Positions 1 through 64,000 of a stretch of DNA of 64,000 bases are shown in pieces. Location: contig JAHEZL010000019.1 of NCBI GenBank assembly GCA_023251095.1, positions 1 to 64,000 on the forward strand, in the 5' to 3' direction. Positions within the stretch are counted from its first letter, which is position 1, and every line of letters begins with the position of its first letter. Position numbers and translations under genes: made by a program. The DNA is from Flavobacteriales bacterium. GTDB taxonomy: Bacteria > Bacteroidota > Bacteroidia > Flavobacteriales_C > GCA-002722245. Below the pieces are notes generated by a model. It was not told the origin of the DNA, ran no database searches, and saw nothing but the letters and a program-made list of their open reading frames with translations.

Positions 1-135
1 GCGATCGGGCTTTTTGCCTTATGACGATTGATTGTTTTGCTCCTTTCTCTTTTTCCTTCTGTTTATTCTACGAACAAATCAATTTTTATTCGTTTGCACA
101 AACATAGGATGACGTAGAGGATGATAACGGCGGTG

Positions 136-1158
136 TTATTTAAACTTCTTAAATATCTCCAACGCGGCATTGTAAGCATCTAACTTTCCGACTTCAACTT
201 CTGCTGTATATTTTGCAAGAGCGTCGCTTACATTTGAATTGTGATAAAAAGAATCGCGCAGCATAGCATCCAAATAAGTGCGCAAACGATTTACTTTTTG
301 TTGTTTTCTGTTTTCATGCAGCCAGGTACTTTTCTCAATTCTGTTTTGCAGCGCTTCAACATTTTCCCACAACTCTTTTATTCCGTTACCATCCTGTGCT
401 GAGCACAACAACACTTCTCTTTTCTCCCCTTCCACGGGTCCCTGCATAATTTGCAGTACGGTATCCAACAACATTTTTGTTTTTTTTGCCGCCTGTAAAT
501 TTTCTCCTTCAGATTTATTGATCGCTACCACATGCACCTCTTCCATGATTCCGCGCTTGATGCCTTGCAAATCATCACCTGAATTCGGGAGCAAAAGAAA
601 AACAATAATATCTACCAATTGCGCGACTTCAGTTTCCGATTGCCCCACTCCCACCGTCTCCACAAAAACAACATCAAAACCGGCTTCTTCGGAAAGCACT
701 ATCGCATCCGACAATCCGGAGGTAACGCCACCCAATTCTTTTCGCGATGGAATCGGACGGATATAAGCCGCCTCATTCATCACCAGTTTTTCCATTCGGG
801 TTTTATCGCCGAGAATACTTCCGCCTGATCTTCCCGAACTGGGATCAACGGCGAGAATCGCTACTTTTTTATTTTTTTGCTGAATGAGGTAAGTCCCGAG
901 CTGATCGATGAAAGTACTTTTACCAACTCCCGGAACACCTGTGATACCAATGCGAATGCTCTTTCCCTCGTTGCTGCACTCCTGCACCAAAGCTCTTGCC
1001 ATTTGACGATCATCTTCTTTGGTGCTTTCGGTCAACGTAATGGCTTTCGCCAAAGCCTGTTTACTTCCCTTGCGTAAATCGGAAAGCAAATCCTTTGGAA
1101 GTACAAACGTCTTCCCTTCTTTGTTATGAAAATCGGGATTGAAAGAGGAAATATCCAC
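136..1158 (-). CDS. meaB: MeaB/ArgK-type methylmalonyl-CoA mutase-associated GTPase
   Basis: P-loop GTPase of the MeaB (ArgK) family, which chaperones cobalamin loading and protects adenosylcobalamin-dependent methylmalonyl-CoA mutase in the cytoplasm. Visible motifs: Walker A GVPGVGKS (residues 74-81), the VDPSS and GGSILGDKTRM stretch (about 104-122), ETVGVGQSE (167-175) and the base-specificity NKSEG (214-218). At 340 aa it has family-typical length. The start is GTG; no in-frame ATG lies near, and the preceding gene's TAA directly abuts it (no gap), which implies translational coupling. The mutase itself is not in the window. Family assignment is firm; the partner enzyme is inferred from the family. 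Confidence 0.95.
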   Translation of the reverse strand: MDISSFNPDFHNKEGKTFVLPKDLLSDLRKGSKQALAKAITLTESTKEDDRQMARALVQECSNEGKSIRIGITGVPGVGKSTFIDQLGTYLIQQKNKKVAILAVDPSSGRSGGSILGDKTRMEKLVMNEAAYIRPIPSRKELGGVTSGLSDAIVLSEEAGFDVVFVETVGVGQSETEVAQLVDIIVFLLLPNSGDDLQGIKRGIMEEVHVVAINKSEGENLQAAKKTKMLLDTVLQIMQGPVEGEKREVLLCSAQDGNGIKELWENVEALQNRIEKSTWLHENRKQQKVNRLRTYLDAMLRDSFYHNSNVSDALAKYTAEVEVGKLDAYNAALEIFKKFK

Positions 1159-1680
1159 TTAAAATGTTTTTCGTAAATCGGCCTTCAGCACATCAATGGC
1201 TTTTTGAGTCCAATCCTGTTCCTGAGCAGAAGCAATAGTGAGCACTTCTCTCGCCAAATCTATAGAAGTAGCGCCATCGTTTAGCTTCATCATTCCCATG
1301 CTCACCAACTTCATGCTTTCTTCTTTGGCTTTTTTTACAAGATCCCAGGAATTTTTAGAGACATACAATTGCTGACTCAAATTGTATTCAAACTCGGTTT
1401 TAATTTCATTGATAAGTGCAGTTTGCAATAAACGCGCACTCATTCCCGGTTTGTGAACACGGGAAATAACAGAGGACATCTGCATTCTTTCCAAAAACAA
1501 GATCAATCTTTCGTGGGCGCCAAATATAATGGGGGTTGAATATTTGAGGTTTTCTTTTTTAACCTCCATCAAATGGCGGTTTTGCTCATTTTGAAGAAGG
1601 CGGTGTACCAACAAGTAAGCAATAGCACCTACCACCACTGACGGCACTGTATACATCAACATTTGCGCAAATTCTTCCAT
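1159..1680 (-). CDS. Membrane-anchored conserved hypothetical protein
   Basis: A 173-aa protein with one N-terminal membrane segment (about residues 8-27, TVPSVVVGAIAYLLVHRLL) followed by a charged helical region rich in Lys and Glu with no catalytic motif I recognise. It resembles a Bacteroidota-specific family of unknown function (single TM plus cytoplasmic helical domain). It immediately precedes meaB with zero spacing on the same strand, so the two form a two-gene operon; that co-transcription is the only functional hint. Normal ATG start. Confidence 0.75.
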   Translation of the reverse strand: MEEFAQMLMYTVPSVVVGAIAYLLVHRLLQNEQNRHLMEVKKENLKYSTPIIFGAHERLILFLERMQMSSVISRVHKPGMSARLLQTALINEIKTEFEYNLSQQLYVSKNSWDLVKKAKEESMKLVSMGMMKLNDGATSIDLAREVLTIASAQEQDWTQKAIDVLKADLRKTF

Positions 1681-1799
1681 AGTTTTTTATTTAAAATTTA
1701 AATTTCATAATTCCTGATTAGAATACCAATTTCATCAAAAGTAACTTTTGCATCATAACTATTTTTTACTATCTTAAGTTCCCCAAAACCTAGAACACT

Positions 1800-1913
1800 A
1801 TGTTATCCTTACTTGATCGACTCTATAAGTTTGTTATTGAAGACCGTAAAATATTTGTGGTTCTCCCCTTAGTCGTTATTGCTTATTTAATACTTTTCTT
1901 TCATTTGAATTAA
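1800..1913 (+). CDS. Putative 37-aa single-pass membrane protein
   Basis: A short frame starting ATG at 1800 encodes 37 residues: a charged amphipathic N-terminus (LLDRLYKFVIEDRK) followed by a hydrophobic membrane segment (FVVLPLVVIAYLILFF) and an immediate stop. The pattern (basic/acidic head, then one TM helix with a conserved-looking LP) resembles the short DUF5989-type membrane proteins, but the match is from memory and not tested. It is convergent with the protease gene and overlaps its stop codon by 4 bp. The surrounding 230 bp hold no other gene. No clear Shine-Dalgarno. Confidence 0.45.
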   Translation: MLSLLDRLYKFVIEDRKIFVVLPLVVIAYLILFFHLN

Positions 1914-4018
1914 TTCATTTGCGACAGTGTTATCAAGGCCTGATAGATGTAAGCATCTTTCAGCAGGCTTTTGTGAAAGTTTTCCAACCTGTCTTTTTTC
2001 GCCTTATCGGTTTTAATGAACTCTTTTTCATCGCGCAGATAATCCACGCTGATGCCATTCATTCTTTTGGCAACCGCTCCCAGAGCATCGCTGCTGGCCT
2101 CCAAAGCCTTTGATTCCCGGTCGTAATCGGCATACAACAAACTTTGAACGGTGTTCTTCTCCTCTTTTTCCATCAACAGTAAATGAGCATTGAGCTGTTT
2201 AAAGAAAGCGGTAGTATCTACGCGTTGTTTCACTGAAGCACCAAGCATTTTATAGTTCGGCTCAGGTTTAAACGACTGATAAACAGCGGGACGTATTTTA
2301 GTCCACGGCATTGCAAAATCTTCTTCTTTCTCCCCCGATTTCATTTTTGAGTACACATCAGGAAGAATGATATCGGGTACCACACCTTTCAATTGAGTAG
2401 CGCCTCCGTTGATTCTGAAAAATTTCGACATCGTAAGTTTTATCTCTCCCAAAGATTTGTAAGACGCATATTCACTTTGATCGGGCATGAATTCATCGAG
2501 ATCAAAAAACCTTTGTACACTTCCTTTTCCGAAGGTGGAAGCAGTACCGATGATTAGTCCGCGATGGTAATCCTGAATAGCCGCAGCAAAAATTTCGGAA
2601 GCGCTGGCGCTGAATCCGTTCACCAAAACGATCAATGGTTTTGTATCTCTGATGCGTGGATCAGGATCGTTGTAAGCCTGACTCTCTCCGCTTTTATCAT
2701 CTACAATTACTACAGGCCCCTGCTCAATGAAAAGGCCAATCATTTTTATACAATCCTGTAATGAACCGCCACCATTGTTGCGCAAATCAATGATGGTTCC
2801 TTTTGTATTTTCTTTGGCCAAGCGCTCTACTTCTATCAATAAATCGTCGGAACAATTTCTGCCGCCTTTGCCCGAAAAATCGGCGTAAAACTGAGGAATA
2901 TCAATATATCCGTAACGGGCAGCATCACCGCTTCTTTGTAAAATAGCCGACTTTGCATAGGTTTCTTCAATGATTACAATGTCTCTGATGATTTTAATGA
3001 TGCGTGTTGTCCCATCTACTTTTTTTACGGTGAGTCGAACTTCCGTTCCTTTTGGTCCGCGAATCATGCTCACCACTTTATCCAAACGCATGTCTACCAC
3101 ATCCACCGCTTTTTCAGCACCCTGAGCCACTTCTAAAATTAAATCTCCGGCTTCCAGTTCTCCTTGTCGGGAAGAAGCACTACCCGGAATAATTTCATTC
3201 ACTTTTACATACGCGTCTTTTACTGAAAGCGTAGCGCCAATACCTTCCAAACGACCTGTCATTGAAATATCAAAATCCTGTTTTGCGCGTGGTGCAAAGT
3301 ACGAAGTGTGGGGATCGTAAACACTGAGCAAAGCATTTACATAAATTGAAAAGCGCTCCATCCTGTCAACCTGCTGAATGCTTTTACTCCATTCATCATA
3401 GCTTTTCAACACTTTTTCGCGGGCTTCTTTTTCCAGATCGGCATCTGCTTTTTTTACCTTAATGCTATCTGAACTTTGGGCATCTTTTAAATTGTAATAT
3501 CTCGACAATACCTGAAGCTTCAACAACTTTCTCCACAACTCTTTTCTTTCTTTTTCTGTTTTTGGAAATCCTCTTTTGTCGGCTTCATTTTCCACACTTT
3601 CTTTCACCGAGAAATCCATCGGCTTGGCCAGCATTTCTTTATAGTAAGGCTGAATTTCCTGTTCTCTTTTTTGAATTAGGACTAAAGATTCTTCAAATAA
3701 ATTGAGGGGGTCCGCATTGTTAATTTCATCGTCAATGCTCGTTTCATATTTTTGCAATTGCTGCACATCCGAAGCCAGTAAAATTCTTTTGTTGTAATCC
3801 ATCGCTTTCAGGTATTGATGGAAAGCCTTTTTGGAATACGCATCGTCGATTTTTAAATTCAAATAATGGTAGGTTCCTGTTACCTGAAAAACATAACCTA
3901 TAATCACCTGTTCTTTGCTCAGCTTGGTAGGATCGGGCTTTAGCGTGTAAAAACCTACTATCCCTAAAAATACAACCAATGCGAGGATGCTTAATTTCAA
4001 TTTCATAAATAGCTTCAT
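1910..4018 (-). CDS. prc: Carboxy-terminal processing protease, S41A (Prc/Tsp type)
   Basis: A 702-aa periplasmic tail-specific protease. Architecture: N-terminal membrane/signal segment (about 8-26), Tsp N-terminal helical domain (about 30-230), PDZ domain (about 245-340, GRLEGIGATLSV ... GSASSRQGELEAGDLI), the S41 catalytic core with IDLRNNGGGS, the nucleophile Ser in GFSASASEI (about residue 470) and the Lys in TFGKGSVQ (about 493), and a C-terminal DUF3340-like region. In the family the Ser/Lys dyad cleaves proteins from hydrophobic C-termini. Length and domain order fit the long Prc subgroup rather than the short CtpA subgroup. Stands alone; its 3' end converges on a small ORF. Confidence 0.92.
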   Translation of the reverse strand: MKLFMKLKLSILALVVFLGIVGFYTLKPDPTKLSKEQVIIGYVFQVTGTYHYLNLKIDDAYSKKAFHQYLKAMDYNKRILLASDVQQLQKYETSIDDEINNADPLNLFEESLVLIQKREQEIQPYYKEMLAKPMDFSVKESVENEADKRGFPKTEKERKELWRKLLKLQVLSRYYNLKDAQSSDSIKVKKADADLEKEAREKVLKSYDEWSKSIQQVDRMERFSIYVNALLSVYDPHTSYFAPRAKQDFDISMTGRLEGIGATLSVKDAYVKVNEIIPGSASSRQGELEAGDLILEVAQGAEKAVDVVDMRLDKVVSMIRGPKGTEVRLTVKKVDGTTRIIKIIRDIVIIEETYAKSAILQRSGDAARYGYIDIPQFYADFSGKGGRNCSDDLLIEVERLAKENTKGTIIDLRNNGGGSLQDCIKMIGLFIEQGPVVIVDDKSGESQAYNDPDPRIRDTKPLIVLVNGFSASASEIFAAAIQDYHRGLIIGTASTFGKGSVQRFFDLDEFMPDQSEYASYKSLGEIKLTMSKFFRINGGATQLKGVVPDIILPDVYSKMKSGEKEEDFAMPWTKIRPAVYQSFKPEPNYKMLGASVKQRVDTTAFFKQLNAHLLLMEKEEKNTVQSLLYADYDRESKALEASSDALGAVAKRMNGISVDYLRDEKEFIKTDKAKKDRLENFHKSLLKDAYIYQALITLSQMN

Positions 4019-4098
4019 TCAGGTAAATTAATTATTATTCAACGAATATAGAGAGTTGAAAATAAAATTAATGTTAATCTGAAGATTTTTTCGAATTC

Positions 4099-4164
4099 TT
4101 GTAGAGACGCAAAATTTTGCGTCTCTGATCATGGCCGGAGACGGAAAATCTTCCGTCTCTACAA
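4099..4164. repeat. REP-like palindromic repeat, family A (copy 1)
   Basis: Outer inverted repeat TTGTAGAGACG / CGTCTCTACAA, with each arm itself nearly palindromic around AAAATTTT and GAAAATCTTC. It ends 2 bp before the stop codon of the CotH gene. A second copy of the family lies at 32138-32207. It could serve as a 3' stabilising or terminating hairpin for the CotH transcript. Confidence 0.8.
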
Positions 4165-4166
4165 AA

Positions 4167-7013
4167 CTAATTTGTTTTTACCAGCTTCACCGTTTGTTTA
4201 AAATCCGGATTACTGATTTGTAAAAAATACACTCCATCCGGTAAACCATTAACATCAATTGTTTGCGGAGCCGACGCATAAATCAATACTTTTCGCACAC
4301 ACTCGCCCAGGGTACTGTAAATGCTTGCATCATATGCATTGGAAGACGAAGAAGAAACCTCCACTACTATCAAATCAGTGAAAGGATTAGGATATATTTT
4401 AGTGTACACATTTTGCGCAAGCGCAACGCTGTTTACAAAAGGTTCATCTTTACCCGGCGAACCATTTACCACATAAGAAGCCACCCATTTGCTTCCGTCG
4501 TTTTGATTGCCGACAGGATTAGTAAGCGTTGACACCATTGACGGACCGAAACCATTTGACTGCGTTGGCCACGGAGCAATATTGAGATAATTCACATAAA
4601 TCAAAGTATCACCACTAGCCAGTTGCAACAACAAATTATCTCCGCCGTCACTTAAGTTGTGCTGGTAATTTCCGAAAGGACTGAAGTTGTAATTGGCTTT
4701 AAACACCGAATCCTGAGCCGCCAATACAATAAATGCTCCGGGCTGCAGGATAGTGCCATCCGGAAAAGAATATTCAATGCCGCCTGAAACGGATAATCCG
4801 CTTAAGTTTAAAGCAACACTTCCTGTATTTTTCAATTCAATAAATTCCAAATCTTTAGCATCTGTTTTCACATCATTTGATTTTGGGTGATAATGAATTT
4901 CCGTGAGTTTTAGTTTTTCCAGTTGAGCAGGCAGATAAATTAATAATTCATGCAAAGCACTCCATTGTCCGCTCGCATAAATCCTTGCTTTTAAAACACC
5001 TCCGGTATTGATTGTAAATAAATCATTGTTGTTGATTTGCGTTGCAGAAGAAGCTATGGCGCCGTCAATAGCTCTTGGATCGCTACCGTCATAAGTGTAA
5101 TAAATCACACCCTGTCCGTTGTCGTTGTTTAATTTCATGGTACTGCCTGCAGTAGTTTTTAAAATAGATTTTTCCAACGCAATGTTTTGAAAAAAGAAAA
5201 GAGGAGCATGAAGATCAGGGAATAAATTTTCATCAATCAGCTGTTGCAATACGATGTCTCTTCGCGGTGAAAAAAAATTGTTCATTACATTACTTATTTC
5301 CGGCAGCCAGTCGTTTGCTTTGGTATTTGCCGACCAAGAGCTTTGAGCATCGCCCCATCGTGCAGATTCGGCAATGATGGCCGTTTGAATTTCGGCAGCG
5401 CGTTTTCTGAAAATATTTTGCATGTTTTCAACGGTCATCGCTCCGTTATTGTAAAAATGTTTGTACACCCTGTCGGCAAAAAGCGCGCGATAATTAGCGT
5501 TAGAACACAATTTATAGTGCAGCCATTGCGGTTGAAATTTATCAAAAGTAGTAACCACCATTTCTCCGTTACTACCAATGTTCACACGATTTTCATTAAT
5601 CCCCGAACCTGCAGTTCCCGGTTGCACCAATAAAGTATGTTCACTGTCGTGGGCAATAAATTTAAATCCGGTTTTTCCATTTCTGTTTCTGATGGCATAA
5701 AAATTATTGGGCGCATCATTGCCCAAAAATTCAGAAACCGGAGCATCCACATTTCCGGTGTAAAAAATAAGAAGCATATAATCAATCAGGTTATTCACAT
5801 CCACCATCACCGGCAAGGCTGAATCACGCTTCCCTGTGTTATCCAAGCCTTGCAACTTAAAATAATTGTCGTTGGAAGCAAAGCCCTGCTGACAGATATC
5901 CCATACATTTTGCCATGCATTTAAATTACCATCGGTGGCTTCAATGACATAATTTAAAGTGGTTTCCACTTTTACCACATCATAATCGTCGGCATTTCCG
6001 CCCATATAAGTTTCGCCAAAGGCAGCCGATGGTCTTTCATCGGTTTGATAAATTCCCCAATACATTCCATTTAAATACAAATGATAAAAATGTCCTTTGG
6101 TATAAGGCTGTCCCATAGCACCCTGAAGATCGCGACTGAAAACATCACGCAGCATAATGCCGCGGGTATCTCCGTAAAAACTCCATGAGTAATTCTGACT
6201 CGTACGCAAATCAATTTTATCAAACTCATCTGTTCCTTCATTGCCAAACAAAGGAAATTTTAATTTACCGTAGCCATATTCTTTTCTGAAAAACAAACGA
6301 AAAGCATGTTTCGGATTATCGGTACTTCTGCTGTAACCGCCGCGAACACGGAGTCCGGCTTCTATCTGAAAACCCGGACTGTTATCAGGGTTGATCAATT
6401 CAACCGAAGCTTCACGCTCCCAGGCTTTACCATCTCCATCCGGATTAACATAAATTCCTGTTGCAGCATCAGTGAGATTGGTTTGTTTGGTAATGATAGA
6501 AATACTTGGAATTTGTAATAAGGCATCATCAATAGAATCTTTGTAAAGATTATTGTTCACCACTTTGGTATCCATGTTATAATCCAATACCTGACTGTTA
6601 ATAGGATTTTGAGCAGGCCAATAAGCGCCCGCAGGATTGCCCTGCGTTTTCACCGAATTAATAAATATGAAAGTTTTGCTGCCGGGCAAAGAAAACTGTC
6701 CGTTCACTTTTTTAACGAACCTTAGCGTCACCGCCGGAGTTTTGTCTCTGCCTGTAGCAGATGTCGGATCAATCAAAATAGTAAAGGGAGTTGTTTTAAC
6801 AGTTGCACCCAAAGCAATGCGCGGATCACTGCCATACAAAGTATACAATACACTGTCGCCAACCGTAGTTGAACTCACTTGTAAAGTAAAGGCGGCATTG
6901 TAAAAACCACTATTAAAATTAGTGCTTATCGTATTGGTCGGTAAAACAGATTGTGCGCTGCAAATACTGTAAAAACAGAGCATGCAAAAAAACGAGCGTA
7001 TTTTTTTATTCAT
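4167..7013 (-). CDS. CotH-kinase family secreted protein, T9SS type A cargo
   Basis: A 948-aa exported protein. Signal peptide (1-20, SICSAQ), a chitobiase-C/FN3-like domain (about 25-125, YTLYGSDPR), a CotH kinase domain (about 160-600; it contains FKFIAHDSEHTLL near residue 457), a second YYTYDGSDPRAIDG module (about 640-700), a lamin-tail-like LTD (about 730-840) and a C-terminal type A sorting domain (YPNPFTDLIVVEV ... GVYFLQI ... VKLVKTN). CotH proteins are atypical protein kinases first known from spore coats; the bacterial targets outside Bacillus are unknown. It heads towards DUF2490, DUF4956 and VTC genes that commonly accompany CotH proteins. Stop is TAG at 4167-4169. Confidence 0.88.
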   Translation of the reverse strand: MNKKIRSFFCMLCFYSICSAQSVLPTNTISTNFNSGFYNAAFTLQVSSTTVGDSVLYTLYGSDPRIALGATVKTTPFTILIDPTSATGRDKTPAVTLRFVKKVNGQFSLPGSKTFIFINSVKTQGNPAGAYWPAQNPINSQVLDYNMDTKVVNNNLYKDSIDDALLQIPSISIITKQTNLTDAATGIYVNPDGDGKAWEREASVELINPDNSPGFQIEAGLRVRGGYSRSTDNPKHAFRLFFRKEYGYGKLKFPLFGNEGTDEFDKIDLRTSQNYSWSFYGDTRGIMLRDVFSRDLQGAMGQPYTKGHFYHLYLNGMYWGIYQTDERPSAAFGETYMGGNADDYDVVKVETTLNYVIEATDGNLNAWQNVWDICQQGFASNDNYFKLQGLDNTGKRDSALPVMVDVNNLIDYMLLIFYTGNVDAPVSEFLGNDAPNNFYAIRNRNGKTGFKFIAHDSEHTLLVQPGTAGSGINENRVNIGSNGEMVVTTFDKFQPQWLHYKLCSNANYRALFADRVYKHFYNNGAMTVENMQNIFRKRAAEIQTAIIAESARWGDAQSSWSANTKANDWLPEISNVMNNFFSPRRDIVLQQLIDENLFPDLHAPLFFFQNIALEKSILKTTAGSTMKLNNDNGQGVIYYTYDGSDPRAIDGAIASSATQINNNDLFTINTGGVLKARIYASGQWSALHELLIYLPAQLEKLKLTEIHYHPKSNDVKTDAKDLEFIELKNTGSVALNLSGLSVSGGIEYSFPDGTILQPGAFIVLAAQDSVFKANYNFSPFGNYQHNLSDGGDNLLLQLASGDTLIYVNYLNIAPWPTQSNGFGPSMVSTLTNPVGNQNDGSKWVASYVVNGSPGKDEPFVNSVALAQNVYTKIYPNPFTDLIVVEVSSSSSNAYDASIYSTLGECVRKVLIYASAPQTIDVNGLPDGVYFLQISNPDFKQTVKLVKTN

Positions 7014-7086
7014 AAGTATAGTGTGTAGGTACTTTAAAATAGCATTTTAAACGGAATTTCCATTATTGATTTTTAAAAAACGGATT

Positions 7087-7797
7087 TCACATTTCTATGC
7101 AGTAACCGATGCCATATATAAAATCCATTAAAAATTGATTGGACGACATATTGCCTCCGTAGCGCGGCCACTCGCTAAACTGCAAACGCTGCTGATTCAT
7201 AAAATACAGCTCCAGCATTTGCCTTCTGTTGACATTGTAAAACAAGCCGAAAAAAATTCTGTTTTTATCGAAGCCAATCACTTTAGGATTGTTTAAAGGC
7301 AAATAAATTTCATCGGCTACATAAAAAGTAAACCATTTATTGAAGTCGTATTTGATGGTGATTTTGTTTCTGTCGTAGTACAAAGGCGTTAAACCATATT
7401 TACTGGTATACGGATCTATCAATTCATACTGAAACATATTCCTGTATAAAAAGCGCCATTTTCTGTATTCGTGCTTTAAACAAATTGCCGTATAAAACTG
7501 ATGTCGCTCACTTAAAAAGCCTTTGTTTTTTTTAGCAATGAAATTATAATCAAAAAGAAATTTCACTTTTTTATTGAGGTGGTAAGTGAATCCGAAATCG
7601 GCAAAAGCCAATTCAAATTTCGACATATTATTAGTAAATCTGTCTTGCTGATCGAAATGAAAATCCCAGCGATCACTAAGCTTTACACGAATATAGAGAT
7701 TGAACCACAACTGCGCATCCTTTACGTACAAGTCGTCATAAGAATACGCTGAAAAAGAGTAAACAACCAACAATATTGCGAGAATTTTTTTTTTCAT
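7087..7797 (-). CDS. DUF2490-type outer-membrane beta-barrel protein
   Basis: A 236-aa protein with a signal peptide (residues 1-19, YSFSAYS) and a run of amphipathic aromatic-rich strands (WNLYIRVKLSDRWDFHFDQQDRF, FGFTYHLNKKVKFLFDYNFI, LYFMNQQRLQFSEWPRY) typical of DUF2490 beta-barrels. It ends in a short aromatic-poor tail (GIGYCIEM). The start ATG directly abuts the stop of the DUF4956 gene, so it is co-transcribed with it. The function is unknown; its place between DUF4956/VTC and CotH suggests a role in the same envelope pathway. Confidence 0.75.
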   Translation of the reverse strand: MKKKILAILLVVYSFSAYSYDDLYVKDAQLWFNLYIRVKLSDRWDFHFDQQDRFTNNMSKFELAFADFGFTYHLNKKVKFLFDYNFIAKKNKGFLSERHQFYTAICLKHEYRKWRFLYRNMFQYELIDPYTSKYGLTPLYYDRNKITIKYDFNKWFTFYVADEIYLPLNNPKVIGFDKNRIFFGLFYNVNRRQMLELYFMNQQRLQFSEWPRYGGNMSSNQFLMDFIYGIGYCIEM

Positions 7798-8445
7798 TTA
7801 ATCCTCGAAATAATAAATTTTGATTTGAGCAGTATCTCTTAAAAAATCAATTTTCTGAATGGATATGCGATGAATATTAATTCCGGTTCTGTTTTTCAAA
7901 TCCTGCAACATTTCTTCTCTGTGTTCAGGTTTTATCAATTCAATATTTTCATACATAATCACTTTAGCCTCCTCTTTCTTCATAATGGTTTTACTTTCCA
8001 GAAGATAGGTAGTGAGCAGCACTACAAAATTGATGGCGATCAAAAACAAATATTCCAGATGATCGGGAGTGTCTTTTATTTTTGTGACCGCCGACACCAA
8101 ACCCAGTGCAATAGCGAGAAACAGGTAGGTCATGTCTTTAATAGAAATATCTTCCGTTCGGTATCTCAACATGGAAAACACGGCAAACAAACCAAAGGCA
8201 GCACCCATCGATAATTCCACTTTATTCAATAAAAATGAAATGAGAAAAATCACCATATTGAAAATGAAAAAAGTAAAAAACAGCTCACGGTGTTTGTACA
8301 AAGGATAATAAATGAAGCGCACCAGCACAAAAACCGAACACAAATCAATGAGTAAGCGCCAGCCGAATTTGCCTGAAATTTTCATCAATGCATCCATTCC
8401 TTCTATAGAAACCTCATCTGTGGCTATTTGCAAAAGCGTCATCAT
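7798..8445 (-). CDS. DUF4956 membrane protein
   Basis: A 215-aa integral membrane protein with four to five hydrophobic segments (about residues 34-52, 57-78, 84-100, 106-124, 132-152), containing the diagnostic GAAFGLFAVFSMLRYRTEDISIKDMTYLFLAIALGL stretch of DUF4956, here given by its key FSMLRYRTE core, and a soluble C-terminal alpha/beta tail. Its N-terminal coding region overlaps the 3' end of the VTC-domain gene by 32 bp, tight coupling that argues for joint function. DUF4956 proteins are regularly encoded next to VTC-domain and CotH proteins, but their activity is not known. Confidence 0.85.
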   Translation of the reverse strand: MMTLLQIATDEVSIEGMDALMKISGKFGWRLLIDLCSVFVLVRFIYYPLYKHRELFFTFFIFNMVIFLISFLLNKVELSMGAAFGLFAVFSMLRYRTEDISIKDMTYLFLAIALGLVSAVTKIKDTPDHLEYLFLIAINFVVLLTTYLLESKTIMKKEEAKVIMYENIELIKPEHREEMLQDLKNRTGINIHRISIQKIDFLRDTAQIKIYYFED

Positions 8446-9190
8446 AAATTATTTGTTTTATATTATTTAATTGTTCTTTGAAATTGTTTTTTTTCACGTG
8501 CTCACAGCTATAGCATATAGCCATGCAATATTTACTTATTGAACCTTCTCTGATGTGCATTTTTTTCATCAGCTGAATAAAAGGAGATTTCTGTTTTTTA
8601 TCTTGTTTTACTTCAGCAATCACCAAAGCGGACAATCCTTGCTGCCTGTCGCCGTGCACAAATTCCAGATCGATATCAATGGTGACTCTTTCCGGAGAAT
8701 TTTTATTGACCAAAGTGATTCTTTTGTAATTCACCCAAATGGTAGGTTGCAGCACTGCCGGATCGAAAGTGAGTTCACTGTTCAAAAAAGAAAAATGCTT
8801 TTCCTGCCATTGGTAAGGCACTTCTTTTTCTTTAATTCTTTCTTTGATGGTGCGCCCTTTATTGTTTTTAAATTTCACTTCTAAAAATCCAAGCTCACTG
8901 TCAACGTAAGTACGATGGCGGATTTTATACCTGTTCAACTCTCCATTCTGATGCTTGGTGTATAAATTCAAATGCTGTGTATCGTAATACAAAGTGTTGT
9001 ATTGGCAAATTCTTTTTTCTGAAATTTCCACCACGCTGTACTGCTCTTTTAACTGATGCAATACAGCATTGAGCTGAGCGATGTTAAAAGTATATTTCAC
9101 ATCCACTCTGTTCATGAGTTTCACCTTTTCCATATCGGCTAAACCGATGGAAGAAAATTCCAACAATATATTATTCAGCTCTTCCCCCAC
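8414..9190 (-). CDS. VTC-domain protein, polyphosphate polymerase-like
   Basis: A 258-aa protein with the VTC tunnel-fold signature: MNRVDVKYTF near residue 25-34, YNTLYYDT (about 64-71), NRYKIRHRTY and FLEVKFKNNKGRTIKERI (about 87-120), and late acidic/basic strands VTIDIDLEF and VIAEVKQDK. In yeast Vtc4 this domain makes inorganic polyphosphate from ATP; basic residues line the tunnel and the acidic ones hold metal. Bacterial stand-alone VTC proteins are presumed polymerases but activity here is inferred. Start is GTG, overlapping the upstream gene's TAG by one base (TAGTG). Co-directional with DUF4956, DUF2490 and CotH genes. Confidence 0.85.
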   Translation of the reverse strand: MGEELNNILLEFSSIGLADMEKVKLMNRVDVKYTFNIAQLNAVLHQLKEQYSVVEISEKRICQYNTLYYDTQHLNLYTKHQNGELNRYKIRHRTYVDSELGFLEVKFKNNKGRTIKERIKEKEVPYQWQEKHFSFLNSELTFDPAVLQPTIWVNYKRITLVNKNSPERVTIDIDLEFVHGDRQQGLSALVIAEVKQDKKQKSPFIQLMKKMHIREGSISKYCMAICYSCEHVKKNNFKEQLNNIKQIIYDDAFANSHR

Positions 9191-9672
9191 TATTTGTATT
9201 CATAAGTGTATTTGCGCACCGAAAGCACTTTATCGGCGGCATCCAGCGTTTTTCTTTCTATTTTTAAACCTTTGTCGTTGTAGGTATACACATATTTTTT
9301 TTTCAATTTGGCTGCACTGTCGTAAATCCATTCTTCTGTTTTTTCTCCCAAAGAATTGTATTTGGAAATTTTCTTTTCTATCAACACATTATTCCCATCG
9401 TATTCCTCTTCCTGTGTTTCGTCACCTTCACTGTTGTACAAATATTTTTTAGTGGATTTAATTTTCCCTTCTTTAGTATATTCCACTTCCTCGGTCACTT
9501 TTCCTTTAGAGTTGTAAAGCGTTTTTTTGTTGTTTACCGTTTTTCCATTTTCGGTATCGATAGATGTACAGGATTTAATTGCATTTTTTTTGATATCCTT
9601 TTTGCTTTGAGCGCTAAGGGTAGCGGTTGCAAAAACAAAAAGTGAAATAAAAACAAGTGTAAGTTTTCTCAT
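9190..9672 (-). CDS. Secreted YD/RHS-like short-repeat protein
   Basis: A 160-aa protein with a signal peptide (about 1-21, ATLSAQS) and five to six tandem units of about 22 residues of the form K.xYNSxGxxxExxxYDxxxxLxxxxxY, that is beta-hairpin repeats related to RHS/YD or toxin-antidote YwqK-like repeats. No enzyme motif. Its TAG stop overlaps the GTG start of the VTC gene by one base, so it is the first visible gene of the CotH/VTC operon. Charged and lysine-rich throughout. Function unknown. Confidence 0.7.
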   Translation of the reverse strand: MRKLTLVFISLFVFATATLSAQSKKDIKKNAIKSCTSIDTENGKTVNNKKTLYNSKGKVTEEVEYTKEGKIKSTKKYLYNSEGDETQEEEYDGNNVLIEKKISKYNSLGEKTEEWIYDSAAKLKKKYVYTYNDKGLKIERKTLDAADKVLSVRKYTYEYK

Positions 9673-9683
9673 TATTTTAAAAT

Positions 9684-11303
9684 TTATTCAACAACAAATT
9701 TGCCTTTGATTTGTTGTTGTGAATTATTGATATTGTAAAAATAAACACCCGTATCAAACGAATGATTTTGCTGATAAACACTAGTACTTAACACTTCCTC
9801 TCCCAATAAATTAAATACTTTCAACACATACTTACCATCATCAGGAAAAACAAAATTCACATTTCCATGAGAGGGATTGGGATAAACAGAAAATTGATTT
9901 TTTTCATAATTTTTAATTCCTGTAGCATTGCCGTTGGCATTTACTTTAAAAACATAAACATCAAAATCAATCGTATTTCTTTTGTCCTGAAAAGCATAAA
10001 TACTTCCACCATTTCCATCACTGATATTTTTCACCCCTGTTTGATGATTGGCTGCAACGCCAACATCAATGCCTGCCGGTTTCCACAACATTGCGCCGTT
10101 TGCACTCAAATGCTGCGTGCGCACATCCCAGTTTCCGGCACTTGAATCCTGCCAGGCTACAATGGCCCCACCCGCAACATCGGAAATCACGTTGGGATTG
10201 ATCTGATCAAAAACAGTATTCACCACAGGCGCGCCATTGGCTGTCCACTGCAGCGTTCCCGAATAAGAAATTTTTTGAGCATAAATATCCATCTGTCCGT
10301 TTCTGCCGTCTTTCCATGAAATGATGGCACCGTTGATGGAGGTATCATTGATCATGTCGATTGCCGACTGTGAACCTGCGGCGCTACAAATACTTTTTCC
10401 TCCCGAGGTCCATTGTGTTACTCCGTTGCCATTGATATATTGCGCATAAATATCAAAATCCACTCCCATTCTTTTATCCTGCCAGGCAACGATGGCACCG
10501 CCGAGATAATCGGGTGTTATTTTAGGATTGGATTGTGTGGTGGCAAACTGACAAAGCACGATGCCATTGCTCGTCCACTGTATGGTTCCATTCGCTGCGA
10601 CGCCTTGCGCATAAATATCATAATCCGAACCATTTCTTTTGTCTTGCCAGGTGATCACTGCGCCATTGCTGCCATCAGTGACCAGATGAGGATTGATTTG
10701 AAATCCATTCGCATTACAAATTACCACTCCACCTCCCGTCCACAATATATTACCATTGCCATCAATTCTCTGCGCCGAAATATTTTTATTGCTTACAGAA
10801 TCTTCATAAACCACAATAGCACCCTGAGCACCATCATTGATGATGCGCGGATTTTGTTGTTGTCCGCTACCAACCGCAATTCCAACACCATTGGCTGTCC
10901 ACTGCGCCACTCCATTCGAATCTATTTTTTGAATGTACACATCTCTGTTGCCGTTTCTAAAATCAACCCAGATAATAAAAGCCCCTCCGGCACTATCCGA
11001 TACGATGGCCGGTGCCGTTTGATCACTCGCCTGAACACATGCGCCTATGCCATTGGCCGTCCACAACACAGCGCCACTGCTATTGATTCTTTGCACATAA
11101 ATATCGCCCTTTTTCATGGCAGCATCGGCACGATAATCCAACCATGTAATAAGAGCGCCGCCCTTTCCATCTTCGGTTATTTTCACATCCTGCTGATCGT
11201 ACAATTGTGTGCATAACACATTATTTGTTGCGGCATCAGCACTCCATTGCGCATGAACACAGCACACCATCACCAGTAAAAATAAAGTGGTAAAAAATTT
11301 CAT
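9684..11303 (-). CDS. Eight-unit propeller-like T9SS type A secreted protein
   Basis: A 539-aa exported protein: signal peptide (1-18, CCVHAQ), then eight tandem units of roughly 50-60 aa with the core DxxGGAIxxWQDxRNGxxxDIYAQxIxxxGxxxWTxxG, then a type A sorting domain (YPNPSHGNVNFVF ... GVYFYNI ... KGKFVVE). Eight WQD/DIYAQ units would suit an eight-bladed beta-propeller. The units are still alike enough to suggest recent internal duplication. It lies 11 bp upstream of the YD-repeat gene and 4 bp below a lipoprotein gene on the same strand, so the envelope operon probably starts with the lipoprotein. Ligand unknown. Confidence 0.75.
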   Translation of the reverse strand: MKFFTTLFLLVMVCCVHAQWSADAATNNVLCTQLYDQQDVKITEDGKGGALITWLDYRADAAMKKGDIYVQRINSSGAVLWTANGIGACVQASDQTAPAIVSDSAGGAFIIWVDFRNGNRDVYIQKIDSNGVAQWTANGVGIAVGSGQQQNPRIINDGAQGAIVVYEDSVSNKNISAQRIDGNGNILWTGGGVVICNANGFQINPHLVTDGSNGAVITWQDKRNGSDYDIYAQGVAANGTIQWTSNGIVLCQFATTQSNPKITPDYLGGAIVAWQDKRMGVDFDIYAQYINGNGVTQWTSGGKSICSAAGSQSAIDMINDTSINGAIISWKDGRNGQMDIYAQKISYSGTLQWTANGAPVVNTVFDQINPNVISDVAGGAIVAWQDSSAGNWDVRTQHLSANGAMLWKPAGIDVGVAANHQTGVKNISDGNGGSIYAFQDKRNTIDFDVYVFKVNANGNATGIKNYEKNQFSVYPNPSHGNVNFVFPDDGKYVLKVFNLLGEEVLSTSVYQQNHSFDTGVYFYNINNSQQQIKGKFVVE

Positions 11304-11307
11304 TTTT

Positions 11308-11715
11308 TTATTGATTGATGATTACGTCGCCTACTTCATAAGTTTTGTTGCCCTCGGTGATATTCACCTCAACGGAAACAGGTAATACTTTATCCGATCC
11401 GCTCACATGCACACTCGTATCTCTTGAAACTGCAAAAACTGTATATTTTCCTTTGTTTAAATACAAAAACTCAAAAGTACCGTCGGCACCGGTTTTAACA
11501 GAATTCCCTACCGCTTTATCATCGCCGTAAGAAATATAAACTGTTTCGCCAACGCCGTAAAATTCGCCTATTTCAGCGGTAGCGGCTGAATTAAAATCTT
11601 TTACAAATATTTTCCCTTTGATATTAGATGTTCCGCCCTGACCGGCCGGCTTTTCACATGATATTAAAATCAATGCAGATAAAAAGAATACAGCCCCAAA
11701 AATTTTTGAATTCAT
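11308..11715 (-). CDS. Lipoprotein with carboxypeptidase-regulatory-like domain
   Basis: A 135-aa lipoprotein: hydrophobic signal ending in the lipobox LISC (Cys at residue 20), then a short linker (EKPAGQGGTSN) and one transthyretin-like/CarboxypepD-reg fold (about 30-130: IKGKIFVKD ... GADGTFEFLYLNKGKYTVFAV). Such domains are scaffolding modules in Bacteroidota outer-membrane and surface lipoproteins. Last gene upstream of a co-directional run through CotH; probably the operon's first gene. No catalytic residues are visible. Confidence 0.75.
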   Translation of the reverse strand: MNSKIFGAVFFLSALILISCEKPAGQGGTSNIKGKIFVKDFNSAATAEIGEFYGVGETVYISYGDDKAVGNSVKTGADGTFEFLYLNKGKYTVFAVSRDTSVHVSGSDKVLPVSVEVNITEGNKTYEVGDVIINQ

Positions 11716-11884
11716 TTACTGTAAGTATGTAAAGTTAAAGTTAAGTGTCCCTTAACTAATCTAACTAAAAGTATTTGAGTAGAAAAATAAATTTCAGAAA
11801 CAAGGGCCTTTAAATACAGGAGACAGAGTAAATTTCTATATCAGCAATGCATTTAATATATTAGTCCTCAATTAAATCCGAAGC

Positions 11885-12730
11885 ATGTTTGTAGTAGCCG
11901 ATATGGGATCAACAAAAACCGACTGGAGTTTTGTTGATGAAAGCAAAAAAGTAACCCTCATTAAAACTCAGGGATTTAATCCTTATTTCTATTCCACGGA
12001 AGACATTAAGAATATATTGAGACCGGCTTTCCTTGGTAAGGATTTGCCGTTAACAGTTGCCGACAAGCTGTATTTTTACGGCTCAGGCTGCTCCTCGGAT
12101 GAAAAGTGTGCGATCGTAAAAAATGCGCTTGTTGAGTTTTTTCCTAATGCAGAAATTTTTATCACCCATGATTTATTGGGCTCTGCCCGTGCTTTGTGCG
12201 GCAAAAACAAAGGCGTAGCCTGTATCCTCGGAACAGGATCAAACAGCTGTTTGTACGATGGTGAAAACATTGTTGCCAATGTACCTTCGCTTGGATTTTT
12301 ACTGGGTGATGAAGGTGGCGGCAGCGATATGGGACGCGAGCTGATTAAATATTACACCTATGGCGAACTGCCTAAAGATCTGGAGCAAAAATTTGAGGAG
12401 GAATTTAAAATGAACCGCAAATTGTTGTTGAAGGAAGTATATGAAACCAAACACACCAACGTATATTGCGCTACTTATTCACGATTTGTGGCCGAACACA
12501 AAGAAAATCCGGTAATGCAACAATTAATTGATGAGCGACTGGACCAGTTTTTCAAGCGCCATGTATCCAAATACGAAAACTATCAGGAATTACCGATAAA
12601 CTTCATCGGTTCCACAGCTTACTATTATGCCAACACACTCAGGAAAGTTGCCATAAGATACGGTACCCGCGTTGGCATCATCATTCAAAATCCGATGGAA
12701 AAATTAATTGCTTTTCACAATGGCCTTTGA
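11885..12730 (+). CDS. BadF/BadG-type ATPase, N-acetylglucosamine kinase-like
   Basis: A 281-aa actin-fold (ASKHA) kinase. The phosphate-1 loop is ADMGSTKTDWSF (residues 4-15), the phosphate-2 region CILGTGSNSCLYDGE (about 112-126) and the glycine-rich GFLLGDEGGGSDMGREL (about 137-153). These are the marks of the BadF/BcrA/NagK family; length and the single-domain form fit N-acetylglucosamine or related sugar kinases rather than benzoyl-CoA reductase activators, which carry Cys clusters absent here. Substrate is therefore inferred. Its 3' end overlaps the methyltransferase start by 11 bp. Divergent from the lipoprotein operon across 169 bp that show no clear element. Confidence 0.85.
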   Translation: MFVVADMGSTKTDWSFVDESKKVTLIKTQGFNPYFYSTEDIKNILRPAFLGKDLPLTVADKLYFYGSGCSSDEKCAIVKNALVEFFPNAEIFITHDLLGSARALCGKNKGVACILGTGSNSCLYDGENIVANVPSLGFLLGDEGGGSDMGRELIKYYTYGELPKDLEQKFEEEFKMNRKLLLKEVYETKHTNVYCATYSRFVAEHKENPVMQQLIDERLDQFFKRHVSKYENYQELPINFIGSTAYYYANTLRKVAIRYGTRVGIIIQNPMEKLIAFHNGL

Positions 12731-13517
12731 TTTCCATAAAAATAAAGACGAGTATTATTTACAGCAGAAAGACAATTCTACTGAGTTCATACATCCTTTT
12801 GTAGAAGAATTTGTAAAGATTGATGCTTCACTGAAGGTACTGGAAATAGGTTGTGCCGAAGGTGGTGTGTTGTGTTCTTTTCTTGCAAAAGGCGCAAAAG
12901 GAGTTGGTATTGAATTATTGCAAAGTCGCCTGGATCTGGCCAATCATTACTTATCGGCCGAAATTCCAAAAGAACAATTCACCCTCATCAACAAAAATAT
13001 TTACGACATTGATCCGCAAAAGGACCTGCCTTTTTTATTCGATCTTATTATTTTAAAAGATGTGATTGAACACATTCCCCATCAGGAAAAAGTGATGCAC
13101 GAATTAAAAAAGTTTTTGGCTCCCGGCGGTAAAATATTTTTCGGCTTTCCGCCATGGCAAATGCCTTTCGGCGGACATCAGCAAATTTGTAACAGCAAAT
13201 TTTTACATCTTCTACCCTATTTTCATTTGCTGCCAAAGTTTTTGTACCGAGGCATTTTAAAATTATTCGGAGAACCGCAATCCATCATTGATGAATTGAT
13301 GGACATTAAAGACACTGGAATTTCTTTGGAAAGATTTGAAAGAATTGTAGCTGCCGAAAATTATAAAACAGTGAACAAACAATTGTATTTGTTCAATCCT
13401 ATTTATAAATACAAGTTCAAATTAAAACCGCGCAAACAGGCTAAACTCATTGGAGCTATTCCCTATTTGAGAAATTATTTTACTACCTGCGGGTATTATC
13501 TGATTGAGAAAAAATAA
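12720..13517 (+). CDS. Class I SAM-dependent methyltransferase
   Basis: A 265-aa Rossmann-fold methyltransferase. SAM-binding motif I VLEIGCAEGG (about residues 40-49), acidic GIELLQSRLD (about 62-72), and motif LIILKDVIEHIPHQ ... FLAPGGKIFFGFPPW (about 108-145). The start chosen is ATG 12720 (MAFDFHK); a TTG 12 bp upstream is possible but less likely. It overlaps the kinase gene by 11 bp and is presumably co-translated. The substrate cannot be told; the C-terminal half (LPYFHLLPKFLYRGILK) suggests a lipid or glycan-linked acceptor only weakly. Ends 2 bp from the convergent OsmC gene. Confidence 0.85.
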   Translation: MAFDFHKNKDEYYLQQKDNSTEFIHPFVEEFVKIDASLKVLEIGCAEGGVLCSFLAKGAKGVGIELLQSRLDLANHYLSAEIPKEQFTLINKNIYDIDPQKDLPFLFDLIILKDVIEHIPHQEKVMHELKKFLAPGGKIFFGFPPWQMPFGGHQQICNSKFLHLLPYFHLLPKFLYRGILKLFGEPQSIIDELMDIKDTGISLERFERIVAAENYKTVNKQLYLFNPIYKYKFKLKPRKQAKLIGAIPYLRNYFTTCGYYLIEKK

Positions 13518-13519
13518 AA

Positions 13520-13954
13520 TTACCCCACAACAATAATCGGCGTCATCGTTACCTTCGCTTTTACCGAATTTGAAATCAAACAGGCCGCTTCCGACTTATG
13601 CAAAAGCTTTTCTGTTTTTTCACGCAATGCTTCGTCGCCAATCACTACTGTCGGTTCCAGATGAACTTCTGTCATTAGTAATTTCCCCTCCACCTGATCC
13701 AGCTTGCCACTCGCTTTGCAGGAAAAAGATTTGAATTCAAGTTTTGAAAATTCAGCGATCGACAAAAAAGTAGTCATCAAACACGAGCTGATCGCAGCTG
13801 TATAAAAATGTTCGGGCGACCATACCCCTTCTATCCCTTTAGGAAATTGAGGAGGAGTTGCTACTTCAATTGACGAAGGCAATTCAGGCGAACTCAATAT
13901 TCCTTTTCTATCGCTGGTCCATTTTACATCTATATTATAATAATGTGCTTCCAT
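13520..13954 (-). CDS. OsmC-family peroxidase-like protein
   Basis: A 144-aa OsmC/Ohr-fold protein. The two conserved redox cysteines are C58 (SSCLMTTFLSIAEF) and C125 (EAACLISNSVK), as in thiol peroxidases that reduce organic hydroperoxides or handle reactive sulfur species. The HFYTAAISSC context is typical of the YhfA/OsmC subgroup. It lies downstream of a rhodanese gene and a Crp/Fnr regulator on the same strand, a set consistent with persulfide or nitrosative/oxidative stress handling; that role is an inference from context. Confidence 0.85.
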   Translation of the reverse strand: MEAHYYNIDVKWTSDRKGILSSPELPSSIEVATPPQFPKGIEGVWSPEHFYTAAISSCLMTTFLSIAEFSKLEFKSFSCKASGKLDQVEGKLLMTEVHLEPTVVIGDEALREKTEKLLHKSEAACLISNSVKAKVTMTPIIVVG

Positions 13955-13995
13955 AATTTTCGGTTTTTACAATTTAATTGGTGCTACGGCAATCT

Positions 13996-14310
13996 TTATA
14001 TTTTGTTTTTCAAACTCGCCCAACTTCCTCCATTGTGCACATTTACATATCCTCTTTCTTTCAAAATCCCTTTTGCCATTCCGCTTCTGATACCTGATGC
14101 ACAACAAGTGATGATCATTTTGTTTTTATCTTTCAATAGATGAAGATTGTTTTTCAAAACATCAACAGGAATATTGATCGACTTAGGAATATGTCCGCCT
14201 GTATACTCTCCTTTGCTCCGCACATCAATAATGACAGCACCTTCTTTTATCATTTGAGCGTAATTTGTTTTAGGAGCGATTCCAAACAAGCTTTTCATTG
14301 AGTTAATCAT
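13996..14310 (-). CDS. Rhodanese-like sulfurtransferase, single domain
   Basis: A 104-aa single rhodanese domain. IDVRSKGEYTGGHIPKSINIP (key residues D29, R31, E35, H40) and the active-site loop CCASGIRSG, with C70 as the probable persulfide carrier (loop C-A-S-G-I-R). No signal peptide, so cytoplasmic. It precedes OsmC by 41 bp on the same strand and follows the Crp/Fnr gene; a candidate operator lies 58-73 bp upstream. Probable role: persulfide transfer or sulfide detoxification. Confidence 0.88.
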   Translation of the reverse strand: MINSMKSLFGIAPKTNYAQMIKEGAVIIDVRSKGEYTGGHIPKSINIPVDVLKNNLHLLKDKNKMIITCCASGIRSGMAKGILKERGYVNVHNGGSWASLKNKI

Positions 14311-14367
14311 AGTTGTAATTTTTATTGGTTAATGAAATAAAATTACAGCGATGAAAAGATCTATACA

Positions 14368-14383
14368 GTGATATATGTTACAC
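14368..14383. promoter_or_regulatory. Candidate Crp/Fnr-type operator upstream of the rhodanese gene
   Basis: The inverted repeat GTGATATATGTTACAC, centred about 65 bp before the rhodanese start and overlapping the 3' end of the crp-like gene. Half-sites GTGAT/GTGTA resemble Crp/Fnr family sites, and the neighbouring regulator's recognition helix (TREVVSRVL) has the canonical R-E-x-x-S-R pattern. No strict TAnnTTTG box was identified beside it, so this is tentative. Confidence 0.35.
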
Positions 14384-14986
14384 AAGAAAAATTTTATTTC
14401 TTCCTAACCGGATCAATCCAACATTTTCCATTTGTTTCAACACTCTGGAAACCACTTCCCGCGTTGTTCCTACCTCATCAGCAAGTTGCTGATGCGTAAT
14501 GGAGATTTCTTTAGAATGATGCAATTGATTTTTTTGCTCCAAGAGATGCAACAATCGTGAATCCAGTTTTTGAAACGCAACAGCATTAACAACACCCAGT
14601 AATTCTTCAAAACGTTTATGGTAAAGTTTAAATATAAAGTCGGTCCATTCAGGATATTCCTTCACCCACTCGCTAGCCTTTTCCAAAGGAATCATGAGTA
14701 TTTCCACATCTTCTTCAGCAACAGCTCGGATTTTGCTGGTTTCGTGATGCATTCCACCCAGAAACGACATAATGCAACTTTCTCCAGCTTTGATATAATA
14801 GAGTAAAATTTCCTTTCCGTCCTCATCGGTGCGCATCACGCGAATACTCCCTTTCAAAACAATGGGAATACTTTTGATATAACTGTCTTCATTGATAATA
14901 ACTGCTTCTGCAGGAAAGTTTTTTATTTGTCCAGCCAGATTTACCGCAGAATTTAAAACACTTGAAAAAAGATGAGTATCGTTCAT
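14378..14986 (-). CDS. Crp/Fnr-family transcriptional regulator (no Fe-S cysteine cluster)
   Basis: A 202-aa regulator: cyclic-nucleotide-binding-like beta-roll (about 20-120, KAGESCIMSFLGGM), dimer helix (about 120-145) and a winged helix (about 150-202) with ITHQQLADEVGTTREVVSRVLKQ. The recognition helix carries the R-E-x-x-S-R pattern found in FNR-like proteins. It lacks the N-terminal cysteine cluster of the two regulators at 42-49 kb. The gene sits 49 bp below a T9SS gene and 67 bp before rhodanese. The start codon lies inside a 14-bp inverted repeat (14981-15017), suggesting autoregulation or translational control. Confidence 0.9.
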   Translation of the reverse strand: MNDTHLFSSVLNSAVNLAGQIKNFPAEAVIINEDSYIKSIPIVLKGSIRVMRTDEDGKEILLYYIKAGESCIMSFLGGMHHETSKIRAVAEEDVEILMIPLEKASEWVKEYPEWTDFIFKLYHKRFEELLGVVNAVAFQKLDSRLLHLLEQKNQLHHSKEISITHQQLADEVGTTREVVSRVLKQMENVGLIRLGRNKIFLV

Positions 14987-15017
14987 AAAGTAAAGTTACT
15001 ATGTTTTACTTCATGAA
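14981..15017 (-). promoter_or_regulatory. Inverted repeat enclosing the crp-like start codon
   Basis: Arms 14981-14994 and 15004-15017, read on the coding strand as GTTCATGAAGTAAA and TTTACTTTATGAAC, separated by 9 bp. The pairing is complete except for one G-U wobble, and the start ATG lies in the 3' arm. It can act as a protein operator or as an RNA stem that hides the start codon; it also directly follows the stop of the upstream gene (15036) and may protect that 3' end. Confidence 0.6.
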
Positions 15018-15035
15018 CGCATTGACAAAAAGAAT

Positions 15036-17306
15036 TTATTGCTTGATGATTTTCATTTCAGAAACACTGTTTTCAGAAGAAATTTTCACAATGTAAATTC
15101 CTTCGGGAATAACTGTTAAATCAAGCTCCATCAATTTCACCTCTCCGGTACTTACTTTTGAGTAAACTTGTTTACCAACAATATCAACAATATCTATTCG
15201 GTAAGATTCTTTACCTGAGGGAAATTGAATGTTCAATTGATTTTGAATTGGATTTGGCCATACTTTTATATCACTGTTTTTCTTTTGTACAAAAGACACT
15301 GCGCTGTGTCCGAAACAAACACCCACCAAACTGTCAATGCAATAATCAAATTTAGTGTACACACTATCGGCATTAGTGATGTCAACACTGTATAAAGAAT
15401 CCAACAAAATACCGGTAACGTCAACGTTTATCTGATAATGTCCGGTGTCCAGATTATTAAATTCATAATATCCGTACGAATCGGTTTTAGTTTTCTGCAC
15501 CGATTTGGAAGGTGGAATTTTATCTAAAATAATATCCAATCCCGGAATAGGATCATTGGTTTTAAAAGATCCGTCATTGTATACATATCCGCTGATTTTA
15601 GCATTGCCGACAGAAGTGGCCAGCAATGGAATAAGATCAATGTTTTTATAAATCACATTACAGGTATCGGAAAGAAAAGTTTGTGTAGAATCCCAATTGA
15701 AATAACCCGACTGATAAGTAGGAATTAAATTAGGGTAATCATTTTCATCAGGAACAGCCTGTAAAATATATTTCATCAAAGGCACTGCCTTAGACGCAAA
15801 GCTTCCGTCAAACTGAATATCCATAGAATCAATAATATTCCATTTGTGTTGCGCGGTAGTATTTGCATACAAATAAACCTTACCTGCCTGAAGGGTATCG
15901 GGACCGGATATCACGGTTCCTTTGATATAAGATTGTTTATTTCCCGGATAAAATTCATCGGCTCCGGCCCATATCGATACTCCGGCAGCGGACGGACGGA
16001 TTTCTCCTTCACAATCATAATAAACAGTAGCATTAAAAGTTTTTGTTATTTGTAAGGAAGGGCTGTTATTACAGCTTAATTTCAAGTCGTTAAAATCATC
16101 ATTAATAAAAGTTGGGAAAGTTGCTGTTTTCGATTGGGCGTCATACCCCGTACCCTGCCATAGCGATAAAGTAGAGTACAAAACCGACGATGATCTTCCC
16201 AATTGAAAACTTCCGGAAAAAACATTATAATTAATGGTATTTCCTCCATAAGGAACCGATTCAAGAATAAAAGCACCGCCATTGTCGTTCACAAATAAAT
16301 TATTTTCTACGGCTGTATTTCCAAAATTACCAAGAGAAATGGCGTAATGAGTCTGATCGGCATGATGCGTATAAAAAGTATTGCTGATGATTTTACCCTG
16401 TTTACAATTCTGAAAGGAAAGACAAGCATCGGCATTAAGAGTTGAAATACGATTGTTCACTATTGTCAAATCTGTAGTTACTGTAGAATGACAAGTATTA
16501 AGATAAATTCCCATTCCTTGAGCCACTGCAACATTATTGTTTTCAACCGCTACTGAATCATCAATGTCCATTAAATAAATTCCGTTGGACGCCTGATTGT
16601 TCCATCCTATATGAATATCGTTTTTAGCAATGAAAACTGAAGACGCATAGGTATCTACATAGATGGATCCTTTGTATTGTTTTCTGAAGGTATTGTTTAT
16701 GATTTGTAATCCTTTAGACGAATTGGTGATGTAGCCCGAAAGGTAAATGGCGTAATCCCCGCCTTCAAAATAATTGTCTTTAATAATGATAGCTGTGTCT
16801 TTTTGCATCACCGAATAAAAAATATGCAGCGAGTCGTTCATTGCCGTTACCTCAGGCACAATAAACTGATTGTATTCAAAGCGGATTTTTTTATTGTTAC
16901 CAACAAATCGAGTGATCAAACAATTGTTTTGCGCGTCATTTTTAAAAGTGAGGTTTCTAAAAGTGATTCCTTCCGTATTATTCAACTTCACGACATAGCT
17001 ATGTCCGGGATATCCCGTAAAAGCAATAGTTACCGAATCGGGATTTGATTTTTCCGATTGAAAAATCACACTGTCTGTAGGATTAGCTCTGCTGAATTTA
17101 TTAATGGTGAATTGCTCGATATAAGTTCCTGATTGAATTTTAAAAATCACATTCCCCGAAATCCCCTGAGTATTTAATGCTGCTACTGCCGCAGTAACGG
17201 TTGGATAATCCCCGGTAGCACCTATGTATCTGATTCCCGTCAACTGGGCATTTAAAGAAATTTGACCAAGGGAAATAAATAGAAATAGAGTAAGGATTTT
17301 ATTCAT
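15036..17306 (-). CDS. Parallel beta-helix secreted protein, T9SS type A cargo
   Basis: A 756-aa exported protein. Signal peptide (1-20, ISLNAQ), a right-handed parallel beta-helix (about 25-450) with repeated V-x-x-N-x-F / I-x-x-N-x-I rungs (YVVKLNNTEGITFRNLTF, LQIINNTF, VAVENNNVAVA), a single beta-sandwich insert (about 455-560), a SdrD/CarboxypepD-like domain (KISGYVYNDGSFKTNDPIPGLDIILD, given by its YVYNDG start; about 570-650) and a type A sorting domain (WPNPIQNQLNIQF ... GIYIVKI ... MKIIKQ). No catalytic residues could be assigned; it may be a polysaccharide-binding or adhesive protein. Confidence 0.75.
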   Translation of the reverse strand: MNKILTLFLFISLGQISLNAQLTGIRYIGATGDYPTVTAAVAALNTQGISGNVIFKIQSGTYIEQFTINKFSRANPTDSVIFQSEKSNPDSVTIAFTGYPGHSYVVKLNNTEGITFRNLTFKNDAQNNCLITRFVGNNKKIRFEYNQFIVPEVTAMNDSLHIFYSVMQKDTAIIIKDNYFEGGDYAIYLSGYITNSSKGLQIINNTFRKQYKGSIYVDTYASSVFIAKNDIHIGWNNQASNGIYLMDIDDSVAVENNNVAVAQGMGIYLNTCHSTVTTDLTIVNNRISTLNADACLSFQNCKQGKIISNTFYTHHADQTHYAISLGNFGNTAVENNLFVNDNGGAFILESVPYGGNTINYNVFSGSFQLGRSSSVLYSTLSLWQGTGYDAQSKTATFPTFINDDFNDLKLSCNNSPSLQITKTFNATVYYDCEGEIRPSAAGVSIWAGADEFYPGNKQSYIKGTVISGPDTLQAGKVYLYANTTAQHKWNIIDSMDIQFDGSFASKAVPLMKYILQAVPDENDYPNLIPTYQSGYFNWDSTQTFLSDTCNVIYKNIDLIPLLATSVGNAKISGYVYNDGSFKTNDPIPGLDIILDKIPPSKSVQKTKTDSYGYYEFNNLDTGHYQINVDVTGILLDSLYSVDITNADSVYTKFDYCIDSLVGVCFGHSAVSFVQKKNSDIKVWPNPIQNQLNIQFPSGKESYRIDIVDIVGKQVYSKVSTGEVKLMELDLTVIPEGIYIVKISSENSVSEMKIIKQ

Positions 17307-17416
17307 AAGATGTCAGTTCAAATGTTTTTTAGAAAGCAGTGCGCTTCATTGAACGAAAAAAAATGCCTTTGAGTTACCTTTATTTTAACGTCAAAAAAAG
17401 CTGCTTTTGTAAAAAA

Positions 17417-19951
17417 CTACTGTCGAAATATCTTTTGGTAGATCCTTTTATTCCCTGCAGTCATCTCAATAAAATAAATACCGGCAGGATAATCAGATAA
17501 ATCAACTGAAGTATTTCTTTCTACCTCTTTTTGTAAAATAATTTCACCCATCATATCTACCACTACCAAGTGATAAGACGGTAAACTACAACGAATATGA
17601 AAAACAGAAGTACTTGGATTCGGAAAAATATCAACCCTTGAATGCAGTTCTTCCTCTTTCATATCAGCACCTACAAAAGCATCCGCTTTGTGAAATAAAA
17701 TCAAGGTGTCGGCCGGACAGAAAAACTTCAATCCATCTGAAAAATCAATGGTTTTAGCAGGTGCTCCCGGCGGATTAAAAACTGCGTAACTTTTCACACC
17801 ACTTTTGTTAAACACCACGTAAGATTCGGTATTGGCAGTAATGCTTTTATCCACTTCCCCCAGTTCACTGATCGCGTTTAACCAGTAATAATTGTTCGCC
17901 TCCGCTTCGAGCTCAATGGAATAATCGTAATTTTTTGTAGCGTATTCGTTCAGTGCTTTTGCCGGATCATAAAAAGCAAGATAAGGCCATAAATAGCCCT
18001 GCCATTTCTGAATAGCATTTTGCCCCGCACCTTTTTCTATCCACTCATAAATTCTTTTACAAGCCGCCGGATGGCGCCCTAGATACAAGGCTCCGCCCGT
18101 CCACGGAAAAGTATTGACCATCAGCACATGTTCCGGCAACAACTGCCACCACAACTGATACATCCCTGCTGAAGAACGAACGATGCCCAGCATCTCGGGT
18201 TGAAAAGTTGCAGGAAAAACTTTTTCATCCACATCAAACCAATATTGTTCACTGGCATTTACTTCGGTAGTATACATATACATTCCGCGTTCTTCCAGAT
18301 CTTTTCGTCCCGTAACCTGACCGTAATAAATCAGCGCACTTGCAAAGTTGATGGACTCAGAAGACGACTCCTGATCGGCCCCTTCGGGCATGTCGGAAAA
18401 CCCGGCCGCCCATGAATGTCCGGCATACACATCAAAATTTCTCATGAAAGGAAATAACACATCATTTCTATCGGTGTTTGAAACATCACGAATGAGCATT
18501 TCCACCATTTGCCCCCACTTATTATTAGCAGCCCAACCCGGATTAAACTGCTCTACAATTGCCGCTGCACGTACCCAATAGCCATAGGTTAAATTTTTAT
18601 CGTTCAAACACTCAATCGCGCAATGCTCCATAATATCGCTGTTGTTGTATGTTACATTCCACTTACTGTTGTAAGCGATGTATCGCTGATCACCCGTGTA
18701 CTTTAAATAATCCTCAAGTTCCGATTTTATCCAATTCACAATTTTATTGCGTGAATTGTAATCTCCAATCTGATCGGCAATCAAAGCCACTTGTCCGGCC
18801 TGAATCATAAAGCGTCCCATCGTATAACTTCCGTAATATCCGCCGTTGCAATTGGTGCCCTGACAATTGTAAACAGATCGATTGGCAAAATCACTAACGA
18901 GTTGTTGCAGCTTTGATTTATTATAAGAAGAAGTTTTCGGAATCAAAGGCAAAGACCCTATATTATTCATCGAAGTAAAAAAACCTGCTTTCTCTACCAG
19001 CCTCATGGAATCACGCGGACAAGCATAACGATACGAAGTATTCACATCCGAAGAATTCAACCATTGGTGACGGTACAATGCAAAAAAAGTAGCGTTTGAA
19101 TTTCCTTCTTTGTTATCGTAAGTGACCGCAAAATCAGTATTTATTTTTGAACCGGCTTTATCATATTGATATGCCACCGTTGTTTTTGAAATAAACGCAA
19201 ATGCATATTTTGAAAAAGCATTGAAAGTAGCATCAGTACCGTCGGGAAGAAGCGCCACCGACCAATAATCTTTTCCGTTCAATGCAGAAATAAACGAACC
19301 ATTGCTACCGCTCCATGTTGCACCCGTTGGTGCAAAAACGGCAAAATATTTTTTAGTCCCTCCGTTGCCGTTCACCGTAATGCGTAAAACGTTAGAAGAA
19401 TTTACAACCGTTCCTGATGATTTAATCTGCACCGCTTTGCTACTCACTTTGGTAAAATAAGTAAAGGTAAAGCCATGTCCCATTCGAGCACGTAAAATAT
19501 TCCCACCGCTTTCCCAATGCGCCAGCACATCCCAATCCGAATAATCTTCCACATCGGTTTTAGTAAAGGAAATACCTTCCAATCCCACCGATAAATCTTC
19601 GGAATAATTATAGGAATAATCGTTATTAAAACTCGTTCCTGCATTACCATTATATATAGTAGCAGTATTGGCATATCCAATTCCCAATCCACCAGCCTGA
19701 CAGCGATAAGAAAAAGGATGCGGATGCATTACATTAGAAAAACCTGACGGATTTTGCCATTTGCTCCATAATATAGAAGTCCACCAATCGGTGGTTTGTA
19801 TTTTTTTAGAAAAGCCGGATGTTACATACGGACCTTCATTAGAAGGCGGACCCGATGCATTGGTGCTGTAAGATCCATAACCCAATGTCACCTGAGCTTT
19901 TACAACGGAGAATAATAGACTCAGAGAAACAAATAAAAATTTAATATTCAT
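17417..19951 (-). CDS. GH81 endo-beta-1,3-glucanase, T9SS type A cargo
   Basis: An 844-aa secreted glycoside hydrolase. Signal peptide (1-19, SVVKAQ). The GH81 signatures include TTDWWTSILW (about 52-61), HPHPFSYR near 75-82, and the catalytic-core stretch AGHSWAAGFSDMPEGADQES followed by SSESIN (about 510-535), whose two glutamates four residues apart (E-S-S-S-E) match the conserved acidic pair of the family. GH81 enzymes hydrolyse internal beta-1,3-glucan bonds (laminarin, fungal or algal cell walls). The C-terminus is a type A sorting domain (FPNPSTSVFHIRC ... GIYFIEM ... KIFRQ). It is divergent from the GH26-like gene across a 203-bp region carrying three copies of a 17-bp inverted repeat. 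Confidence 0.9.
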   Translation of the reverse strand: MNIKFLFVSLSLLFSVVKAQVTLGYGSYSTNASGPPSNEGPYVTSGFSKKIQTTDWWTSILWSKWQNPSGFSNVMHPHPFSYRCQAGGLGIGYANTATIYNGNAGTSFNNDYSYNYSEDLSVGLEGISFTKTDVEDYSDWDVLAHWESGGNILRARMGHGFTFTYFTKVSSKAVQIKSSGTVVNSSNVLRITVNGNGGTKKYFAVFAPTGATWSGSNGSFISALNGKDYWSVALLPDGTDATFNAFSKYAFAFISKTTVAYQYDKAGSKINTDFAVTYDNKEGNSNATFFALYRHQWLNSSDVNTSYRYACPRDSMRLVEKAGFFTSMNNIGSLPLIPKTSSYNKSKLQQLVSDFANRSVYNCQGTNCNGGYYGSYTMGRFMIQAGQVALIADQIGDYNSRNKIVNWIKSELEDYLKYTGDQRYIAYNSKWNVTYNNSDIMEHCAIECLNDKNLTYGYWVRAAAIVEQFNPGWAANNKWGQMVEMLIRDVSNTDRNDVLFPFMRNFDVYAGHSWAAGFSDMPEGADQESSSESINFASALIYYGQVTGRKDLEERGMYMYTTEVNASEQYWFDVDEKVFPATFQPEMLGIVRSSAGMYQLWWQLLPEHVLMVNTFPWTGGALYLGRHPAACKRIYEWIEKGAGQNAIQKWQGYLWPYLAFYDPAKALNEYATKNYDYSIELEAEANNYYWLNAISELGEVDKSITANTESYVVFNKSGVKSYAVFNPPGAPAKTIDFSDGLKFFCPADTLILFHKADAFVGADMKEEELHSRVDIFPNPSTSVFHIRCSLPSYHLVVVDMMGEIILQKEVERNTSVDLSDYPAGIYFIEMTAGNKRIYQKIFRQ

Positions 19952-19991
19952 TGGATTTTATTTAAGAGGTAAAATTAAACGTTGTTTATAT

Positions 19992-20008
19992 AGTGTTTAA
20001 TATACACT
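19992..20008. promoter_or_regulatory. Operator candidate AGTGT-N7-ACACT, site 1
   Basis: AGTGTTTAATATACACT, a 5-7-5 inverted repeat, 41 bp before the GH81 start codon and inside the divergent GH81/GH26 intergenic region. Same motif at 20091, 20117, 27081 and 36534. Its closeness to the start codons suits a repressor near the transcription start. Confidence 0.55.
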
Positions 20009-20090
20009 TAAATTTTGAAAGAAAAAACAAATTGACATATTCCCTCTTCTGCAAAAAATCATACATTTTAATTTGCTTTTCCAACTTATT

Positions 20091-20107
20091 AGTGTTAAAT
20101 TCACAAT
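20091..20107. promoter_or_regulatory. Operator candidate, site 2
   Basis: AGTGTTAAATTCACAAT, with a perfect left half and a degenerate right half. Its 14-base core GTGTTAAATTCACA is identical to the core of the site before the adhesin gene ending at 36438 (read on that gene's strand). Lies 48-64 bp before the GH26-like gene start. Confidence 0.5.
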
Positions 20108-20116
20108 AACCTACAT

Positions 20117-20133
20117 AGTGTACTAATAACACA
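20117..20133. promoter_or_regulatory. Operator candidate, site 3
   Basis: AGTGTACTAATAACACA, the same 5-7-5 form with one mismatch in the last base, 22 bp before the GH26-like gene's ATG and centred 26 bp from site 2 (about 2.5 helical turns). Confidence 0.45.
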
Positions 20134-20154
20134 TTAATTAACCAAACCTAAAAA

Positions 20155-23097
20155 ATGGAAAAAATGAACTCACTTAAAACCGCATTCCTCCTGCTATGCG
20201 TCTCCCTTTTACAAATTACCACGGGCTATTCTCAATGCGCAAAATTTGAACCTGCTGCAGGAAAAGCTTTACTGATTGTCGGTCAGGATTTAGATGCTGT
20301 TGGGGCACTCAACAGCAACCACAATGGATACGTTGAAAATGTAATCGGAACCAACACCGGAATATTTCCCGGAGGTGTTACCACGTACACCGATTTAACT
20401 TACAATCTCGGTTTGTATAACCAAACAGATTATGGCGCGGGTCCGTTAAGAGCGCAATCTTATATTGAAGATGCTGATTTCAACAACTCAGTAATTTCCA
20501 TCGGACTGGATTTGCAAAGCGGACAATTGGATCAGGCGGCCAACGGAGCGCTGGATGGAAACATCAACAATTTAATTTATTGGATCAACACCAAAAATCC
20601 GCGTCCGGTTTTTTTGCGCATCGGTTATGAATTCAACGCCACTCACAATGGATATAACGGTGCCACTTATATCAAAGCCTGGAAAAGAATTGTCGATATG
20701 TTCAGAGCTGCCAACGTAAGCAACGTTGCTTTTGTATGGCAGGCCGACGATAGCCAGATGTCGGAAGGAAATTTAGCAGCATGGTATCCCGGAGATTCTT
20801 ACGTGGATTGGGTTGGATTTTCAAGATTTTTAGGCAACGGCGGCGGAATGATTTCCTTTGCGCGAACGCACAAAAAACCGTGTATGATTGCTGAAGCAAC
20901 TCCGCAGGGACACAAAACTGCGTCGGAAGATGGCGCCACACTCTGGAACAACTGGTATGCTCCATTATTTGCGCAGATCCACGCCAACAACGATGTTATT
21001 AAAGCTTTATGCTACATCAATCAAAACTGGGATACACAACCCATCTGGAACAATACTTTCGGTGATTCGCGAATTCAATCGAATCCTACCATTAAAGCCA
21101 ATTGGTTAACCGAAATCAAATTGCCTTTCTGGCTGCACTCGAGCGCTACTTTATTTTCGGCTTTACAAAATGGTTGCTCGGGCAGTATCACCGCCGATTT
21201 CGTGTCGAATACACAAAGAGTTTACAGCGGTCAGCCCTTAACTTTCACCAGTCACTCCTCAGGAAATATCACCGGCTATTCCTGGGATTTCGGATCGGGC
21301 GCTACTCCTGCCTCTTCTACCTCATCGGCTCCTGTAAGCGTGACTTATTCTACAACAGGATTGAAAACAATTAAACTCACCGTTACCGGTCCGGGTGGAT
21401 TGACCAATACCTTAACCAAAACTTCTTACATCACTGTAGAAGCTGTACCAACTGTTACTTGCATGCTATTGGATGATTTTAATAGTTCCTCTACAGTAGG
21501 GAAATTCGCGAGTCCGCCCAATGCTTTTACGCACGCACAATCCGGTTCCGACTGGGTGATTTCTTCTCCTGCCGGACAAGGGGAATGGGATTATTTCACT
21601 TATAAATTCAACGATGGTACCAATGCAAAATCATTTAATTTTTCGCATCCAACTATGACTAAAGCAGTGGTTACTTTTAAAGTTAAAAAGAAAGCTGCAG
21701 GGGTATCCAACGCTGATGCTTTATTGAAAATAGATTTATACGATCAGGTTTCTGCTACCGATGGTGCCTTCAGTAATAAAATTGAATTGACGGATAACTT
21801 TCAGACTTTCAAAGTTGATTTCACTTCTTTCCTTGTCAATAAATACGGATGTGCTTTGGCGGGCTGCGGACCGGTTGATTTGTACAACATCATCGGCGCG
21901 CAGTTTTCTGTAAATCCGGGCTTTGTTTCTTATCCCGTTACTTTCAACGGAAAAACTTTTAACAAGGCTTTTAAAGGGGATATCATTATTGATGTAATTT
22001 CTGTTGGCGATGGTTGCGACAATATTGTATTCTCTGATTTTACTGCCAATACTTTGTCGGTAGATAAAAACCAAAATGTAATTTTCTCCAACGCATCCAG
22101 CGGAACCATCAGCGCTTATGCATGGAACTTCGGCGCAGGCGCAACTCCCGCAACTGCCACCGGTGTTGGTCCGCACACAGTTAAATATTCTACCTACGGA
22201 TTAAAAACAGTAACACTCACCGTTACCGGCGGAAGCGGAAATGATGTTAAAACAAGAACCGATTATATCAACATTGTTGCCAAAACCGGGACTTGCGGAT
22301 TGTACGGTGATATTTATGATGATGCAACACTTTCTCCTTTCGTGACTTCTGTTGCCAACGGTGTTTTTTCTTTCACTGAAAGTGCAGGATCTCTACATGT
22401 TACTTCTGCCGGACACGGAGAGTTTGACTATGTTTCTGTTCAGGCCAACGACGGAACAATTGCAGCTCCGGTGGATATGACAACCAACAAAACACTGTAC
22501 ATAAAAGTGAAAGCTTCTGTTCCTATGGGACTCCGTATTTCATTAATCGACATCAACGATGTGGAAGCGGGAAACAACAGCTTGCCTGCTGTGTTTGATA
22601 AATCCATCACTACTTCATGGCAAACTTTCGCCATCGATTACACAGGGAAATTAGCAGGTACATGGTTCAGCAAAGGAAATCTCGATGCAACAAAAATCAG
22701 CAAAATTTCTTTGCGTCCGAATCCTGCTTTTGCTTCCAATCCTATCTTCGGATATACCACTGCATTCAAAGGAACTTTAGATATCGACTGGGTGGTACTC
22801 GGTGATACTTCAGGTTGCTGGGGATCTCTCACAGGAATTGAAAATTTGATTCAAAGTAAAACTTATCAGGTAGCACCAAATCCTTTCACCAACGAAACTG
22901 CTTTGATGATCAGCGGCAACAACAATGAATCGGCTACAGTTGTGGTGTATGATTTAAGCGGAAGACAAGTATTCAATGAAATTTTAAAAATTGAAAACAA
23001 TAAAATTTCTATCGGAAAAGATTTGCAAACAGGAATGTATCTGGTTCAGGTAACACAAGAAAATCAAACGCAAACGATTAAAATAATTAAACAATAA
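20155..23097 (+). CDS. GH26-like multidomain hydrolase with PKD and carbohydrate-binding-like modules, T9SS type A cargo
   Basis: A 980-aa exported protein. Signal peptide (1-26, TTGYSQ), a GH26-like (beta/alpha)8 domain (about 30-330) with RIGYEF (candidate acid/base E159), YPGDSYVDWVG (about 210-220) and CMIAEATP (candidate nucleophile E247). Then PKD (about 345-430, YSWDFGSGATPA), a jelly-roll binding-like domain (about 435-620), a second PKD (about 620-705, YAWNFGAGATPA), a second jelly-roll (about 710-890) and a type A sorting domain (APNPFTNETALMI ... GMYLVQV ... IKIIKQ). GH26 enzymes act on beta-mannans or beta-1,3/1,4-glucans; the substrate is not determined. ATG at 20164 is an alternative start. 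24 bp separate it from the next adhesin gene, so the pair is probably one operon. Confidence 0.75.
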   Translation: MEKMNSLKTAFLLLCVSLLQITTGYSQCAKFEPAAGKALLIVGQDLDAVGALNSNHNGYVENVIGTNTGIFPGGVTTYTDLTYNLGLYNQTDYGAGPLRAQSYIEDADFNNSVISIGLDLQSGQLDQAANGALDGNINNLIYWINTKNPRPVFLRIGYEFNATHNGYNGATYIKAWKRIVDMFRAANVSNVAFVWQADDSQMSEGNLAAWYPGDSYVDWVGFSRFLGNGGGMISFARTHKKPCMIAEATPQGHKTASEDGATLWNNWYAPLFAQIHANNDVIKALCYINQNWDTQPIWNNTFGDSRIQSNPTIKANWLTEIKLPFWLHSSATLFSALQNGCSGSITADFVSNTQRVYSGQPLTFTSHSSGNITGYSWDFGSGATPASSTSSAPVSVTYSTTGLKTIKLTVTGPGGLTNTLTKTSYITVEAVPTVTCMLLDDFNSSSTVGKFASPPNAFTHAQSGSDWVISSPAGQGEWDYFTYKFNDGTNAKSFNFSHPTMTKAVVTFKVKKKAAGVSNADALLKIDLYDQVSATDGAFSNKIELTDNFQTFKVDFTSFLVNKYGCALAGCGPVDLYNIIGAQFSVNPGFVSYPVTFNGKTFNKAFKGDIIIDVISVGDGCDNIVFSDFTANTLSVDKNQNVIFSNASSGTISAYAWNFGAGATPATATGVGPHTVKYSTYGLKTVTLTVTGGSGNDVKTRTDYINIVAKTGTCGLYGDIYDDATLSPFVTSVANGVFSFTESAGSLHVTSAGHGEFDYVSVQANDGTIAAPVDMTTNKTLYIKVKASVPMGLRISLIDINDVEAGNNSLPAVFDKSITTSWQTFAIDYTGKLAGTWFSKGNLDATKISKISLRPNPAFASNPIFGYTTAFKGTLDIDWVVLGDTSGCWGSLTGIENLIQSKTYQVAPNPFTNETALMISGNNNESATVVVYDLSGRQVFNEILKIENNKISIGKDLQTGMYLVQVTQENQTQTIKIIKQ

Positions 23098-23121
23098 ATT
23101 TAAAAAAGAGAAGAATAAAAA

Positions 23122-26100
23122 ATGAATCCTCTTTTGAAAAATATAGCAATCAATAAAACACTGGCAGCTCTTGCCTGTGTTTTATTTTTCACTTCCTCTT
23201 TTTCTCAAGATATTTTTACCGTCACCAACTTGCGCGACACCTGCTGCAACCTGGAAGATTATTTACCGGGCAGTTATCGCTGGGCACTCCGTAAAGCAGG
23301 CCAATCCGGCAATCCGGCAGGTGCTGTAATTAATTTTAATATTCCCGGTCCCGGACCTTTCGTCATTCATTTTTATGAAAATGATTTGCCTAAAGTGACC
23401 AGAAAAACCATCATTGATGGCTTGTCTCAACCGGGCTCCTCTCCCGGACATCCTTTAATTGAAATGGATGGCGCCAACTGGAAAGATAAAAATGGCAACA
23501 CACAAGTCTCTACCCGATCACATGTTTTATTTGATATGAATGAACCCGGAGGTAGTTCTTCCGTCATTCGCGGACTGGTAATAAAAAACTGGATTGACCC
23601 CACCAACGCTGTTGGAGCAATAAATGTAAATGACGGCAACGCAAAAAATGTTACCGTTGAATATTGTTTTTTCGGAACCGATGTCACCGGAAAAATTGCA
23701 CAACCCAATAAAGTGGGAATTATTTTGAATACCGGTTCAGGCTGGATCATCAGAAATAATCTCATCAGCGGAAATAAAGAATACGGCATTAATTTAATCG
23801 GAAACAGCAACAACAATTTAATTGAAAATAATTTAGTGGGTGTTGATATTGATGGAAAACCTTTGCCCAATCACATAGGCATTCAAGTGCAACACAGCTT
23901 CAATAACATTGTACAAAACAACAACATCAGCTACAACGATCACGACGGTTTAACCATTAATTACGATGCTTACAACAACAAAGTATATGGAAATACAATT
24001 ACTAATAATGATGAACATGGCGTTGATATTTTAGGCGGCGGATCCACCAATAATATTGTTGGTTTAGATATTAATGGCGTTGGAAAACCAAATATCATTG
24101 GCAACAATAAAGTATCGGGAGTATATGTTTCCGAATGGCAGGATGACGCCGACGGACAATACAAAGGCGGCGCTGCATCAAAAACTACCATCAGAGGAAA
24201 TAGTATTTTTTGCAATGGCAATAAAGGAATCAATTTGGATGGACGCGGAAATAACACCATTGCTTCTCCTGTGATCAACTCCTTGTCTACTCAGGATTTA
24301 ATGTACGGAACTGCTCCTTCGGGATCAACCATCGATTTGTATTATGGGGATGGATGTAATGGATGCAACAGCAATAATTCACAAGGAAAAACTTATCTGG
24401 CAACGGTGAAATCAGTGGGTGGAAATTGGTCGTTCACCAACAACACGGGAATTTTTAGTTGCTATTCATTAGTGGCTACTGTTACCGAACCCGGCGGCAA
24501 TACTTCGCAAATGGTGGCTACCTGCGTTCCGCCGAAAATTTCTATGAAGGACACAACAGTTTGCAAAGGAATCGATTTGAATTTGGATGCAGGCGATTGC
24601 TGGAAAACTTATAAATGGTCGACAGGCGAAACAACACAAAAAATAAAAATAACAAATGCTGCCGGACCTTACTGGGTGGAAGTTAGCGACATCAACGATA
24701 AAATTCAAAAAGCAAATTTCAATGTAAACATCACTCCTTCTCCAACGGTGGATTTAGGTCCGGATCAAACTTTTTGTACAGGAAATATTTCTTTGGATGC
24801 CGGAAATCCGGGCATGACTTATTTATGGTCGACGGGCGCAAGCACAAAAAATATTACTGTAAACACAGCAGGAACTTATTTTGTAAAAGTATCCAACACC
24901 ACAGGATGCGTGGCTTACGATACCATCAAAATAAAATCAGGCACTCCTCCTGTTATCAAACTTACACCTCCTTCTTTGTGCAAAGGCTCCAGTACAATTT
25001 TAGACGGCGGCGTTTTTTCTTCTTATTTATGGACTCCCGGAAATGCAAACACACAAACGCTTACAGTGAATACCACCGGACAATATAAATTAACCGCCAC
25101 CGATGCAGCAGGCTGTAAAAACAGCGACAGTGTACTGGTGAAAGTTTTTGATTTACCTGTTGTAGATCTTGGTACCGATAAAAATATTTGTGCCGGAGAA
25201 AACGTAGTTTTTGATGCAAGCTCAGGATTCAGCAAATATGCGTGGACACCCTCAGGCACTCAGCAAACTTATACTGCAAACACTTCCGGAGAATATAAAG
25301 TAACCGTTACCGATGCCAACGGTTGCTCCAATAAAGATTCTGTAAAATTAAAAGTGAATCCTTTGCCTGTCGTTGATTTAGGAAATGATGTAAATATCTG
25401 TTCGGGAATAACCGTTTTTTTAGATGCGGGAAATGCAGGCGCAACTTACATATGGACGCCAACAAACGAAACAACACCAACCATCAACGCAACTAATCCC
25501 GGCACTTACAAAGTAACGGTGACCGATGTAAATCACTGCAGCAGCACAGACAGCATCAACATCACCAACAATTCCATTACAACAGTAAGTGATCCTCAAC
25601 CGCAAACTATTTGTGAAAACAAAAACACTTTTTTCACTGTTGTTGCCTCAGGTGCAAAAAGTATTGAATGGCAATTGAGCAGCGATAGTGGCGCTACTTA
25701 CAATCCCGTTAACGAAGATGCTATTTACAAAAATGTTGCCTCACAAACTTTGCTGGTGAAGAACGCAACAAAAAATATGGATGCGTATTTATTCCGTGCA
25801 AAAGTGATCGGTTGTGTTCAGGATGCTACTTCCAAAGAAGCCCAATTAACTGTGCTTTCTTCTCCTGTAATTACGAAAGATCCTGAAGACCAAAAAATCT
25901 GCGCTACTGCCAATGCTACCTTCAGTGTTACTTCTCCCGACGCTACTTCCTACGAATGGCAAGTGAGTAAAGATGGTGGAGATTCTTATACAACCATCCT
26001 CAACACAAATGCTACTGATTTAACTGTGCAAAATGTTTCTGTAGCGATGAGCGGATATTTATTCCGAAGTGTTGTGAAAGGAAATTGCGATCCGGTGTTC

Positions 26101-26877
26101 AGTAAAAATGCAAAGCTAAAAGTGGATACTACTGTTGTAAATGTAAGTGTGGATAAAACTTCCATTTGTATGGATCAAGCTGCACAACTGAGTGCAACAG
26201 CTTCTCCGTCGGCTGCAACTTATGAATGGAATACAGGAGAAAATGATTCTTCATTTTCGGTAAGTCCGCAAATCGGAACACACACTTACACCGTTGTTGC
26301 AACAGCAAAGGGATGCAAAAGCGAAGCAGCGCAGGTATCCGTAACCGTATCTCCGAAACCCGAAGTGGATGCAGGAGAAGATCAAATTGTTTGTCCGGGA
26401 AGCGAAGTGCATTTAGGAAAAAACAATCCGGAAAATCAAACTTATGTCTGGACTTCCGATGACGATTATTTTTCTAACCAGGCCAATCCCACAGCAAAAA
26501 CAAAATATACCACCACCTATTTTGTAAATGCGAAAAACAGCGCTTGTCCGGATGGAGTAAGCGACACCATTGTTATTACAACGGTTGATGTTCCAACTTT
26601 ATACATTCCAAATGCCTTTACACCCAACAACGACGGAACCAACGATATTTTTAAAGTTGCAGGCGAAGGAATTTTAGAATTCAATGGCGCTATTTATGAT
26701 CGCTGGGGCGAATTGATTTACGAATGGAACAATCCTGCCGAAGGATGGGACGGTTATATAAAAAGCAACAAGCTTGTTCAGGAAGATGTTTACGTGTATA
26801 AAATCAGCGTGAAAAATCTTTGCGACGGAAAAAAAATATCGAAACCGATTTTGGGATCGGTGACGGTGATAAGATAA
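23122..26877 (+). CDS. Giant beta-helix/Ig-PKD adhesin, T9SS type B cargo (paralog 1)
   Basis: A 1251-aa surface protein. Signal peptide (about 1-28, TSSFSQ), an N-terminal parallel beta-helix (about 30-430) with NosD-like rungs (GWIIRNNLISGNKEYGINLI, NNIVQNNNISYNDHDGLTI), then tandem Ig/PKD-like modules (about 475-1140) built on LGxDxxxCxGxxxxLDAG ... YLWSTGAxT ... GTYxVKVTxxxGC, two modules of the EWQLSSDSGATY type, and a gliding-motility-associated C-terminal domain (IPNAFTPNNDGTNDIF ... GSVTVIR, about 1160-1251). Type B cargo are often attached to the cell surface or used in adhesion and gliding. It follows the GH26-like gene by 24 bp. Closely related to the proteins at 27101-32023 and 32386-36438. 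Confidence 0.85.
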   Translation: MNPLLKNIAINKTLAALACVLFFTSSFSQDIFTVTNLRDTCCNLEDYLPGSYRWALRKAGQSGNPAGAVINFNIPGPGPFVIHFYENDLPKVTRKTIIDGLSQPGSSPGHPLIEMDGANWKDKNGNTQVSTRSHVLFDMNEPGGSSSVIRGLVIKNWIDPTNAVGAINVNDGNAKNVTVEYCFFGTDVTGKIAQPNKVGIILNTGSGWIIRNNLISGNKEYGINLIGNSNNNLIENNLVGVDIDGKPLPNHIGIQVQHSFNNIVQNNNISYNDHDGLTINYDAYNNKVYGNTITNNDEHGVDILGGGSTNNIVGLDINGVGKPNIIGNNKVSGVYVSEWQDDADGQYKGGAASKTTIRGNSIFCNGNKGINLDGRGNNTIASPVINSLSTQDLMYGTAPSGSTIDLYYGDGCNGCNSNNSQGKTYLATVKSVGGNWSFTNNTGIFSCYSLVATVTEPGGNTSQMVATCVPPKISMKDTTVCKGIDLNLDAGDCWKTYKWSTGETTQKIKITNAAGPYWVEVSDINDKIQKANFNVNITPSPTVDLGPDQTFCTGNISLDAGNPGMTYLWSTGASTKNITVNTAGTYFVKVSNTTGCVAYDTIKIKSGTPPVIKLTPPSLCKGSSTILDGGVFSSYLWTPGNANTQTLTVNTTGQYKLTATDAAGCKNSDSVLVKVFDLPVVDLGTDKNICAGENVVFDASSGFSKYAWTPSGTQQTYTANTSGEYKVTVTDANGCSNKDSVKLKVNPLPVVDLGNDVNICSGITVFLDAGNAGATYIWTPTNETTPTINATNPGTYKVTVTDVNHCSSTDSINITNNSITTVSDPQPQTICENKNTFFTVVASGAKSIEWQLSSDSGATYNPVNEDAIYKNVASQTLLVKNATKNMDAYLFRAKVIGCVQDATSKEAQLTVLSSPVITKDPEDQKICATANATFSVTSPDATSYEWQVSKDGGDSYTTILNTNATDLTVQNVSVAMSGYLFRSVVKGNCDPVFSKNAKLKVDTTVVNVSVDKTSICMDQAAQLSATASPSAATYEWNTGENDSSFSVSPQIGTHTYTVVATAKGCKSEAAQVSVTVSPKPEVDAGEDQIVCPGSEVHLGKNNPENQTYVWTSDDDYFSNQANPTAKTKYTTTYFVNAKNSACPDGVSDTIVITTVDVPTLYIPNAFTPNNDGTNDIFKVAGEGILEFNGAIYDRWGELIYEWNNPAEGWDGYIKSNKLVQEDVYVYKISVKNLCDGKKISKPILGSVTVIR

Positions 26878-27043
26878 AATCCCTCTTTCCATCACACAAA
26901 ATACCATCGCACTCTCCCTTTTTCAAAGGGAGAAGAGCACACGCATCCATTTTCACAACATATTTCAGGAAATACCAGCTAACTAACTTCCTCCTTTGAA
27001 AAAGGAGGAGCGCGTTGATAGTGTGATGGGAAGGAGGATTTTT
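26876..27043. repeat. Long palindromic repeat, family B (copy 1)
   Basis: About 168 bp: a left arm with CTCCCTTTTTCAAAGGGAG, a spacer, and a right arm with CTCCTTTGAAAAAGGAGG, with the outer TCCATCACAC / GTGTGATGGGA also inverted. Related copies lie at 41717-41886 and 48554-48710. It starts at the stop codon of the adhesin gene and can fold into a long imperfect hairpin on either strand. No coding capacity was seen in it. Confidence 0.85.
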
Positions 27044-27080
27044 AATTCAACCACTAATTTATTTGTTTTTAATTTTTTAA

Positions 27081-27097
27081 AGTGTTAAATTAACACT
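27081..27097. promoter_or_regulatory. Operator candidate AGTGT-N7-ACACT, site 4
   Basis: AGTGTTAAATTAACACT, the only copy with two perfect half-sites and a fully palindromic sequence. It ends 3 bp before the ATG at 27101, so a protein bound there would block translation initiation region transcription; as RNA it can form a short hairpin at the start codon. Confidence 0.55.
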
Positions 27098-27100
27098 AAT

Positions 27101-30100
27101 ATGAAAAACGGGAATTTTAAAAACATTATTTTCTTACTTTTTTTATTTGCTTCCACTCTATCAAGCGAAGCAAAAACAGTTGTAGTAAACTCCCTCAATC
27201 CTACCGGAAATTACGGTGCGCTGGCGGGCGCGCACTTTGATGCGAGCGGTAATTTCATTTCTAATGAGATGAGTTTACCTGTGGCCATCTGGTTAACGAG
27301 CGGCGCTAATTTGTGCGCTTCTCCCGGTGATCAGCGCTACAAACAATACTGCGGCGCCGATACTATTCTCTTTAATATTGATCCGCAATATGCAGGCGGA
27401 CAAACAAAAGGTCCTTACGTTTTAACTCTTCAGCAGGGTGTTCAACTCTACGACAAATTATTCATCGACGGCTTTTCACAACCCGGTGCTTCCAAAGGAA
27501 ATCCGATGATTTACATTACCGGAACCGATAACGACACCTGGCAGATTTCAGCTCACAAAACATACGGAGATGCATCAGGCACGCACATTCGCGGCACAGG
27601 TGTAATCAACACAAAAAATCATGCGTTCTATGTTTCTTCTGTTCACGATGTAATTATTGAAGACAATTACGTTGGCGTAAACACGGACGGTTCAGCAAGT
27701 ACAGGTTTACAAAAAGGAATTCACATCGGCGACGGTGCAAATAATATTATCGTACAAAACAATGTTTTTTCAGGCGCCAATTTAAATGCTATTGAAATGA
27801 ATCCAGGCACCAATCAGCTCACACAAACAATGGGCACTCCGCACGATATTCACATCATTGGAAATATGATAGGCATCGATATTACAGGCACAAAAGGCGA
27901 TCCTAAATACGGCAACAAAGGAACGGGAATCAACATCAACGGCGCTACAGGAAATATTGAAATCAAAGGAAATATTATTGGCTATAACGGCACCGATCCT
28001 AAAGCCAATCAAAGCGGAACAAATGGTATTGATATTTCTAACAGCACAGGAATTAGTATCACCAATAATTTCATTGGCGTAGGCGCCGACGGCAGCACAC
28101 AAATGCCCAACAGTAAAAATGGTATCGCCCTTTGGCATGGTACGGGCGGAAGCAACAAAGACATTGTAATTGAAAACAACAACATCAGTTTCAACAATGG
28201 AAATGGTGTTGAAATTTCGGGGGGAAATAATACCAATGTAAAAGTGGGTGCCGATTATAACGGCAACGGAAGCGGCAACATTATTTCCTACAATACCAAA
28301 GATGGAATTCATCTGGAAAATTATGGAAGCGGCGGACCCAACAATATTCCTTTCCGCAAAAATAGCATTTATTGCAACGGAGGAAAAGGAAGCACCATCG
28401 CCAGCGCAAGCAACAATGCCATTGTCACACCTGTGATTGATCTGGTGAACAGCACTGTTAGTCCGGTTAAAATTGTGGGTACCGCTCCCGCCAATTCAAA
28501 AGTAGATTTGTACATGGTAGATCCCAATTGTTTCAACTGCGCTGGCGGCGGAACAACGAATGAAAATCAGGGGAAAACTTATATTGGAAGTGTAGATGCT
28601 GACGGTGCAGGAAAATGGACTTTCCCCTGCGGATCAGGAATCACGGGCGCTGTAGTGGCGCATGCTACAACAAGCATCAATAACTCATCGGAATTTTCTA
28701 ATATTTTTAAAATAAATTGTACTCCTCCCATAGGAAAATTAGTAACTACTCTTTTACAACCTGCAACGATTTGCGAAGGAAGCGCTGCTTTGATGAGTGC
28801 TTCGCATACTATTGATAAAACTACTTTTCCAAATCCGACAGCCAATCCTACTTATGTTTTTTATGTGGATGGTGTTAAAGTCGGACAAAATTCCACAGGC
28901 TCCTTCACTCCTCCTTCCTCCGTTTTTAAAGCGCCAAAAGCATTTCTGGAAGTAGAAGTAATTTACACCAAAACTGAAACAGGCTTGTGTTTTGACTTGA
29001 GCGATAAAGATTTTAAATGGCTCAACATCAACGCAAAATTAGCACCACCTGATGCAGGTGCCAATGCACAAATATGTTCAGGCACTAGTTATCAGCTGGC
29101 GGGAAATGCAGGTTTGTTTTCTGCTGTAAAATGGACTAGTGCAGGCGACGGATCTTTTGATGATGCCACGAAATCAAATGCAATTTACACTCCCGGCAAC
29201 AACGACAAAAAAAACGGATCGGTGAAATTAACGCTCACCGGAAGTGGTTCTTGCAACAGCGCTCCCGATGATATGACATTGACTTTAATTGCCGCTCCCA
29301 AAGTGAATTTAGGAAATGACACCAGTATTTGTTCGGGCAGTTTAACTTACGATGCAGGCAATGTGGGAGCAAGTTATTTATGGTCGACAGGCGCTGTAAC
29401 AAAAAGTATTTTAGTGAATTCCGCAGGAACTTTTTGGGTGAAAGTAACCAACGCAACAGGCTGTTTCAGCTACGATACCGTGAAAGTAAAAGTAGGAACT
29501 CCTCCTGTTGTTGATTTAGGAAAAGACATAAAAGTGTGCACAGGAAATACTGTGATTTTAAACGCGGGAGTTTTTTCTACCTACGCCTGGACACCCGGAA
29601 ATGCAACAACACAAAAACTTACAGTGGACAAATCCGGAGATTATATTTTAGAAGCAACGAATGCCAACGGCTGTAAAAATCGCGACACGATCAATGTTTT
29701 TTTCTATCCGCTACCTGTTGTGAAAATTGTAAAAGACACGATGACTTGTGTCAATCAAATCATGACCCTCGATGCCGGCGCGGGATATGCCTCTTATTTA
29801 TGGAGTCCGAGCGGAGCAAAAACGCAAAAAATAAACGTGAGTGTTTCAGGAAAATACATCATCACTGTTAGCGACGTCAACGGCTGCTCCACTAAAGACA
29901 GCTCCAACGTTACCTTCACTACATTACCGCAAGTAAGTATAGGAAGTTTAAAAACGCAACTGCGCTTTTGCGAAGGAAAAAGTACAACGCTTCAGGCTTC
30001 AGGAACAGCAACCGATGCCATCAACAAAAATATTCCTTTGCAATATTTATGGTCGCCGGGAAACAGTACCGGCAAAAATTTAGTGGTGAATAAAAGCGGG

Positions 30101-32023
30101 GATTATGTGGTAACAGTGACGGATGGCAATGGTTGCAAAAACACCGACACCATTGCTGTAATCGTTGATGCGCCGGATACTGCCGATTTCACCCTTGCCG
30201 ATTATTGCGATTATTCCTCCTCCCCTTCTCCTGTAAAAGCAAAAGGATTTACCAACGGCGGAAGTTTTTCTCTTGTTAATCCGCTTGTGTTAGGAAGCAC
30301 TTCTATCAATTCTTCTACCGGAAATATTTCCAAGGGAAAAGGCGGAACAACTTATACTGTGCAATACATCACCAAAGGATTTTGTCCCGATACGGCTCAG
30401 GATTTAGTAACAGTGAATCCCACGCCTGTCATTCAAAAAAATCCTGATCCTATTAGTATTTGCGGAGGAAATGCTTCTTTCAAAATCACCGCAACAGGTG
30501 TTGCTATTTATCAATGGCAGGAAAAAAAAGCAGCAGGGATTTTTTCTGATGTTGTGGATGGCGGCAATTACAACGGAGCAAAATCTGCGCAATTGAATCT
30601 TTCAAATGTCACGCAAATCATGGATGGCTATCAGTACCGATGCGTTGTATCAGCAGGCATTTGCAGCGATACTTCCACTGCTGCTTTGCTCACGGTAAGT
30701 TCACTCACGGCGGTGAATGATCCGAGCCCACAAATTATTTGCGAAGGAAAAAACACTTCGTTTACAGTGGTTCCCACAGGTGTAAAATCTATGGAATGGG
30801 AATTCAGTTCCGACAATGGATCTACTTACAATAAAGTGATTGCCGATTCTATTTATAAAAATATTTCTTTCCCCACTTTACTCATCAACGGTGCAACAAA
30901 AAATATGGATGGCTATTTATTTCGTGCACATGTGATCGGTTGTCTGTATGATGCCACGTCAAAAGGCGCAGCTTTATCAGTGCTTACTTCTCCTTCTATC
31001 TCTAAACATCCTGAAGACAAAGAAGTGTGTTATGGCGGACAAACTTTCTTTTTGGTTTCTTCTGCAGATGCCGACGCTTATGTTTGGCAGGTGAGTACCG
31101 ACGGCGGAAAAAATTATTCCGATTTAAAAAATGCAGGAGCTTATGATGGCGTAAATTCTGCCGAATTAAATATTCATGGAATCACAATGGCTATGAATGG
31201 CAATATTTACAGAAGTGTGGTGAAAGGAAATTGCGATCCAGTATTTAGTAAATCAGCCAACTTAAAAGTAGACACCACTATTGTTTCTGCGTCGGCCGAC
31301 AGATTAACTATTTGCGTGGATCAATCGGCAACGCTTACTGCCGTTGCTACTCCGGCCAATGCAACTTACCAATGGAAAGGTGGAGGAAGCTCTGCTGTAA
31401 TTTCTGTTTCACCTCAACTTGGAAGTACCACCTACAGTGTAATTGCAACAGTGAATGGATGCAACAGCGAAGCAGCGCCAATAACAATTTCAGTTTCACC
31501 AAAACCTCAGGTAAACGCCGGAGAAGATCAATTGGTTTGCCCGGGAAGTGAAATTATTTTAGGCGCGAATGAAATCAGTGATCAAACTTTTTCATGGATT
31601 TCTGTGGAAGATGATTTTAAATCGGCAGAGGCAAATCCAAGTACCCGCGCTCAGCAAAAAACAGTTTACGTTGTCAATGCACGAAACAGCGCTTGTCCGG
31701 ATGGAGTTACCGATACCGTTGTCATCTCTACCATTGACGCACCTACTCTTTTTATTCCGAATGCTTTCACACCCAATCAGGATGGAGTGAATGACGTTTT
31801 TAAAATTGCAGGCGAAGGAATCATTGATTTTAAAGGAAGTATTTACAACAGATGGGGCGAATTAATTTTTGAGTGGAATGATGTTGGCGCAGGTTGGGAT
31901 GGGATCGCAAAAAATCATTTGGTACAGGAAGATGTTTATGTGTATAAAATCAATGTGAAAAATATGTGTAACGGGAAGAAGGTGTCACAACCGATTTTGG
32001 GATCGGTGACGGTGATAAGATAG
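27101..32023 (+). CDS. Giant beta-helix/Ig-PKD adhesin, T9SS type B cargo (paralog 2)
   Basis: A 1640-aa surface protein, the largest in the window. Signal peptide (about 1-24, STLSSEA), beta-helix (about 100-440) with many Asn-rich rungs (VIIEDNYVGVNTDG, IEIKGNIIGYNGTD, ISITNNFIGVGADG), a single beta-sandwich insert (about 560-650), tandem Ig/PKD-like modules of 75-90 aa (about 655-1540; YLWSTGAVTKSILVNSAGTF, YLWSPSGAKTQKINVS) and the type B C-terminal domain (IPNAFTPNQDGVNDVF ... GSVTVIR). Its last 33 coding bases are identical to those of paralog 1, which suggests recent duplication or gene conversion. It is separated from paralog 1 by a family B repeat and an operator-like palindrome, so it probably has its own promoter. 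Confidence 0.85.
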   Translation: MKNGNFKNIIFLLFLFASTLSSEAKTVVVNSLNPTGNYGALAGAHFDASGNFISNEMSLPVAIWLTSGANLCASPGDQRYKQYCGADTILFNIDPQYAGGQTKGPYVLTLQQGVQLYDKLFIDGFSQPGASKGNPMIYITGTDNDTWQISAHKTYGDASGTHIRGTGVINTKNHAFYVSSVHDVIIEDNYVGVNTDGSASTGLQKGIHIGDGANNIIVQNNVFSGANLNAIEMNPGTNQLTQTMGTPHDIHIIGNMIGIDITGTKGDPKYGNKGTGININGATGNIEIKGNIIGYNGTDPKANQSGTNGIDISNSTGISITNNFIGVGADGSTQMPNSKNGIALWHGTGGSNKDIVIENNNISFNNGNGVEISGGNNTNVKVGADYNGNGSGNIISYNTKDGIHLENYGSGGPNNIPFRKNSIYCNGGKGSTIASASNNAIVTPVIDLVNSTVSPVKIVGTAPANSKVDLYMVDPNCFNCAGGGTTNENQGKTYIGSVDADGAGKWTFPCGSGITGAVVAHATTSINNSSEFSNIFKINCTPPIGKLVTTLLQPATICEGSAALMSASHTIDKTTFPNPTANPTYVFYVDGVKVGQNSTGSFTPPSSVFKAPKAFLEVEVIYTKTETGLCFDLSDKDFKWLNINAKLAPPDAGANAQICSGTSYQLAGNAGLFSAVKWTSAGDGSFDDATKSNAIYTPGNNDKKNGSVKLTLTGSGSCNSAPDDMTLTLIAAPKVNLGNDTSICSGSLTYDAGNVGASYLWSTGAVTKSILVNSAGTFWVKVTNATGCFSYDTVKVKVGTPPVVDLGKDIKVCTGNTVILNAGVFSTYAWTPGNATTQKLTVDKSGDYILEATNANGCKNRDTINVFFYPLPVVKIVKDTMTCVNQIMTLDAGAGYASYLWSPSGAKTQKINVSVSGKYIITVSDVNGCSTKDSSNVTFTTLPQVSIGSLKTQLRFCEGKSTTLQASGTATDAINKNIPLQYLWSPGNSTGKNLVVNKSGDYVVTVTDGNGCKNTDTIAVIVDAPDTADFTLADYCDYSSSPSPVKAKGFTNGGSFSLVNPLVLGSTSINSSTGNISKGKGGTTYTVQYITKGFCPDTAQDLVTVNPTPVIQKNPDPISICGGNASFKITATGVAIYQWQEKKAAGIFSDVVDGGNYNGAKSAQLNLSNVTQIMDGYQYRCVVSAGICSDTSTAALLTVSSLTAVNDPSPQIICEGKNTSFTVVPTGVKSMEWEFSSDNGSTYNKVIADSIYKNISFPTLLINGATKNMDGYLFRAHVIGCLYDATSKGAALSVLTSPSISKHPEDKEVCYGGQTFFLVSSADADAYVWQVSTDGGKNYSDLKNAGAYDGVNSAELNIHGITMAMNGNIYRSVVKGNCDPVFSKSANLKVDTTIVSASADRLTICVDQSATLTAVATPANATYQWKGGGSSAVISVSPQLGSTTYSVIATVNGCNSEAAPITISVSPKPQVNAGEDQLVCPGSEIILGANEISDQTFSWISVEDDFKSAEANPSTRAQQKTVYVVNARNSACPDGVTDTVVISTIDAPTLFIPNAFTPNQDGVNDVFKIAGEGIIDFKGSIYNRWGELIFEWNDVGAGWDGIAKNHLVQEDVYVYKINVKNMCNGKKVSQPILGSVTVIR

Positions 32024-32385
32024 TTTTTTCCGAGAGTGTAACGAGAGCGTAATTTCAGATTTTCAATCATTACTGTTCGGAACATATTGAATTTCACGCC
32101 CAGCAAGTCCTTACGAACGAATTTCAGGACAAGGTATTCGTAGAGACGCAAGATTTTGCGTCTCGGGATATGGTTTACGGGAGACGCAAAATCTTGCGTC
32201 TCTACGAGAAAAACACTCATGTTAGTTTGCTAATGTCTATTAACTTAATGACATTGGGTGAAACCATGATCTCTGAGTAAATCTTTTGTTGATTGGGCTT
32301 TTCAGCTCCCTTTAAGATTTCGAACAGTAATGATTTTCAATCTGAAATTACACTCCCAGAGATTAGCGATCCATTCTCTGAAACA
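32024..32385. other. 362-bp intergenic region with nested inverted repeats
   Basis: No gene was seen between the two convergent adhesin genes. The region is an imperfect large stem-loop: 31-bp arms at 32049-32079 and 32321-32351 are inverted copies differing only at a 3-base centre (TTC versus GAA), and they enclose the family A palindrome at 32138-32207. The outer arms probably serve as transcript ends for both convergent genes; the inner element is a mobile-type repeat. Confidence 0.6.
32138..32207. repeat. REP-like palindromic repeat, family A (copy 2)
   Basis: Two arms of 27 bp (32138-32164 and 32181-32207) that are exact reverse complements, beginning TCGTAGAGACGCAAGATTTT, separated by 16 bp. 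Each arm is itself a near-palindrome around GAGACGCAAG/TTTTGCGTCTC. It belongs to the same family as 4099-4164. Confidence 0.88.
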
Positions 32386-35300
32386 CTATCGTATCACCGT
32401 TACCGTAGAAACATCCGACTGCACATCACAAACTCCCGTCGCTGAAATCTTCACCACATACACATCAATCTGAACCAGATTTTGATTTTTAGCGCGACCA
32501 TCCCAACCGCCATCGAGTGAATTCCATTGATAAATAATTTCGCCCCATCTGTCGAAAATGGTAGCATTGAAATCCAAAACATTTATTCCACTCACTTTAA
32601 AAACATCGTTCACCATATCGTCGTTTGGTGTAAAGGCATTGGGGTAATACAATATCATTCCATCCTGAACAGTAACTTTAATTGAATCCACCATAGAATA
32701 AACACACACCGTATTTTTTACTGTAACAGTATAAGTGGTGGTTTTGTCGGGCGTTAATTTCGGTTGCACGGCTGTAGAAGAAAAATCGTTTTCGGGACTC
32801 GTCCATTTATAAGTGTAGCCATCGATGTTTGTAATTCCCAATTGCACTTCCGTTCCCGGACAAACCGTCATATCTCCCGCCACTTGGGGAATCGGTATAG
32901 GAATAATACGCACCGTTGCAGAAACCGGAGCACTCATGCACCCATTCACTTTTGCCGTTAAGGTGTAAGTAGTTTGAGTTGTTATACTTTTGCTTAGCGG
33001 ATTGTTGTTTTCCAAAACGCCGTCCCAATAAAATTGTGCATTCGGATAATTGGAAGACGCTGTTAAATCGAAAGGTTCACCCGGACAAACTGAAGTTGGA
33101 GCGTTGATGGCTGCCGTTGGATCAGTCACTATAAATTCAACCGTATCCGTCATAACAGCATTACAAGATCCTGTTGCAACGAAATAAAACCGGTCTCCAT
33201 TTTTCACTGCCATCGGTTGTTGTAATGTAATCCAAAAATCATCTGTTACCGGAGACATACTGCCCCCTTCAAAATACGATGCACCGTTATCAGTACTCTT
33301 GAACCATTGATAACTCAAGGCATTACTGCTCGAAAATTTAAATTCTGCATCGGCACCGGCACAGACGGCATCATCCTGAGGTTGTATAGTAATCCTAGTG
33401 TTGGGCAGCAATGTAATAACCACCGAAGCAGAAGTGTCGTTGTTGATACAACCTGTGGCTGTGTTTCTGAAAAAATATCCGTCGATGGCCGCTGTCACAG
33501 GATTGATCGTCAATACAGAACTTTGTGCATTGCTATACGATCCTCCATTCACTACATTTTGATAATTTATTCCATCTGTAGAATATTGCCATTGATAAGA
33601 AAGAGCACCATTGGCAGTGGATGTGAGTTGAACATTTGCACCTTCGCAAACAGGTGAAGCTGTTGGATTATTTAAACTGATACTTTTTCCGTAGAAAATG
33701 GAAGCAGCATTTGAAATAGATTGACAAAATGCCGAATTGGCCACACACCGAAATTGCATCAGATCCATTGTTGCATCCACCGGATTCACCAATAACGTAG
33801 AAGTTGTTGTTCCTGAATAAGGAGCCACTTCATTCAAATCGGTAAAAGAAATCCCATCTGTTGAACTCTGCCATTTATAAGTAAGCGCAAAACTTGCTGC
33901 AACCTGAAATTGCGCCGGATCATTGGCACACACCGAAACATCTTGCGGTTGCAAAGTAAAAACAGGATTATTTCTCACGTCAACATTTTGCGTCATACTA
34001 TCTTTACAAGTTCCGGGAGTAAGATATTTCACCACATAAGTTGTTCCGCCTTTGCCATTGGTGATCATTCCTGTTGTTGCATTTATTGTTGCGCCATCCA
34101 CCAAATTAGAATCAAATGAAAATGTACCGCCGGCAGTATTTCCCGACAGAAAAGAAGGCTGTGTTGGCGCGTCACTCAAACAATAAGGCGATGTAGAAAA
34201 ACTGGCCGAATCTCTTTGCAAAACTGTTATTGTTACCGAATCTTTTGCTTTACAATTGTTCACGGTTTTTACTTCCACCACATATTTTCCGCTGGTATTT
34301 ACAGCAATTGTAGGTGTAGTAGCTAAAGTTGACCAGGCATAAGTTACATTTGGAGTAGTGGCATCCAAATTCACAACTGTTCCTGAACAAACCGTTAAAT
34401 CGCGCGGAGAGATCAATGCTAGCGGCATAGGATGAACGGTTATGGTTGACGCAACACTGTCGGTACAACCACTTGCGTTAGTCACCACCACCCAGTAAAC
34501 CCCTGAAGTTTTTACTTTAATGGAAGTGGCCGTTGAACCCGTCGACCAGCGATAAGAAGTAAAATTATTTTCGGGATTTAAAACAGTTGAATCGCCCTGA
34601 CAGAATTGTTTGTCTTGTAAAACCGCCGCAGGAATAACATTGGGTAAAATTTTCATGGTATCAAATCCCGAACAGCCGCTCACAGGATCGGTCACTTTTA
34701 CAAAGTACGTTCCTCTTCGGTTTACCGAAATGGAAGAAGACGTAGAACCTGTTGACCACAAATACGAAAAACTATTGGAGAGTCCCGGATCCAAAACCAC
34801 CGGTGGATTAAACGGATCGTTACAACGGTTCAAATCCGCACCGAGATTCACCACCACAGGAACACCTCCTTTTATTTCAAAATCATCGCGCACAGCAACC
34901 CCATCACTTCCTTTCAACTCCACCCAATAGTTTCCGGGAACAGCATTATTCATGGTAAGCGTTGGAGTTGTGGCCCCTGTCGACCATAAATAAGAAACAG
35001 CGCAAGGATGCGTTACATCAAAACTTAAATTAATGGTAGTACAGGTTGCTGTATCGCGTATATCCACACTCGGACGGGTGCAAATACCGGCGAACTCCGA
35101 AGTATTTCCAAGAGCATTGGTCGCCGTAACCAATAAAGAATAACATTTGGCTCCGCCGGGAGTTGGATTGGTGTACGTCCATGTACCGCCTGCCCCAACG
35201 GTAATGCTGGTGAGCCATGTTTTTCCCTGAGAGTTGCCACTGTTGCAGGCGTTGCAATTATCGGCCACATATATATCAACAATATCACCGGGCGTTGCCG

Positions 35301-36438
35301 TACCAAAAGTTTTTTCTTCATTGGAAGTCATGTTGAGCACCGGCGGCAATTTTCCATTATTTCCCGAAGCGGAAGTAAAAGGACCTGTTTTTTCGGTGAG
35401 GGCAATTCCTTTAACACCGTTGCAATAAATACTGTTTTTGCGCACTGTAATTTTAGAAGGCGCACCGTAATTGTAAATATTTCCATCAAACCATTCGCTC
35501 ACAAAAACACCTGCCGCACCATTGTTGAAAATCTGGTTAGGTTCTCCCACTCCGTTGTAATCCACACCAACTACGCTGGTAGTCACATCACCATTTAAAA
35601 AATCAACACCGTGTTCTCCGTTGTGCGAAAAAGTATTTCCGTAAATTTTATTTCCTGTGGAACCCTGATTAAAAGACAAACCATCGCCATTGTTGTAGCT
35701 GATGTTGTTGTGCTGAATCAAATTGTTTTTAGCTGTTAAATTAAATTCAACCCCCGTAATGTTGGGGAGAGCGATTCCATTGATATTGATTCCCACTTTA
35801 TTATTCTCAACGGTGTTGTTGGTAGCCGTTCCATTTTGAGCAGAACCCCAAACACCGCGCACCATATTTCCTGAAATAAGATTTCCGTCGGCAGGATTCG
35901 GTCCGCCTACGGTATTGTTGGAACTACCGTTGATCCATATCCCGTGTTTATTGGGTTTTGCGGTTGTACCCGTAACATCGGTTCCGATGTAACAGGATTT
36001 TACGGTAATATTAGAGGCCGCAGTAATGGAAATGGCGCAAGCATTAAAATCCACCATAGGATTGGGGTTGTAGCTGAAATTATTGAGTACCAACCCCTGA
36101 ATGACGGTACCGCTTCCCGTGGCCGAATTAAAATCGAAACCGGCTATGCTCGTACTCAATGCCCCGTCGAATTCCACCCATGGTTTTCCGGCTACTAATC
36201 CGTCGATGGTTACCTGTCTGCTTACAGAATAAGCGCTCAGAGGTTTGATGGTATAAGGCCCCGGACCCGGAATATTGAACTTGATCACATCGCCATTGCT
36301 GGCAGAGGCCAGTATTGCGCGAAAAGAACCCGCTCCGGCGTCATTGGTATTGGTGACAAACAAAGTTGCAGCGTTTGACAACTGAACACAAAGCATCAGG
36401 CAGCATACAATCAACCCTATTTTGTGTTTTTTATTCAT
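32386..36438 (-). CDS. Giant beta-helix/Ig-PKD adhesin, T9SS type B cargo (paralog 3)
   Basis: A 1350-aa surface protein. The start chosen is ATG 36436-36438 (MNKKHKIGLIV), because a strong Shine-Dalgarno AGGGAGGAA precedes it and it begins a proper signal peptide (1-24, VQLSNAA); the frame stays open for 23 codons further upstream. Beta-helix (about 25-370) with NITVKSCYIGTDVTG and NNLIQHNNISYNNGDGL, Ig/PKD modules (about 450-1250; YLWSTGATTPTLTM, YRWSTGSTATSIKV, YQWQYSTDGINYQ) and a type B C-terminal domain (YPNAFTPNDDMVNDVFKVSG ... STVTVIR). Divergent in sequence from paralogs 1 and 2 but with the same plan. The only one of the three on the minus strand. Confidence 0.85.
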   Translation of the reverse strand: MNKKHKIGLIVCCLMLCVQLSNAATLFVTNTNDAGAGSFRAILASASNGDVIKFNIPGPGPYTIKPLSAYSVSRQVTIDGLVAGKPWVEFDGALSTSIAGFDFNSATGSGTVIQGLVLNNFSYNPNPMVDFNACAISITAASNITVKSCYIGTDVTGTTAKPNKHGIWINGSSNNTVGGPNPADGNLISGNMVRGVWGSAQNGTATNNTVENNKVGININGIALPNITGVEFNLTAKNNLIQHNNISYNNGDGLSFNQGSTGNKIYGNTFSHNGEHGVDFLNGDVTTSVVGVDYNGVGEPNQIFNNGAAGVFVSEWFDGNIYNYGAPSKITVRKNSIYCNGVKGIALTEKTGPFTSASGNNGKLPPVLNMTSNEEKTFGTATPGDIVDIYVADNCNACNSGNSQGKTWLTSITVGAGGTWTYTNPTPGGAKCYSLLVTATNALGNTSEFAGICTRPSVDIRDTATCTTINLSFDVTHPCAVSYLWSTGATTPTLTMNNAVPGNYWVELKGSDGVAVRDDFEIKGGVPVVVNLGADLNRCNDPFNPPVVLDPGLSNSFSYLWSTGSTSSSISVNRRGTYFVKVTDPVSGCSGFDTMKILPNVIPAAVLQDKQFCQGDSTVLNPENNFTSYRWSTGSTATSIKVKTSGVYWVVVTNASGCTDSVASTITVHPMPLALISPRDLTVCSGTVVNLDATTPNVTYAWSTLATTPTIAVNTSGKYVVEVKTVNNCKAKDSVTITVLQRDSASFSTSPYCLSDAPTQPSFLSGNTAGGTFSFDSNLVDGATINATTGMITNGKGGTTYVVKYLTPGTCKDSMTQNVDVRNNPVFTLQPQDVSVCANDPAQFQVAASFALTYKWQSSTDGISFTDLNEVAPYSGTTTSTLLVNPVDATMDLMQFRCVANSAFCQSISNAASIFYGKSISLNNPTASPVCEGANVQLTSTANGALSYQWQYSTDGINYQNVVNGGSYSNAQSSVLTINPVTAAIDGYFFRNTATGCINNDTSASVVITLLPNTRITIQPQDDAVCAGADAEFKFSSSNALSYQWFKSTDNGASYFEGGSMSPVTDDFWITLQQPMAVKNGDRFYFVATGSCNAVMTDTVEFIVTDPTAAINAPTSVCPGEPFDLTASSNYPNAQFYWDGVLENNNPLSKSITTQTTYTLTAKVNGCMSAPVSATVRIIPIPIPQVAGDMTVCPGTEVQLGITNIDGYTYKWTSPENDFSSTAVQPKLTPDKTTTYTVTVKNTVCVYSMVDSIKVTVQDGMILYYPNAFTPNDDMVNDVFKVSGINVLDFNATIFDRWGEIIYQWNSLDGGWDGRAKNQNLVQIDVYVVKISATGVCDVQSDVSTVTVIR

Positions 36439-36533
36439 GCTTTCCTCCCTGTTATGGCCGTTATACGACCGCTTAGTAATCAAGTTTATTAAATCGTTCA
36501 ATGGCAATGGTTTTAGTACAAAACAATGCTATT

Positions 36534-36550
36534 AGTGTGAATTTAACACC
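36534..36550. promoter_or_regulatory. Operator candidate AGTGT-N7-ACACT, site 5
   Basis: On the + strand AGTGTGAATTTAACACC; on the adhesin gene's strand GGTGTTAAATTCACACT. Located 96-112 bp upstream of the start at 36438. Shares the core GTGTTAAATTCACA with site 2. Confidence 0.5.
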
Positions 36551-36596
36551 TTGTATTCAGAAATGCAAATTAATTTTTACCGAAAAATTGAAAAAC

Positions 36597-36628
36597 AAAA
36601 AAGGGTATTCAAATGAATACCCTTTTTT
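36597..36628 (-). terminator. Intrinsic terminator after the 583-aa gene
   Basis: Perfect stem AAAAAAGGGTATTCA / TGAATACCCTTTTTT with a 2-base gap, flanked by A and T tracts, 28 bp beyond the stop codon at 36656. Because the tracts are on both sides it could also work in the opposite direction. Confidence 0.85.
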
Positions 36629-36655
36629 AGTGGATTTTATTAGTCCTTCAAACTA

Positions 36656-38407
36656 CTATTGTTGTTCGAAAGTAATTTTGCTGTATTTGTATTTCAATGG
36701 TAAAAACGGAACTAACCAGTGTACTAAATCATAATTGATTCCATAAGTGTACAGAGAATTTTGATTTTTCAACTTAGAGTCATCCATGCGGCTAGCCTTA
36801 GGGATAATCACCATGTTTGTTGCTTTTGAGGTAAACAAATGCGTTCTTTTCATTGTTCCGTCCATTTCAACAGTTACCAAGTTAGCCACTGATAATTCAG
36901 GGAAAAACATAGTAGAAGGTTTCAACTTTTGTTTTGCGGCTATTTGTTTATCCAGTTTTGCATTGGTGCTTTTAGCATCCAAGAAAATGAAGTGCATTTT
37001 GTTGTTGCTCACATTAAAAATGTATGAACTTGCATATCCGCCATCATCCATTGTTACTTGTTTTTTAGGAATTCGCAATGACCAGTCTACTTTTCCATCG
37101 CTTTTGAATTTCACCACCAACAAGTCTTCATAGTGATAAGAATACCATTCCACTTCAACTCCCTGATATTGGAAATAGTAGTGATTTACAAAAGTTTTTT
37201 CAGCTACGATTGCTGCTGAACCGTCATCCATGATCACAAAATTTTTCAAGTCGAAATCTATTAATTCCGACCCCGTTTTGCCTCCCGAAGTTTTTTTAGA
37301 GAAAAGCTTCGTGAAGTTTGGATCAAAATCTTTTACTTCTGAAGCAACTACTTTAGCCGTAGATTTGTCTATTCGCGCATAAAAAGTACCACCCATTATA
37401 TCTCTTGTACCTAAATAAACATCCGTACCTCTTCTGATCAATCCAAGTCCAGTCGCTTTATTAGTATAAAATCCCGCACAAATAATATCATTGTTATTTG
37501 GATTAGCTTTAAAAACAATATCTGTAATTCTTTTTGTTCCTAAATCAATATCATATCCCTTGAACTGCTCTTTTTTATAATCATAGTGATAAATGGTACT
37601 CAAATAGGTAGGATTAAACATATCCTTTAGAGTCCATTTAACTTTTATCTTCCCTGTTTTTTCAGATACTTTAGTATCCACTTTCCATTTTCTTGTCAAT
37701 AAATATACGTTGCCATCATTATCTAACTGATAATTAAAAACATTATACATCATATCGGCAATGGGAAGTTTTAAATCACCCGACCAAACTGAATTGATGT
37801 CTTTATCAAATACTTTTAAATGTATTTTTGATTCAGCTTTTCTTTCGTAATCTTTATCCAGTCTTATAACCATAAATTTTGATTTATCATCAGAATTTAT
37901 CACCTGAAATCCTTGACGGAAGCTCCATACCTTATTAATCGCATAATTTGATATCACATCTATTTCAGTGATTTTAGTATCCAACTTTCCTGCGTCATCA
38001 ATCGACTGCAGGTAAACCGCTGTTTCTTTTGCATGTCGGTCGTAAAAAGAAGTGATTAATACCAAGTGCTTTCCAATCACCTGAACTCCTTCAAATTTTA
38101 CGGCAACTTTCTTTTTTGATTTACTTGCAGTTCTTTTAGGAAGAACCAATTCAACCTGTTTGGTTTTAGACATTTTCGCTTTATCGAAAATAGAGATGAA
38201 GTATTTTGGTTTTGCTAAAAAACGGTGTTTGGTATCCAAAACATAAAAATTTGTTTCGTTTTCCATAATGATCCCTGAGGAAGTCACGTTCCATTTAAGT
38301 TTTTCGGCTTTACCAAGTTCTACTTTTATGGATTCTTTTACTGGTGAGTTTTGGCCAAATGCAAATAGCGATCCAGCCAAAAATAAGGCGATTAATAAAT
38401 GTTTCAT
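36656..38407 (-). CDS. Exported 583-aa protein of unknown function
   Basis: A signal peptide (about 1-19, LFAFGQ) followed by a beta-rich region with no family I recognise. Repeated strand-like elements (FYVLDTKHRFLAKPKYFISIFDK, YLLTRKWKVDTKVSEK, DDGSAAIVAEKTFVNHYYFQY) suggest a propeller-type fold. No T9SS sorting domain and no lipobox. Many Lys/Asp residues. It is divergent from the barrel-like gene at 38469 across 61 bp and has its own terminator. Possible alternative: a surface glycan-associated protein, but there is no direct evidence. Confidence 0.75.
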   Translation of the reverse strand: MKHLLIALFLAGSLFAFGQNSPVKESIKVELGKAEKLKWNVTSSGIIMENETNFYVLDTKHRFLAKPKYFISIFDKAKMSKTKQVELVLPKRTASKSKKKVAVKFEGVQVIGKHLVLITSFYDRHAKETAVYLQSIDDAGKLDTKITEIDVISNYAINKVWSFRQGFQVINSDDKSKFMVIRLDKDYERKAESKIHLKVFDKDINSVWSGDLKLPIADMMYNVFNYQLDNDGNVYLLTRKWKVDTKVSEKTGKIKVKWTLKDMFNPTYLSTIYHYDYKKEQFKGYDIDLGTKRITDIVFKANPNNNDIICAGFYTNKATGLGLIRRGTDVYLGTRDIMGGTFYARIDKSTAKVVASEVKDFDPNFTKLFSKKTSGGKTGSELIDFDLKNFVIMDDGSAAIVAEKTFVNHYYFQYQGVEVEWYSYHYEDLLVVKFKSDGKVDWSLRIPKKQVTMDDGGYASSYIFNVSNNKMHFIFLDAKSTNAKLDKQIAAKQKLKPSTMFFPELSVANLVTVEMDGTMKRTHLFTSKATNMVIIPKASRMDDSKLKNQNSLYTYGINYDLVHWLVPFLPLKYKYSKITFEQQ

Positions 38408-38468
38408 TTTGTGGTTTTTGAATTTTAATTCTTAGTTTCGTCGGCAAATGTAATAATATTTTAAAAAC

Positions 38469-39119
38469 ATGAAACATTTATTTCTCTCCCTATTGATTTT
38501 GATTTCGTTCCCTTTGATTACAAAGGCTCAGGTTATCAGAGACAACAACTCAAACGTTAGGGTTTTCGATACTCAGGCACAGGCGAAAAGCACTGTTGTT
38601 ACTTCAGCGAATGTCCTGAAATTAAGCTTATGCCACTTAATAAATGGTCGTTATGCACTTTTTTACGAAAGAAAATTCACCGATTTAGTATCTTTTGAAA
38701 CAGGCGTGGGCTTTACCTATGGCGGTGATTATTCAACATACCTATACTCACAAAGTGATTTCAGCACCAGCAGCGTTTTTAAATTCGGCCCTACAGTAGA
38801 AGGGACTTTGAAGTTTTTCCCTGCAAAAGATGCAATGTTCGGAACCTATTTCGGAATCAACGCCCGTTATGCGGGATACAATACAACAGATCAGGGCTTT
38901 GATTTAAGAGAAAACCAAACACAGGCCATGATTACTGTTGGACATCAGGATTACGACTGGTTTGATGTTTTTGTGATTGATTATTATGTTTCTATAGGTG
39001 TTATCGGATTAACCAAACAGTCGTTATCAACCGATGCAAACTCAAATATTATCGTTTCTACTGCCGCAGCGACAACACCATGTATAAGGTTGGGACTTAA
39101 ATTCGGTTTCGACTGGTAA
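38469..39119 (+). CDS. Small outer-membrane beta-barrel-like protein, unknown function
   Basis: A 216-aa protein with a signal peptide (about 1-20, LITKAQ) and alternating aromatic strands (GRYALFYERKFTDLVSFETGVGFTY, GTYFGINARYAGYNTTD), given here by their cores YALFYERKF and YFGINARYA. The last residue is Trp (GLKFGFDW), in keeping with a C-terminal aromatic outer-membrane signal. Convergent with the T9SS gene at 39149; no terminator seen in the 29-bp gap. Confidence 0.7.
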   Translation: MKHLFLSLLILISFPLITKAQVIRDNNSNVRVFDTQAQAKSTVVTSANVLKLSLCHLINGRYALFYERKFTDLVSFETGVGFTYGGDYSTYLYSQSDFSTSSVFKFGPTVEGTLKFFPAKDAMFGTYFGINARYAGYNTTDQGFDLRENQTQAMITVGHQDYDWFDVFVIDYYVSIGVIGLTKQSLSTDANSNIIVSTAAATTPCIRLGLKFGFDW

Positions 39120-39148
39120 GCCATCAAAAAACGATTAAAAGCAAACAA

Positions 39149-40138
39149 TTACTTCATTATGAAAGTACTTGTTTGCCTTTGATCTCCTGAAACCGCACTA
39201 AGATAATACACCCCGTTTTCCGAGTAAGCGCCCAGAACAACAGTAAGCGTTGACGATATTTTCGGATCTACTTCATGGGTATATAAAACTCTTCCCATTG
39301 CATCGCTCACAGTTAAAAGTATTTCATGCTCTCCTTTAATATTGAGCTGCAAAGTAGCATTATCAATAACATTTGATTTCATTGTAAACAAATCCACTCC
39401 TTTGTGTGCTATGTACCTAACGGGAGATTCAGCAGCCGCACCATCAAAATCAACCTGGATTAATTTATAATAATTCACGCCTTCCTCCGGACTTTCATCG
39501 GTAAAATGATAAGTGGAAATATGATTGGCAGTTCCGTTTCCGCCAATAAAACCAATGTTTTTCCAATGAACACCGTCAGAAGATCTCATCACAGTAAAAT
39601 AATCATTATCGATTTCAGAAGCCGTTGACCAGCTTAATTCTACCGAAGAATTTTTAAGAAAAACATCAAAAGAAAGCATCTCTACCGGTAGTACTGCATT
39701 GCATACCCATCCCGTAAGAATCTCCGACCCATACACTTGAATGGCTGTATCAATAGGATAGGCATTGGTATTACAGTTCAGGCACCACGATTCAACCGCC
39801 ACATCATAAAAATCGGTAAAGGAACCAACAACACCCAAACGCGCACAGCCATATAACTCAATGCTTCCTCCCGGAAATACCGAAATGGATTGATTGGAAT
39901 TAAGGCGGGTGCCGTTACACAAACGCAGAATTCCTCCGCTATATATAGTAACCGATCCGGTAATACTGATACTGTTTGTAAAACAAACCACATCGCCATT
40001 ATTAATGATTTTTGGAGCAGATATCGTTGGATTTACTTCATCGCAACCATCTCCGCCGGTGCATTGCGCATGAAGATGCGATGCACTTATGAATGTCAGA
40101 ACTGACATCATTAAAATTCCCCCGAATTTCATAGACAA
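39149..40138 (-). CDS. T9SS type A secreted protein with FN3-like domain
   Basis: A 329-aa exported protein. Signal peptide (about 1-24, SHLHAQ), a Cys-containing beta-helix-like N-terminal part (about 25-145, ISITGSVTIYSGG, ISVFPGGSIELYG), an FN3-like module with the widespread LPVEMLSFDVFLKNSSVELSW start (given by LPVEMLSF and ELSWSTASE; about 150-240) and a type A sorting domain (about 245-329). The module and CTD combination is typical of Bacteroidota secreted proteins whose activity is in the N-terminal part. Nothing catalytic is visible. Downstream gap to narK holds a terminator of narK. Confidence 0.75.
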   Translation of the reverse strand: MSMKFGGILMMSVLTFISASHLHAQCTGGDGCDEVNPTISAPKIINNGDVVCFTNSISITGSVTIYSGGILRLCNGTRLNSNQSISVFPGGSIELYGCARLGVVGSFTDFYDVAVESWCLNCNTNAYPIDTAIQVYGSEILTGWVCNAVLPVEMLSFDVFLKNSSVELSWSTASEIDNDYFTVMRSSDGVHWKNIGFIGGNGTANHISTYHFTDESPEEGVNYYKLIQVDFDGAAAESPVRYIAHKGVDLFTMKSNVIDNATLQLNIKGEHEILLTVSDAMGRVLYTHEVDPKISSTLTVVLGAYSENGVYYLSAVSGDQRQTSTFIMK

Positions 40139-40191
40139 GTTTTTTAATTAGTAGTAGTTATTGCTAAGATACGGGGAATGTGAAAACTGAA

Positions 40192-40222
40192 CAAAAAAAA
40201 ACATCCCGACTGAGCGGGATGT
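40192..40222 (-). terminator. Intrinsic terminator after narK
   Basis: Stem ACATCCCG / CGGGATGT (40201-40222) with a 6-base loop; on the minus strand it is followed by eight T. It starts 26 bp past the narK stop. Confidence 0.88.
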
Positions 40223-40247
40223 TTATATTAAATGATCTTATGAAAAA

Positions 40248-41552
40248 CTAAGCCACTGAAGTAACCACTTCTTCTACTTTCACCGGTTTTTTAAATCTTG
40301 TCACTAAAACAATCAAACCAACCACTACTGCAATATATCCGATGTATTGGAAAGCTTCAACATAAGTAATAGACTCAGATTTGAATAAAAACCCGAACAT
40401 CATTCCTCCCACATTTCCTCCTGCTCCAACGATACCGCTTACCATACCAACGTTTTTCTCATCTATAAAAGGAACGATAGAGTAAGTAGCTCCATTCCCC
40501 ATTTTAAGGAACATAGCGAAAGAGAACATGCTGATAATAGCCATAGTGAGGTTACCCGACATTGCGAAGAACACCAAACCAATTCCTTCTAATATAATAA
40601 CGATAGCCAACAACCATCCTTTACCTTTCATTCCCCATTTAGCACCAATTTTATCGGCAAAGATTCCTCCCATTGCACGGGCAAAAATATTCATAGCACC
40701 AAAAGCACCTGCCCACATTCCCGCATCACCCTGATCCAATCCGAACTGATCCACAAAGTGCAAAGCAGCAACACCATCAAAAGTTATTTCCATACCGAAA
40801 CAAACCGCATAAGACAAAGCCAAAGCCCAAACTCTCCAGTCTCCCAATACCGACCAGTCGGTTTTTTTACTTGGCAATTGTGATCTTTCAATTTCATCAT
40901 AGTTTCCCTGAGGAGTATCTTTAGTGAATTTGTAGTAAACAAAAGCCATTACCAACATCAATACACCCGGAAAAATCATTGCATATCTCCATGACTCACC
41001 TTTAGTATAGCCCATTCCTACAATAGCAGCAAACAACACTGGCATCAACATATTAGTGATACCGCCACCTAAATTTCCCCAACCACCTGCAACTGCATTG
41101 GCTGTACCTTTTATTTTAGGAGCAAACATCATGGAGGTGTGAAACTGAGTGATAACGAAAGAAGCTCCGATAACACCTATTCCCAAACGGAATAAAAGGA
41201 AAGTCATATAACTATCTGCCAAACCTACACACATTACGGGAATTGATCCGATGATTAATAATGCAGTATATGCTTTACGTGGTCCCCAGGTGTCACACAA
41301 ACGACCAATGAGTAAACGCGCTACAATAGTTGCTGATACGGCGGCTATAATGGTATTTCCCACTTGTCCTTTTGTCAACCCTAATTCGGCACGAATGGTT
41401 GGCATCAATGGCGCCAATCCGAACCAAGCGAAAAAACAGGCAAAAAAGGTTAGCCAGGTAATGTGAAAAGTGCGCATTTGCACGCCTTTAAAACTCAATA
41501 CATTTAATTTCTCGAGGGGTTTGTTTAGTGTTAGGTCATTCTTCATACTCAT
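40248..41552 (-). CDS. narK: Nitrate/nitrite MFS transporter (NarK/NasA family)
   Basis: A 434-aa major-facilitator protein with about 12 membrane segments. Both nitrate-signature motifs are present: GGWGNLGGGITNM (about 155-167) and GIVGAGGNVGGMMFG (about 383-397), which line the substrate pathway in NarK/NrtP. The first MFS loop is VARLLIGRLCDTWGPRK. The protein takes up nitrate, probably with protons or in exchange for nitrite. N-terminal tail includes an alternative start two residues in. A defined promoter and a palindrome lie upstream (41586-41700). Confidence 0.93.
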   Translation of the reverse strand: MSMKNDLTLNKPLEKLNVLSFKGVQMRTFHITWLTFFACFFAWFGLAPLMPTIRAELGLTKGQVGNTIIAAVSATIVARLLIGRLCDTWGPRKAYTALLIIGSIPVMCVGLADSYMTFLLFRLGIGVIGASFVITQFHTSMMFAPKIKGTANAVAGGWGNLGGGITNMLMPVLFAAIVGMGYTKGESWRYAMIFPGVLMLVMAFVYYKFTKDTPQGNYDEIERSQLPSKKTDWSVLGDWRVWALALSYAVCFGMEITFDGVAALHFVDQFGLDQGDAGMWAGAFGAMNIFARAMGGIFADKIGAKWGMKGKGWLLAIVIILEGIGLVFFAMSGNLTMAIISMFSFAMFLKMGNGATYSIVPFIDEKNVGMVSGIVGAGGNVGGMMFGFLFKSESITYVEAFQYIGYIAVVVGLIVLVTRFKKPVKVEEVVTSVA

Positions 41553-41585
41553 TTGTTTTTTTATTAGAACTCAGTTTTGATGTAA

Positions 41586-41646
41586 CAAATGTATTGGGAT
41601 AGTACAGCCTGTACAATGAGATTATACAATGTTTTGATTGTTTATT
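41586..41646 (-). promoter_or_regulatory. narK promoter, nitrate-regulon type I
   Basis: On the coding strand: AATAAACA (41639-41646), TTG (41614-41616), 20 bp, and TACATTTG (41586-41593), a perfect TAnnTTTG box, about 34 bp before the start codon. The conserved AC, TG and CATTG positions lie between. The -33 to -7 spacer carries the extra palindrome GTACAGCCTGTAC (41602-41614). The same architecture occurs before crp1 and the porin gene. Confidence 0.75.
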
Positions 41647-41676
41647 TACAAGTATTATGAAGCGTAAAGACAAAAA

Positions 41677-41700
41677 AAATACTGCCATATGGCAGTATTT
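41677..41700. terminator. Perfect palindrome CTGCC-N4-GGCAG with T tract (terminator or operator)
   Basis: A 24-bp perfect palindrome whose core ACTGCCATATGGCAGT is flanked by A/T tracts. In the minus direction it is followed by eight T, so it suits a terminator for the cld transcript. Its CTGCC-N4-GGCAG core also stands exactly 39 bp before AATAAACA, as in two other nitrate promoters, so it may be an operator. Confidence 0.6.
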
Positions 41701-41716
41701 AAAACGGTCGTTAAAT

Positions 41717-41886
41717 AAAATCCCTCTTGCCATCACACAGAATCCTCCGCACTCTCCCTTTTACAAAGGGAGAAGCCCACACTCATCCATTTTCACAACA
41801 CACTTCAGGTAGTGCCGGCTAACTAACTTCCTCCTTTGTAAAAGGAGGAGTGCAGAGGGTTTTGTGCGAGGGGAAGGAGGATTTTT
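41717..41886. repeat. Long palindromic repeat, family B (copy 2)
   Basis: About 170 bp, imperfectly inverted; left arm CTCCCTTTTACAAAGGGAG, right arm CTCCTTTGTAAAAGGAGG, with the same central GGCTAACTAACTTCCTCCTT as in copy 1. Fills most of the 346-bp gap between cld and narK; the rest of that gap is the narK promoter and palindrome. No ORF in it. Confidence 0.85.
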
Positions 41887-41898
41887 TGTTAGAGAACG

Positions 41899-42459
41899 TC
41901 ATTTTTTCTTCAACCTCACATCCACTTCCCTCTCCACATATTTCCATTCTTCCGTTTTTCTCAGCAAAAAAATAAGCTCATCAAATCTTTCTCTGTTGTT
42001 GGGCGAAAATTCAAACCAGGTTAAAAAATCAAACTCTTCGCCGATGTCTCTGCTGTGAAACAACTGTCGGGAAATAGCCGACAAATACTTCGTACCTATT
42101 TCAATGTGTTTAGAATTCTCCGCCATTATTTTTCGTCTTTCATCCTGCGTAAGCAACCACCATTCTGCATTTTTTTTAATAGGAATAAAAGCAGCAAAAG
42201 TATTTTCAGGTTTTCCTAAAACAGAAGGCTGCTGATCCAAAACAATTTTTTCGGGACGATTAGTATACCTGAGATTACTGGTAAATCCTTTCAATACCCA
42301 ATTGGTGTTTTCGGATTTTTCCACTGAAATATCTTTTACAATATCCATGGAAGAACTTAAAGAAAGACCCTTCCCCACAATTGTTTTAATGGATAAAACA
42401 CTCCATGGTCCGTAGCTCTGACCAACAAAAGAAGTAATGTTTTTTAAATCACTTTCCAT
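41899..42459 (-). CDS. cld: Short (clade 2) chlorite-dismutase-family haem protein
   Basis: A 186-aa protein with the late block of clade 2 chlorite dismutases: EWWLLTQDERRKIM (about 99-112), SKHIEIG (H118, proximal haem ligand), ISRQLFH (R131, the distal catalytic Arg exactly 13 residues later, as in H170/R183 of the Dechloromonas enzyme), DFLTWFEF and TEEWKYVEREVDVRL. Chlorite dismutases decompose chlorite to chloride and oxygen. Nitrate reductases can reduce chlorate to toxic chlorite, so a detoxifying role beside nasC is plausible. No signal peptide, so cytoplasmic. It follows crp1 by 3 bp in one operon. Symbol used by family; activity is untested. Confidence 0.85.
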   Translation of the reverse strand: MESDLKNITSFVGQSYGPWSVLSIKTIVGKGLSLSSSMDIVKDISVEKSENTNWVLKGFTSNLRYTNRPEKIVLDQQPSVLGKPENTFAAFIPIKKNAEWWLLTQDERRKIMAENSKHIEIGTKYLSAISRQLFHSRDIGEEFDFLTWFEFSPNNRERFDELIFLLRKTEEWKYVEREVDVRLKKK

Positions 42460-42462
42460 TTT

Positions 42463-43173
42463 TTAAAAATTAAATTTCTCAATCTCTTTACGCAAAGCAG
42501 CGGCATCAACAATAAAAATATATTTCCCTTCACAATTGATCCATCCTTTATTTTTAAGCGCCGTCAGGGAACGAATCAGTTGTTCACTTTTTGTTCCTGC
42601 AACGTTAGCCAGTTCGGTACGCGACAAAACAAAGCGCAATCCTTTTTCATCCTGACCGAACCGATCGTAAATGGTTAACAAAGTATCAATCACTTTATCT
42701 TTCACATTCATCTGCGCATACCTTTTGGCGCGCGCCTCACTTTTATCCAGTTCATCTGCATAAAACAACATCAAATCGTAAGTGAGCGTGTTGTGTGTTT
42801 GCATTTCATTGGTAAAATATTTGTGGTGAAAATAGCACAGCGTTGTGTTCTCCAAAGCAGTTGCTGCAATAGGATAAACAGTAGCTCTGTTGTAACCGCG
42901 ATGCCCCACAATATCTCCGTCGGCAGCCAAACGAATCACTTGTTCTTTTCCATTCGCACCTGTTCTGGTGACTTTTGCTTTACCCGAATACACGAAAAAA
43001 ATTCCCTGAACCGGTGCACCTTCCATGATAAAAGATTGCGATTTTTTACAATCAATGATATAGCGGTTCGCCACCACATCGGCATAAGAATCGGCATCGT
43101 AATTTTTCTTCATTAAACAAGAAAGATTCTGACACGAAAAACAATCCCCCTTAGTATTATTTTTATTGCTCAT
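42463..43173 (-). CDS. Crp/Fnr regulator with N-terminal Cys cluster (crp1)
   Basis: A 236-aa regulator: C-X2-C-X4-C near the N-terminus (C11, C14, C19) plus C42, then a cNMP-like beta-roll, dimer helix and winged helix (LSRTELANVAGTKSEQLIRS). The four-Cys layout resembles the cluster ligands of FNR (C-X2-C-X5-C and a fourth Cys), so an oxygen- or NO-labile Fe-S cluster is possible. The recognition helix keeps E and R (S-E-Q-L-I-R) that contact the central G of FNR/CRP half-sites but lacks the usual SR. Very similar to the regulator at 48710-49414. First gene of the crp1-cld operon, with its own promoter of the nitrate type. Confidence 0.88.
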   Translation of the reverse strand: MSNKNNTKGDCFSCQNLSCLMKKNYDADSYADVVANRYIIDCKKSQSFIMEGAPVQGIFFVYSGKAKVTRTGANGKEQVIRLAADGDIVGHRGYNRATVYPIAATALENTTLCYFHHKYFTNEMQTHNTLTYDLMLFYADELDKSEARAKRYAQMNVKDKVIDTLLTIYDRFGQDEKGLRFVLSRTELANVAGTKSEQLIRSLTALKNKGWINCEGKYIFIVDAAALRKEIEKFNF

Positions 43174-43201
43174 CGTAGTTGGTTTGGGTCGGTTAAAAAA
43201 T

Positions 43202-43262
43202 CAAAGTTAATCGCTCAGTGTTGTGAATCCTATGTCAGGAGACAGCGTGCAAAATGTTTATT
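43202..43262 (-). promoter_or_regulatory. crp1-cld promoter, nitrate-regulon type I
   Basis: On the coding strand: AATAAACA (43255-43262), TAG in place of TTG (43230-43232), 20 bp, TAACTTTG (43202-43209; a perfect TAnnTTTG box), 28 bp before the start. Spacing is identical to the narK and porin promoters, including the conserved AC, TG and CAT positions. Confidence 0.75.
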
Positions 43263-43290
43263 CCCAATACGGAAAAGTATAAATGCAATA

Positions 43291-43318
43291 AAAAAAGCTG
43301 CCTTTCGACAGCTTTTTT
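43291..43318 (-). terminator. Terminator after nrtD (CTGYC-N4-GGCAG hairpin)
   Basis: AAAAAAGCTG ... CAGCTTTTTT, with the core CTGTCGAAAGGCAG on the minus strand, beginning 6 bp after the nrtD stop and followed by T's. It also stands exactly 39 bp before the AATAAACA box of the crp1 promoter, so it may have a second role. Confidence 0.75.
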
Positions 43319-43323
43319 CACAC

Positions 43324-44130
43324 CTACTTTTTATACACCATTCCCATATCTTCAATCGAGAATTTATCGGTTAAGAGATGTAATAATCTATCTCTTAATT
43401 CAATATATTCAGGCGTTTTTACTATTTCAATTTTGTTTCTCGGACGAGCTAAATGAACATGTTCAATCTCTTTAATGGTTGCAGCCGGACCGTCATTCAT
43501 CACCACAATTCTGTCGGATAAAAATATAGCTTCCTCAATATCGTGCGTGATCATGATAATGGTTTTATCTCTTCCACTTAAGTTCCACAACTTCAATAAT
43601 TCCAATTGCATTGTACCTTTCGTTAAGGCATCCAAAGCGCCAAATGGCTCATCCAGCAACAACACTCCGGGATTTATGGCAAAGGCTCTTGCAATTGCAA
43701 CTCTTTGTTTCATACCGCCCGAAAGCTGTCCGGGTAATTTATCTTTGTGCTGCATTAAATTCACCATCTCCAGATTCTGAAGTACAATTTCCTGTTTTTC
43801 TTTTTTAGAACAATCCATCACCGCGTCCACCGCCTGATAAATGTTTTGATACACAGACATCCATGGCAACAGCGAATAATTTTGAAAAACGATGCCTCGG
43901 TCGGGTCCCGGACCTTTAATCGTTTTCCCCATCAGCTCCACACTTCCGCCTGTGGGTGTATTCATTCCTGCAATGGCATTCATGATGGTAGATTTTCCGC
44001 AACCCGAATGTCCGATGATGGAAATGATTTCTCCTTTTTCAATGGATAAATTAATATCTCTCACCGCAATGTATTTTCCTTTCGGAGTGGGAAAGGAAAT
44101 TTCTAAATTTTTTATTTCTAAATAACTCAT
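43324..44130 (-). CDS. nrtD: Nitrate ABC transporter ATP-binding protein (NrtD-like)
   Basis: A 268-aa ABC ATPase of the NrtD/SsuB/TauB group. Walker A GHSGCGKST (about 39-47), Q-loop FQNYSLLPW (about 82-90), signature LSGGMKQR (about 136-143), Walker B VLLLDEPFGALD (about 155-166) and H-loop MITHDIEEA (about 191-199). It powers the NrtB permease. The gene lies 12 bp after nrtB and is the last gene of the porin-nrtA-nrtB-nrtD operon. Only one ATPase is present; NrtC-type fusion is absent, so a NrtD homodimer is likely. Confidence 0.9.
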   Translation of the reverse strand: MSYLEIKNLEISFPTPKGKYIAVRDINLSIEKGEIISIIGHSGCGKSTIMNAIAGMNTPTGGSVELMGKTIKGPGPDRGIVFQNYSLLPWMSVYQNIYQAVDAVMDCSKKEKQEIVLQNLEMVNLMQHKDKLPGQLSGGMKQRVAIARAFAINPGVLLLDEPFGALDALTKGTMQLELLKLWNLSGRDKTIIMITHDIEEAIFLSDRIVVMNDGPAATIKEIEHVHLARPRNKIEIVKTPEYIELRDRLLHLLTDKFSIEDMGMVYKK

Positions 44131-44142
44131 AGTAAAATATTT

Positions 44143-45021
44143 TTAGGCCTTGTAAGACACTTTGTTTTCAATCAATGTAAATAGCTTATCGAAGAGTAAT
44201 CCCACAATTCCAATGATCAGAATTGCCGATATAACTCTTTCTAAACTCAACGCATTCCAGCTGTCCCATACAAAGAAGCCGATACCTGCACCTCCCGACA
44301 ACATCTCACCTGCCACAATCACCAACCACGCCACACCTATACTCAAACGCAAACCTGTTATGATATGTGGTAGCGCATACGGAATCAAAATTTTTCTCAG
44401 GTAACGCATTTTTGAAAAGCCAAAAGCCTTCGCCACATTTTTATGATCCTGAGGAATAGATCCCACACCAAAAGCGGTGTTGATTAAAGTTGACCACAAG
44501 GAAGTAATGAAGATGATAAAGATTGTTGCCATATCAGAATCTTTAAAAACTACCAATCCTATAGGGAACCATGCCAGAGGCGAAACCGGTTTTAACAATT
44601 GAACAATAGGATAAAAAATTTGTTTTCCTATGTTACTTGCTCCCATTAATATTCCAATTGGAATGGCAATTACCGATCCGATGGAAAAGCCTAATAACAC
44701 CCGTCCGATAGAACTTCCCAATTGTAATCCTATCCCTTTGTCATTCGGTCCGTAATCGTAAAAAGGATCGCTCAACATTTCAAAGAACACCGTGAAAGTT
44801 GCAGCCGGAGTTGGCAAATCTCCTTCGGTGTAAGAACTCAACCATTCCCACAATCCGCCGCACAAAAACAATCCCACACAAGCAAAAAATATTGATTTTG
44901 CATATTTAAGTACATTTGAAAAAAACGCTTTTCTTTTATAATTGGTAGTTTCACCACCATTGCTTTCTTTCGAAACTCCCTTAGTTTCGATATCTGCCGT
45001 TAATGTTTCTGTGTCCGTCAT
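44143..45021 (-). CDS. nrtB: Nitrate ABC transporter permease (NrtB-like)
   Basis: A 292-aa integral membrane protein with an N-terminal charged tail and about six membrane segments, including the EAA-type loop (about 180-215: GVGSIPQDHKNVAKAFGFSK) that contacts the ATPase. Typical of SsuC/NrtB permeases. It follows nrtA after a 129-bp gap that contains a stem-loop, unlike the close spacing elsewhere in the operon, so expression may be lower than that of the binding protein. Confidence 0.9.
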   Translation of the reverse strand: MTDTETLTADIETKGVSKESNGGETTNYKRKAFFSNVLKYAKSIFFACVGLFLCGGLWEWLSSYTEGDLPTPAATFTVFFEMLSDPFYDYGPNDKGIGLQLGSSIGRVLLGFSIGSVIAIPIGILMGASNIGKQIFYPIVQLLKPVSPLAWFPIGLVVFKDSDMATIFIIFITSLWSTLINTAFGVGSIPQDHKNVAKAFGFSKMRYLRKILIPYALPHIITGLRLSIGVAWLVIVAGEMLSGGAGIGFFVWDSWNALSLERVISAILIIGIVGLLFDKLFTLIENKVSYKA

Positions 45022-45064
45022 CTTTTTAAAATTAAATACATTTACTATTTATTTTTCATAAAAA

Positions 45065-45139
45065 TGGCTGTCATTCGGACGAAGGAAGGATCTATTGCCC
45101 TTCACACATTAGATATTTCCTTCGTCAGGAAGACAGCCA
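45065..45139. repeat. REP-like stem-loop between nrtA and nrtB (family C)
   Basis: Three nested inverted blocks: TGGCTGTC / GACAGCCA (45065-45072, 45132-45139), CGAAGGAA / TTCCTTCG (45080-45087, 45117-45124) and ATCT / AGAT. The GTCATTCGGACGAAGGAA sequence resembles a repeat often met in Bacteroidota. On the minus strand a run of T follows, so it may act as a partial terminator that keeps nrtA above nrtB. Confidence 0.75.
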
Positions 45140-45150
45140 CCATTGTTTTT

Positions 45151-46383
45151 TTAGTGCGTTGCTACCTTCAGGTAAGCCGCCGGATTCAAAGGATCGAAAA
45201 TTGTTTTCGGATCTATCGTCAGTGAAAATGGTTTCATGTCATCTTCCGGAACTTTCACCTTCATAGCTGCTGCTACTTCTTTGTATAAATCCTGCATAAT
45301 TAATTTATCGGCAATTGCTTTGTAATCAGGAGGAGTAGTTAAATACCCGAATCTTACATATTGCGCCATCGCCCATATAGCATAAGATTTACGAGGGAAG
45401 TTTACTGTTCCGCCTTTGTGGAACGACATGTATTCTTTGTTGGAATACACTTGTAATCCCTGACTGCATCCCAAATCATAATTACCCATCAATCTGTTTT
45501 CAATCACGTCGGCAGGAGCATTTACGTAAGGAGCTTTACCGATGATACCCGCAGCTTTTTTACGATTGGCCGGATTATCCAACCAGATACAAGCCTCCAT
45601 AATCGCCATCATTACTTTTTTCAATTCTTCTCTTCGTTTCTCGCTGAATTCTTTGTTCACCACAAATGCTTTTTCAGGATGATCTCTCCAGATGTCTTGA
45701 GAAGCAATTTGTGTAAAGCCTACTCCTTGTTTCACTGCAACACCACCCCATGGTTCACCTACACAGTATCCGTCCATGTTTCCTACTTTCATGTTGGCTA
45801 CCATTTGTGGTGGCGGGATAGTAATAATCTTTGTTGTTTTTTGACTCACACCTGCAGCGGCCATCCAGTTACGCAACCACAAATCGTGGGTTCCACCCGG
45901 AAAAGTCATTGCAAAGGTTACTTCTTTTTCTGCTTTCAGTTTTGCAGCAACAACAGGCGCAACTTTATTCATTTGTTTGAAGCCCACTTTTCCGCAAAAA
46001 TCATTGGATAAGGTAATCGCTTGTCCGTTAACATTCAACATCATTGCGATTTTCATTTCCGATCCGGCTTTACCCCCAACACCTGTGTACACTGAAAAAG
46101 GCATGGAGTACAAACAGTGCGCGCCATCCAATTCACCTGTTAAAATTTTGTCGCGAACGTTGGCCCATGACGCTTCTTTTGTCACCACAACCTCCACTCC
46201 ATATTTGGCAAACAATCCCAATTCTTTTGCCATCACAATCGGTGAACAATCGGTTAGTGGAATAAATCCTAATTTGATTGGTTCCGCTGCTGCAAAGGGT
46301 TTGAACCCTGCGCAGAAAACTATTAACATTGCCATCACCGCAGAGGTGAAGAACAAAGTTTTTGTTGATTTTCCTTTTTTCAT
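45151..46383 (-). CDS. nrtA: Nitrate ABC transporter substrate-binding protein (NrtA-like)
   Basis: A 410-aa periplasmic binding protein. A signal/anchor (about 9-32) is followed by the NrtA/CmpA-type fold: IKLGFIPLTDCSPIVMAKELGLF (given by FIPLTDCSPIV, about 38-50), DGAHCLYSMPF (about 84-94), TFPGGTHDLWLRNWM (about 159-173) and GYCVGEPWGG (about 205-214), all of which line the ligand site in NrtA. It binds nitrate or nitrite for NrtB/NrtD. Begins 25 bp after the porin gene. Confidence 0.92.
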   Translation of the reverse strand: MKKGKSTKTLFFTSAVMAMLIVFCAGFKPFAAAEPIKLGFIPLTDCSPIVMAKELGLFAKYGVEVVVTKEASWANVRDKILTGELDGAHCLYSMPFSVYTGVGGKAGSEMKIAMMLNVNGQAITLSNDFCGKVGFKQMNKVAPVVAAKLKAEKEVTFAMTFPGGTHDLWLRNWMAAAGVSQKTTKIITIPPPQMVANMKVGNMDGYCVGEPWGGVAVKQGVGFTQIASQDIWRDHPEKAFVVNKEFSEKRREELKKVMMAIMEACIWLDNPANRKKAAGIIGKAPYVNAPADVIENRLMGNYDLGCSQGLQVYSNKEYMSFHKGGTVNFPRKSYAIWAMAQYVRFGYLTTPPDYKAIADKLIMQDLYKEVAAAMKVKVPEDDMKPFSLTIDPKTIFDPLNPAAYLKVATH

Positions 46384-46408
46384 TTTTCTAGGTTTTAGTT
46401 TAAGTAAA

Positions 46409-47782
46409 TTATTTCGCTAATAAATTTGGTTTAAATACCACTTGTAAATAAGCCCAGTTTGCGTTGAGATTAGCATTCGCAACATTTTTAACTTGTGCCG
46501 ATGACATTGTTGTAGTAGCCTGCATCATTGAGTATCCTGCTTCGATGTTGATCAGCTTGGTTAAGTTGTATCTCACTATAAAATCGATTTCTGTTCCTAA
46601 ATATGGATTTCTGGTTCCACCTTTTCCATCGGAAACTTTGTTGGCCGTTTCAAAACCATGAACATCTAATAAGAAAGTCAGATTGTCTTTTGCGTTATAT
46701 TTTATTTTAAAGAACAAATCCACCAATCCTTGTTTACCGAAACCACTTGCTACATAGAAATAATCCATATAACCCCAGAATTTATGCGGAGTACCGTACA
46801 ATGGGTCGAAGCGTGAGTTCACAGAATTTGCTCTCGTTCCGTTGTCGCCTGATAAATAATCGAAACCCGGACCCACAAATAATTTTCTTCCCAATTGCAT
46901 TGATGTGGTAACAGATGCCATTTCAGCACTCATGTTTACACCATCTTTATCTTGTCCACCTTGGTGATAGTAGCTTGCTATGATGTTTAATTTTCTTTTG
47001 ATGGTTGCATCCAAATACACACCTGTTGTATATCTGCTCCAAACACCGGCTCCGTAATTGGTCGCTCCCGCCAATGTTTTAGTGTACTTACTGAAATCAT
47101 CTTTAAAGCAGAGGAAAGAAGCATTACCGAAGAAAAACTTTTTACCTACATATAAGTATTGCATTGATTTGTACATGGTACCGATGGCATTGGTACCGGC
47201 TGTATAATTGGCAGGTGCAGGTACACCAACGTAACCCGCATCGGCATTGAGCTCCTTGTTTTGATTGTAGGCAACTCCCAAATCAGCCATCCAGGTTTTA
47301 TCAGCGAATCTTAAAACAGCAGCGTCATGTCTTCTTCCTTGTTGCAACCAATCTAATCCCCCGAGTAGTTTTTGGTCATCGTAAGAAATTTCCTGACGTC
47401 CTATTTTAAGAGATAAATTTTGAATTTTACTTTTTGGCGCTGTATCATTTAAAATGATTTCCCCCCATGCTTCGTTCATCATTAATCCGTTGAACACCTC
47501 ATTGGTTGTTCTATTATTGGTAGAGGCATCTTGCCCCCAAACTCTTGCATCCTGTATAGAAGCAAATACTTTAAAACGATAGCCTGTGTATCCAACATTA
47601 AATCGCGTTCGTTCAGAGATAAAAAAAGCCGGAACTGCTTTACCCGACATCAACGTTCCTTGTCCCTGACGATACTCCGATCTGGTTCGGATTTGCGCAG
47701 TAGCAGTGAGCTGCGCATTCATTTGAATTGTCGACAATAATGTCAAACAACCTGCTGCGAAAATTTGTAATCTTTTTTTCAT
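46409..47782 (-). CDS. Alginate-export-family outer-membrane porin
   Basis: A 457-aa outer-membrane beta-barrel with a signal peptide (about 1-24, IQMNAQ) and the start of alginate_exp family barrels (TATAQIRTRSEYRQGQGT, SERTRFNVGYTGYRFKVFASIQDARVWGQ; given by RTRFNVGY and QDARVWGQ). Barrel strands continue to the C-terminus (YLQVVFKPNLLAK). Heads the porin-nrtA-nrtB-nrtD operon, so it most likely lets nitrate through the outer membrane; alginate export is not meant. Has its own nitrate-type promoter. Confidence 0.85.
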   Translation of the reverse strand: MKKRLQIFAAGCLTLLSTIQMNAQLTATAQIRTRSEYRQGQGTLMSGKAVPAFFISERTRFNVGYTGYRFKVFASIQDARVWGQDASTNNRTTNEVFNGLMMNEAWGEIILNDTAPKSKIQNLSLKIGRQEISYDDQKLLGGLDWLQQGRRHDAAVLRFADKTWMADLGVAYNQNKELNADAGYVGVPAPANYTAGTNAIGTMYKSMQYLYVGKKFFFGNASFLCFKDDFSKYTKTLAGATNYGAGVWSRYTTGVYLDATIKRKLNIIASYYHQGGQDKDGVNMSAEMASVTTSMQLGRKLFVGPGFDYLSGDNGTRANSVNSRFDPLYGTPHKFWGYMDYFYVASGFGKQGLVDLFFKIKYNAKDNLTFLLDVHGFETANKVSDGKGGTRNPYLGTEIDFIVRYNLTKLINIEAGYSMMQATTTMSSAQVKNVANANLNANWAYLQVVFKPNLLAK

Positions 47783-47836
47783 CTTCTTCAGTTTTAGTTT
47801 TTACTAGGTCTCAAATAATTAATTTTTTCGTTTCAA

Positions 47837-47897
47837 CAAATTTAGATCTGAAGCCCATAGTATTCAATGACAGTCTGCAGAGTAGAGAATGTTTATT
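47837..47897 (-). promoter_or_regulatory. Porin-nrtABD promoter, nitrate-regulon type I
   Basis: On the coding strand: AATAAACA (47890-47897), TTG (47865-47867), 20 bp, TAAATTTG (47837-47844; perfect TAnnTTTG). The AATAAACA block lies in the palindrome GAGAATGTTTATTCTC (47885-47900), centred about 60 bp before the transcription start by the usual -33/-7 numbering, a class I activator position. Leader about 50 nt. Confidence 0.78.
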
Positions 47898-47924
47898 CTC
47901 AACAAGAAATGAATGGAATGGAAT

Positions 47925-47955
47925 GAAAAAATCTGCCGAAGCGCAGTTCTTTTTT
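47925..47955 (-). promoter_or_regulatory. CTGCG-N4-GGCAG hairpin before the porin promoter
   Basis: On the minus strand CTGCGCTTCGGCAG (47933-47946), preceded by A/T and followed by ATTTTTT. It looks like a terminator but has no co-directional gene just upstream to terminate (crp2 ends 755 bp away), and stands exactly 39 bp before AATAAACA. That favours an operator role. Confidence 0.5.
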
Positions 47956-48002
47956 GTAAATGCAATGAATTCAATACTATTGCAATACTTATATAGTACT
48001 AA

Positions 48003-48551
48003 ATGAAATCACGAGTCCTTACTTCAATCGTTTTATTCTTTGTTTTTGTTAATGCTACAGCACAGCAAAAAGATAGTAGTAGCATTATAGGCGGTGCCGG
48101 ACTTTCTGCGGAATACATATATGCTAACCGACAAGGATTTAATGTTGGAATAGGGATTTGCGGATACAGCAAAGGAAAAAAGTGGTATGAAAGTTCCGAG
48201 CGATATAACTTAAAAGGAATCAAGGGACAGAAAGCAGTGGAGTTATATCCTAAACCTATATATATTGGATTCAATCAGGGTGTACTATTTCAAAACAACA
48301 GTTCTCAAACATTGATTAACAATTCGCAATTGCAATTGTTTATTGCATTACAGGCTGTATCATTTGGAACGCGTTTAACTTATTATACCGATTATAAAAC
48401 TCATAGTCAGGCAGCGCTCACTAGTGAATTAGGTTTAGGATGGCGACATGTTTTTGTGAAAGGCCAGTACAATTATTATCTCTTCAATATCAATCCTTTT
48501 GCATTGCCCAAGTTTACTCTTGCGGCACAAGTGATTTTTCTTTTGAAGTAA
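48003..48551 (+). CDS. Small exported barrel-like protein, unknown function
   Basis: A 182-aa protein with a signal peptide (about 1-21, NATAQQ) and short amphipathic beta strands (GLSAEYIYANRQGFNVGIGI, TELGLGWRHVFVKGQYNYYLF; given by AEYIYANRQ and GWRHVFVKG), ending FLLK. It is the only plus-strand gene within the nitrate island and lies between the porin promoter and the family B repeat. Relation to nitrate metabolism unknown; may be an inserted passenger. Confidence 0.65.
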   Translation: MKSRVLTSIVLFFVFVNATAQQKDSSSIIGGAGLSAEYIYANRQGFNVGIGICGYSKGKKWYESSERYNLKGIKGQKAVELYPKPIYIGFNQGVLFQNNSSQTLINNSQLQLFIALQAVSFGTRLTYYTDYKTHSQAALTSELGLGWRHVFVKGQYNYYLFNINPFALPKFTLAAQVIFLLK

Positions 48552-48553
48552 TT

Positions 48554-48710
48554 AAATCCCTCTGCCTGCGCACAGAATTCCCTCGCACCTCCCTTTTTCA
48601 AAGGGAGAAGTGCACACTCATCCATACTTAAATAATGGTTTTCAGGGCATGGGCCTCTCCCTTTGAAAAAGGGAGGTGCGAGGGAATTCTGTGCGCAGGC
48701 AGAGGGATTT
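48554..48710. repeat. Long palindromic repeat, family B (copy 3), perfect 55-bp arms
   Basis: Arms 48554-48608 and 48656-48710 are exact 55-bp reverse complements, starting AAATCCCTCTGCCTGCGCAC, with a 47-bp loop. Each arm ends in the CTCCCTTTTTCAAAGGGAG mini-hairpin of the family. The right arm touches the stop codon of crp2 (48710-48712), so it terminates or stabilises the end of the long nirD-to-crp2 transcript. Perfect arms mark it as the youngest or best-maintained copy. Confidence 0.92.
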
Positions 48711-49414
48711 TAATAATTATACTCCTGAATTTCTTTTCTTAAAAGATCTACTTTTTTAAGCAAGATATGTTTGCCTTCACAGTTGATCACGCCTTCATTT
48801 TTCAAAGTCATCAACACACGAATCACCTGCTCACTATTGGTTCCGGCTAAGTTGGCAATATCAGTTCGCGATAAAACCAGTTTCAATCCCTCGTCATCCT
48901 GACCGAATCTTTCATAAATGCTCAATAAGGAATCCACCACTTTTTCTCTCACCGTCATTTGCGCGAATTTTTTTACACGCTCTTCGGTTTTATCCAGCTC
49001 CTCCGCATAAAAAACCATGAGGTCATAAGTCAGTGTGCTGTTTGTTTGCAACTCATTGGTGAAAAATTTATTGGGGAAATAACACAGTGTTGTAGGCTCT
49101 AATGCTGTTGCAGCAATTGGATATACCTTGCGACTTGAATATCCTCTGATTCCAATGATATCACCATCACCGGTTAAACGTAAAATTTGTTCTTTGCCAT
49201 TATAACCCGACTTCGTGATTTTTGCCTTACCCGAATAAACAAAGTACATTCCGTGAATAGGCGCACCTTCAATAATAAAGGATTGCGATTTTTTACATTC
49301 AATTACCATGCGGTTTGCAACTGCTGTTGCATAATTATCAGCCGCATAATTTTTCTTCATCAGGCAAGAAAGATTCTCGCACGAAACACAATTTCCAACT
49401 TCTTCTTTTTTCAT
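48710..49414 (-). CDS. Crp/Fnr regulator with N-terminal Cys cluster (crp2)
   Basis: A 234-aa paralog of crp1 with the same C-X2-C-X4-C-X22-C pattern (C9, C12, C17, C40), the same beta-roll and a nearly identical recognition helix (LSRTDIANLAGTNSEQVIRV). The two proteins align end to end without gaps. It is the last gene of the nirD-nasC-moa operon, 11 bp after mobA, so it is produced together with the reductase and Moco enzymes and may feed back on the island's promoters. Confidence 0.88.
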   Translation of the reverse strand: MKKEEVGNCVSCENLSCLMKKNYAADNYATAVANRMVIECKKSQSFIIEGAPIHGMYFVYSGKAKITKSGYNGKEQILRLTGDGDIIGIRGYSSRKVYPIAATALEPTTLCYFPNKFFTNELQTNSTLTYDLMVFYAEELDKTEERVKKFAQMTVREKVVDSLLSIYERFGQDDEGLKLVLSRTDIANLAGTNSEQVIRVLMTLKNEGVINCEGKHILLKKVDLLRKEIQEYNY

Positions 49415-49425
49415 TTTTCTTTAAT

Positions 49426-50019
49426 TTAATTTCTTATTCCTTTTGCTTCAACAGGGGTATTGATATTGTTAAAAAACTGTTGCCAGTTTTTGTTGATTTC
49501 TATAGTATTTGCTGAGATGAGTTTTAATACACTCATCATGCTGTGGCTGCGCAATTCGTGATTTTTAAAAGCCACAAAAATCTTCTCTATCGCTTCCGAT
49601 GAATAAATTCCGCAAAGCGGTTCAGCGAAATATTCATTTTTAAAAACTGTAGCCGGTGCAGAATAATTAGAAATTAAATGTTCCAAAACTTCTACTTTCA
49701 TTTCCACAATATCGCAAGCCAGAACAAAAATATCCTTCTCCGGAAATCTTTGATGCGCACTCAGCAAACCCAATAGCGGTCCGCCAATTTCAAATTCCTC
49801 ATCAATTACTAAATCGGAAATAGAAAATATATTTTCATATTCTTCCACCTGATCATCATTCACTGAAACCAGCGCAGGAATATTTAAGGCCAATAATTTT
49901 TCACGCGCAATTTGCGCCCAAGTTGAATCGCCTTTCTTCAGCATTCCCTTGTCGCTGCCCATGCGCGTGCTTTGTCCGCCACACAACACCAATCCCACTA
50001 TGTTATTTTTACTGATCAT
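49426..50019 (-). CDS. mobA: Molybdenum cofactor guanylyltransferase MobA
   Basis: A 197-aa nucleotidyltransferase with the signature LCGGQSTRMGSDKGML (about 10-25). It attaches GMP to molybdopterin to make the MGD cofactor that bis-MGD enzymes such as the nitrate reductase need. The start chosen is ATG 50017-50019 (MISKNNIVG), preceded by AAGGAG, a good Shine-Dalgarno; a longer N-terminal extension in frame is unlikely. Overlaps moaCB by 11 bp. Confidence 0.9.
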   Translation of the reverse strand: MISKNNIVGLVLCGGQSTRMGSDKGMLKKGDSTWAQIAREKLLALNIPALVSVNDDQVEEYENIFSISDLVIDEEFEIGGPLLGLLSAHQRFPEKDIFVLACDIVEMKVEVLEHLISNYSAPATVFKNEYFAEPLCGIYSSEAIEKIFVAFKNHELRSHSMMSVLKLISANTIEINKNWQQFFNNINTPVEAKGIRN

Positions 50020-50923
50020 GTCTTGCTCCTTCTGCAACTTTAAAAATATGAAGAACAGCAGGGAATAATGCATCCATTGTTTCTGCTGCGCCTTTGGTTG
50101 AACCCGGTAATGTTATAATTAAAGATGTTCCGATAAATCCGGCAACGCCTCTCGACAGCATTGCGTAAGGCGTACGATCCTGACCGTATGATCTTGCCGC
50201 TTCCATAATACCGGGAATATCCCGTTCTATCAATGGTTTTATGGCTTCGGGTGTAACATCTCTCAGAGATAAACCTGTTCCTCCGCAAAACAAAATCAAA
50301 TCAAATTTCTCTCCACACAACTGTTTTACTTTAGCCTGTATTTCCGTTGTTTCATCAGGAATGATTTCATAAGCCACTCCCTGAATCTTATTTTTTTGTA
50401 ATCTTTCAATCACTGCTTTTCCTGCGAAATCCTGTTTGCTTCCGGAGGATATACTATCGGAACAAACGATCACTGCCGTTTTTAAAGGTTTGATCGGTCG
50501 ATCGGCAAAATCCGATTTCCCTCCTTTTTTACTTTGCAGTTTGATGTTATTGATTTCAACTCCTTTGTCGATAGGCTTGAGCATATCATACATCGTGAGC
50601 GCCACTATAGATGCTCCATGCATTGCCTCCACTTCCACTCCTGTTTTATAAATCGTGTGCACTTCAACGCTGATGACGATATTCAATCCATCAATGCTGT
50701 ATTGAATGTTTGCGTACTCAATGGGTAGAGGGTGACAATCGGGAATTAAATCGCTTGTCTTTTTTATTCCCAACAATCCCGCAGCACGTGAAAATTCAAA
50801 AACATCTCCTTTCGGAACTTCTTTGTTTTGCACAGCGTCAATGGTTTCTTGTTTGGAAACCTTAACCGTTGCTGTGGCAACGGCTTTACGCAAACTACTT
50901 ATTTTAAAAGTGATATCGTTCAT
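50009..50923 (-). CDS. moaCB: Bifunctional MoaC-MoaB (MogA-like) fusion
   Basis: A 304-aa fusion. Residues about 1-146 are MoaC (cyclic pyranopterin phosphate synthase; FSRAAGLLGIKKTSDLIPDCHPLPI and MHGASIVALTMYDMLKPID, given by GIKKTSDLIPDCHPLPI), and about 147-304 are MoaB/MogA (VIVCSDSISSGSKQDFAG, LILFCGGTGLSLRDVTPEAI; given by FCGGTGLSLRD), which adenylylates molybdopterin. The ATG 50921-50923 is preferred because it overlaps the moaE stop as ATGA; a GTG 18 bp upstream is possible. Confidence 0.92.
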   Translation of the reverse strand: MNDITFKISSLRKAVATATVKVSKQETIDAVQNKEVPKGDVFEFSRAAGLLGIKKTSDLIPDCHPLPIEYANIQYSIDGLNIVISVEVHTIYKTGVEVEAMHGASIVALTMYDMLKPIDKGVEINNIKLQSKKGGKSDFADRPIKPLKTAVIVCSDSISSGSKQDFAGKAVIERLQKNKIQGVAYEIIPDETTEIQAKVKQLCGEKFDLILFCGGTGLSLRDVTPEAIKPLIERDIPGIMEAARSYGQDRTPYAMLSRGVAGFIGTSLIITLPGSTKGAAETMDALFPAVLHIFKVAEGARHDQ

Positions 50924-51366
50924 ATCGTATTTTCTTTCCACTGGTGCGTATTATCGGTGAAAATTTCTTTTCCCCACACCGGTAATTCATTTTTAATTCT
51001 TTCCACTACTTCGTTGCATGCATCAGTAGCAGCTCTTCTTCTTTCGGAAGACGTAAATACAAATAAACAAATTTCTCCGGCTTTGATGGCGCCTAAACTG
51101 TGATAGATATGCATACAGGTCAGTGGATATTTTGCAAAAATCTCTTCGCGGATCTCTGTCATTTTCTCCAGTGCCATGTCCACGTAAGTAGTATATTCAA
51201 TGGCTTTCACCTCTTGCCCATTAATCATATCGTTGCGCACCTGACCCAAAAAAATGCTGTGTGCACCAATGTTTTTTTTGTTGCTGTGCTTCGCGATATC
51301 CTCTGCAATGAATGAGGCAGCTATCGGACCTTCAATGAAAATATTTTTTACTTTCTTTTTTTCCAT
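50920..51366 (-). CDS. moaE: Molybdopterin synthase catalytic subunit MoaE
   Basis: A 148-aa MoaE. Motifs GAHSIFLGQVRND (about 34-46), AIEYTTYVDMALEKM (about 55-69), HIYHSLGAIKAGE (about 86-98) and RRAATDACNEVVERIKNELPVWGKE (about 110-134; contains the catalytic Lys). It transfers sulfur from MoaD's thiocarboxylate to precursor Z to form molybdopterin. Lies 5 bp after moaD and overlaps moaCB by 4 bp. Confidence 0.93.
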   Translation of the reverse strand: MEKKKVKNIFIEGPIAASFIAEDIAKHSNKKNIGAHSIFLGQVRNDMINGQEVKAIEYTTYVDMALEKMTEIREEIFAKYPLTCMHIYHSLGAIKAGEICLFVFTSSERRRAATDACNEVVERIKNELPVWGKEIFTDNTHQWKENTI

Positions 51367-51371
51367 AATAT

Positions 51372-51611
51372 TTATCCTCCTGAAAAGGGAGGCAATAAAG
51401 CAATGTTTGCAGATGCCTCAATAGGAGCATCTGTTGTGATTAATTTTTTATTTACAGCCATAGCGAATTTTACTTTGGCCAATTCGGGAAAAAGCTGAAG
51501 TAAATATTTTTTCAATGCATCAGTAGAAGCCATATGCTCCATAGTAAAATTCACTGAACCTATGATCTCAGCGACTTTACCAAAAGCTATTATTTGTATG
51601 GTCGGCTTCAT
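51372..51611 (-). CDS. moaD: Molybdopterin synthase sulfur carrier MoaD
   Basis: A 79-aa ubiquitin-fold protein with the required C-terminal Gly-Gly (LLPPFSGG), which is thiocarboxylated to carry sulfur. The N-terminal IIAFGKVAEIIG and the ALKKYLLQLFPEL helix fit MoaD. It overlaps the moeA stop by 4 bp (ATGA). A MoeB-type adenylyltransferase to activate it is not in the window. Confidence 0.92.
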   Translation of the reverse strand: MKPTIQIIAFGKVAEIIGSVNFTMEHMASTDALKKYLLQLFPELAKVKFAMAVNKKLITTDAPIEASANIALLPPFSGG

Positions 51612-52786
51612 ATTAATTTCAAATTCACTAATTCTCCTTCTTCAAAAACTTCTTTTTCTTCCGGCAATTCAATGATGCAATTGGCAATAGAAAAAGAATT
51701 TAGTTTATAAGATTCTTGTGCGAAAAGCGGCAATACACCTTTCCCTTCCACTCTTCCTTTTAAAAAATGCGTCAAGCCTTTTTTCTTGTTGTACGATTTT
51801 AACAAAGGCAATTGTAACGACAAAATATTTTGTTTTTCTCCTTGTAACAAACGAAGGCAAGGCAATACATATTCATAAAAACAAGTGAGCACTGCAGCAG
51901 GATTTCCGGGCAGAGCAAAAACAGGAAGATTTCCTTTTTTACCGAAGTACAAAGGTTTTCCGGGCTTTTGTTTTATTTTATGAAAGAGTTCTTCTACGCC
52001 ACATTCTGTTAACGCTTCATTCACATAATCGTAATCGCCAACAGAAATTCCACCGGTTAAAAGCACTAAATCACTTTGAGACAATGCATGTTGAATAACA
52101 GATTTTGTAGCTGCTTTATCATCATCTACCCACAATATTTTTACTTCAGAAATATTATTTTGCTGCAACAAAGCCGCTAAACTTAATGAATTGCTATCGT
52201 ATACTTTCCCTGCTGTTAAAGGATTTCCGGGTTGAGTCAATTCTTTTCCGGTGATGATCACACTTACTTTCGGCGCTGAAAAAACAGAAACTTCTGTAAG
52301 GCCCAGATTCGCTAAATAACCGATTGCAGCAGGTGTTAAACGGGTGGAAGCGAGCATCGCCACTTCCCCTTTTTTTGTTTCGGAACCTTGCGGACGAACA
52401 TTGGCCGCTTTTTGAATAATGCTATCTAAAATCAATATTCCTTTTTCAGTCACAGTCACTTTTTCCTGCATCACCACTGTATCAGCACCGGGAGGAACAG
52501 GTGCTCCGGTAAATATTCTACAGGCACTTCCGGCCGCTAATTTATTTTCTCCGCTATCACCAGCAGCAACAATGCCTGCTAAGTTTAATTCTTTCCCTTG
52601 CTGCCAATCGGCAAAACAAAAAGCATAACCATCCATGGCCGATTGATCGAAAGGAGGTGTATTAATTGGCGAGGCAATATTTTCAGCAAGAACAAAACCC
52701 AGCGTAGCTTTCAGCGGGATACGTTGAACTTGCAAAGCTTTCGTATGCTTTTGAATTATCTCTCTCGCTGTTTCTACGCTAATCAT
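51608..52786 (-). CDS. moeA: Molybdopterin molybdotransferase MoeA
   Basis: A 392-aa MoeA. Typical stretches: SPINTPPFDQSAMDGYAF (about 39-56), IFTGAPVPPGADTVVMQE (about 89-106), VYDSNSLSLAALLQQ (about 190-204) and LTGGISVGDYDYV (about 238-250), and a late PLYFGKKGNLPVFALPGNPAAVL (given by ALPGNPAAVL, about 290-299). It inserts molybdate into adenylylated molybdopterin. Placed directly after moaA with no gap and overlapping moaD. Confidence 0.94.
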   Translation of the reverse strand: MISVETAREIIQKHTKALQVQRIPLKATLGFVLAENIASPINTPPFDQSAMDGYAFCFADWQQGKELNLAGIVAAGDSGENKLAAGSACRIFTGAPVPPGADTVVMQEKVTVTEKGILILDSIIQKAANVRPQGSETKKGEVAMLASTRLTPAAIGYLANLGLTEVSVFSAPKVSVIITGKELTQPGNPLTAGKVYDSNSLSLAALLQQNNISEVKILWVDDDKAATKSVIQHALSQSDLVLLTGGISVGDYDYVNEALTECGVEELFHKIKQKPGKPLYFGKKGNLPVFALPGNPAAVLTCFYEYVLPCLRLLQGEKQNILSLQLPLLKSYNKKKGLTHFLKGRVEGKGVLPLFAQESYKLNSFSIANCIIELPEEKEVFEEGELVNLKLI

Positions 52787-53767
52787 TTATCCTCCAATAT
52801 TTATCATGCTTCTGTTTTCCATTGCCGAAGCATCCACTGTTTTAAAGTCTTTTGTAATTTGTCCTCCGCGCTCTGCAGCCTTGCTTTTTACATTTTGTAC
52901 AATCAAAGGCTGAATGTCTTCACCGCGGCGCAAAGCCGACAATAAATCATTTTCACCTTTGGAGAACAAACAATTTTTCATTTTACCGTCGGCCGTCAAA
53001 CGCATACGATTACAATCGCCACAAAAAGGAGAAGTCATGGTGCTGATCACTGCAAAAGTTCCTTCGTGACCAATGACTTTATATTTTTTTGCGGTATCGT
53101 GATTGTTGCGAACTAACGGAACCATATCGTATTCATCGCCCACTATTTTCAAAATTTCTTTCCAGCCTATTACCTTTTCGTCTTTCCATTGATTGCCGCT
53201 AAAGGGCATGAACTCAATGAAACGAATGTGCAAAGGAAGATTTTTGGTGAGGGCTACAAAGTCTAAAATTTCATCATCATTGATGCCTTTCATTGCCACC
53301 ACATTTACTTTCACACTGAATCCTAGTTCCACTGCGCGCAATAAATTATCATATACCATTTGAAACTGATCTCTTCGGGTGATTTCTTTAAAGCGTACAG
53401 CTTTTAAAGTATCTAAACTGATATTCAAGGATCTTATTCCCGCTTTTTTAAACACGTCGAAAAACTCGTGCAAGCGCACAGCGTTGGTGGTTAAAGTGAG
53501 TTCAACAGGATATTTGGATAAGCGCTCAATAATCTGAGCAGCATCTTTGCGCACGAGAGGTTCTCCGCCGGTGAGTCGGATTTTAGTTACTCCGGCTTTT
53601 ATAAATGTACTTGCGATTTGATCTATTTCCTCCAACTGCATTAAAGAAGCCGGAGCAGTATAAGGAAGTTCTTCGTTGGGCATGCAGTAGAAACATCGTA
53701 GGTTACAGTTATTCGTGAGAGATACTCGCAAATAATTGTGAACTCTATGATGGTTATCTATCAGCAT
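52787..53767 (-). CDS. moaA: GTP 3',8-cyclase MoaA (radical SAM)
   Basis: A 326-aa radical SAM enzyme. The N-terminal [4Fe-4S] motif C-X3-C-X2-C is NCNLRCFYCMPNEEL (about 20-34); the second cluster lies in SPFCGDCNRMRLTADGKMKNC (given by FCGDCNRMRL; about 256-265). The C-terminal double glycine (INIGG) needed for activity is present. It makes 3',8-cyclo-GTP, the first Moco step. 37 bp from the rubredoxin gene and abutting moeA. Confidence 0.95.
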   Translation of the reverse strand: MLIDNHHRVHNYLRVSLTNNCNLRCFYCMPNEELPYTAPASLMQLEEIDQIASTFIKAGVTKIRLTGGEPLVRKDAAQIIERLSKYPVELTLTTNAVRLHEFFDVFKKAGIRSLNISLDTLKAVRFKEITRRDQFQMVYDNLLRAVELGFSVKVNVVAMKGINDDEILDFVALTKNLPLHIRFIEFMPFSGNQWKDEKVIGWKEILKIVGDEYDMVPLVRNNHDTAKKYKVIGHEGTFAVISTMTSPFCGDCNRMRLTADGKMKNCLFSKGENDLLSALRRGEDIQPLIVQNVKSKAAERGGQITKDFKTVDASAMENRSMINIGG

Positions 53768-53804
53768 TCGGGTATTTTATTTATGCGAAATTTACAACTC
53801 ATAA

Positions 53805-55298
53805 TTAACTTATTTGCACTCCAAGAGTTGATTTTGCAATTTCGTTGAAATCTTTTTTATTGGTATCGCACAAGGAACAGCAATAAGCCGCCGGTAAACC
53901 TGAAAAACTTGTTCCTGCTGCCACACCATTTTCAACATCTCCAAAAGCCGGATCGTAAATTGAAAAACAATTCGGACATTGATAAACAAATGAAACAACT
54001 GTCTCTTCTGCTTCCTTCTCCTTTTTAGGCGCAAATACAATTTCTTCGGAACTTTTTGCTTTGAACTGATAAAACTCCTGTGCCGCTTTTTTCAATTCAA
54101 GAGGTAAAAACATTTTTAAAATATTTTTACGAAACACATAACCCGTTCTTTCATTCGGATTAAAATCCTGAGCACATAAAATATCGTAAACAAAGAAAAA
54201 TTCGCGTTGACCAAGGGTAAACAAGGCTCTTCGTTTAACCAGAATACTTGAAAATATTTCACTTTTTGTTCGTGTTTTAATTCCAAAACAAATGGCAAAA
54301 GTTCTGATATCGTCTTTGCTGAAATGCTTTACTATATATTGTTTCAATGCCAAAGCATCAATACTAAAATCTTCTACCTGAAAATTCAATTCATTGGCCG
54401 CATGGCGCACATTGATTAAATATTTCGCTAGTATCACATCCCACAAACCTCTGTCTTTATCTCCAATACCTTTAATCATTAAGGATTTCCATGGGGTTGA
54501 ACACAACTGCCCCACTTTTGTTTGCAAGCACAATTCACAAATCTCCAACAAGAAATCCACATCAAACATTTCATCTCTGCGGTAAATTCCCAACCAGAAA
54601 TAATTGTTGTTGTAACGGTTGAATCCTTCGTAATACGGGAGACGGAACTCCATGGGCTGAACCAAAGTTTCTGATAACTGAGTATTGTAGTGCCCTGTTT
54701 CCATTAGCATTTTAAAAAGCAAATCACCATTTGCTGCGTCGTTGCGGACAAACAATGAAGGGTTTTTAAAAATGATTTCTTCCAGTTTTTTAGATACTGC
54801 CACCACGTCGTTGGTATACACCGTTTGTTTCCATTCGTAAATGGAATTTGTTTTTGGAAAACGGACAAATATATGCCAGAAATGAACGCTGGAAGAAGCC
54901 ACCCAATTGATGTTCCCCGTAAACAAGGGTGTAAAACTCTGATTAGAATCGGAAATATTAATTTTCAATCGGGGAGTATAATCCACCAAATCAAAAATGT
55001 CTTTGTAAATCCCTTCACTCAGCCATGTTTTATTGATGAAAGCTTCCACTGCCGGATAAGAACTGACAATGTTTGGCAGGTTCACTTCATTTTCTTCAAA
55101 AGGTAGATTTAAATCGTGTAAAGTTTCTCTTAAATCATAGTAATTATCAACGCCGGTTTCCATGATCAATTGCTGACGCAAACCAAAGCTCACCTGAGTG
55201 ACGCCTCCTTTTTTACCTGCCAACAAAATCTTTTTAAGCACACCCGGTGAGATGATACCTCCAATGAAATTTACTTTTATGAATCCTTTTTTTACCAT
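53805..55298 (-). CDS. Nitrite/sulfite-reductase-like scaffold fused to rubredoxin
   Basis: A 497-aa protein. N-terminal ferredoxin-like half-domain of nitrite/sulfite reductases (about 5-70: VNFIGGIISPGVLKKILLAGKKGGV, VSFGLRQQLIMETG; given by VSFGLRQQLIME), a second such half (about 262-282: GQLCSTPWKSLMIKGI, like the TPWQ-LLI motif), and a C-terminal rubredoxin (about 440-490: YQCPNCFSIYDPAFGD ... AYCCSLCDTNKKDF). The four siroheme/4Fe-4S cysteines of true reductases (C-X5-C and C-X3-C) are missing, so this is not a siroheme enzyme. It may pass electrons through rubredoxin to nasC. 4 bp from nasC. Confidence 0.8.
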   Translation of the reverse strand: MVKKGFIKVNFIGGIISPGVLKKILLAGKKGGVTQVSFGLRQQLIMETGVDNYYDLRETLHDLNLPFEENEVNLPNIVSSYPAVEAFINKTWLSEGIYKDIFDLVDYTPRLKINISDSNQSFTPLFTGNINWVASSSVHFWHIFVRFPKTNSIYEWKQTVYTNDVVAVSKKLEEIIFKNPSLFVRNDAANGDLLFKMLMETGHYNTQLSETLVQPMEFRLPYYEGFNRYNNNYFWLGIYRRDEMFDVDFLLEICELCLQTKVGQLCSTPWKSLMIKGIGDKDRGLWDVILAKYLINVRHAANELNFQVEDFSIDALALKQYIVKHFSKDDIRTFAICFGIKTRTKSEIFSSILVKRRALFTLGQREFFFVYDILCAQDFNPNERTGYVFRKNILKMFLPLELKKAAQEFYQFKAKSSEEIVFAPKKEKEAEETVVSFVYQCPNCFSIYDPAFGDVENGVAAGTSFSGLPAAYCCSLCDTNKKDFNEIAKSTLGVQIS

Positions 55299-55302
55299 TT
55301 TT

Positions 55303-58300
55303 TTAAACTGTTACCGGCACTGTTATTTCCTCCATCACTTTATCAAAAATACTTTGAACCTCAGGCTTACAGCTTCCGCAGCCCATTCCGGCGCCTGCGA
55401 GCTGACACAATTTTTTAAAGTCGTGGCAACCTTCTTTGATTTTATTTTCCAGATTTCCTTCACCCACACTTCCGCAACTGCACACCAGTTTACCAATCAC
55501 AGGTTCGGCTTTATTTCCTGAACGCAATAAACTTAAGCGTTTTTCCGACAGCTCCATTTTATTTTGAATAAGTTCACGGAATTCTAAAAATTCTGATTTA
55601 TCACCAATTAAAATAGCGCCAATCAATCTATCGTTGTGAATGATACATTTTTTGTAATAGCGTTTGGATTTATCAATAAACACCACCTCTTCATAAGCCG
55701 GATCATCAGGACATTCCACCTCACCCAGAGAACATAAATCGGTGCCATGCATTTTCAAAATATTCATGAGCAAGGATCCGCTGTAATATTTGGAAATATC
55801 ACCACTTAAATATCGCGCAACGATCTCAGCTTGCTGTTCGGCGGCGGCAGTGATGCCATATAAAAAGCCTTTGAATTCGGCTATTTCACCAATGGCGAAA
55901 ATGTTTGGATCGGAAGTCTGCAGATATTCATCCACCACCACTCCACGTTTTACATCCATACCGCAAGCCCTTGCCAATTCAACATTCGGAGCAGTACCAA
56001 TAGCGATTACGATAGCCTGACAGGGGATAGTCAAACCACTCTTTAAATCGATACCTTCTATTGTTTCTTTTCCTAAAAATCTGCTGATCTCATCATTGAA
56101 ATAAAAATCAATTCCTTTGTCTCTTAATTCTTCATACAACAACTGACTGCCTAAAGCATCCAGCTGACGGTCCATTAAACGTGAAATACGCTGAACCACC
56201 GTTACCTCAACATTCACCTCACGAAGTGAAGCAGCCAATTCAATACCAAGCAATCCGCCACCCACTATCACTACCTTTCCTTTTGCAGGATCAATGTGAT
56301 TTTTAAAATCATCGGCATCCACTCTGCTGCGCATGGTGAAAATTCCTTTCATTGGCGGAATGTCTTTTAATAATGCAGCGCGACTTCCCGTAGCCATCAG
56401 CAACACGTCATAATTATGTACTGCGCCTTTGCTATCGGTAACTGTTTTCATTTGGCGGTTGATGCTCTCCACGCCCACACCTCTGTGCAAAGTAATGTTG
56501 TGCGATTTTTCTTCCTCATCATTCATCTTCACCAACTGCTCCCATTTTTGAACACCGCTGATATAATCGGGCAACATTACACGATTGTAAAAAGGGAAAT
56601 TCTCCTTGCTGAAAACTACTATTTCATCTTCTTTATTTAATTCACGATAAGATTTTACAAATCCGTAAGATCCGGCACCGGCACCAATTACAATAACTTT
56701 TTGTTTGTGTTTTTTATAAACTACAACTTGTGCTGCAGAGAATTTAAAATCGGGTTCTTTAGATCGGGAGTCTACTAAATTATTGGTGAGATTGTTCACG
56801 CGATTCAAATCGCTCGTCAACACTTTTCCCCAGTGCATTGGCATAAACACAACACCTTTTTTTATGTCGGCAGTTAATTTTGCTTTTACTCTAACGTTAC
56901 CTCTGGTAGTAAAAACTTCAACTAAAGTATTTTCATCAATCCCTCTTTTTGCGGCATCTTCAGGATGAATTTCCACAAAAGATTCAGAAATATGTTGTTT
57001 CAGTTTATTTACTTTTCCGGTTTTGCTCATCGTGTGCCACTGGTCGCGGATACGGCCTGTGGTGAGCACCAAAGGAAAATCCGGACTCAGTTTCTCCGAT
57101 TCATTTGCATCAGGAAAACTGTGGATCATTGCTCTTTTAGATGCTGTATAAAACTGGTGATCGGTAAACAAACGCGGTGTTCCAAAACCTTCAGATCCTT
57201 TTGGATAAGGCCATTGAACACTTCTCTTCTCTTTCAGAATATCATAACTCAATCCTGAAATATCAATATTGGTTCCTTCTGTTGAAGCGCAATGCTCAGC
57301 ATAAATTTCAGAAGCGTTTTGAAAATCAAAACCGGAGAATTTCATTTTTTTTGCGAAGCGGCAAATGATTTCAGAGTCCGGCAAAGCTTCACCGGGAGCG
57401 TCCATCATTTTGGACAAATGCGCGATTCTTCTTTCGGCATTCGTCATTGTTCCTTCCTTCTCCGTCCAAGCAGCAGCCGGCAAAACAACATCGGCATATT
57501 TTAAAGTTTCCAGTTTATTGGTGATGTCTTGCACCACCACAAACTTTGCTTTTTTCAATCCTTCTTCAGCAATGCGCACATCAGGAATACTGATGAGTGG
57601 ATTGGTACAAACGATCCATATTGCTTTTAATTTTCCGCTGTTTAAGGCCTCAAACATTTCGGTGGCAGTCAGTCCCGGTTTTTCAGGAACGCTTGGTACT
57701 CCCCAGAATTTAGCTACTTCGGCACGGTGCGCAGGATCAGCTAAATTTCGGTGAGCAGATAGTAAATTGGCCATTCCTCCAACTTCTCTTCCACCCATGG
57801 CGTTGGGTTGTCCCGTTAATGAAAACGGACCGGAACCGGGTTTACCAATATGGCCGGTAATTAAATTTAGATTAATTAAACTCAGATTTTTATTTACACC
57901 GATTACACTTTGGTTCAAGCCCATCGTCCACATCGTGATAAAACCTTTTGCGTCTCCGATATAGGATGCAGCCAAACGGATATTTTCTACAGGCACTCCG
58001 CAAATTTCAGAAGCTTCTTCCAAAGTGCGCTCCATCACGGTTGATTTGTATTTATCAAAACCTTCGGCGTGATCAATGATGAAGTTCTCATCGATTTTTC
58101 CGGCTTCAATCAAACATCTTCCGATGGCGTGATGCAAAGTAACATCCGTTCCCGGATTCAATTGCAAATGAACATTGGCGTATGCACAGGTTTGTGTTTT
58201 ACGCGGATCACTTACGATGATTTTTAAGTTCGGATTTTTTTCTCTCGCCTGCTCTACTCTTCTCCAAATGATGGGGTGACACCAGGCAGGATTTGCCCCG

Positions 58301-58812
58301 GCAACAAAAATACAGTCGGCAATTTCCAAATCGTCATAGGTGACAGGAACACTGTCTTCCCCTAATGACAACTTGTATCCAACCACCGCACTGCTCATAC
58401 ATAATCTTGAATTGGTATCAAGATTATTACTTCCTATATATCCTTTGATGATTTTATTAATGACATAATACTCCTCGGTGAGACATTGTCCTGAAGCATA
58501 AAATGCCACCGAATCGGGACCGTATTTATCGATAATCGTTTTAAACACAGCAGCTGTTCGCTCTAAAGCCTGATCCCACGAAACCCTTTGACGGGGGAGG
58601 GCTTTACTGTAACGCATCTCGGGATATAGTAACCTATCGGTGGCATCCATTACCGTGTAATGAAGATTCATCCCTTTTGAACAAAGCATTCCTTTGTTCA
58701 CGGGATGATCTTTATCACCTTCAACGGAGATTTTTCCTTGTCGATCTTTATGCACAACAATTCCGCAGCCTACTCCACAATAACAACACGTTGTTTTAAA
58801 AGATTCACTCAT
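55303..58812 (-). CDS. nasC: Assimilatory nitrate reductase, Mo-bis-MGD with FAD/NAD(P) and BFD modules in one chain
   Basis: A 1169-aa enzyme that reduces nitrate to nitrite in the cytoplasm. Domains: N-terminal [4Fe-4S] (CCYCGVGCGIVV, about 9-20), Mo-bis-MGD catalytic part (about 40-690) with the probable Mo-ligand Cys in NSRLCMSSAV (about residue 140), a nitrite-reductase-type FAD/NAD(P)H module (about 700-1090; VIVIGAGAGSYGF at 704 and VVIVGGGLLGIELAAS at 844) and a BFD-type [2Fe-2S] (about 1105-1155; VCSCGSV ... GMGCGSCKPEV). The chain could thus accept NAD(P)H directly. It lies 3 bp after nirD and 4 bp before the rubredoxin gene. No twin-arginine signal, so cytoplasmic. Confidence 0.92.
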   Translation of the reverse strand: MSESFKTTCCYCGVGCGIVVHKDRQGKISVEGDKDHPVNKGMLCSKGMNLHYTVMDATDRLLYPEMRYSKALPRQRVSWDQALERTAAVFKTIIDKYGPDSVAFYASGQCLTEEYYVINKIIKGYIGSNNLDTNSRLCMSSAVVGYKLSLGEDSVPVTYDDLEIADCIFVAGANPAWCHPIIWRRVEQAREKNPNLKIIVSDPRKTQTCAYANVHLQLNPGTDVTLHHAIGRCLIEAGKIDENFIIDHAEGFDKYKSTVMERTLEEASEICGVPVENIRLAASYIGDAKGFITMWTMGLNQSVIGVNKNLSLINLNLITGHIGKPGSGPFSLTGQPNAMGGREVGGMANLLSAHRNLADPAHRAEVAKFWGVPSVPEKPGLTATEMFEALNSGKLKAIWIVCTNPLISIPDVRIAEEGLKKAKFVVVQDITNKLETLKYADVVLPAAAWTEKEGTMTNAERRIAHLSKMMDAPGEALPDSEIICRFAKKMKFSGFDFQNASEIYAEHCASTEGTNIDISGLSYDILKEKRSVQWPYPKGSEGFGTPRLFTDHQFYTASKRAMIHSFPDANESEKLSPDFPLVLTTGRIRDQWHTMSKTGKVNKLKQHISESFVEIHPEDAAKRGIDENTLVEVFTTRGNVRVKAKLTADIKKGVVFMPMHWGKVLTSDLNRVNNLTNNLVDSRSKEPDFKFSAAQVVVYKKHKQKVIVIGAGAGSYGFVKSYRELNKEDEIVVFSKENFPFYNRVMLPDYISGVQKWEQLVKMNDEEEKSHNITLHRGVGVESINRQMKTVTDSKGAVHNYDVLLMATGSRAALLKDIPPMKGIFTMRSRVDADDFKNHIDPAKGKVVIVGGGLLGIELAASLREVNVEVTVVQRISRLMDRQLDALGSQLLYEELRDKGIDFYFNDEISRFLGKETIEGIDLKSGLTIPCQAIVIAIGTAPNVELARACGMDVKRGVVVDEYLQTSDPNIFAIGEIAEFKGFLYGITAAAEQQAEIVARYLSGDISKYYSGSLLMNILKMHGTDLCSLGEVECPDDPAYEEVVFIDKSKRYYKKCIIHNDRLIGAILIGDKSEFLEFRELIQNKMELSEKRLSLLRSGNKAEPVIGKLVCSCGSVGEGNLENKIKEGCHDFKKLCQLAGAGMGCGSCKPEVQSIFDKVMEEITVPVTV

Positions 58813-58815
58813 AAT

Positions 58816-59166
58816 TTATTTTACATCTATATATACCTTACCGTCTTCCACTTTTACAGGATATGTTTTCAGCTGATAATCATCTCCACTTAAACAAGAA
58901 CCATCTTTAAGGGAAAAAGTTTTTTTATGAAAAGGACAGGCTACTTTCGGTTCATCTTCAACACTTCCTATCATCCCTCTGCTGATGGCCATTTGCTGAC
59001 GATGAGGACACATGTTTTGTGTAGCATACCACTCACCTCTTCTGGTAAAATTAAACAAGGCAATCTGATCATCACCATGCTTTACGCATACACCTCCGTT
59101 TTCAGGAACATCCTCCACAGCACACGCAAAAAACCAATTTACTTTTGTAGATTTTAATTCAGACAT
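58816..59166 (-). CDS. nirD: Nitrite reductase small subunit, Rieske-type NirD
   Basis: A 116-aa Rieske-fold protein (MSELKSTKVNWFF start). The N-terminal VNWFFACAVEDVPENGGVCVK part matches NirD. The loops are CPHRQQMAISRGMIG and CPFHKKTFSLKDGSCLSGD; C-X-H and C-X2-H are both present (CPH, CPFH), so the [2Fe-2S] site looks intact, unlike many NirD proteins that lost it. The start ATG 59164-59166 is preferred over an upstream TTG because it begins the family's usual N-terminus. First gene of the nirD-nasC-moa-crp2 operon; the partner nirB lies upstream in a separate operon. Confidence 0.85.
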   Translation of the reverse strand: MSELKSTKVNWFFACAVEDVPENGGVCVKHGDDQIALFNFTRRGEWYATQNMCPHRQQMAISRGMIGSVEDEPKVACPFHKKTFSLKDGSCLSGDDYQLKTYPVKVEDGKVYIDVK

Positions 59167-59197
59167 ATTACTCTTTTCGTTAAGTTGTTTTCCCAAA

Positions 59198-59217
59198 AAA
59201 CTGCCTTTTCGCAGTTT
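59198..59217 (-). terminator. Terminator-like leader hairpin before nirD
   Basis: On the minus strand AAACTGCGAAAAGGCAGTTT followed by further T, a 7- to 9-bp stem with a 6-base loop and a U tract. It lies about 30 nt upstream of the nirD ATG but downstream of the predicted promoter at 59247-59277, so it would sit in the 5' leader. It may stop read-through from nirB-nrtS or act as an attenuator. The core CTGCGAAAAGGCAG matches the palindromes of the type I nitrate promoters. Confidence 0.55.
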
Positions 59218-59246
59218 CTAACTTGTAAATCGTCACTTACATAATT

Positions 59247-59311
59247 TAAATTTAGAAATATTTAAACACAAAAGCAAAAAAAAGTATAAATATATTTTAG
59301 ACTAGCCTAAA
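59247..59311 (-). promoter_or_regulatory. nirD operon promoter, nitrate-regulon type II
   Basis: On the coding strand: inverted repeat TTTAGGCTAGTCTAAA (59296-59311), TTG (59275-59277), 20 bp and TAAATTTA (59247-59254; one mismatch to TAnnTTTG). 21 bases from 59248 to 59268 are identical to 62297-62317 before nirB, and the upstream element is also conserved (18 of 23 positions by eye) at nearly the same distance. Confidence 0.65.
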
Positions 59312-59400
59312 TATTTAATTCAACAAACTAAAAATACTGAGACATCAAGGCTTACAGAAGGTCACTTCAAAAATCAAAAACTCACAGAATCATTGATTTA

Positions 59401-59607
59401 TTAGCGCACAATAGAACTTTGCGACAAAGCCTTACGAGAAGAATAATAAGAAACTGAAAAAGGAATGAGATAAGTGATGATCACTTTTAAGCAAAGAGCA
59501 AATGAAATTTTGCCATAAAAAACAGCATCATAATTATTGATTAAGTTTAATAACGTACCGATTACCAAACTTACTTTGATGGCGTTAAAAATTATTTTCT
59601 TTTTCAT
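59401..59607 (-). CDS. nrtS: Small nitrate/nitrite transporter NrtS-like protein
   Basis: A 68-aa membrane protein with two hydrophobic segments (about 7-26 and 36-55). The sequence AIKVSLVIGTLLNLINNYDAV and LKVIITYLIPFSVSYYSS (given by VIGTLLNLINNYDA and ITYLIPFSVSYYS) matches the NrtS family, short proteins shown in cyanobacteria and other bacteria to transport nitrate and nitrite. It lies 34 bp after nirB, so it is probably co-transcribed with it. Nitrite uptake or retention for NirB would fit. Confidence 0.82.
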   Translation of the reverse strand: MKKKIIFNAIKVSLVIGTLLNLINNYDAVFYGKISFALCLKVIITYLIPFSVSYYSSRKALSQSSIVR

Positions 59608-59641
59608 TTTAAAATAATTTTAAATAAAAAAAAACTTTACT

Positions 59642-62149
59642 CTACTTCCAGTCGGCCACTTTTTTCTGATCACGCATTTCTACAAATTGTATAGTAGGAT
59701 CTTTTTCAGTTGGCGCATTTACAAAGTGATTGAAGCGTTTTTGCAATTCAGGATTATCCACCACTTCTTTCCATTCACATTTATAAGCATCCACTAACGA
59801 TTGCATTTCTTTTTCCAGATCAGCAGCAATTCCTAAGCTATCATTCAATATTACATTTTTCAAATAATCAATTCCACCTTCCATTTTATTCAACCATGTA
59901 GCGGTACGTGTTAACGGATCAGCAGTTTTGATGTAGAACATCAGGAAGCGATCGAGGTATTTAATTAAGGTAGCACTATCGATATCTGTCGCGATTAAAT
60001 GTGCGTGCTGCGGTTTTGATCCGCCGTTACCACACACATATAAGTTCCATCCTTTTTCTGTTGCGATAATTCCGAAATCTTTAGATTGAGCTTCAGCACA
60101 TTCACGAATACAACCCGATACACCGGATTTCAATTTATGAGGCGCGCGTAAACCGCGATATCTTTCTTCAATTTCAATAGCGAAACTCACACTGTCATGC
60201 AAACCGAAACGACACCAGGTAGAACCCACGCAACTTTTAACGGTACGCAAAGCTTTACCGTAAGCGTGTCCGCTTTCAAATCCGGCATCAATTAATAGTT
60301 TCCAGATGGCAGGCAAATCACTAACATGCGCACCGAATAAATCGATACGTTGTCCGCCCGTGATTTTAGTATAGAGATTAAATTCTTTTGCAACTTGTCC
60401 CAAAGCAATCAATTTATCAGGAGTGATTTCTCCACCTGCAACACGCGGTACCACAGAGTAAGTCCCGCCTTTTTGAATATTCGCTAAAAATCTATCGTTA
60501 GAATCCTGCACCACATCATTCCCTTTTTTGAGAATCATATCGTTCCACAAACTAGCCAGAATAGATGCTACCACAGGTTTACAAACCTCACAACCATCAC
60601 CTTTTCCATGAGCAGTCAACACCTCATCATAAGACTGAAGTTTTCCCATTTTTGTTAAGTCGTAAATCTCTTGTCGGCTATAAGCGAAATGTTCACACAC
60701 CACATTGCGCACCAGCTTTCCATTTGCTTTCATGGTATGCACCATTAAATCTTTCACCATTGGCATACAACCACCACAACCTGTTCCTGCTTTTGTACAA
60801 GCTTTAATTTTATCTACTGTTTCAGCACCGTCAACCACCGCAGAACAAATATCACCTTTAGAAACACTTTCACAGCTGCAAATCATAGCATCATCAGGCA
60901 AGCCTGTAACACCCGCACCACCTTCACTTTCACCACCACGTGATCCTAAAATTAAATCTTCAGGATTGGCCGGAAGAACAATTTTGTTTTTGCAGGTTTG
61001 CAATAACATATTGTATTGTTCGGCATCACCGATTAAAATTCCGCCCAACAATTCTTTTCCGTCTTTAGAAATATTTACGCGTTTGTAAATTCCTTTATTG
61101 GTATCCTCATAAACAATCACTCTTGCTTCATTGGCTGGCACGAAAGGGTCTCCGAAGCTTGCTACATCCACACCAATCAATTTGAGCTTGGTACTCATAT
61201 CAAAACCAAGGAACTCTTTTTTGCCACCGGTTAAATTTGCCGCTACCACTTCCGCCATTTCGTATCCCGGAGCAATGAGTCCGTAGATCATTCCTTTGTA
61301 CAAAGCACATTCTCCAACTGCGAAAATAAATGGATCGGTAGTTTGCATTTGGTCGTTCACCACTATTCCACCACGCTGCCCAACTTCCAATCCGCACAAC
61401 TTAGCTATTTCATCACGCGGTTTAATACCCGCAGAAATCACCAGCATATCCACATCAATAGAAGTGTCGTTGGCGAATTTCATTTTGGTAATGGCTTTAT
61501 CGCCGGCAATCTCTAAAGTATTGGTATTGGTTAAGATGGTTAAACCAAGTGTTTCTAATTTTCCTTGTAATAATTTTGATCCCGCTTCATCAATTTGTCG
61601 CGGCATTAAGCGCGGCGCAAATTCAATTACGTGTGTATCTGTAATTCCTAAATCGAGCATTGCTTTCGCTGCTTCCAATCCCAATAACCCACCACCAATC
61701 ACCGCGCCTTTTCTGGCTTTTGGCGCATAGTCGCGAATCATTTCCAAATCCTCAATGGTTCTGTAAACGAAAACCCCGTCTTTTTCAACTCCGGGAATTG
61801 ACGGAACAAAAGCTGCTGAACCGGTTGCCAAAACTATATAATCGTAAGATTCTGTAATTCCTCTATAAGAGTGAATTGTTTTTTTTGTGCGGTCAATTTG
61901 CTGAACCGGATCACCCAAATGCAATTTAATTCCGTTGTTCACATACCACTCCACGCCTGCCATTGAAAGGTCTTCAGCTGTTTTTCCATCGAAAAATGCA
62001 CTAAGGTGTACTCTGTCGTAAGCCGGGCGGATCTCTTCTCCAAACACAATCAATTCAAACTGATCCGCCTTAGCTTTCGACAAAAGTTTTTCGCAAAACT
62101 TGTAACCAACCATTCCATTACCAATAACAACAATCTTGATTTTCTTCAT
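59642..62149 (-). CDS. nirB: NAD(P)H-dependent assimilatory nitrite reductase large subunit NirB
   Basis: An 835-aa cytoplasmic enzyme reducing nitrite to ammonium with siroheme. Domains: FAD/NAD(P)H module (about 1-410; IKIVVIGNGMVGYKF at 3 and GAVIGGGLLGLEAAKA near 140), BFD-type [2Fe-2S] (about 424-475; ICSCESV ... TGCGGCMP), a second BFD-like segment (about 495-550; CEVCKP), the nitrite/sulfite reductase domains (about 555-800) with the siroheme/[4Fe-4S] ligands in KSCVGSTWC (C-X5-C, about 643) and GCIRECAEAQ (C-X3-C, about 680). Family-typical length and no missing ligand. First gene of nirB-nrtS; a promoter of type II is 150 bp upstream. Confidence 0.95.
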   Translation of the reverse strand: MKKIKIVVIGNGMVGYKFCEKLLSKAKADQFELIVFGEEIRPAYDRVHLSAFFDGKTAEDLSMAGVEWYVNNGIKLHLGDPVQQIDRTKKTIHSYRGITESYDYIVLATGSAAFVPSIPGVEKDGVFVYRTIEDLEMIRDYAPKARKGAVIGGGLLGLEAAKAMLDLGITDTHVIEFAPRLMPRQIDEAGSKLLQGKLETLGLTILTNTNTLEIAGDKAITKMKFANDTSIDVDMLVISAGIKPRDEIAKLCGLEVGQRGGIVVNDQMQTTDPFIFAVGECALYKGMIYGLIAPGYEMAEVVAANLTGGKKEFLGFDMSTKLKLIGVDVASFGDPFVPANEARVIVYEDTNKGIYKRVNISKDGKELLGGILIGDAEQYNMLLQTCKNKIVLPANPEDLILGSRGGESEGGAGVTGLPDDAMICSCESVSKGDICSAVVDGAETVDKIKACTKAGTGCGGCMPMVKDLMVHTMKANGKLVRNVVCEHFAYSRQEIYDLTKMGKLQSYDEVLTAHGKGDGCEVCKPVVASILASLWNDMILKKGNDVVQDSNDRFLANIQKGGTYSVVPRVAGGEITPDKLIALGQVAKEFNLYTKITGGQRIDLFGAHVSDLPAIWKLLIDAGFESGHAYGKALRTVKSCVGSTWCRFGLHDSVSFAIEIEERYRGLRAPHKLKSGVSGCIRECAEAQSKDFGIIATEKGWNLYVCGNGGSKPQHAHLIATDIDSATLIKYLDRFLMFYIKTADPLTRTATWLNKMEGGIDYLKNVILNDSLGIAADLEKEMQSLVDAYKCEWKEVVDNPELQKRFNHFVNAPTEKDPTIQFVEMRDQKKVADWK

Positions 62150-62461
62150 AGGATTTTATATAATACAACTACGCATTTGTTTTAAAAATTAACAGGATAT
62201 TCTGTATCAATTCAAGAAAATCACTATCAATAATCCGTTTACCATTTCTCTTTGAATCATAAGGGTATAATTAAAATGTTAGAACTTCATATAATCAAAT
62301 TTAGAAATATTTAAACAAAAATCAAACATTTTTCAATAATTATTTTTTGCTTGTCTAAATTTTAAATTTAACAACTGAAAACCCATTACTAAATCAATGG
62401 AACAATAATTGCTTTTAAGTTCACGTACCTTTTTATTACATTTAAATTCAAATCATTTTTT
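62150..62461. other. 312-bp divergent intergenic region before nirB and a small secreted protein gene
   Basis: No gene seen. It holds the nirB promoter (62296-62360), a leader of about 140 nt with the weak palindrome ACAGGATATTCTGT (62192-62205), and the unassigned start region of the plus-strand gene at 62462, for which no clear TAnnTTTG box was identified. Confidence 0.6.
62296..62360 (-). promoter_or_regulatory. nirB-nrtS promoter, nitrate-regulon type II
   Basis: On the coding strand: TTG (62323-62325), exactly 19 bp, and TAAATTTG (62296-62303), both consensus. An upstream conserved block with ATTTAGACAAG (about 62350-62360) matches the nirD promoter's ATTTAGGCTAG. The 21-base core 62297-62317 is identical to nirD's. 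Confidence 0.72.
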
Positions 62462-62884
62462 ATGAAACTCTTCATTTTAATAAGCAGCATTTTCTTCCTT
62501 TCCTTTCAGGGAGACAACAGCGTACCTGTAAAAACAGATGGTTTTTATGTTGGGAAATTTGCTCAGGAATACCACTACATTTATTTTCACGCCGACGGTA
62601 CTGCAGAAACTTATATACTTTCTGTTCTCGACATAAAAAAAGCTTCTTCTTATGTGAATAATAAAACTGCATCCGATTTCTCGGGCCCATATATTGTTCA
62701 CGCCGGCAACATTGTATACCGATCCAACAACTCTTCCAATAAAACAGAAGCGCCTGCAACAAATTTATTTCACAGCTATCAGGGGAAAATGAACAGCAAA
62801 GGACAACTGGTGCTGTGGGTCACCTCTACCAACGGATCAAAAACCGAATGTACTTTTGATTATTATAAGTTCCCGAATGAATAA
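62462..62884 (+). CDS. Small secreted protein, unknown function
   Basis: A 140-aa protein with a signal peptide (about 1-17, FFLSFQ) and a beta-rich mature part (TDGFYVGKFAQEYHYIYFHADGTAETY; given by FYVGKFAQEYHYIYF). No Cys-pair, lipobox or sorting domain. Its stop overlaps the next gene's ATG by 8 bp, so the pair is one operon with the thioredoxin-fold protein. No family recognised. Confidence 0.7.
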   Translation: MKLFILISSIFFLSFQGDNSVPVKTDGFYVGKFAQEYHYIYFHADGTAETYILSVLDIKKASSYVNNKTASDFSGPYIVHAGNIVYRSNNSSNKTEAPATNLFHSYQGKMNSKGQLVLWVTSTNGSKTECTFDYYKFPNE

Positions 62885-63869
62885 AATAACAGCATATCTT
62901 TTTTTTATCTCTTTGTTTTTTTCCGGCTCCCTGTTGAGTCAGAACAAAATTAACTGGATCTCTTTCGAACAAATGGAAGCTTTCCAAAAGAAAGAAAAGC
63001 GCCCAGTATTAATAGATGTATACACCGATTGGTGCGGATGGTGTAAACAACTGGACAAAACCACTTATTCCGATCCGAACATCACCTCCTACATCAACCG
63101 GAATTTTTACGCCATTAAGTTCAATGCCGAAACACATGACACCATTACTTTTCAGGGAAAGAAATACCTTAATCAATTGCCAACGGCCGGCAGATCCACA
63201 CATGATCTGGCAAAAACAATGATGGGAAATAATCTTTCTTATCCCACTACCATCTATCTCGACAATGAAATGAAGCCCACCATCATTGTTCCGGGGTATT
63301 TTGATGCCAACCAGATTTTACCTTTTTTGGTTTTCCATGCCGAACAACTGAATTTAAATACCAACATCAACGACTTTGAAACCGACTTTAAAAAAGCTTT
63401 TTCACAAGACCACAATGATTCAACCCACATCAACTGGATCAGTATGGAAGAAGCCGTGGCACAACAAAAGAAAACTCCGAAAAAAATATTCGTGCATTTG
63501 AAAAACAGCACTTATGTGAGCGACCGCGTGATGAGCGCCTCTACTTTTGAAGCGGCCGACGTGATTAAGGAACTCAACAATTATTACTGTGTTGAAATTG
63601 ATGTATTGACAGGCGACACCGTTTTTTTTCAAAACCATACTTATATCAACCCTTCACCGGGAAAAAATGTACATCAGATTGCTTTTGGCTTACTTCAAAA
63701 TCAGGTAGGATTCCCAAGTGTGGTCATCATCAATGAACAGGCACTGGTACTTGCACCCATCAAACAATATCTTACCGAAAAACATTTGGCCGCCTTGCTA
63801 AAATATTTTCATAAAGACACCTATCTCACCAAAAGCTTTCCTGATTATATTAAAGAGAATTATAAATAG
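62877..63869 (+). CDS. Tandem thioredoxin-fold protein, second domain without CxxC
   Basis: A 330-aa exported protein. Signal peptide (about 1-21, GSLLSQ), a first thioredoxin-like domain (about 26-165; VLIDVYTDWCGWCKQLDKTTY with CGWC at 53-56, and cis-Pro in SYPTTIYLD) and a second homologous domain (about 185-320) starting again INWISMEEAVAQQKK, in which the active site is replaced by HLKNSTYVSD (no Cys pair) while the later GFPSVVIIN is kept. The start ATG 62877 overlaps the previous stop and begins the signal peptide. Likely a periplasmic thiol-disulfide protein with a pseudo-domain. Confidence 0.8.
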   Translation: MNKITAYLFFISLFFSGSLLSQNKINWISFEQMEAFQKKEKRPVLIDVYTDWCGWCKQLDKTTYSDPNITSYINRNFYAIKFNAETHDTITFQGKKYLNQLPTAGRSTHDLAKTMMGNNLSYPTTIYLDNEMKPTIIVPGYFDANQILPFLVFHAEQLNLNTNINDFETDFKKAFSQDHNDSTHINWISMEEAVAQQKKTPKKIFVHLKNSTYVSDRVMSASTFEAADVIKELNNYYCVEIDVLTGDTVFFQNHTYINPSPGKNVHQIAFGLLQNQVGFPSVVIINEQALVLAPIKQYLTEKHLAALLKYFHKDTYLTKSFPDYIKENYK

Positions 63870-64000
63870 GCTCTACCTTAATTCACTTGATTAAAGGATT
63901 AACGGAAAGTAAATCCTCCATAAACAAAGTATGTTTTTGTGGAAAAATTAATTTTGATATTAAATTCAATTTTACCATCTTGTTGTCCCTTTTACTACTA

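Follow-up and report, generated by a model that had tools for sequence, protein, structure and literature searches.

The promoters of narK, crp1-cld and porin-nrtABD on the minus strand of the window (the whole 64,000-nucleotide stretch of DNA that was analysed) share one rigid composite architecture with identical spacings, as had been claimed in the original prediction. Quite probably, judging from sequence, each is a Bacteroidota promoter that depends on an activator and bears three Crp/Fnr-type dimer sites in phase, the likely ligands of which are Crp1 and Crp2. Each promoter contains three xTGNN-N4-NNCAx sites with centre spacings of 44 and 22 bp, and the centre of site 3 lies 29.5 bp upstream of TAnnTTTG at all three. 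The features are as follows:

41695–41586, minus strand: narK composite
41682..41695, minus strand: narK site 1, about −107.5, CTGCC-ATAT-GGCAG, forms a hairpin and has a T-run after it
41638..41651, minus strand: narK site 2, about −63.5, TTGTA-AATA-AACAA
41616..41629, minus strand: narK site 3, about −41.5, TTGTA-TAAT-CTCAT, overlapping the −33 TTG
41586..41593, minus strand: narK −7 box TACATTTG, predicted start near 41581 (box position from PMC9723704)
43311–43202, minus strand: crp1 composite
43298..43311, minus strand: crp1-cld site 1, CTGTC-GAAA-GGCAG, with A-tract/T-tract flanks, strong hairpin
43254..43267, minus strand: crp1-cld site 2, TTGGG-AATA-AACAT
43232..43245, minus strand: crp1-cld site 3, CTGTC-TCCT-GACAT
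43202..43209, minus strand: crp1-cld −7 box TAACTTTG, predicted start near 43197
47946–47837, minus strand: porin composite
47933..47946, minus strand: porin-nrtABD site 1, CTGCG-CTTC-GGCAG, between divergent genes, weak hairpin
47889..47902, minus strand: porin-nrtABD site 2, TTGAG-AATA-AACAT
47867..47880, minus strand: porin-nrtABD site 3, CTGCA-GACT-GTCAT
47837..47844, minus strand: porin-nrtABD −7 box TAAATTTG, predicted start near 47832
40248..41552, minus strand: narK, nitrate/nitrite MFS transporter, proposed target (TIGR00886, 311.3 bits, cut-off 311.7)
41899..42459, minus strand: cld-like gene (chlorite dismutase/HemQ superfamily), proposed target, co-transcribed with crp1 judging by position
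42463..43173, minus strand: crp1, Crp/Fnr-family regulator (cNMP_binding and HTH_Crp_2)
43324..47782, minus strand: porin-nrtA-nrtB-nrtD nitrate uptake operon, proposed target
48710..49414, minus strand: crp2, crp1 paralogue, 66% identical

All the distances claimed earlier agree among the three promoters. The 5-4-5 Crp/Fnr-type palindrome stands at a fixed distance upstream in each, with 40 bp from the start of GGCAG to the A of AATAAACA (39 bp from GCAG) and 53 bp from AATAAACA to TAnnTTTG, and TTG/TAG-N20-TAnnTTTG is likewise present at all three. The elements themselves are to be read differently. AATAAACA had been taken as a separate element; however, a TTG lies 5 bp upstream of it in every promoter (TTGTAAATAAACAA, TTGGGAATAAACAT, TTGAGAATAAACAT), and the block is therefore a 14-bp 5-4-5 site, the dyad TTGNN-AATA-AACAW, with AATAAACA as the right half of site 2. 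Similarly, the TG at +19/20 and the CAT at +29 to +31 are conserved as stated, but they make up the two halves of a third 14-mer (site 3, +18 to +31) rather than elements of their own. Outside TG/CA the half-sites are degenerate; sites 2 and 3 are asymmetric, whereas site 1 is more symmetric and of another composition (CTGCC/GGCAG). In the start-site map of Flavobacterium (F. psychrophilum), TAnnTTTG occupies −12 to −5 (PMC9723704), and the site centres are predicted at about −107.5, −63.5 and −41.5 because the box is taken at that position here. Across genomes, the centre of site 3 is 29.5 bp from the T of TAnnTTTG in 8/8 promoters; if this T is −12, all eight carry a 5-4-5 inverted TG..CA site centred at the class II position of −41.5. 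In the aligned linkers, inspected by eye, the vacant 22-bp slot at −85.5 holds no conserved half-sites. Known class III spacings explain neither this empty slot nor the role of site 1.

The array spacing is not a product of chance, since the composite TTGNNAATAAACA-N45-TANNTTTG is matched perfectly at just three places in the 3.59-Mb genome, namely the three promoters (none at one mismatch), and since the three-site pattern with TAnnTTTG is expected only 1.6e-4 to 3.7e-4 times per 3.5-Mb genome. Among 395 genomes, pattern searches with a reversed control and zero mismatches returned this pattern three times in G000, three times in G003 and twice in G004, with no exact match in the remaining 392. 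The eight exact arrays thus fall in a single genus (narK, three; porin-nrtABD, three; crp1, two). The pattern was derived from six of these promoters; the other two, one each in G003 and G004, were found blind and are narK orthologues. Omitting the −7 box, the genome-wide search gave the array promoters plus one chance-like match each in G003 and G004, while CTGYSN4RGCAG alone is unspecific (85 matches on both strands of G000, many within a repeat family of ~170 bp).

Two sister species were examined for shifted distances or a missing palindrome, either of which would have spoken against the architecture, and the composite is intact in both. There are no indels over 109 bp, with orthologous linkers down to 40% identity; unlike this fixed array spacing, the leader between TTTG and ATG can be as short as 27 nt or as long as 54 nt. 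Information content is 1.45–1.55 bits per column in the sites, 0.7–0.85 in the linkers and 0.5–0.6 in the flanks. At site 2 of G004 narK both ends are altered together, from TTG..CAA to CTG..CAG, as in a dyad. The array is not a general feature of nitrate promoters: neither narB nor nirB in the window shows it, and it was likewise not seen at the other nrtA loci fetched, mostly of Flavobacterium and Cytophagales. Searching nrtA loci outside the genus (those of Flavobacterium and Cytophagales among them) for the doublet geometry gave no match.

As predicted, two Cys-type Crp/Fnr regulators, Crp1 and Crp2, are encoded in the same island. Both contain cNMP_binding and HTH_Crp_2 domains above the Pfam cut-offs, and both have cysteines spaced C-x2-C-x4-C-x22-C. 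This spacing is unlike that of E. coli FNR, an oxygen-sensing [4Fe-4S] protein with four cysteine ligands (C-x2-C-x5-C near the N-terminus and a distant Cys) that recognises TTGAT-N4-ATCAA. The array sites (YTGNN-N4-NNCAN) lack the third base of FNR sites, and the two proteins score 58–62 bits on the NCBIfam FNR model (cut-off 228); Crp2 scores 24.8 bits on the NtcA model (cut-off 244.95). The Crp1 model adopts a Crp/Fnr fold (best PDB match 2gau, TM 0.84) with a predicted recognition helix 196-SEQLIR-201, in which E197 and R201 are invariant; the Crp2 helix is SEQVIR. Orthologues of both occur in G000, G003 and G004, all array-bearing, so that within the genus the two island paralogues are confined to the three array-bearing species. 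G001 and G002 have neither a Crp1/Crp2 orthologue nor the array and hold only a distant paralogue. Farther away, a single orthologous Crp2 (40–50% identical) adjoins the same operon in Flavobacterium, where the promoter is different, and in a sister genus G005 encodes a homologue with 42% identity but lacks the array; the link between ligand and operator therefore fails over longer distances. On sequence grounds, Crp1 is probably a ligand of the sites and auto-regulated, and Crp2 is probably a second one.

The pair at −63.5/−41.5 appears to follow a wider Bacteroidia rule. TGAN6TCA doublets across the class share its geometry before TAnnTTTG: 56/100 among the matches listed fall at one of 361 spacings, and a second search gave 39 exact matches versus none in the control. 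They differ from the nitrate arrays in having TGA..TCA halves, no conserved third site (none at any upstream offset in 27 examples) and microaerobic rather than nitrate genes downstream, including ccoN, ccoI-like, cytochrome c and universal-stress genes. A keyword search of a limited open-access library found no paper on Bacteroidota Fnr doublets. Taken as one joint claim, we moderately favour the view that Crp/Fnr-type activation in Bacteroidia is hard-wired as two adjoining dimers 22 bp apart (−63.5/−41.5, TAnnTTTG), and that the nitrate arrays are an expanded 2 + 1 version in 22-bp units which arose in one genus with duplicated Cys-type regulators of new half-site specificity, the distal site doubling as a terminator at two of the three promoters.

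E. coli class II/III Crp/FNR promoters have 5-4-5 sites with a proximal centre at −41.5 and further sites upstream. The arrays resemble them in these sites, in the −41.5 centre over a weak −33/−35 element and in the use of a similar DNA face upstream; they differ in that the sites of yfiD and acsP2 are well separated, whereas here two are adjacent at 22 bp, a third follows at 44 bp and the promoter is TAnnTTTG. These two E. coli examples, with FNR at −93.5 at yfiD, are named in PMC3050613. The R. palustris pioABC promoter is also a Crp/FNR class II promoter and has two FixK boxes, a proximal one at −44.5 and a second upstream at −137.5, of which FixK bound only the former in gel shifts (PMC3050613); its two boxes, 93 bp apart, form no three-site array. 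Herbaspirillum seropedicae likewise has two paralogous regulators, Fnr1 and Fnr3, but their co-regulated promoters bear one site each, with no extra tandem sites, and heterodimers were inferred there from hybrid asymmetric half-sites (PMC5934665). Cyanobacterial NtcA, too, belongs to the Crp family and activates nitrate assimilation promoters from a GTAN8TAC box at about −41.5 (PMC3898017); none of the eight promoters has this box near −41.5, and all three sites in each are TGN8CA instead.

The palindromes might simply be terminators of the preceding operons, with a common spacing by coincidence. At narK and crp1, same-strand genes end upstream of site 1, and its GC-rich hairpins with T-runs beat shuffled sequences in G000 (z −5.6 and −5.9) and in G003 (z −4.1 and −3.4). 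Yet the 44-bp centre spacing is identical in eight promoters, and in all three species porin-nrtABD and its upstream neighbour diverge, which leaves no transcription to terminate; the palindrome nevertheless keeps its fixed position there, with weaker hairpins (z −0.5, −2.9 and −2.7) and, in G004, no T-run. Because the porin promoters lie between divergent genes and one of them, in G004, lacks a T-run, we reject a pure terminator reading as highly improbable, and the earlier view that the architecture goes beyond terminators holds. Site 1 at narK and crp1 probably doubles as an intrinsic terminator, and regulator-site and terminator readings are therefore not exclusive.

It is rather unlikely that the sites, though of Crp/Fnr type, are read by a family member other than Crp1/Crp2, such as the REC-Crp fusion (contig C33) or a global regulator. 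The distant paralogue is present in all three array-bearing genomes, the G000 REC-cNMP-HTH protein is encoded near two TGAN6TCA doublets, and its recognition helix (ETTIR) retains E and R; but G001 and G002 possess the distant paralogue without an array, and its likely sites are TGA..TCA, whereas array half-sites are mostly TGC, TGT or TGG and their complements. We also regard as unlikely a two-regulator composite, with Crp1/Crp2 on sites 2 and 3 and the distal CTGYS-N4-GGCAG either binding another protein, e.g., a nitrogen-status regulator, or down-regulating the promoter. The greater symmetry and different composition of site 1 and the two-site class-wide doublets fit such an arrangement, as does the down-regulation of yfiD by FNR at −93.5 cited in PMC3050613. 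Against it, site 1 retains the 5-4-5 layout, the TG/CA core and the exact 44-bp phase, and site 2 of G004 narK is itself a site-1-like CTG-N8-CAG.

Under the preferred three-site reading, Crp1 and/or Crp2 most likely activate the promoters in a class II-like manner, with the upstream sites assisting. We infer the binding protein, activation over repression, cooperativity and the signal from sequences, spacings, conservation and co-occurrence. Site 3 (~−41.5) overlaps the weak −33 element. At −41.5, a class II activator contacts RNA polymerase. Site 2 (−63.5) lies exactly 22 bp upstream, i.e., two helical turns, and neighbouring dimers would therefore sit side by side on one DNA face; site 1 (−107.5), the strongest dyad, follows 44 bp (four turns) further upstream, beyond the empty slot. 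The Cys-bearing paralogues may bind as homo- or heterodimers. Together they would make up a compact circuit devoted to turning on nitrate uptake (narK, porin-nrtABD), with Crp1 activating its own promoter as positive feedback and other promoters presumably serving nirB and nirD-narB. Nitrate/nitrite, NO, or redox via the cysteines are candidate signals.

No paper on the placement of Crp/Fnr activators at the unusual −33/−7 promoters of Bacteroidota, a phylum rich in unstudied Crp/Fnr proteins, was found in the open-access library searched. If true, a doublet of fixed 22-bp spacing, placed 29.5 bp upstream of TAnnTTTG, would make activator geometry readable straight from sequence. The regulons of uncultured members (cbb3 oxidase, nitrate uptake, stress proteins) could then be predicted, and few of the matches would be false. 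The nitrate array would also be a clear example of an operator that expanded as its regulators were duplicated, in which spacing is kept as sequence drifts, and its site 1 a DNA dyad that may double as an RNA terminator.

The promoters of narK, crp1-cld, and porin-nrtABD, all on the minus strand, each carry three xTGNN-N4-NNCAx sites, whose centers are separated by 44 bp and then 22 bp, upstream of a TAnnTTTG box (the −7 box); the distance from the center of the last site to the T of this box is 29.5 bp. The sites are as follows:
Site 1 (distal): the 14-bp palindrome of 5-4-5 layout.
Site 2: 14-bp TTGNN-AATA-AACAW, spanning AATAAACA, in all three promoters.
Site 3 (proximal): the 14-mer at +18 to +31 of the AATAAACA block, CTGTC-TCCT-GACAT at crp1.
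The original prediction, a rigid composite containing a Crp/Fnr-type palindrome, is confirmed as an observation, while its interpretation is supported in part and extended; the spacings it named are exact in the three promoters. Its AATAAACA block, although fixed in spacing, is not an element of its own: because a TTG lies 5 bp upstream in all three promoters, it belongs to a 14-bp site of the Crp/Fnr 5-4-5 layout. Likewise, the conserved TG (+19/20) and CA (+29/30) are present, but they are the outer letters of site 3, which extends the composite to three sites. In Flavobacterium psychrophilum, the TAnnTTTG box occupies −12 to −5 (PMC9723704). By analogy with this register, the site centers are predicted at −107.5, −63.5, and −41.5. 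In Escherichia coli, class II activators bind at −41.5.

In the genome, TTGNNAATAAACA-N45-TANNTTTG is matched perfectly only at these three promoters; all other matches carry two mismatches, the same as the control. The full pattern (three sites plus TAnnTTTG, 18 fixed bases) gave eight perfect matches in 395 genomes, all of them within this genus and confined to three of its species (three in the present genome, G000, and three and two in its sister species G003 and G004), compared with a chance expectation of a few times 10−4 per genome. These matches precede narK (3), porin-nrtABD (3), and crp1 (2). The pattern was derived from six of the eight promoters and recovered the other two, those of narK in G003 and G004, blind. 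When the −7 box was omitted, G003 and G004 gained only a single match apiece, and both of these resemble chance matches.

Between orthologous promoters, the 109-bp array contains no indels, while identity in the 30-bp linker falls to 40% (narK and porin, G000 versus G004) and the leader between the −7 box and the ATG measures anything from 27 to 54 nt. Mean information per column is 1.45–1.55 bits in the sites, 0.7–0.85 in the linkers, and about 0.5–0.6 outside. In site 2 of G004 narK, TTG..CAA has become CTG..CAG, a joint change of both ends that would suit a dyad read by a dimer.

Site 1 could also be read as a terminator. In G000 and G003, a gene on the same strand ends upstream of both narK and crp1, and site 1 lies there within a strong hairpin followed by a T-run (z = −5.6 and −5.9 in G000; −4.1 and −3.4 in G003). 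At the porin promoter, however, all three species have a divergent gene as the upstream neighbor, and the hairpins there are weaker (z = −0.5, −2.9, and −2.7). Moreover, the T-run is absent at the porin and broken at narK of G004, yet the 14-bp dyad keeps its distance in both. Since the distance is fixed even there, and the porin neighbor is divergent, the comparison indicates that the dyad is kept as DNA; site 1 probably also serves as a terminator where an upstream operon ends.

The window is part of contig C8 in a Bacteroidia assembly of 3.59 Mb, to which a genome from a Lake Pavin metagenome is closely related. The island encodes narK, a chlorite-dismutase-like gene, crp1, nrtD, nrtB, nrtA, an alginate-export-type porin, crp2, molybdenum-cofactor genes, a nitrate reductase of NasA type with a fused NirB-like domain, nirD, and nirB. 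The reductase (window 55303–58812; 1169 aa) joins a NasA-type molybdopterin domain and a NirB-like FAD/NAD and [2Fe-2S] region in a single chain. A repeat of ~170 bp with inverted ends, found in dozens of copies genome-wide, occurs at 41714–41886 and 48553–48710, where the second copy separates crp2 from the gene at 48003.

Crp1 and Crp2 are Crp/Fnr proteins with 66% identity and the cysteine pattern C-x2-C-x4-C-x22-C. Their recognition helix is predicted to be SEQ[LVT]IR, in which E197 and R201 are invariant in an alignment of 23 relatives. The structure model of Crp1 matches Crp/Fnr structures, the top hit being Porphyromonas gingivalis 2gau (TM 0.84). Orthologues of both occur in G000, G003, and G004 and of neither in G001 and G002, related genomes that lack the array and retain only a paralogue of 24–27% identity. 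We infer that Crp1 and/or Crp2 bind the array sites; since crp1 itself carries the array, its auto-regulation is likely. Most likely, dimers of Crp1 and/or Crp2 at site 3 would touch RNA polymerase as class II activators, an adjacent dimer at site 2 would stabilize them or supply more contacts, and site 1, four turns further up, would provide extra recruitment or fine-tuning. Crp1-Crp2 heterodimers, for which Herbaspirillum Fnr1/Fnr3 offer a precedent (PMC5934665), would fit the asymmetric sites 2 and 3. Possibly, site 1 represses instead, like the site at −93.5 of E. coli yfiD, from which repression is cited in PMC3050613. The signal may be nitrate or nitrite, NO, or oxygen.

Upstream of nirB and nirD-narB, no array was seen on reading the sequence; these promoters (window 59190–59330 and 62250–62350) have in common a conserved stretch, TTTTGTGTTTAAATATTTCTAAATTTRAWTAT, unlike the array. 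The nirD leader contains CTGCGAAAAGGCAGTTTTTT (59214–59195) between promoter and start codon, possibly an attenuator. The array is also absent at the other nrtA loci compared, mostly of Flavobacterium and Cytophagales. Most Flavobacterium porin-nrtABD promoters have instead a TAC(G/T)TAAGTATTAATAC(T/G)TA-type palindrome within the −33/−7 spacer. In an alignment of 44 promoters (loci L031–L109), most of these orthologues show a conserved TACGTAAGTATTAATACTTACGTA-like palindrome in the spacer and no −33 TTG, which suggests a different nitrate operator. As a Crp2 orthologue adjoins the Flavobacterium operon but the palindrome is another, the operator has been replaced between lineages.

Outside the genus, one-mismatch array matches resembled TGA-N6-TCA pairs. 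A free-gap search (19 × 19 gap combinations) found such pairs in 141 of 247 genomes versus about 15 control matches. Among the 100 distinct matches listed, which are not all matches and include some orthologous promoters, 56 had exactly the nitrate-promoter gaps (10 bp and 23 bp), and the next commonest combinations had 8, 7, and 6. In a sample of 296 genomes from the phylum, the exact doublet, two TGAN6TCA sites 22 bp apart before TAnnTTTG, gave 39 matches in 22 genomes, 20 of them of the same class, and none in the control. Genes downstream, as read by eye, include cbb3 oxidase ccoN, a ccoI-type ATPase, cytochrome c, universal stress proteins, and a hemerythrin-like protein (Bacteroidia loci L204, L206, L211, and L217 are examples). 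The −33 TTG is mostly missing, and no third site was found in the doublet promoters. Some doublets are apparently common to a pair of divergent promoters (G205:C11:986315-986410 and G636:C1:1378362-1378457). On contig C33 of the present genome (L211:3868-6125), a 352-aa fusion of a response-regulator receiver domain to a Crp/Fnr protein adjoins a PAS histidine kinase, with two TGAN6TCA doublets nearby; it is possibly a two-component Crp acting on the class-wide doublets.

We found no earlier description of the class-wide doublet geometry in the open-access papers searched. Multi-site Crp/Fnr promoters are an already known kind, of which the nitrate array is a variant. Since the class-wide gaps equal those of the nitrate promoters, the sequences indicate that the nitrate arrays use a general Bacteroidia doublet geometry, from which they differ by their half-sites and the added distal site.
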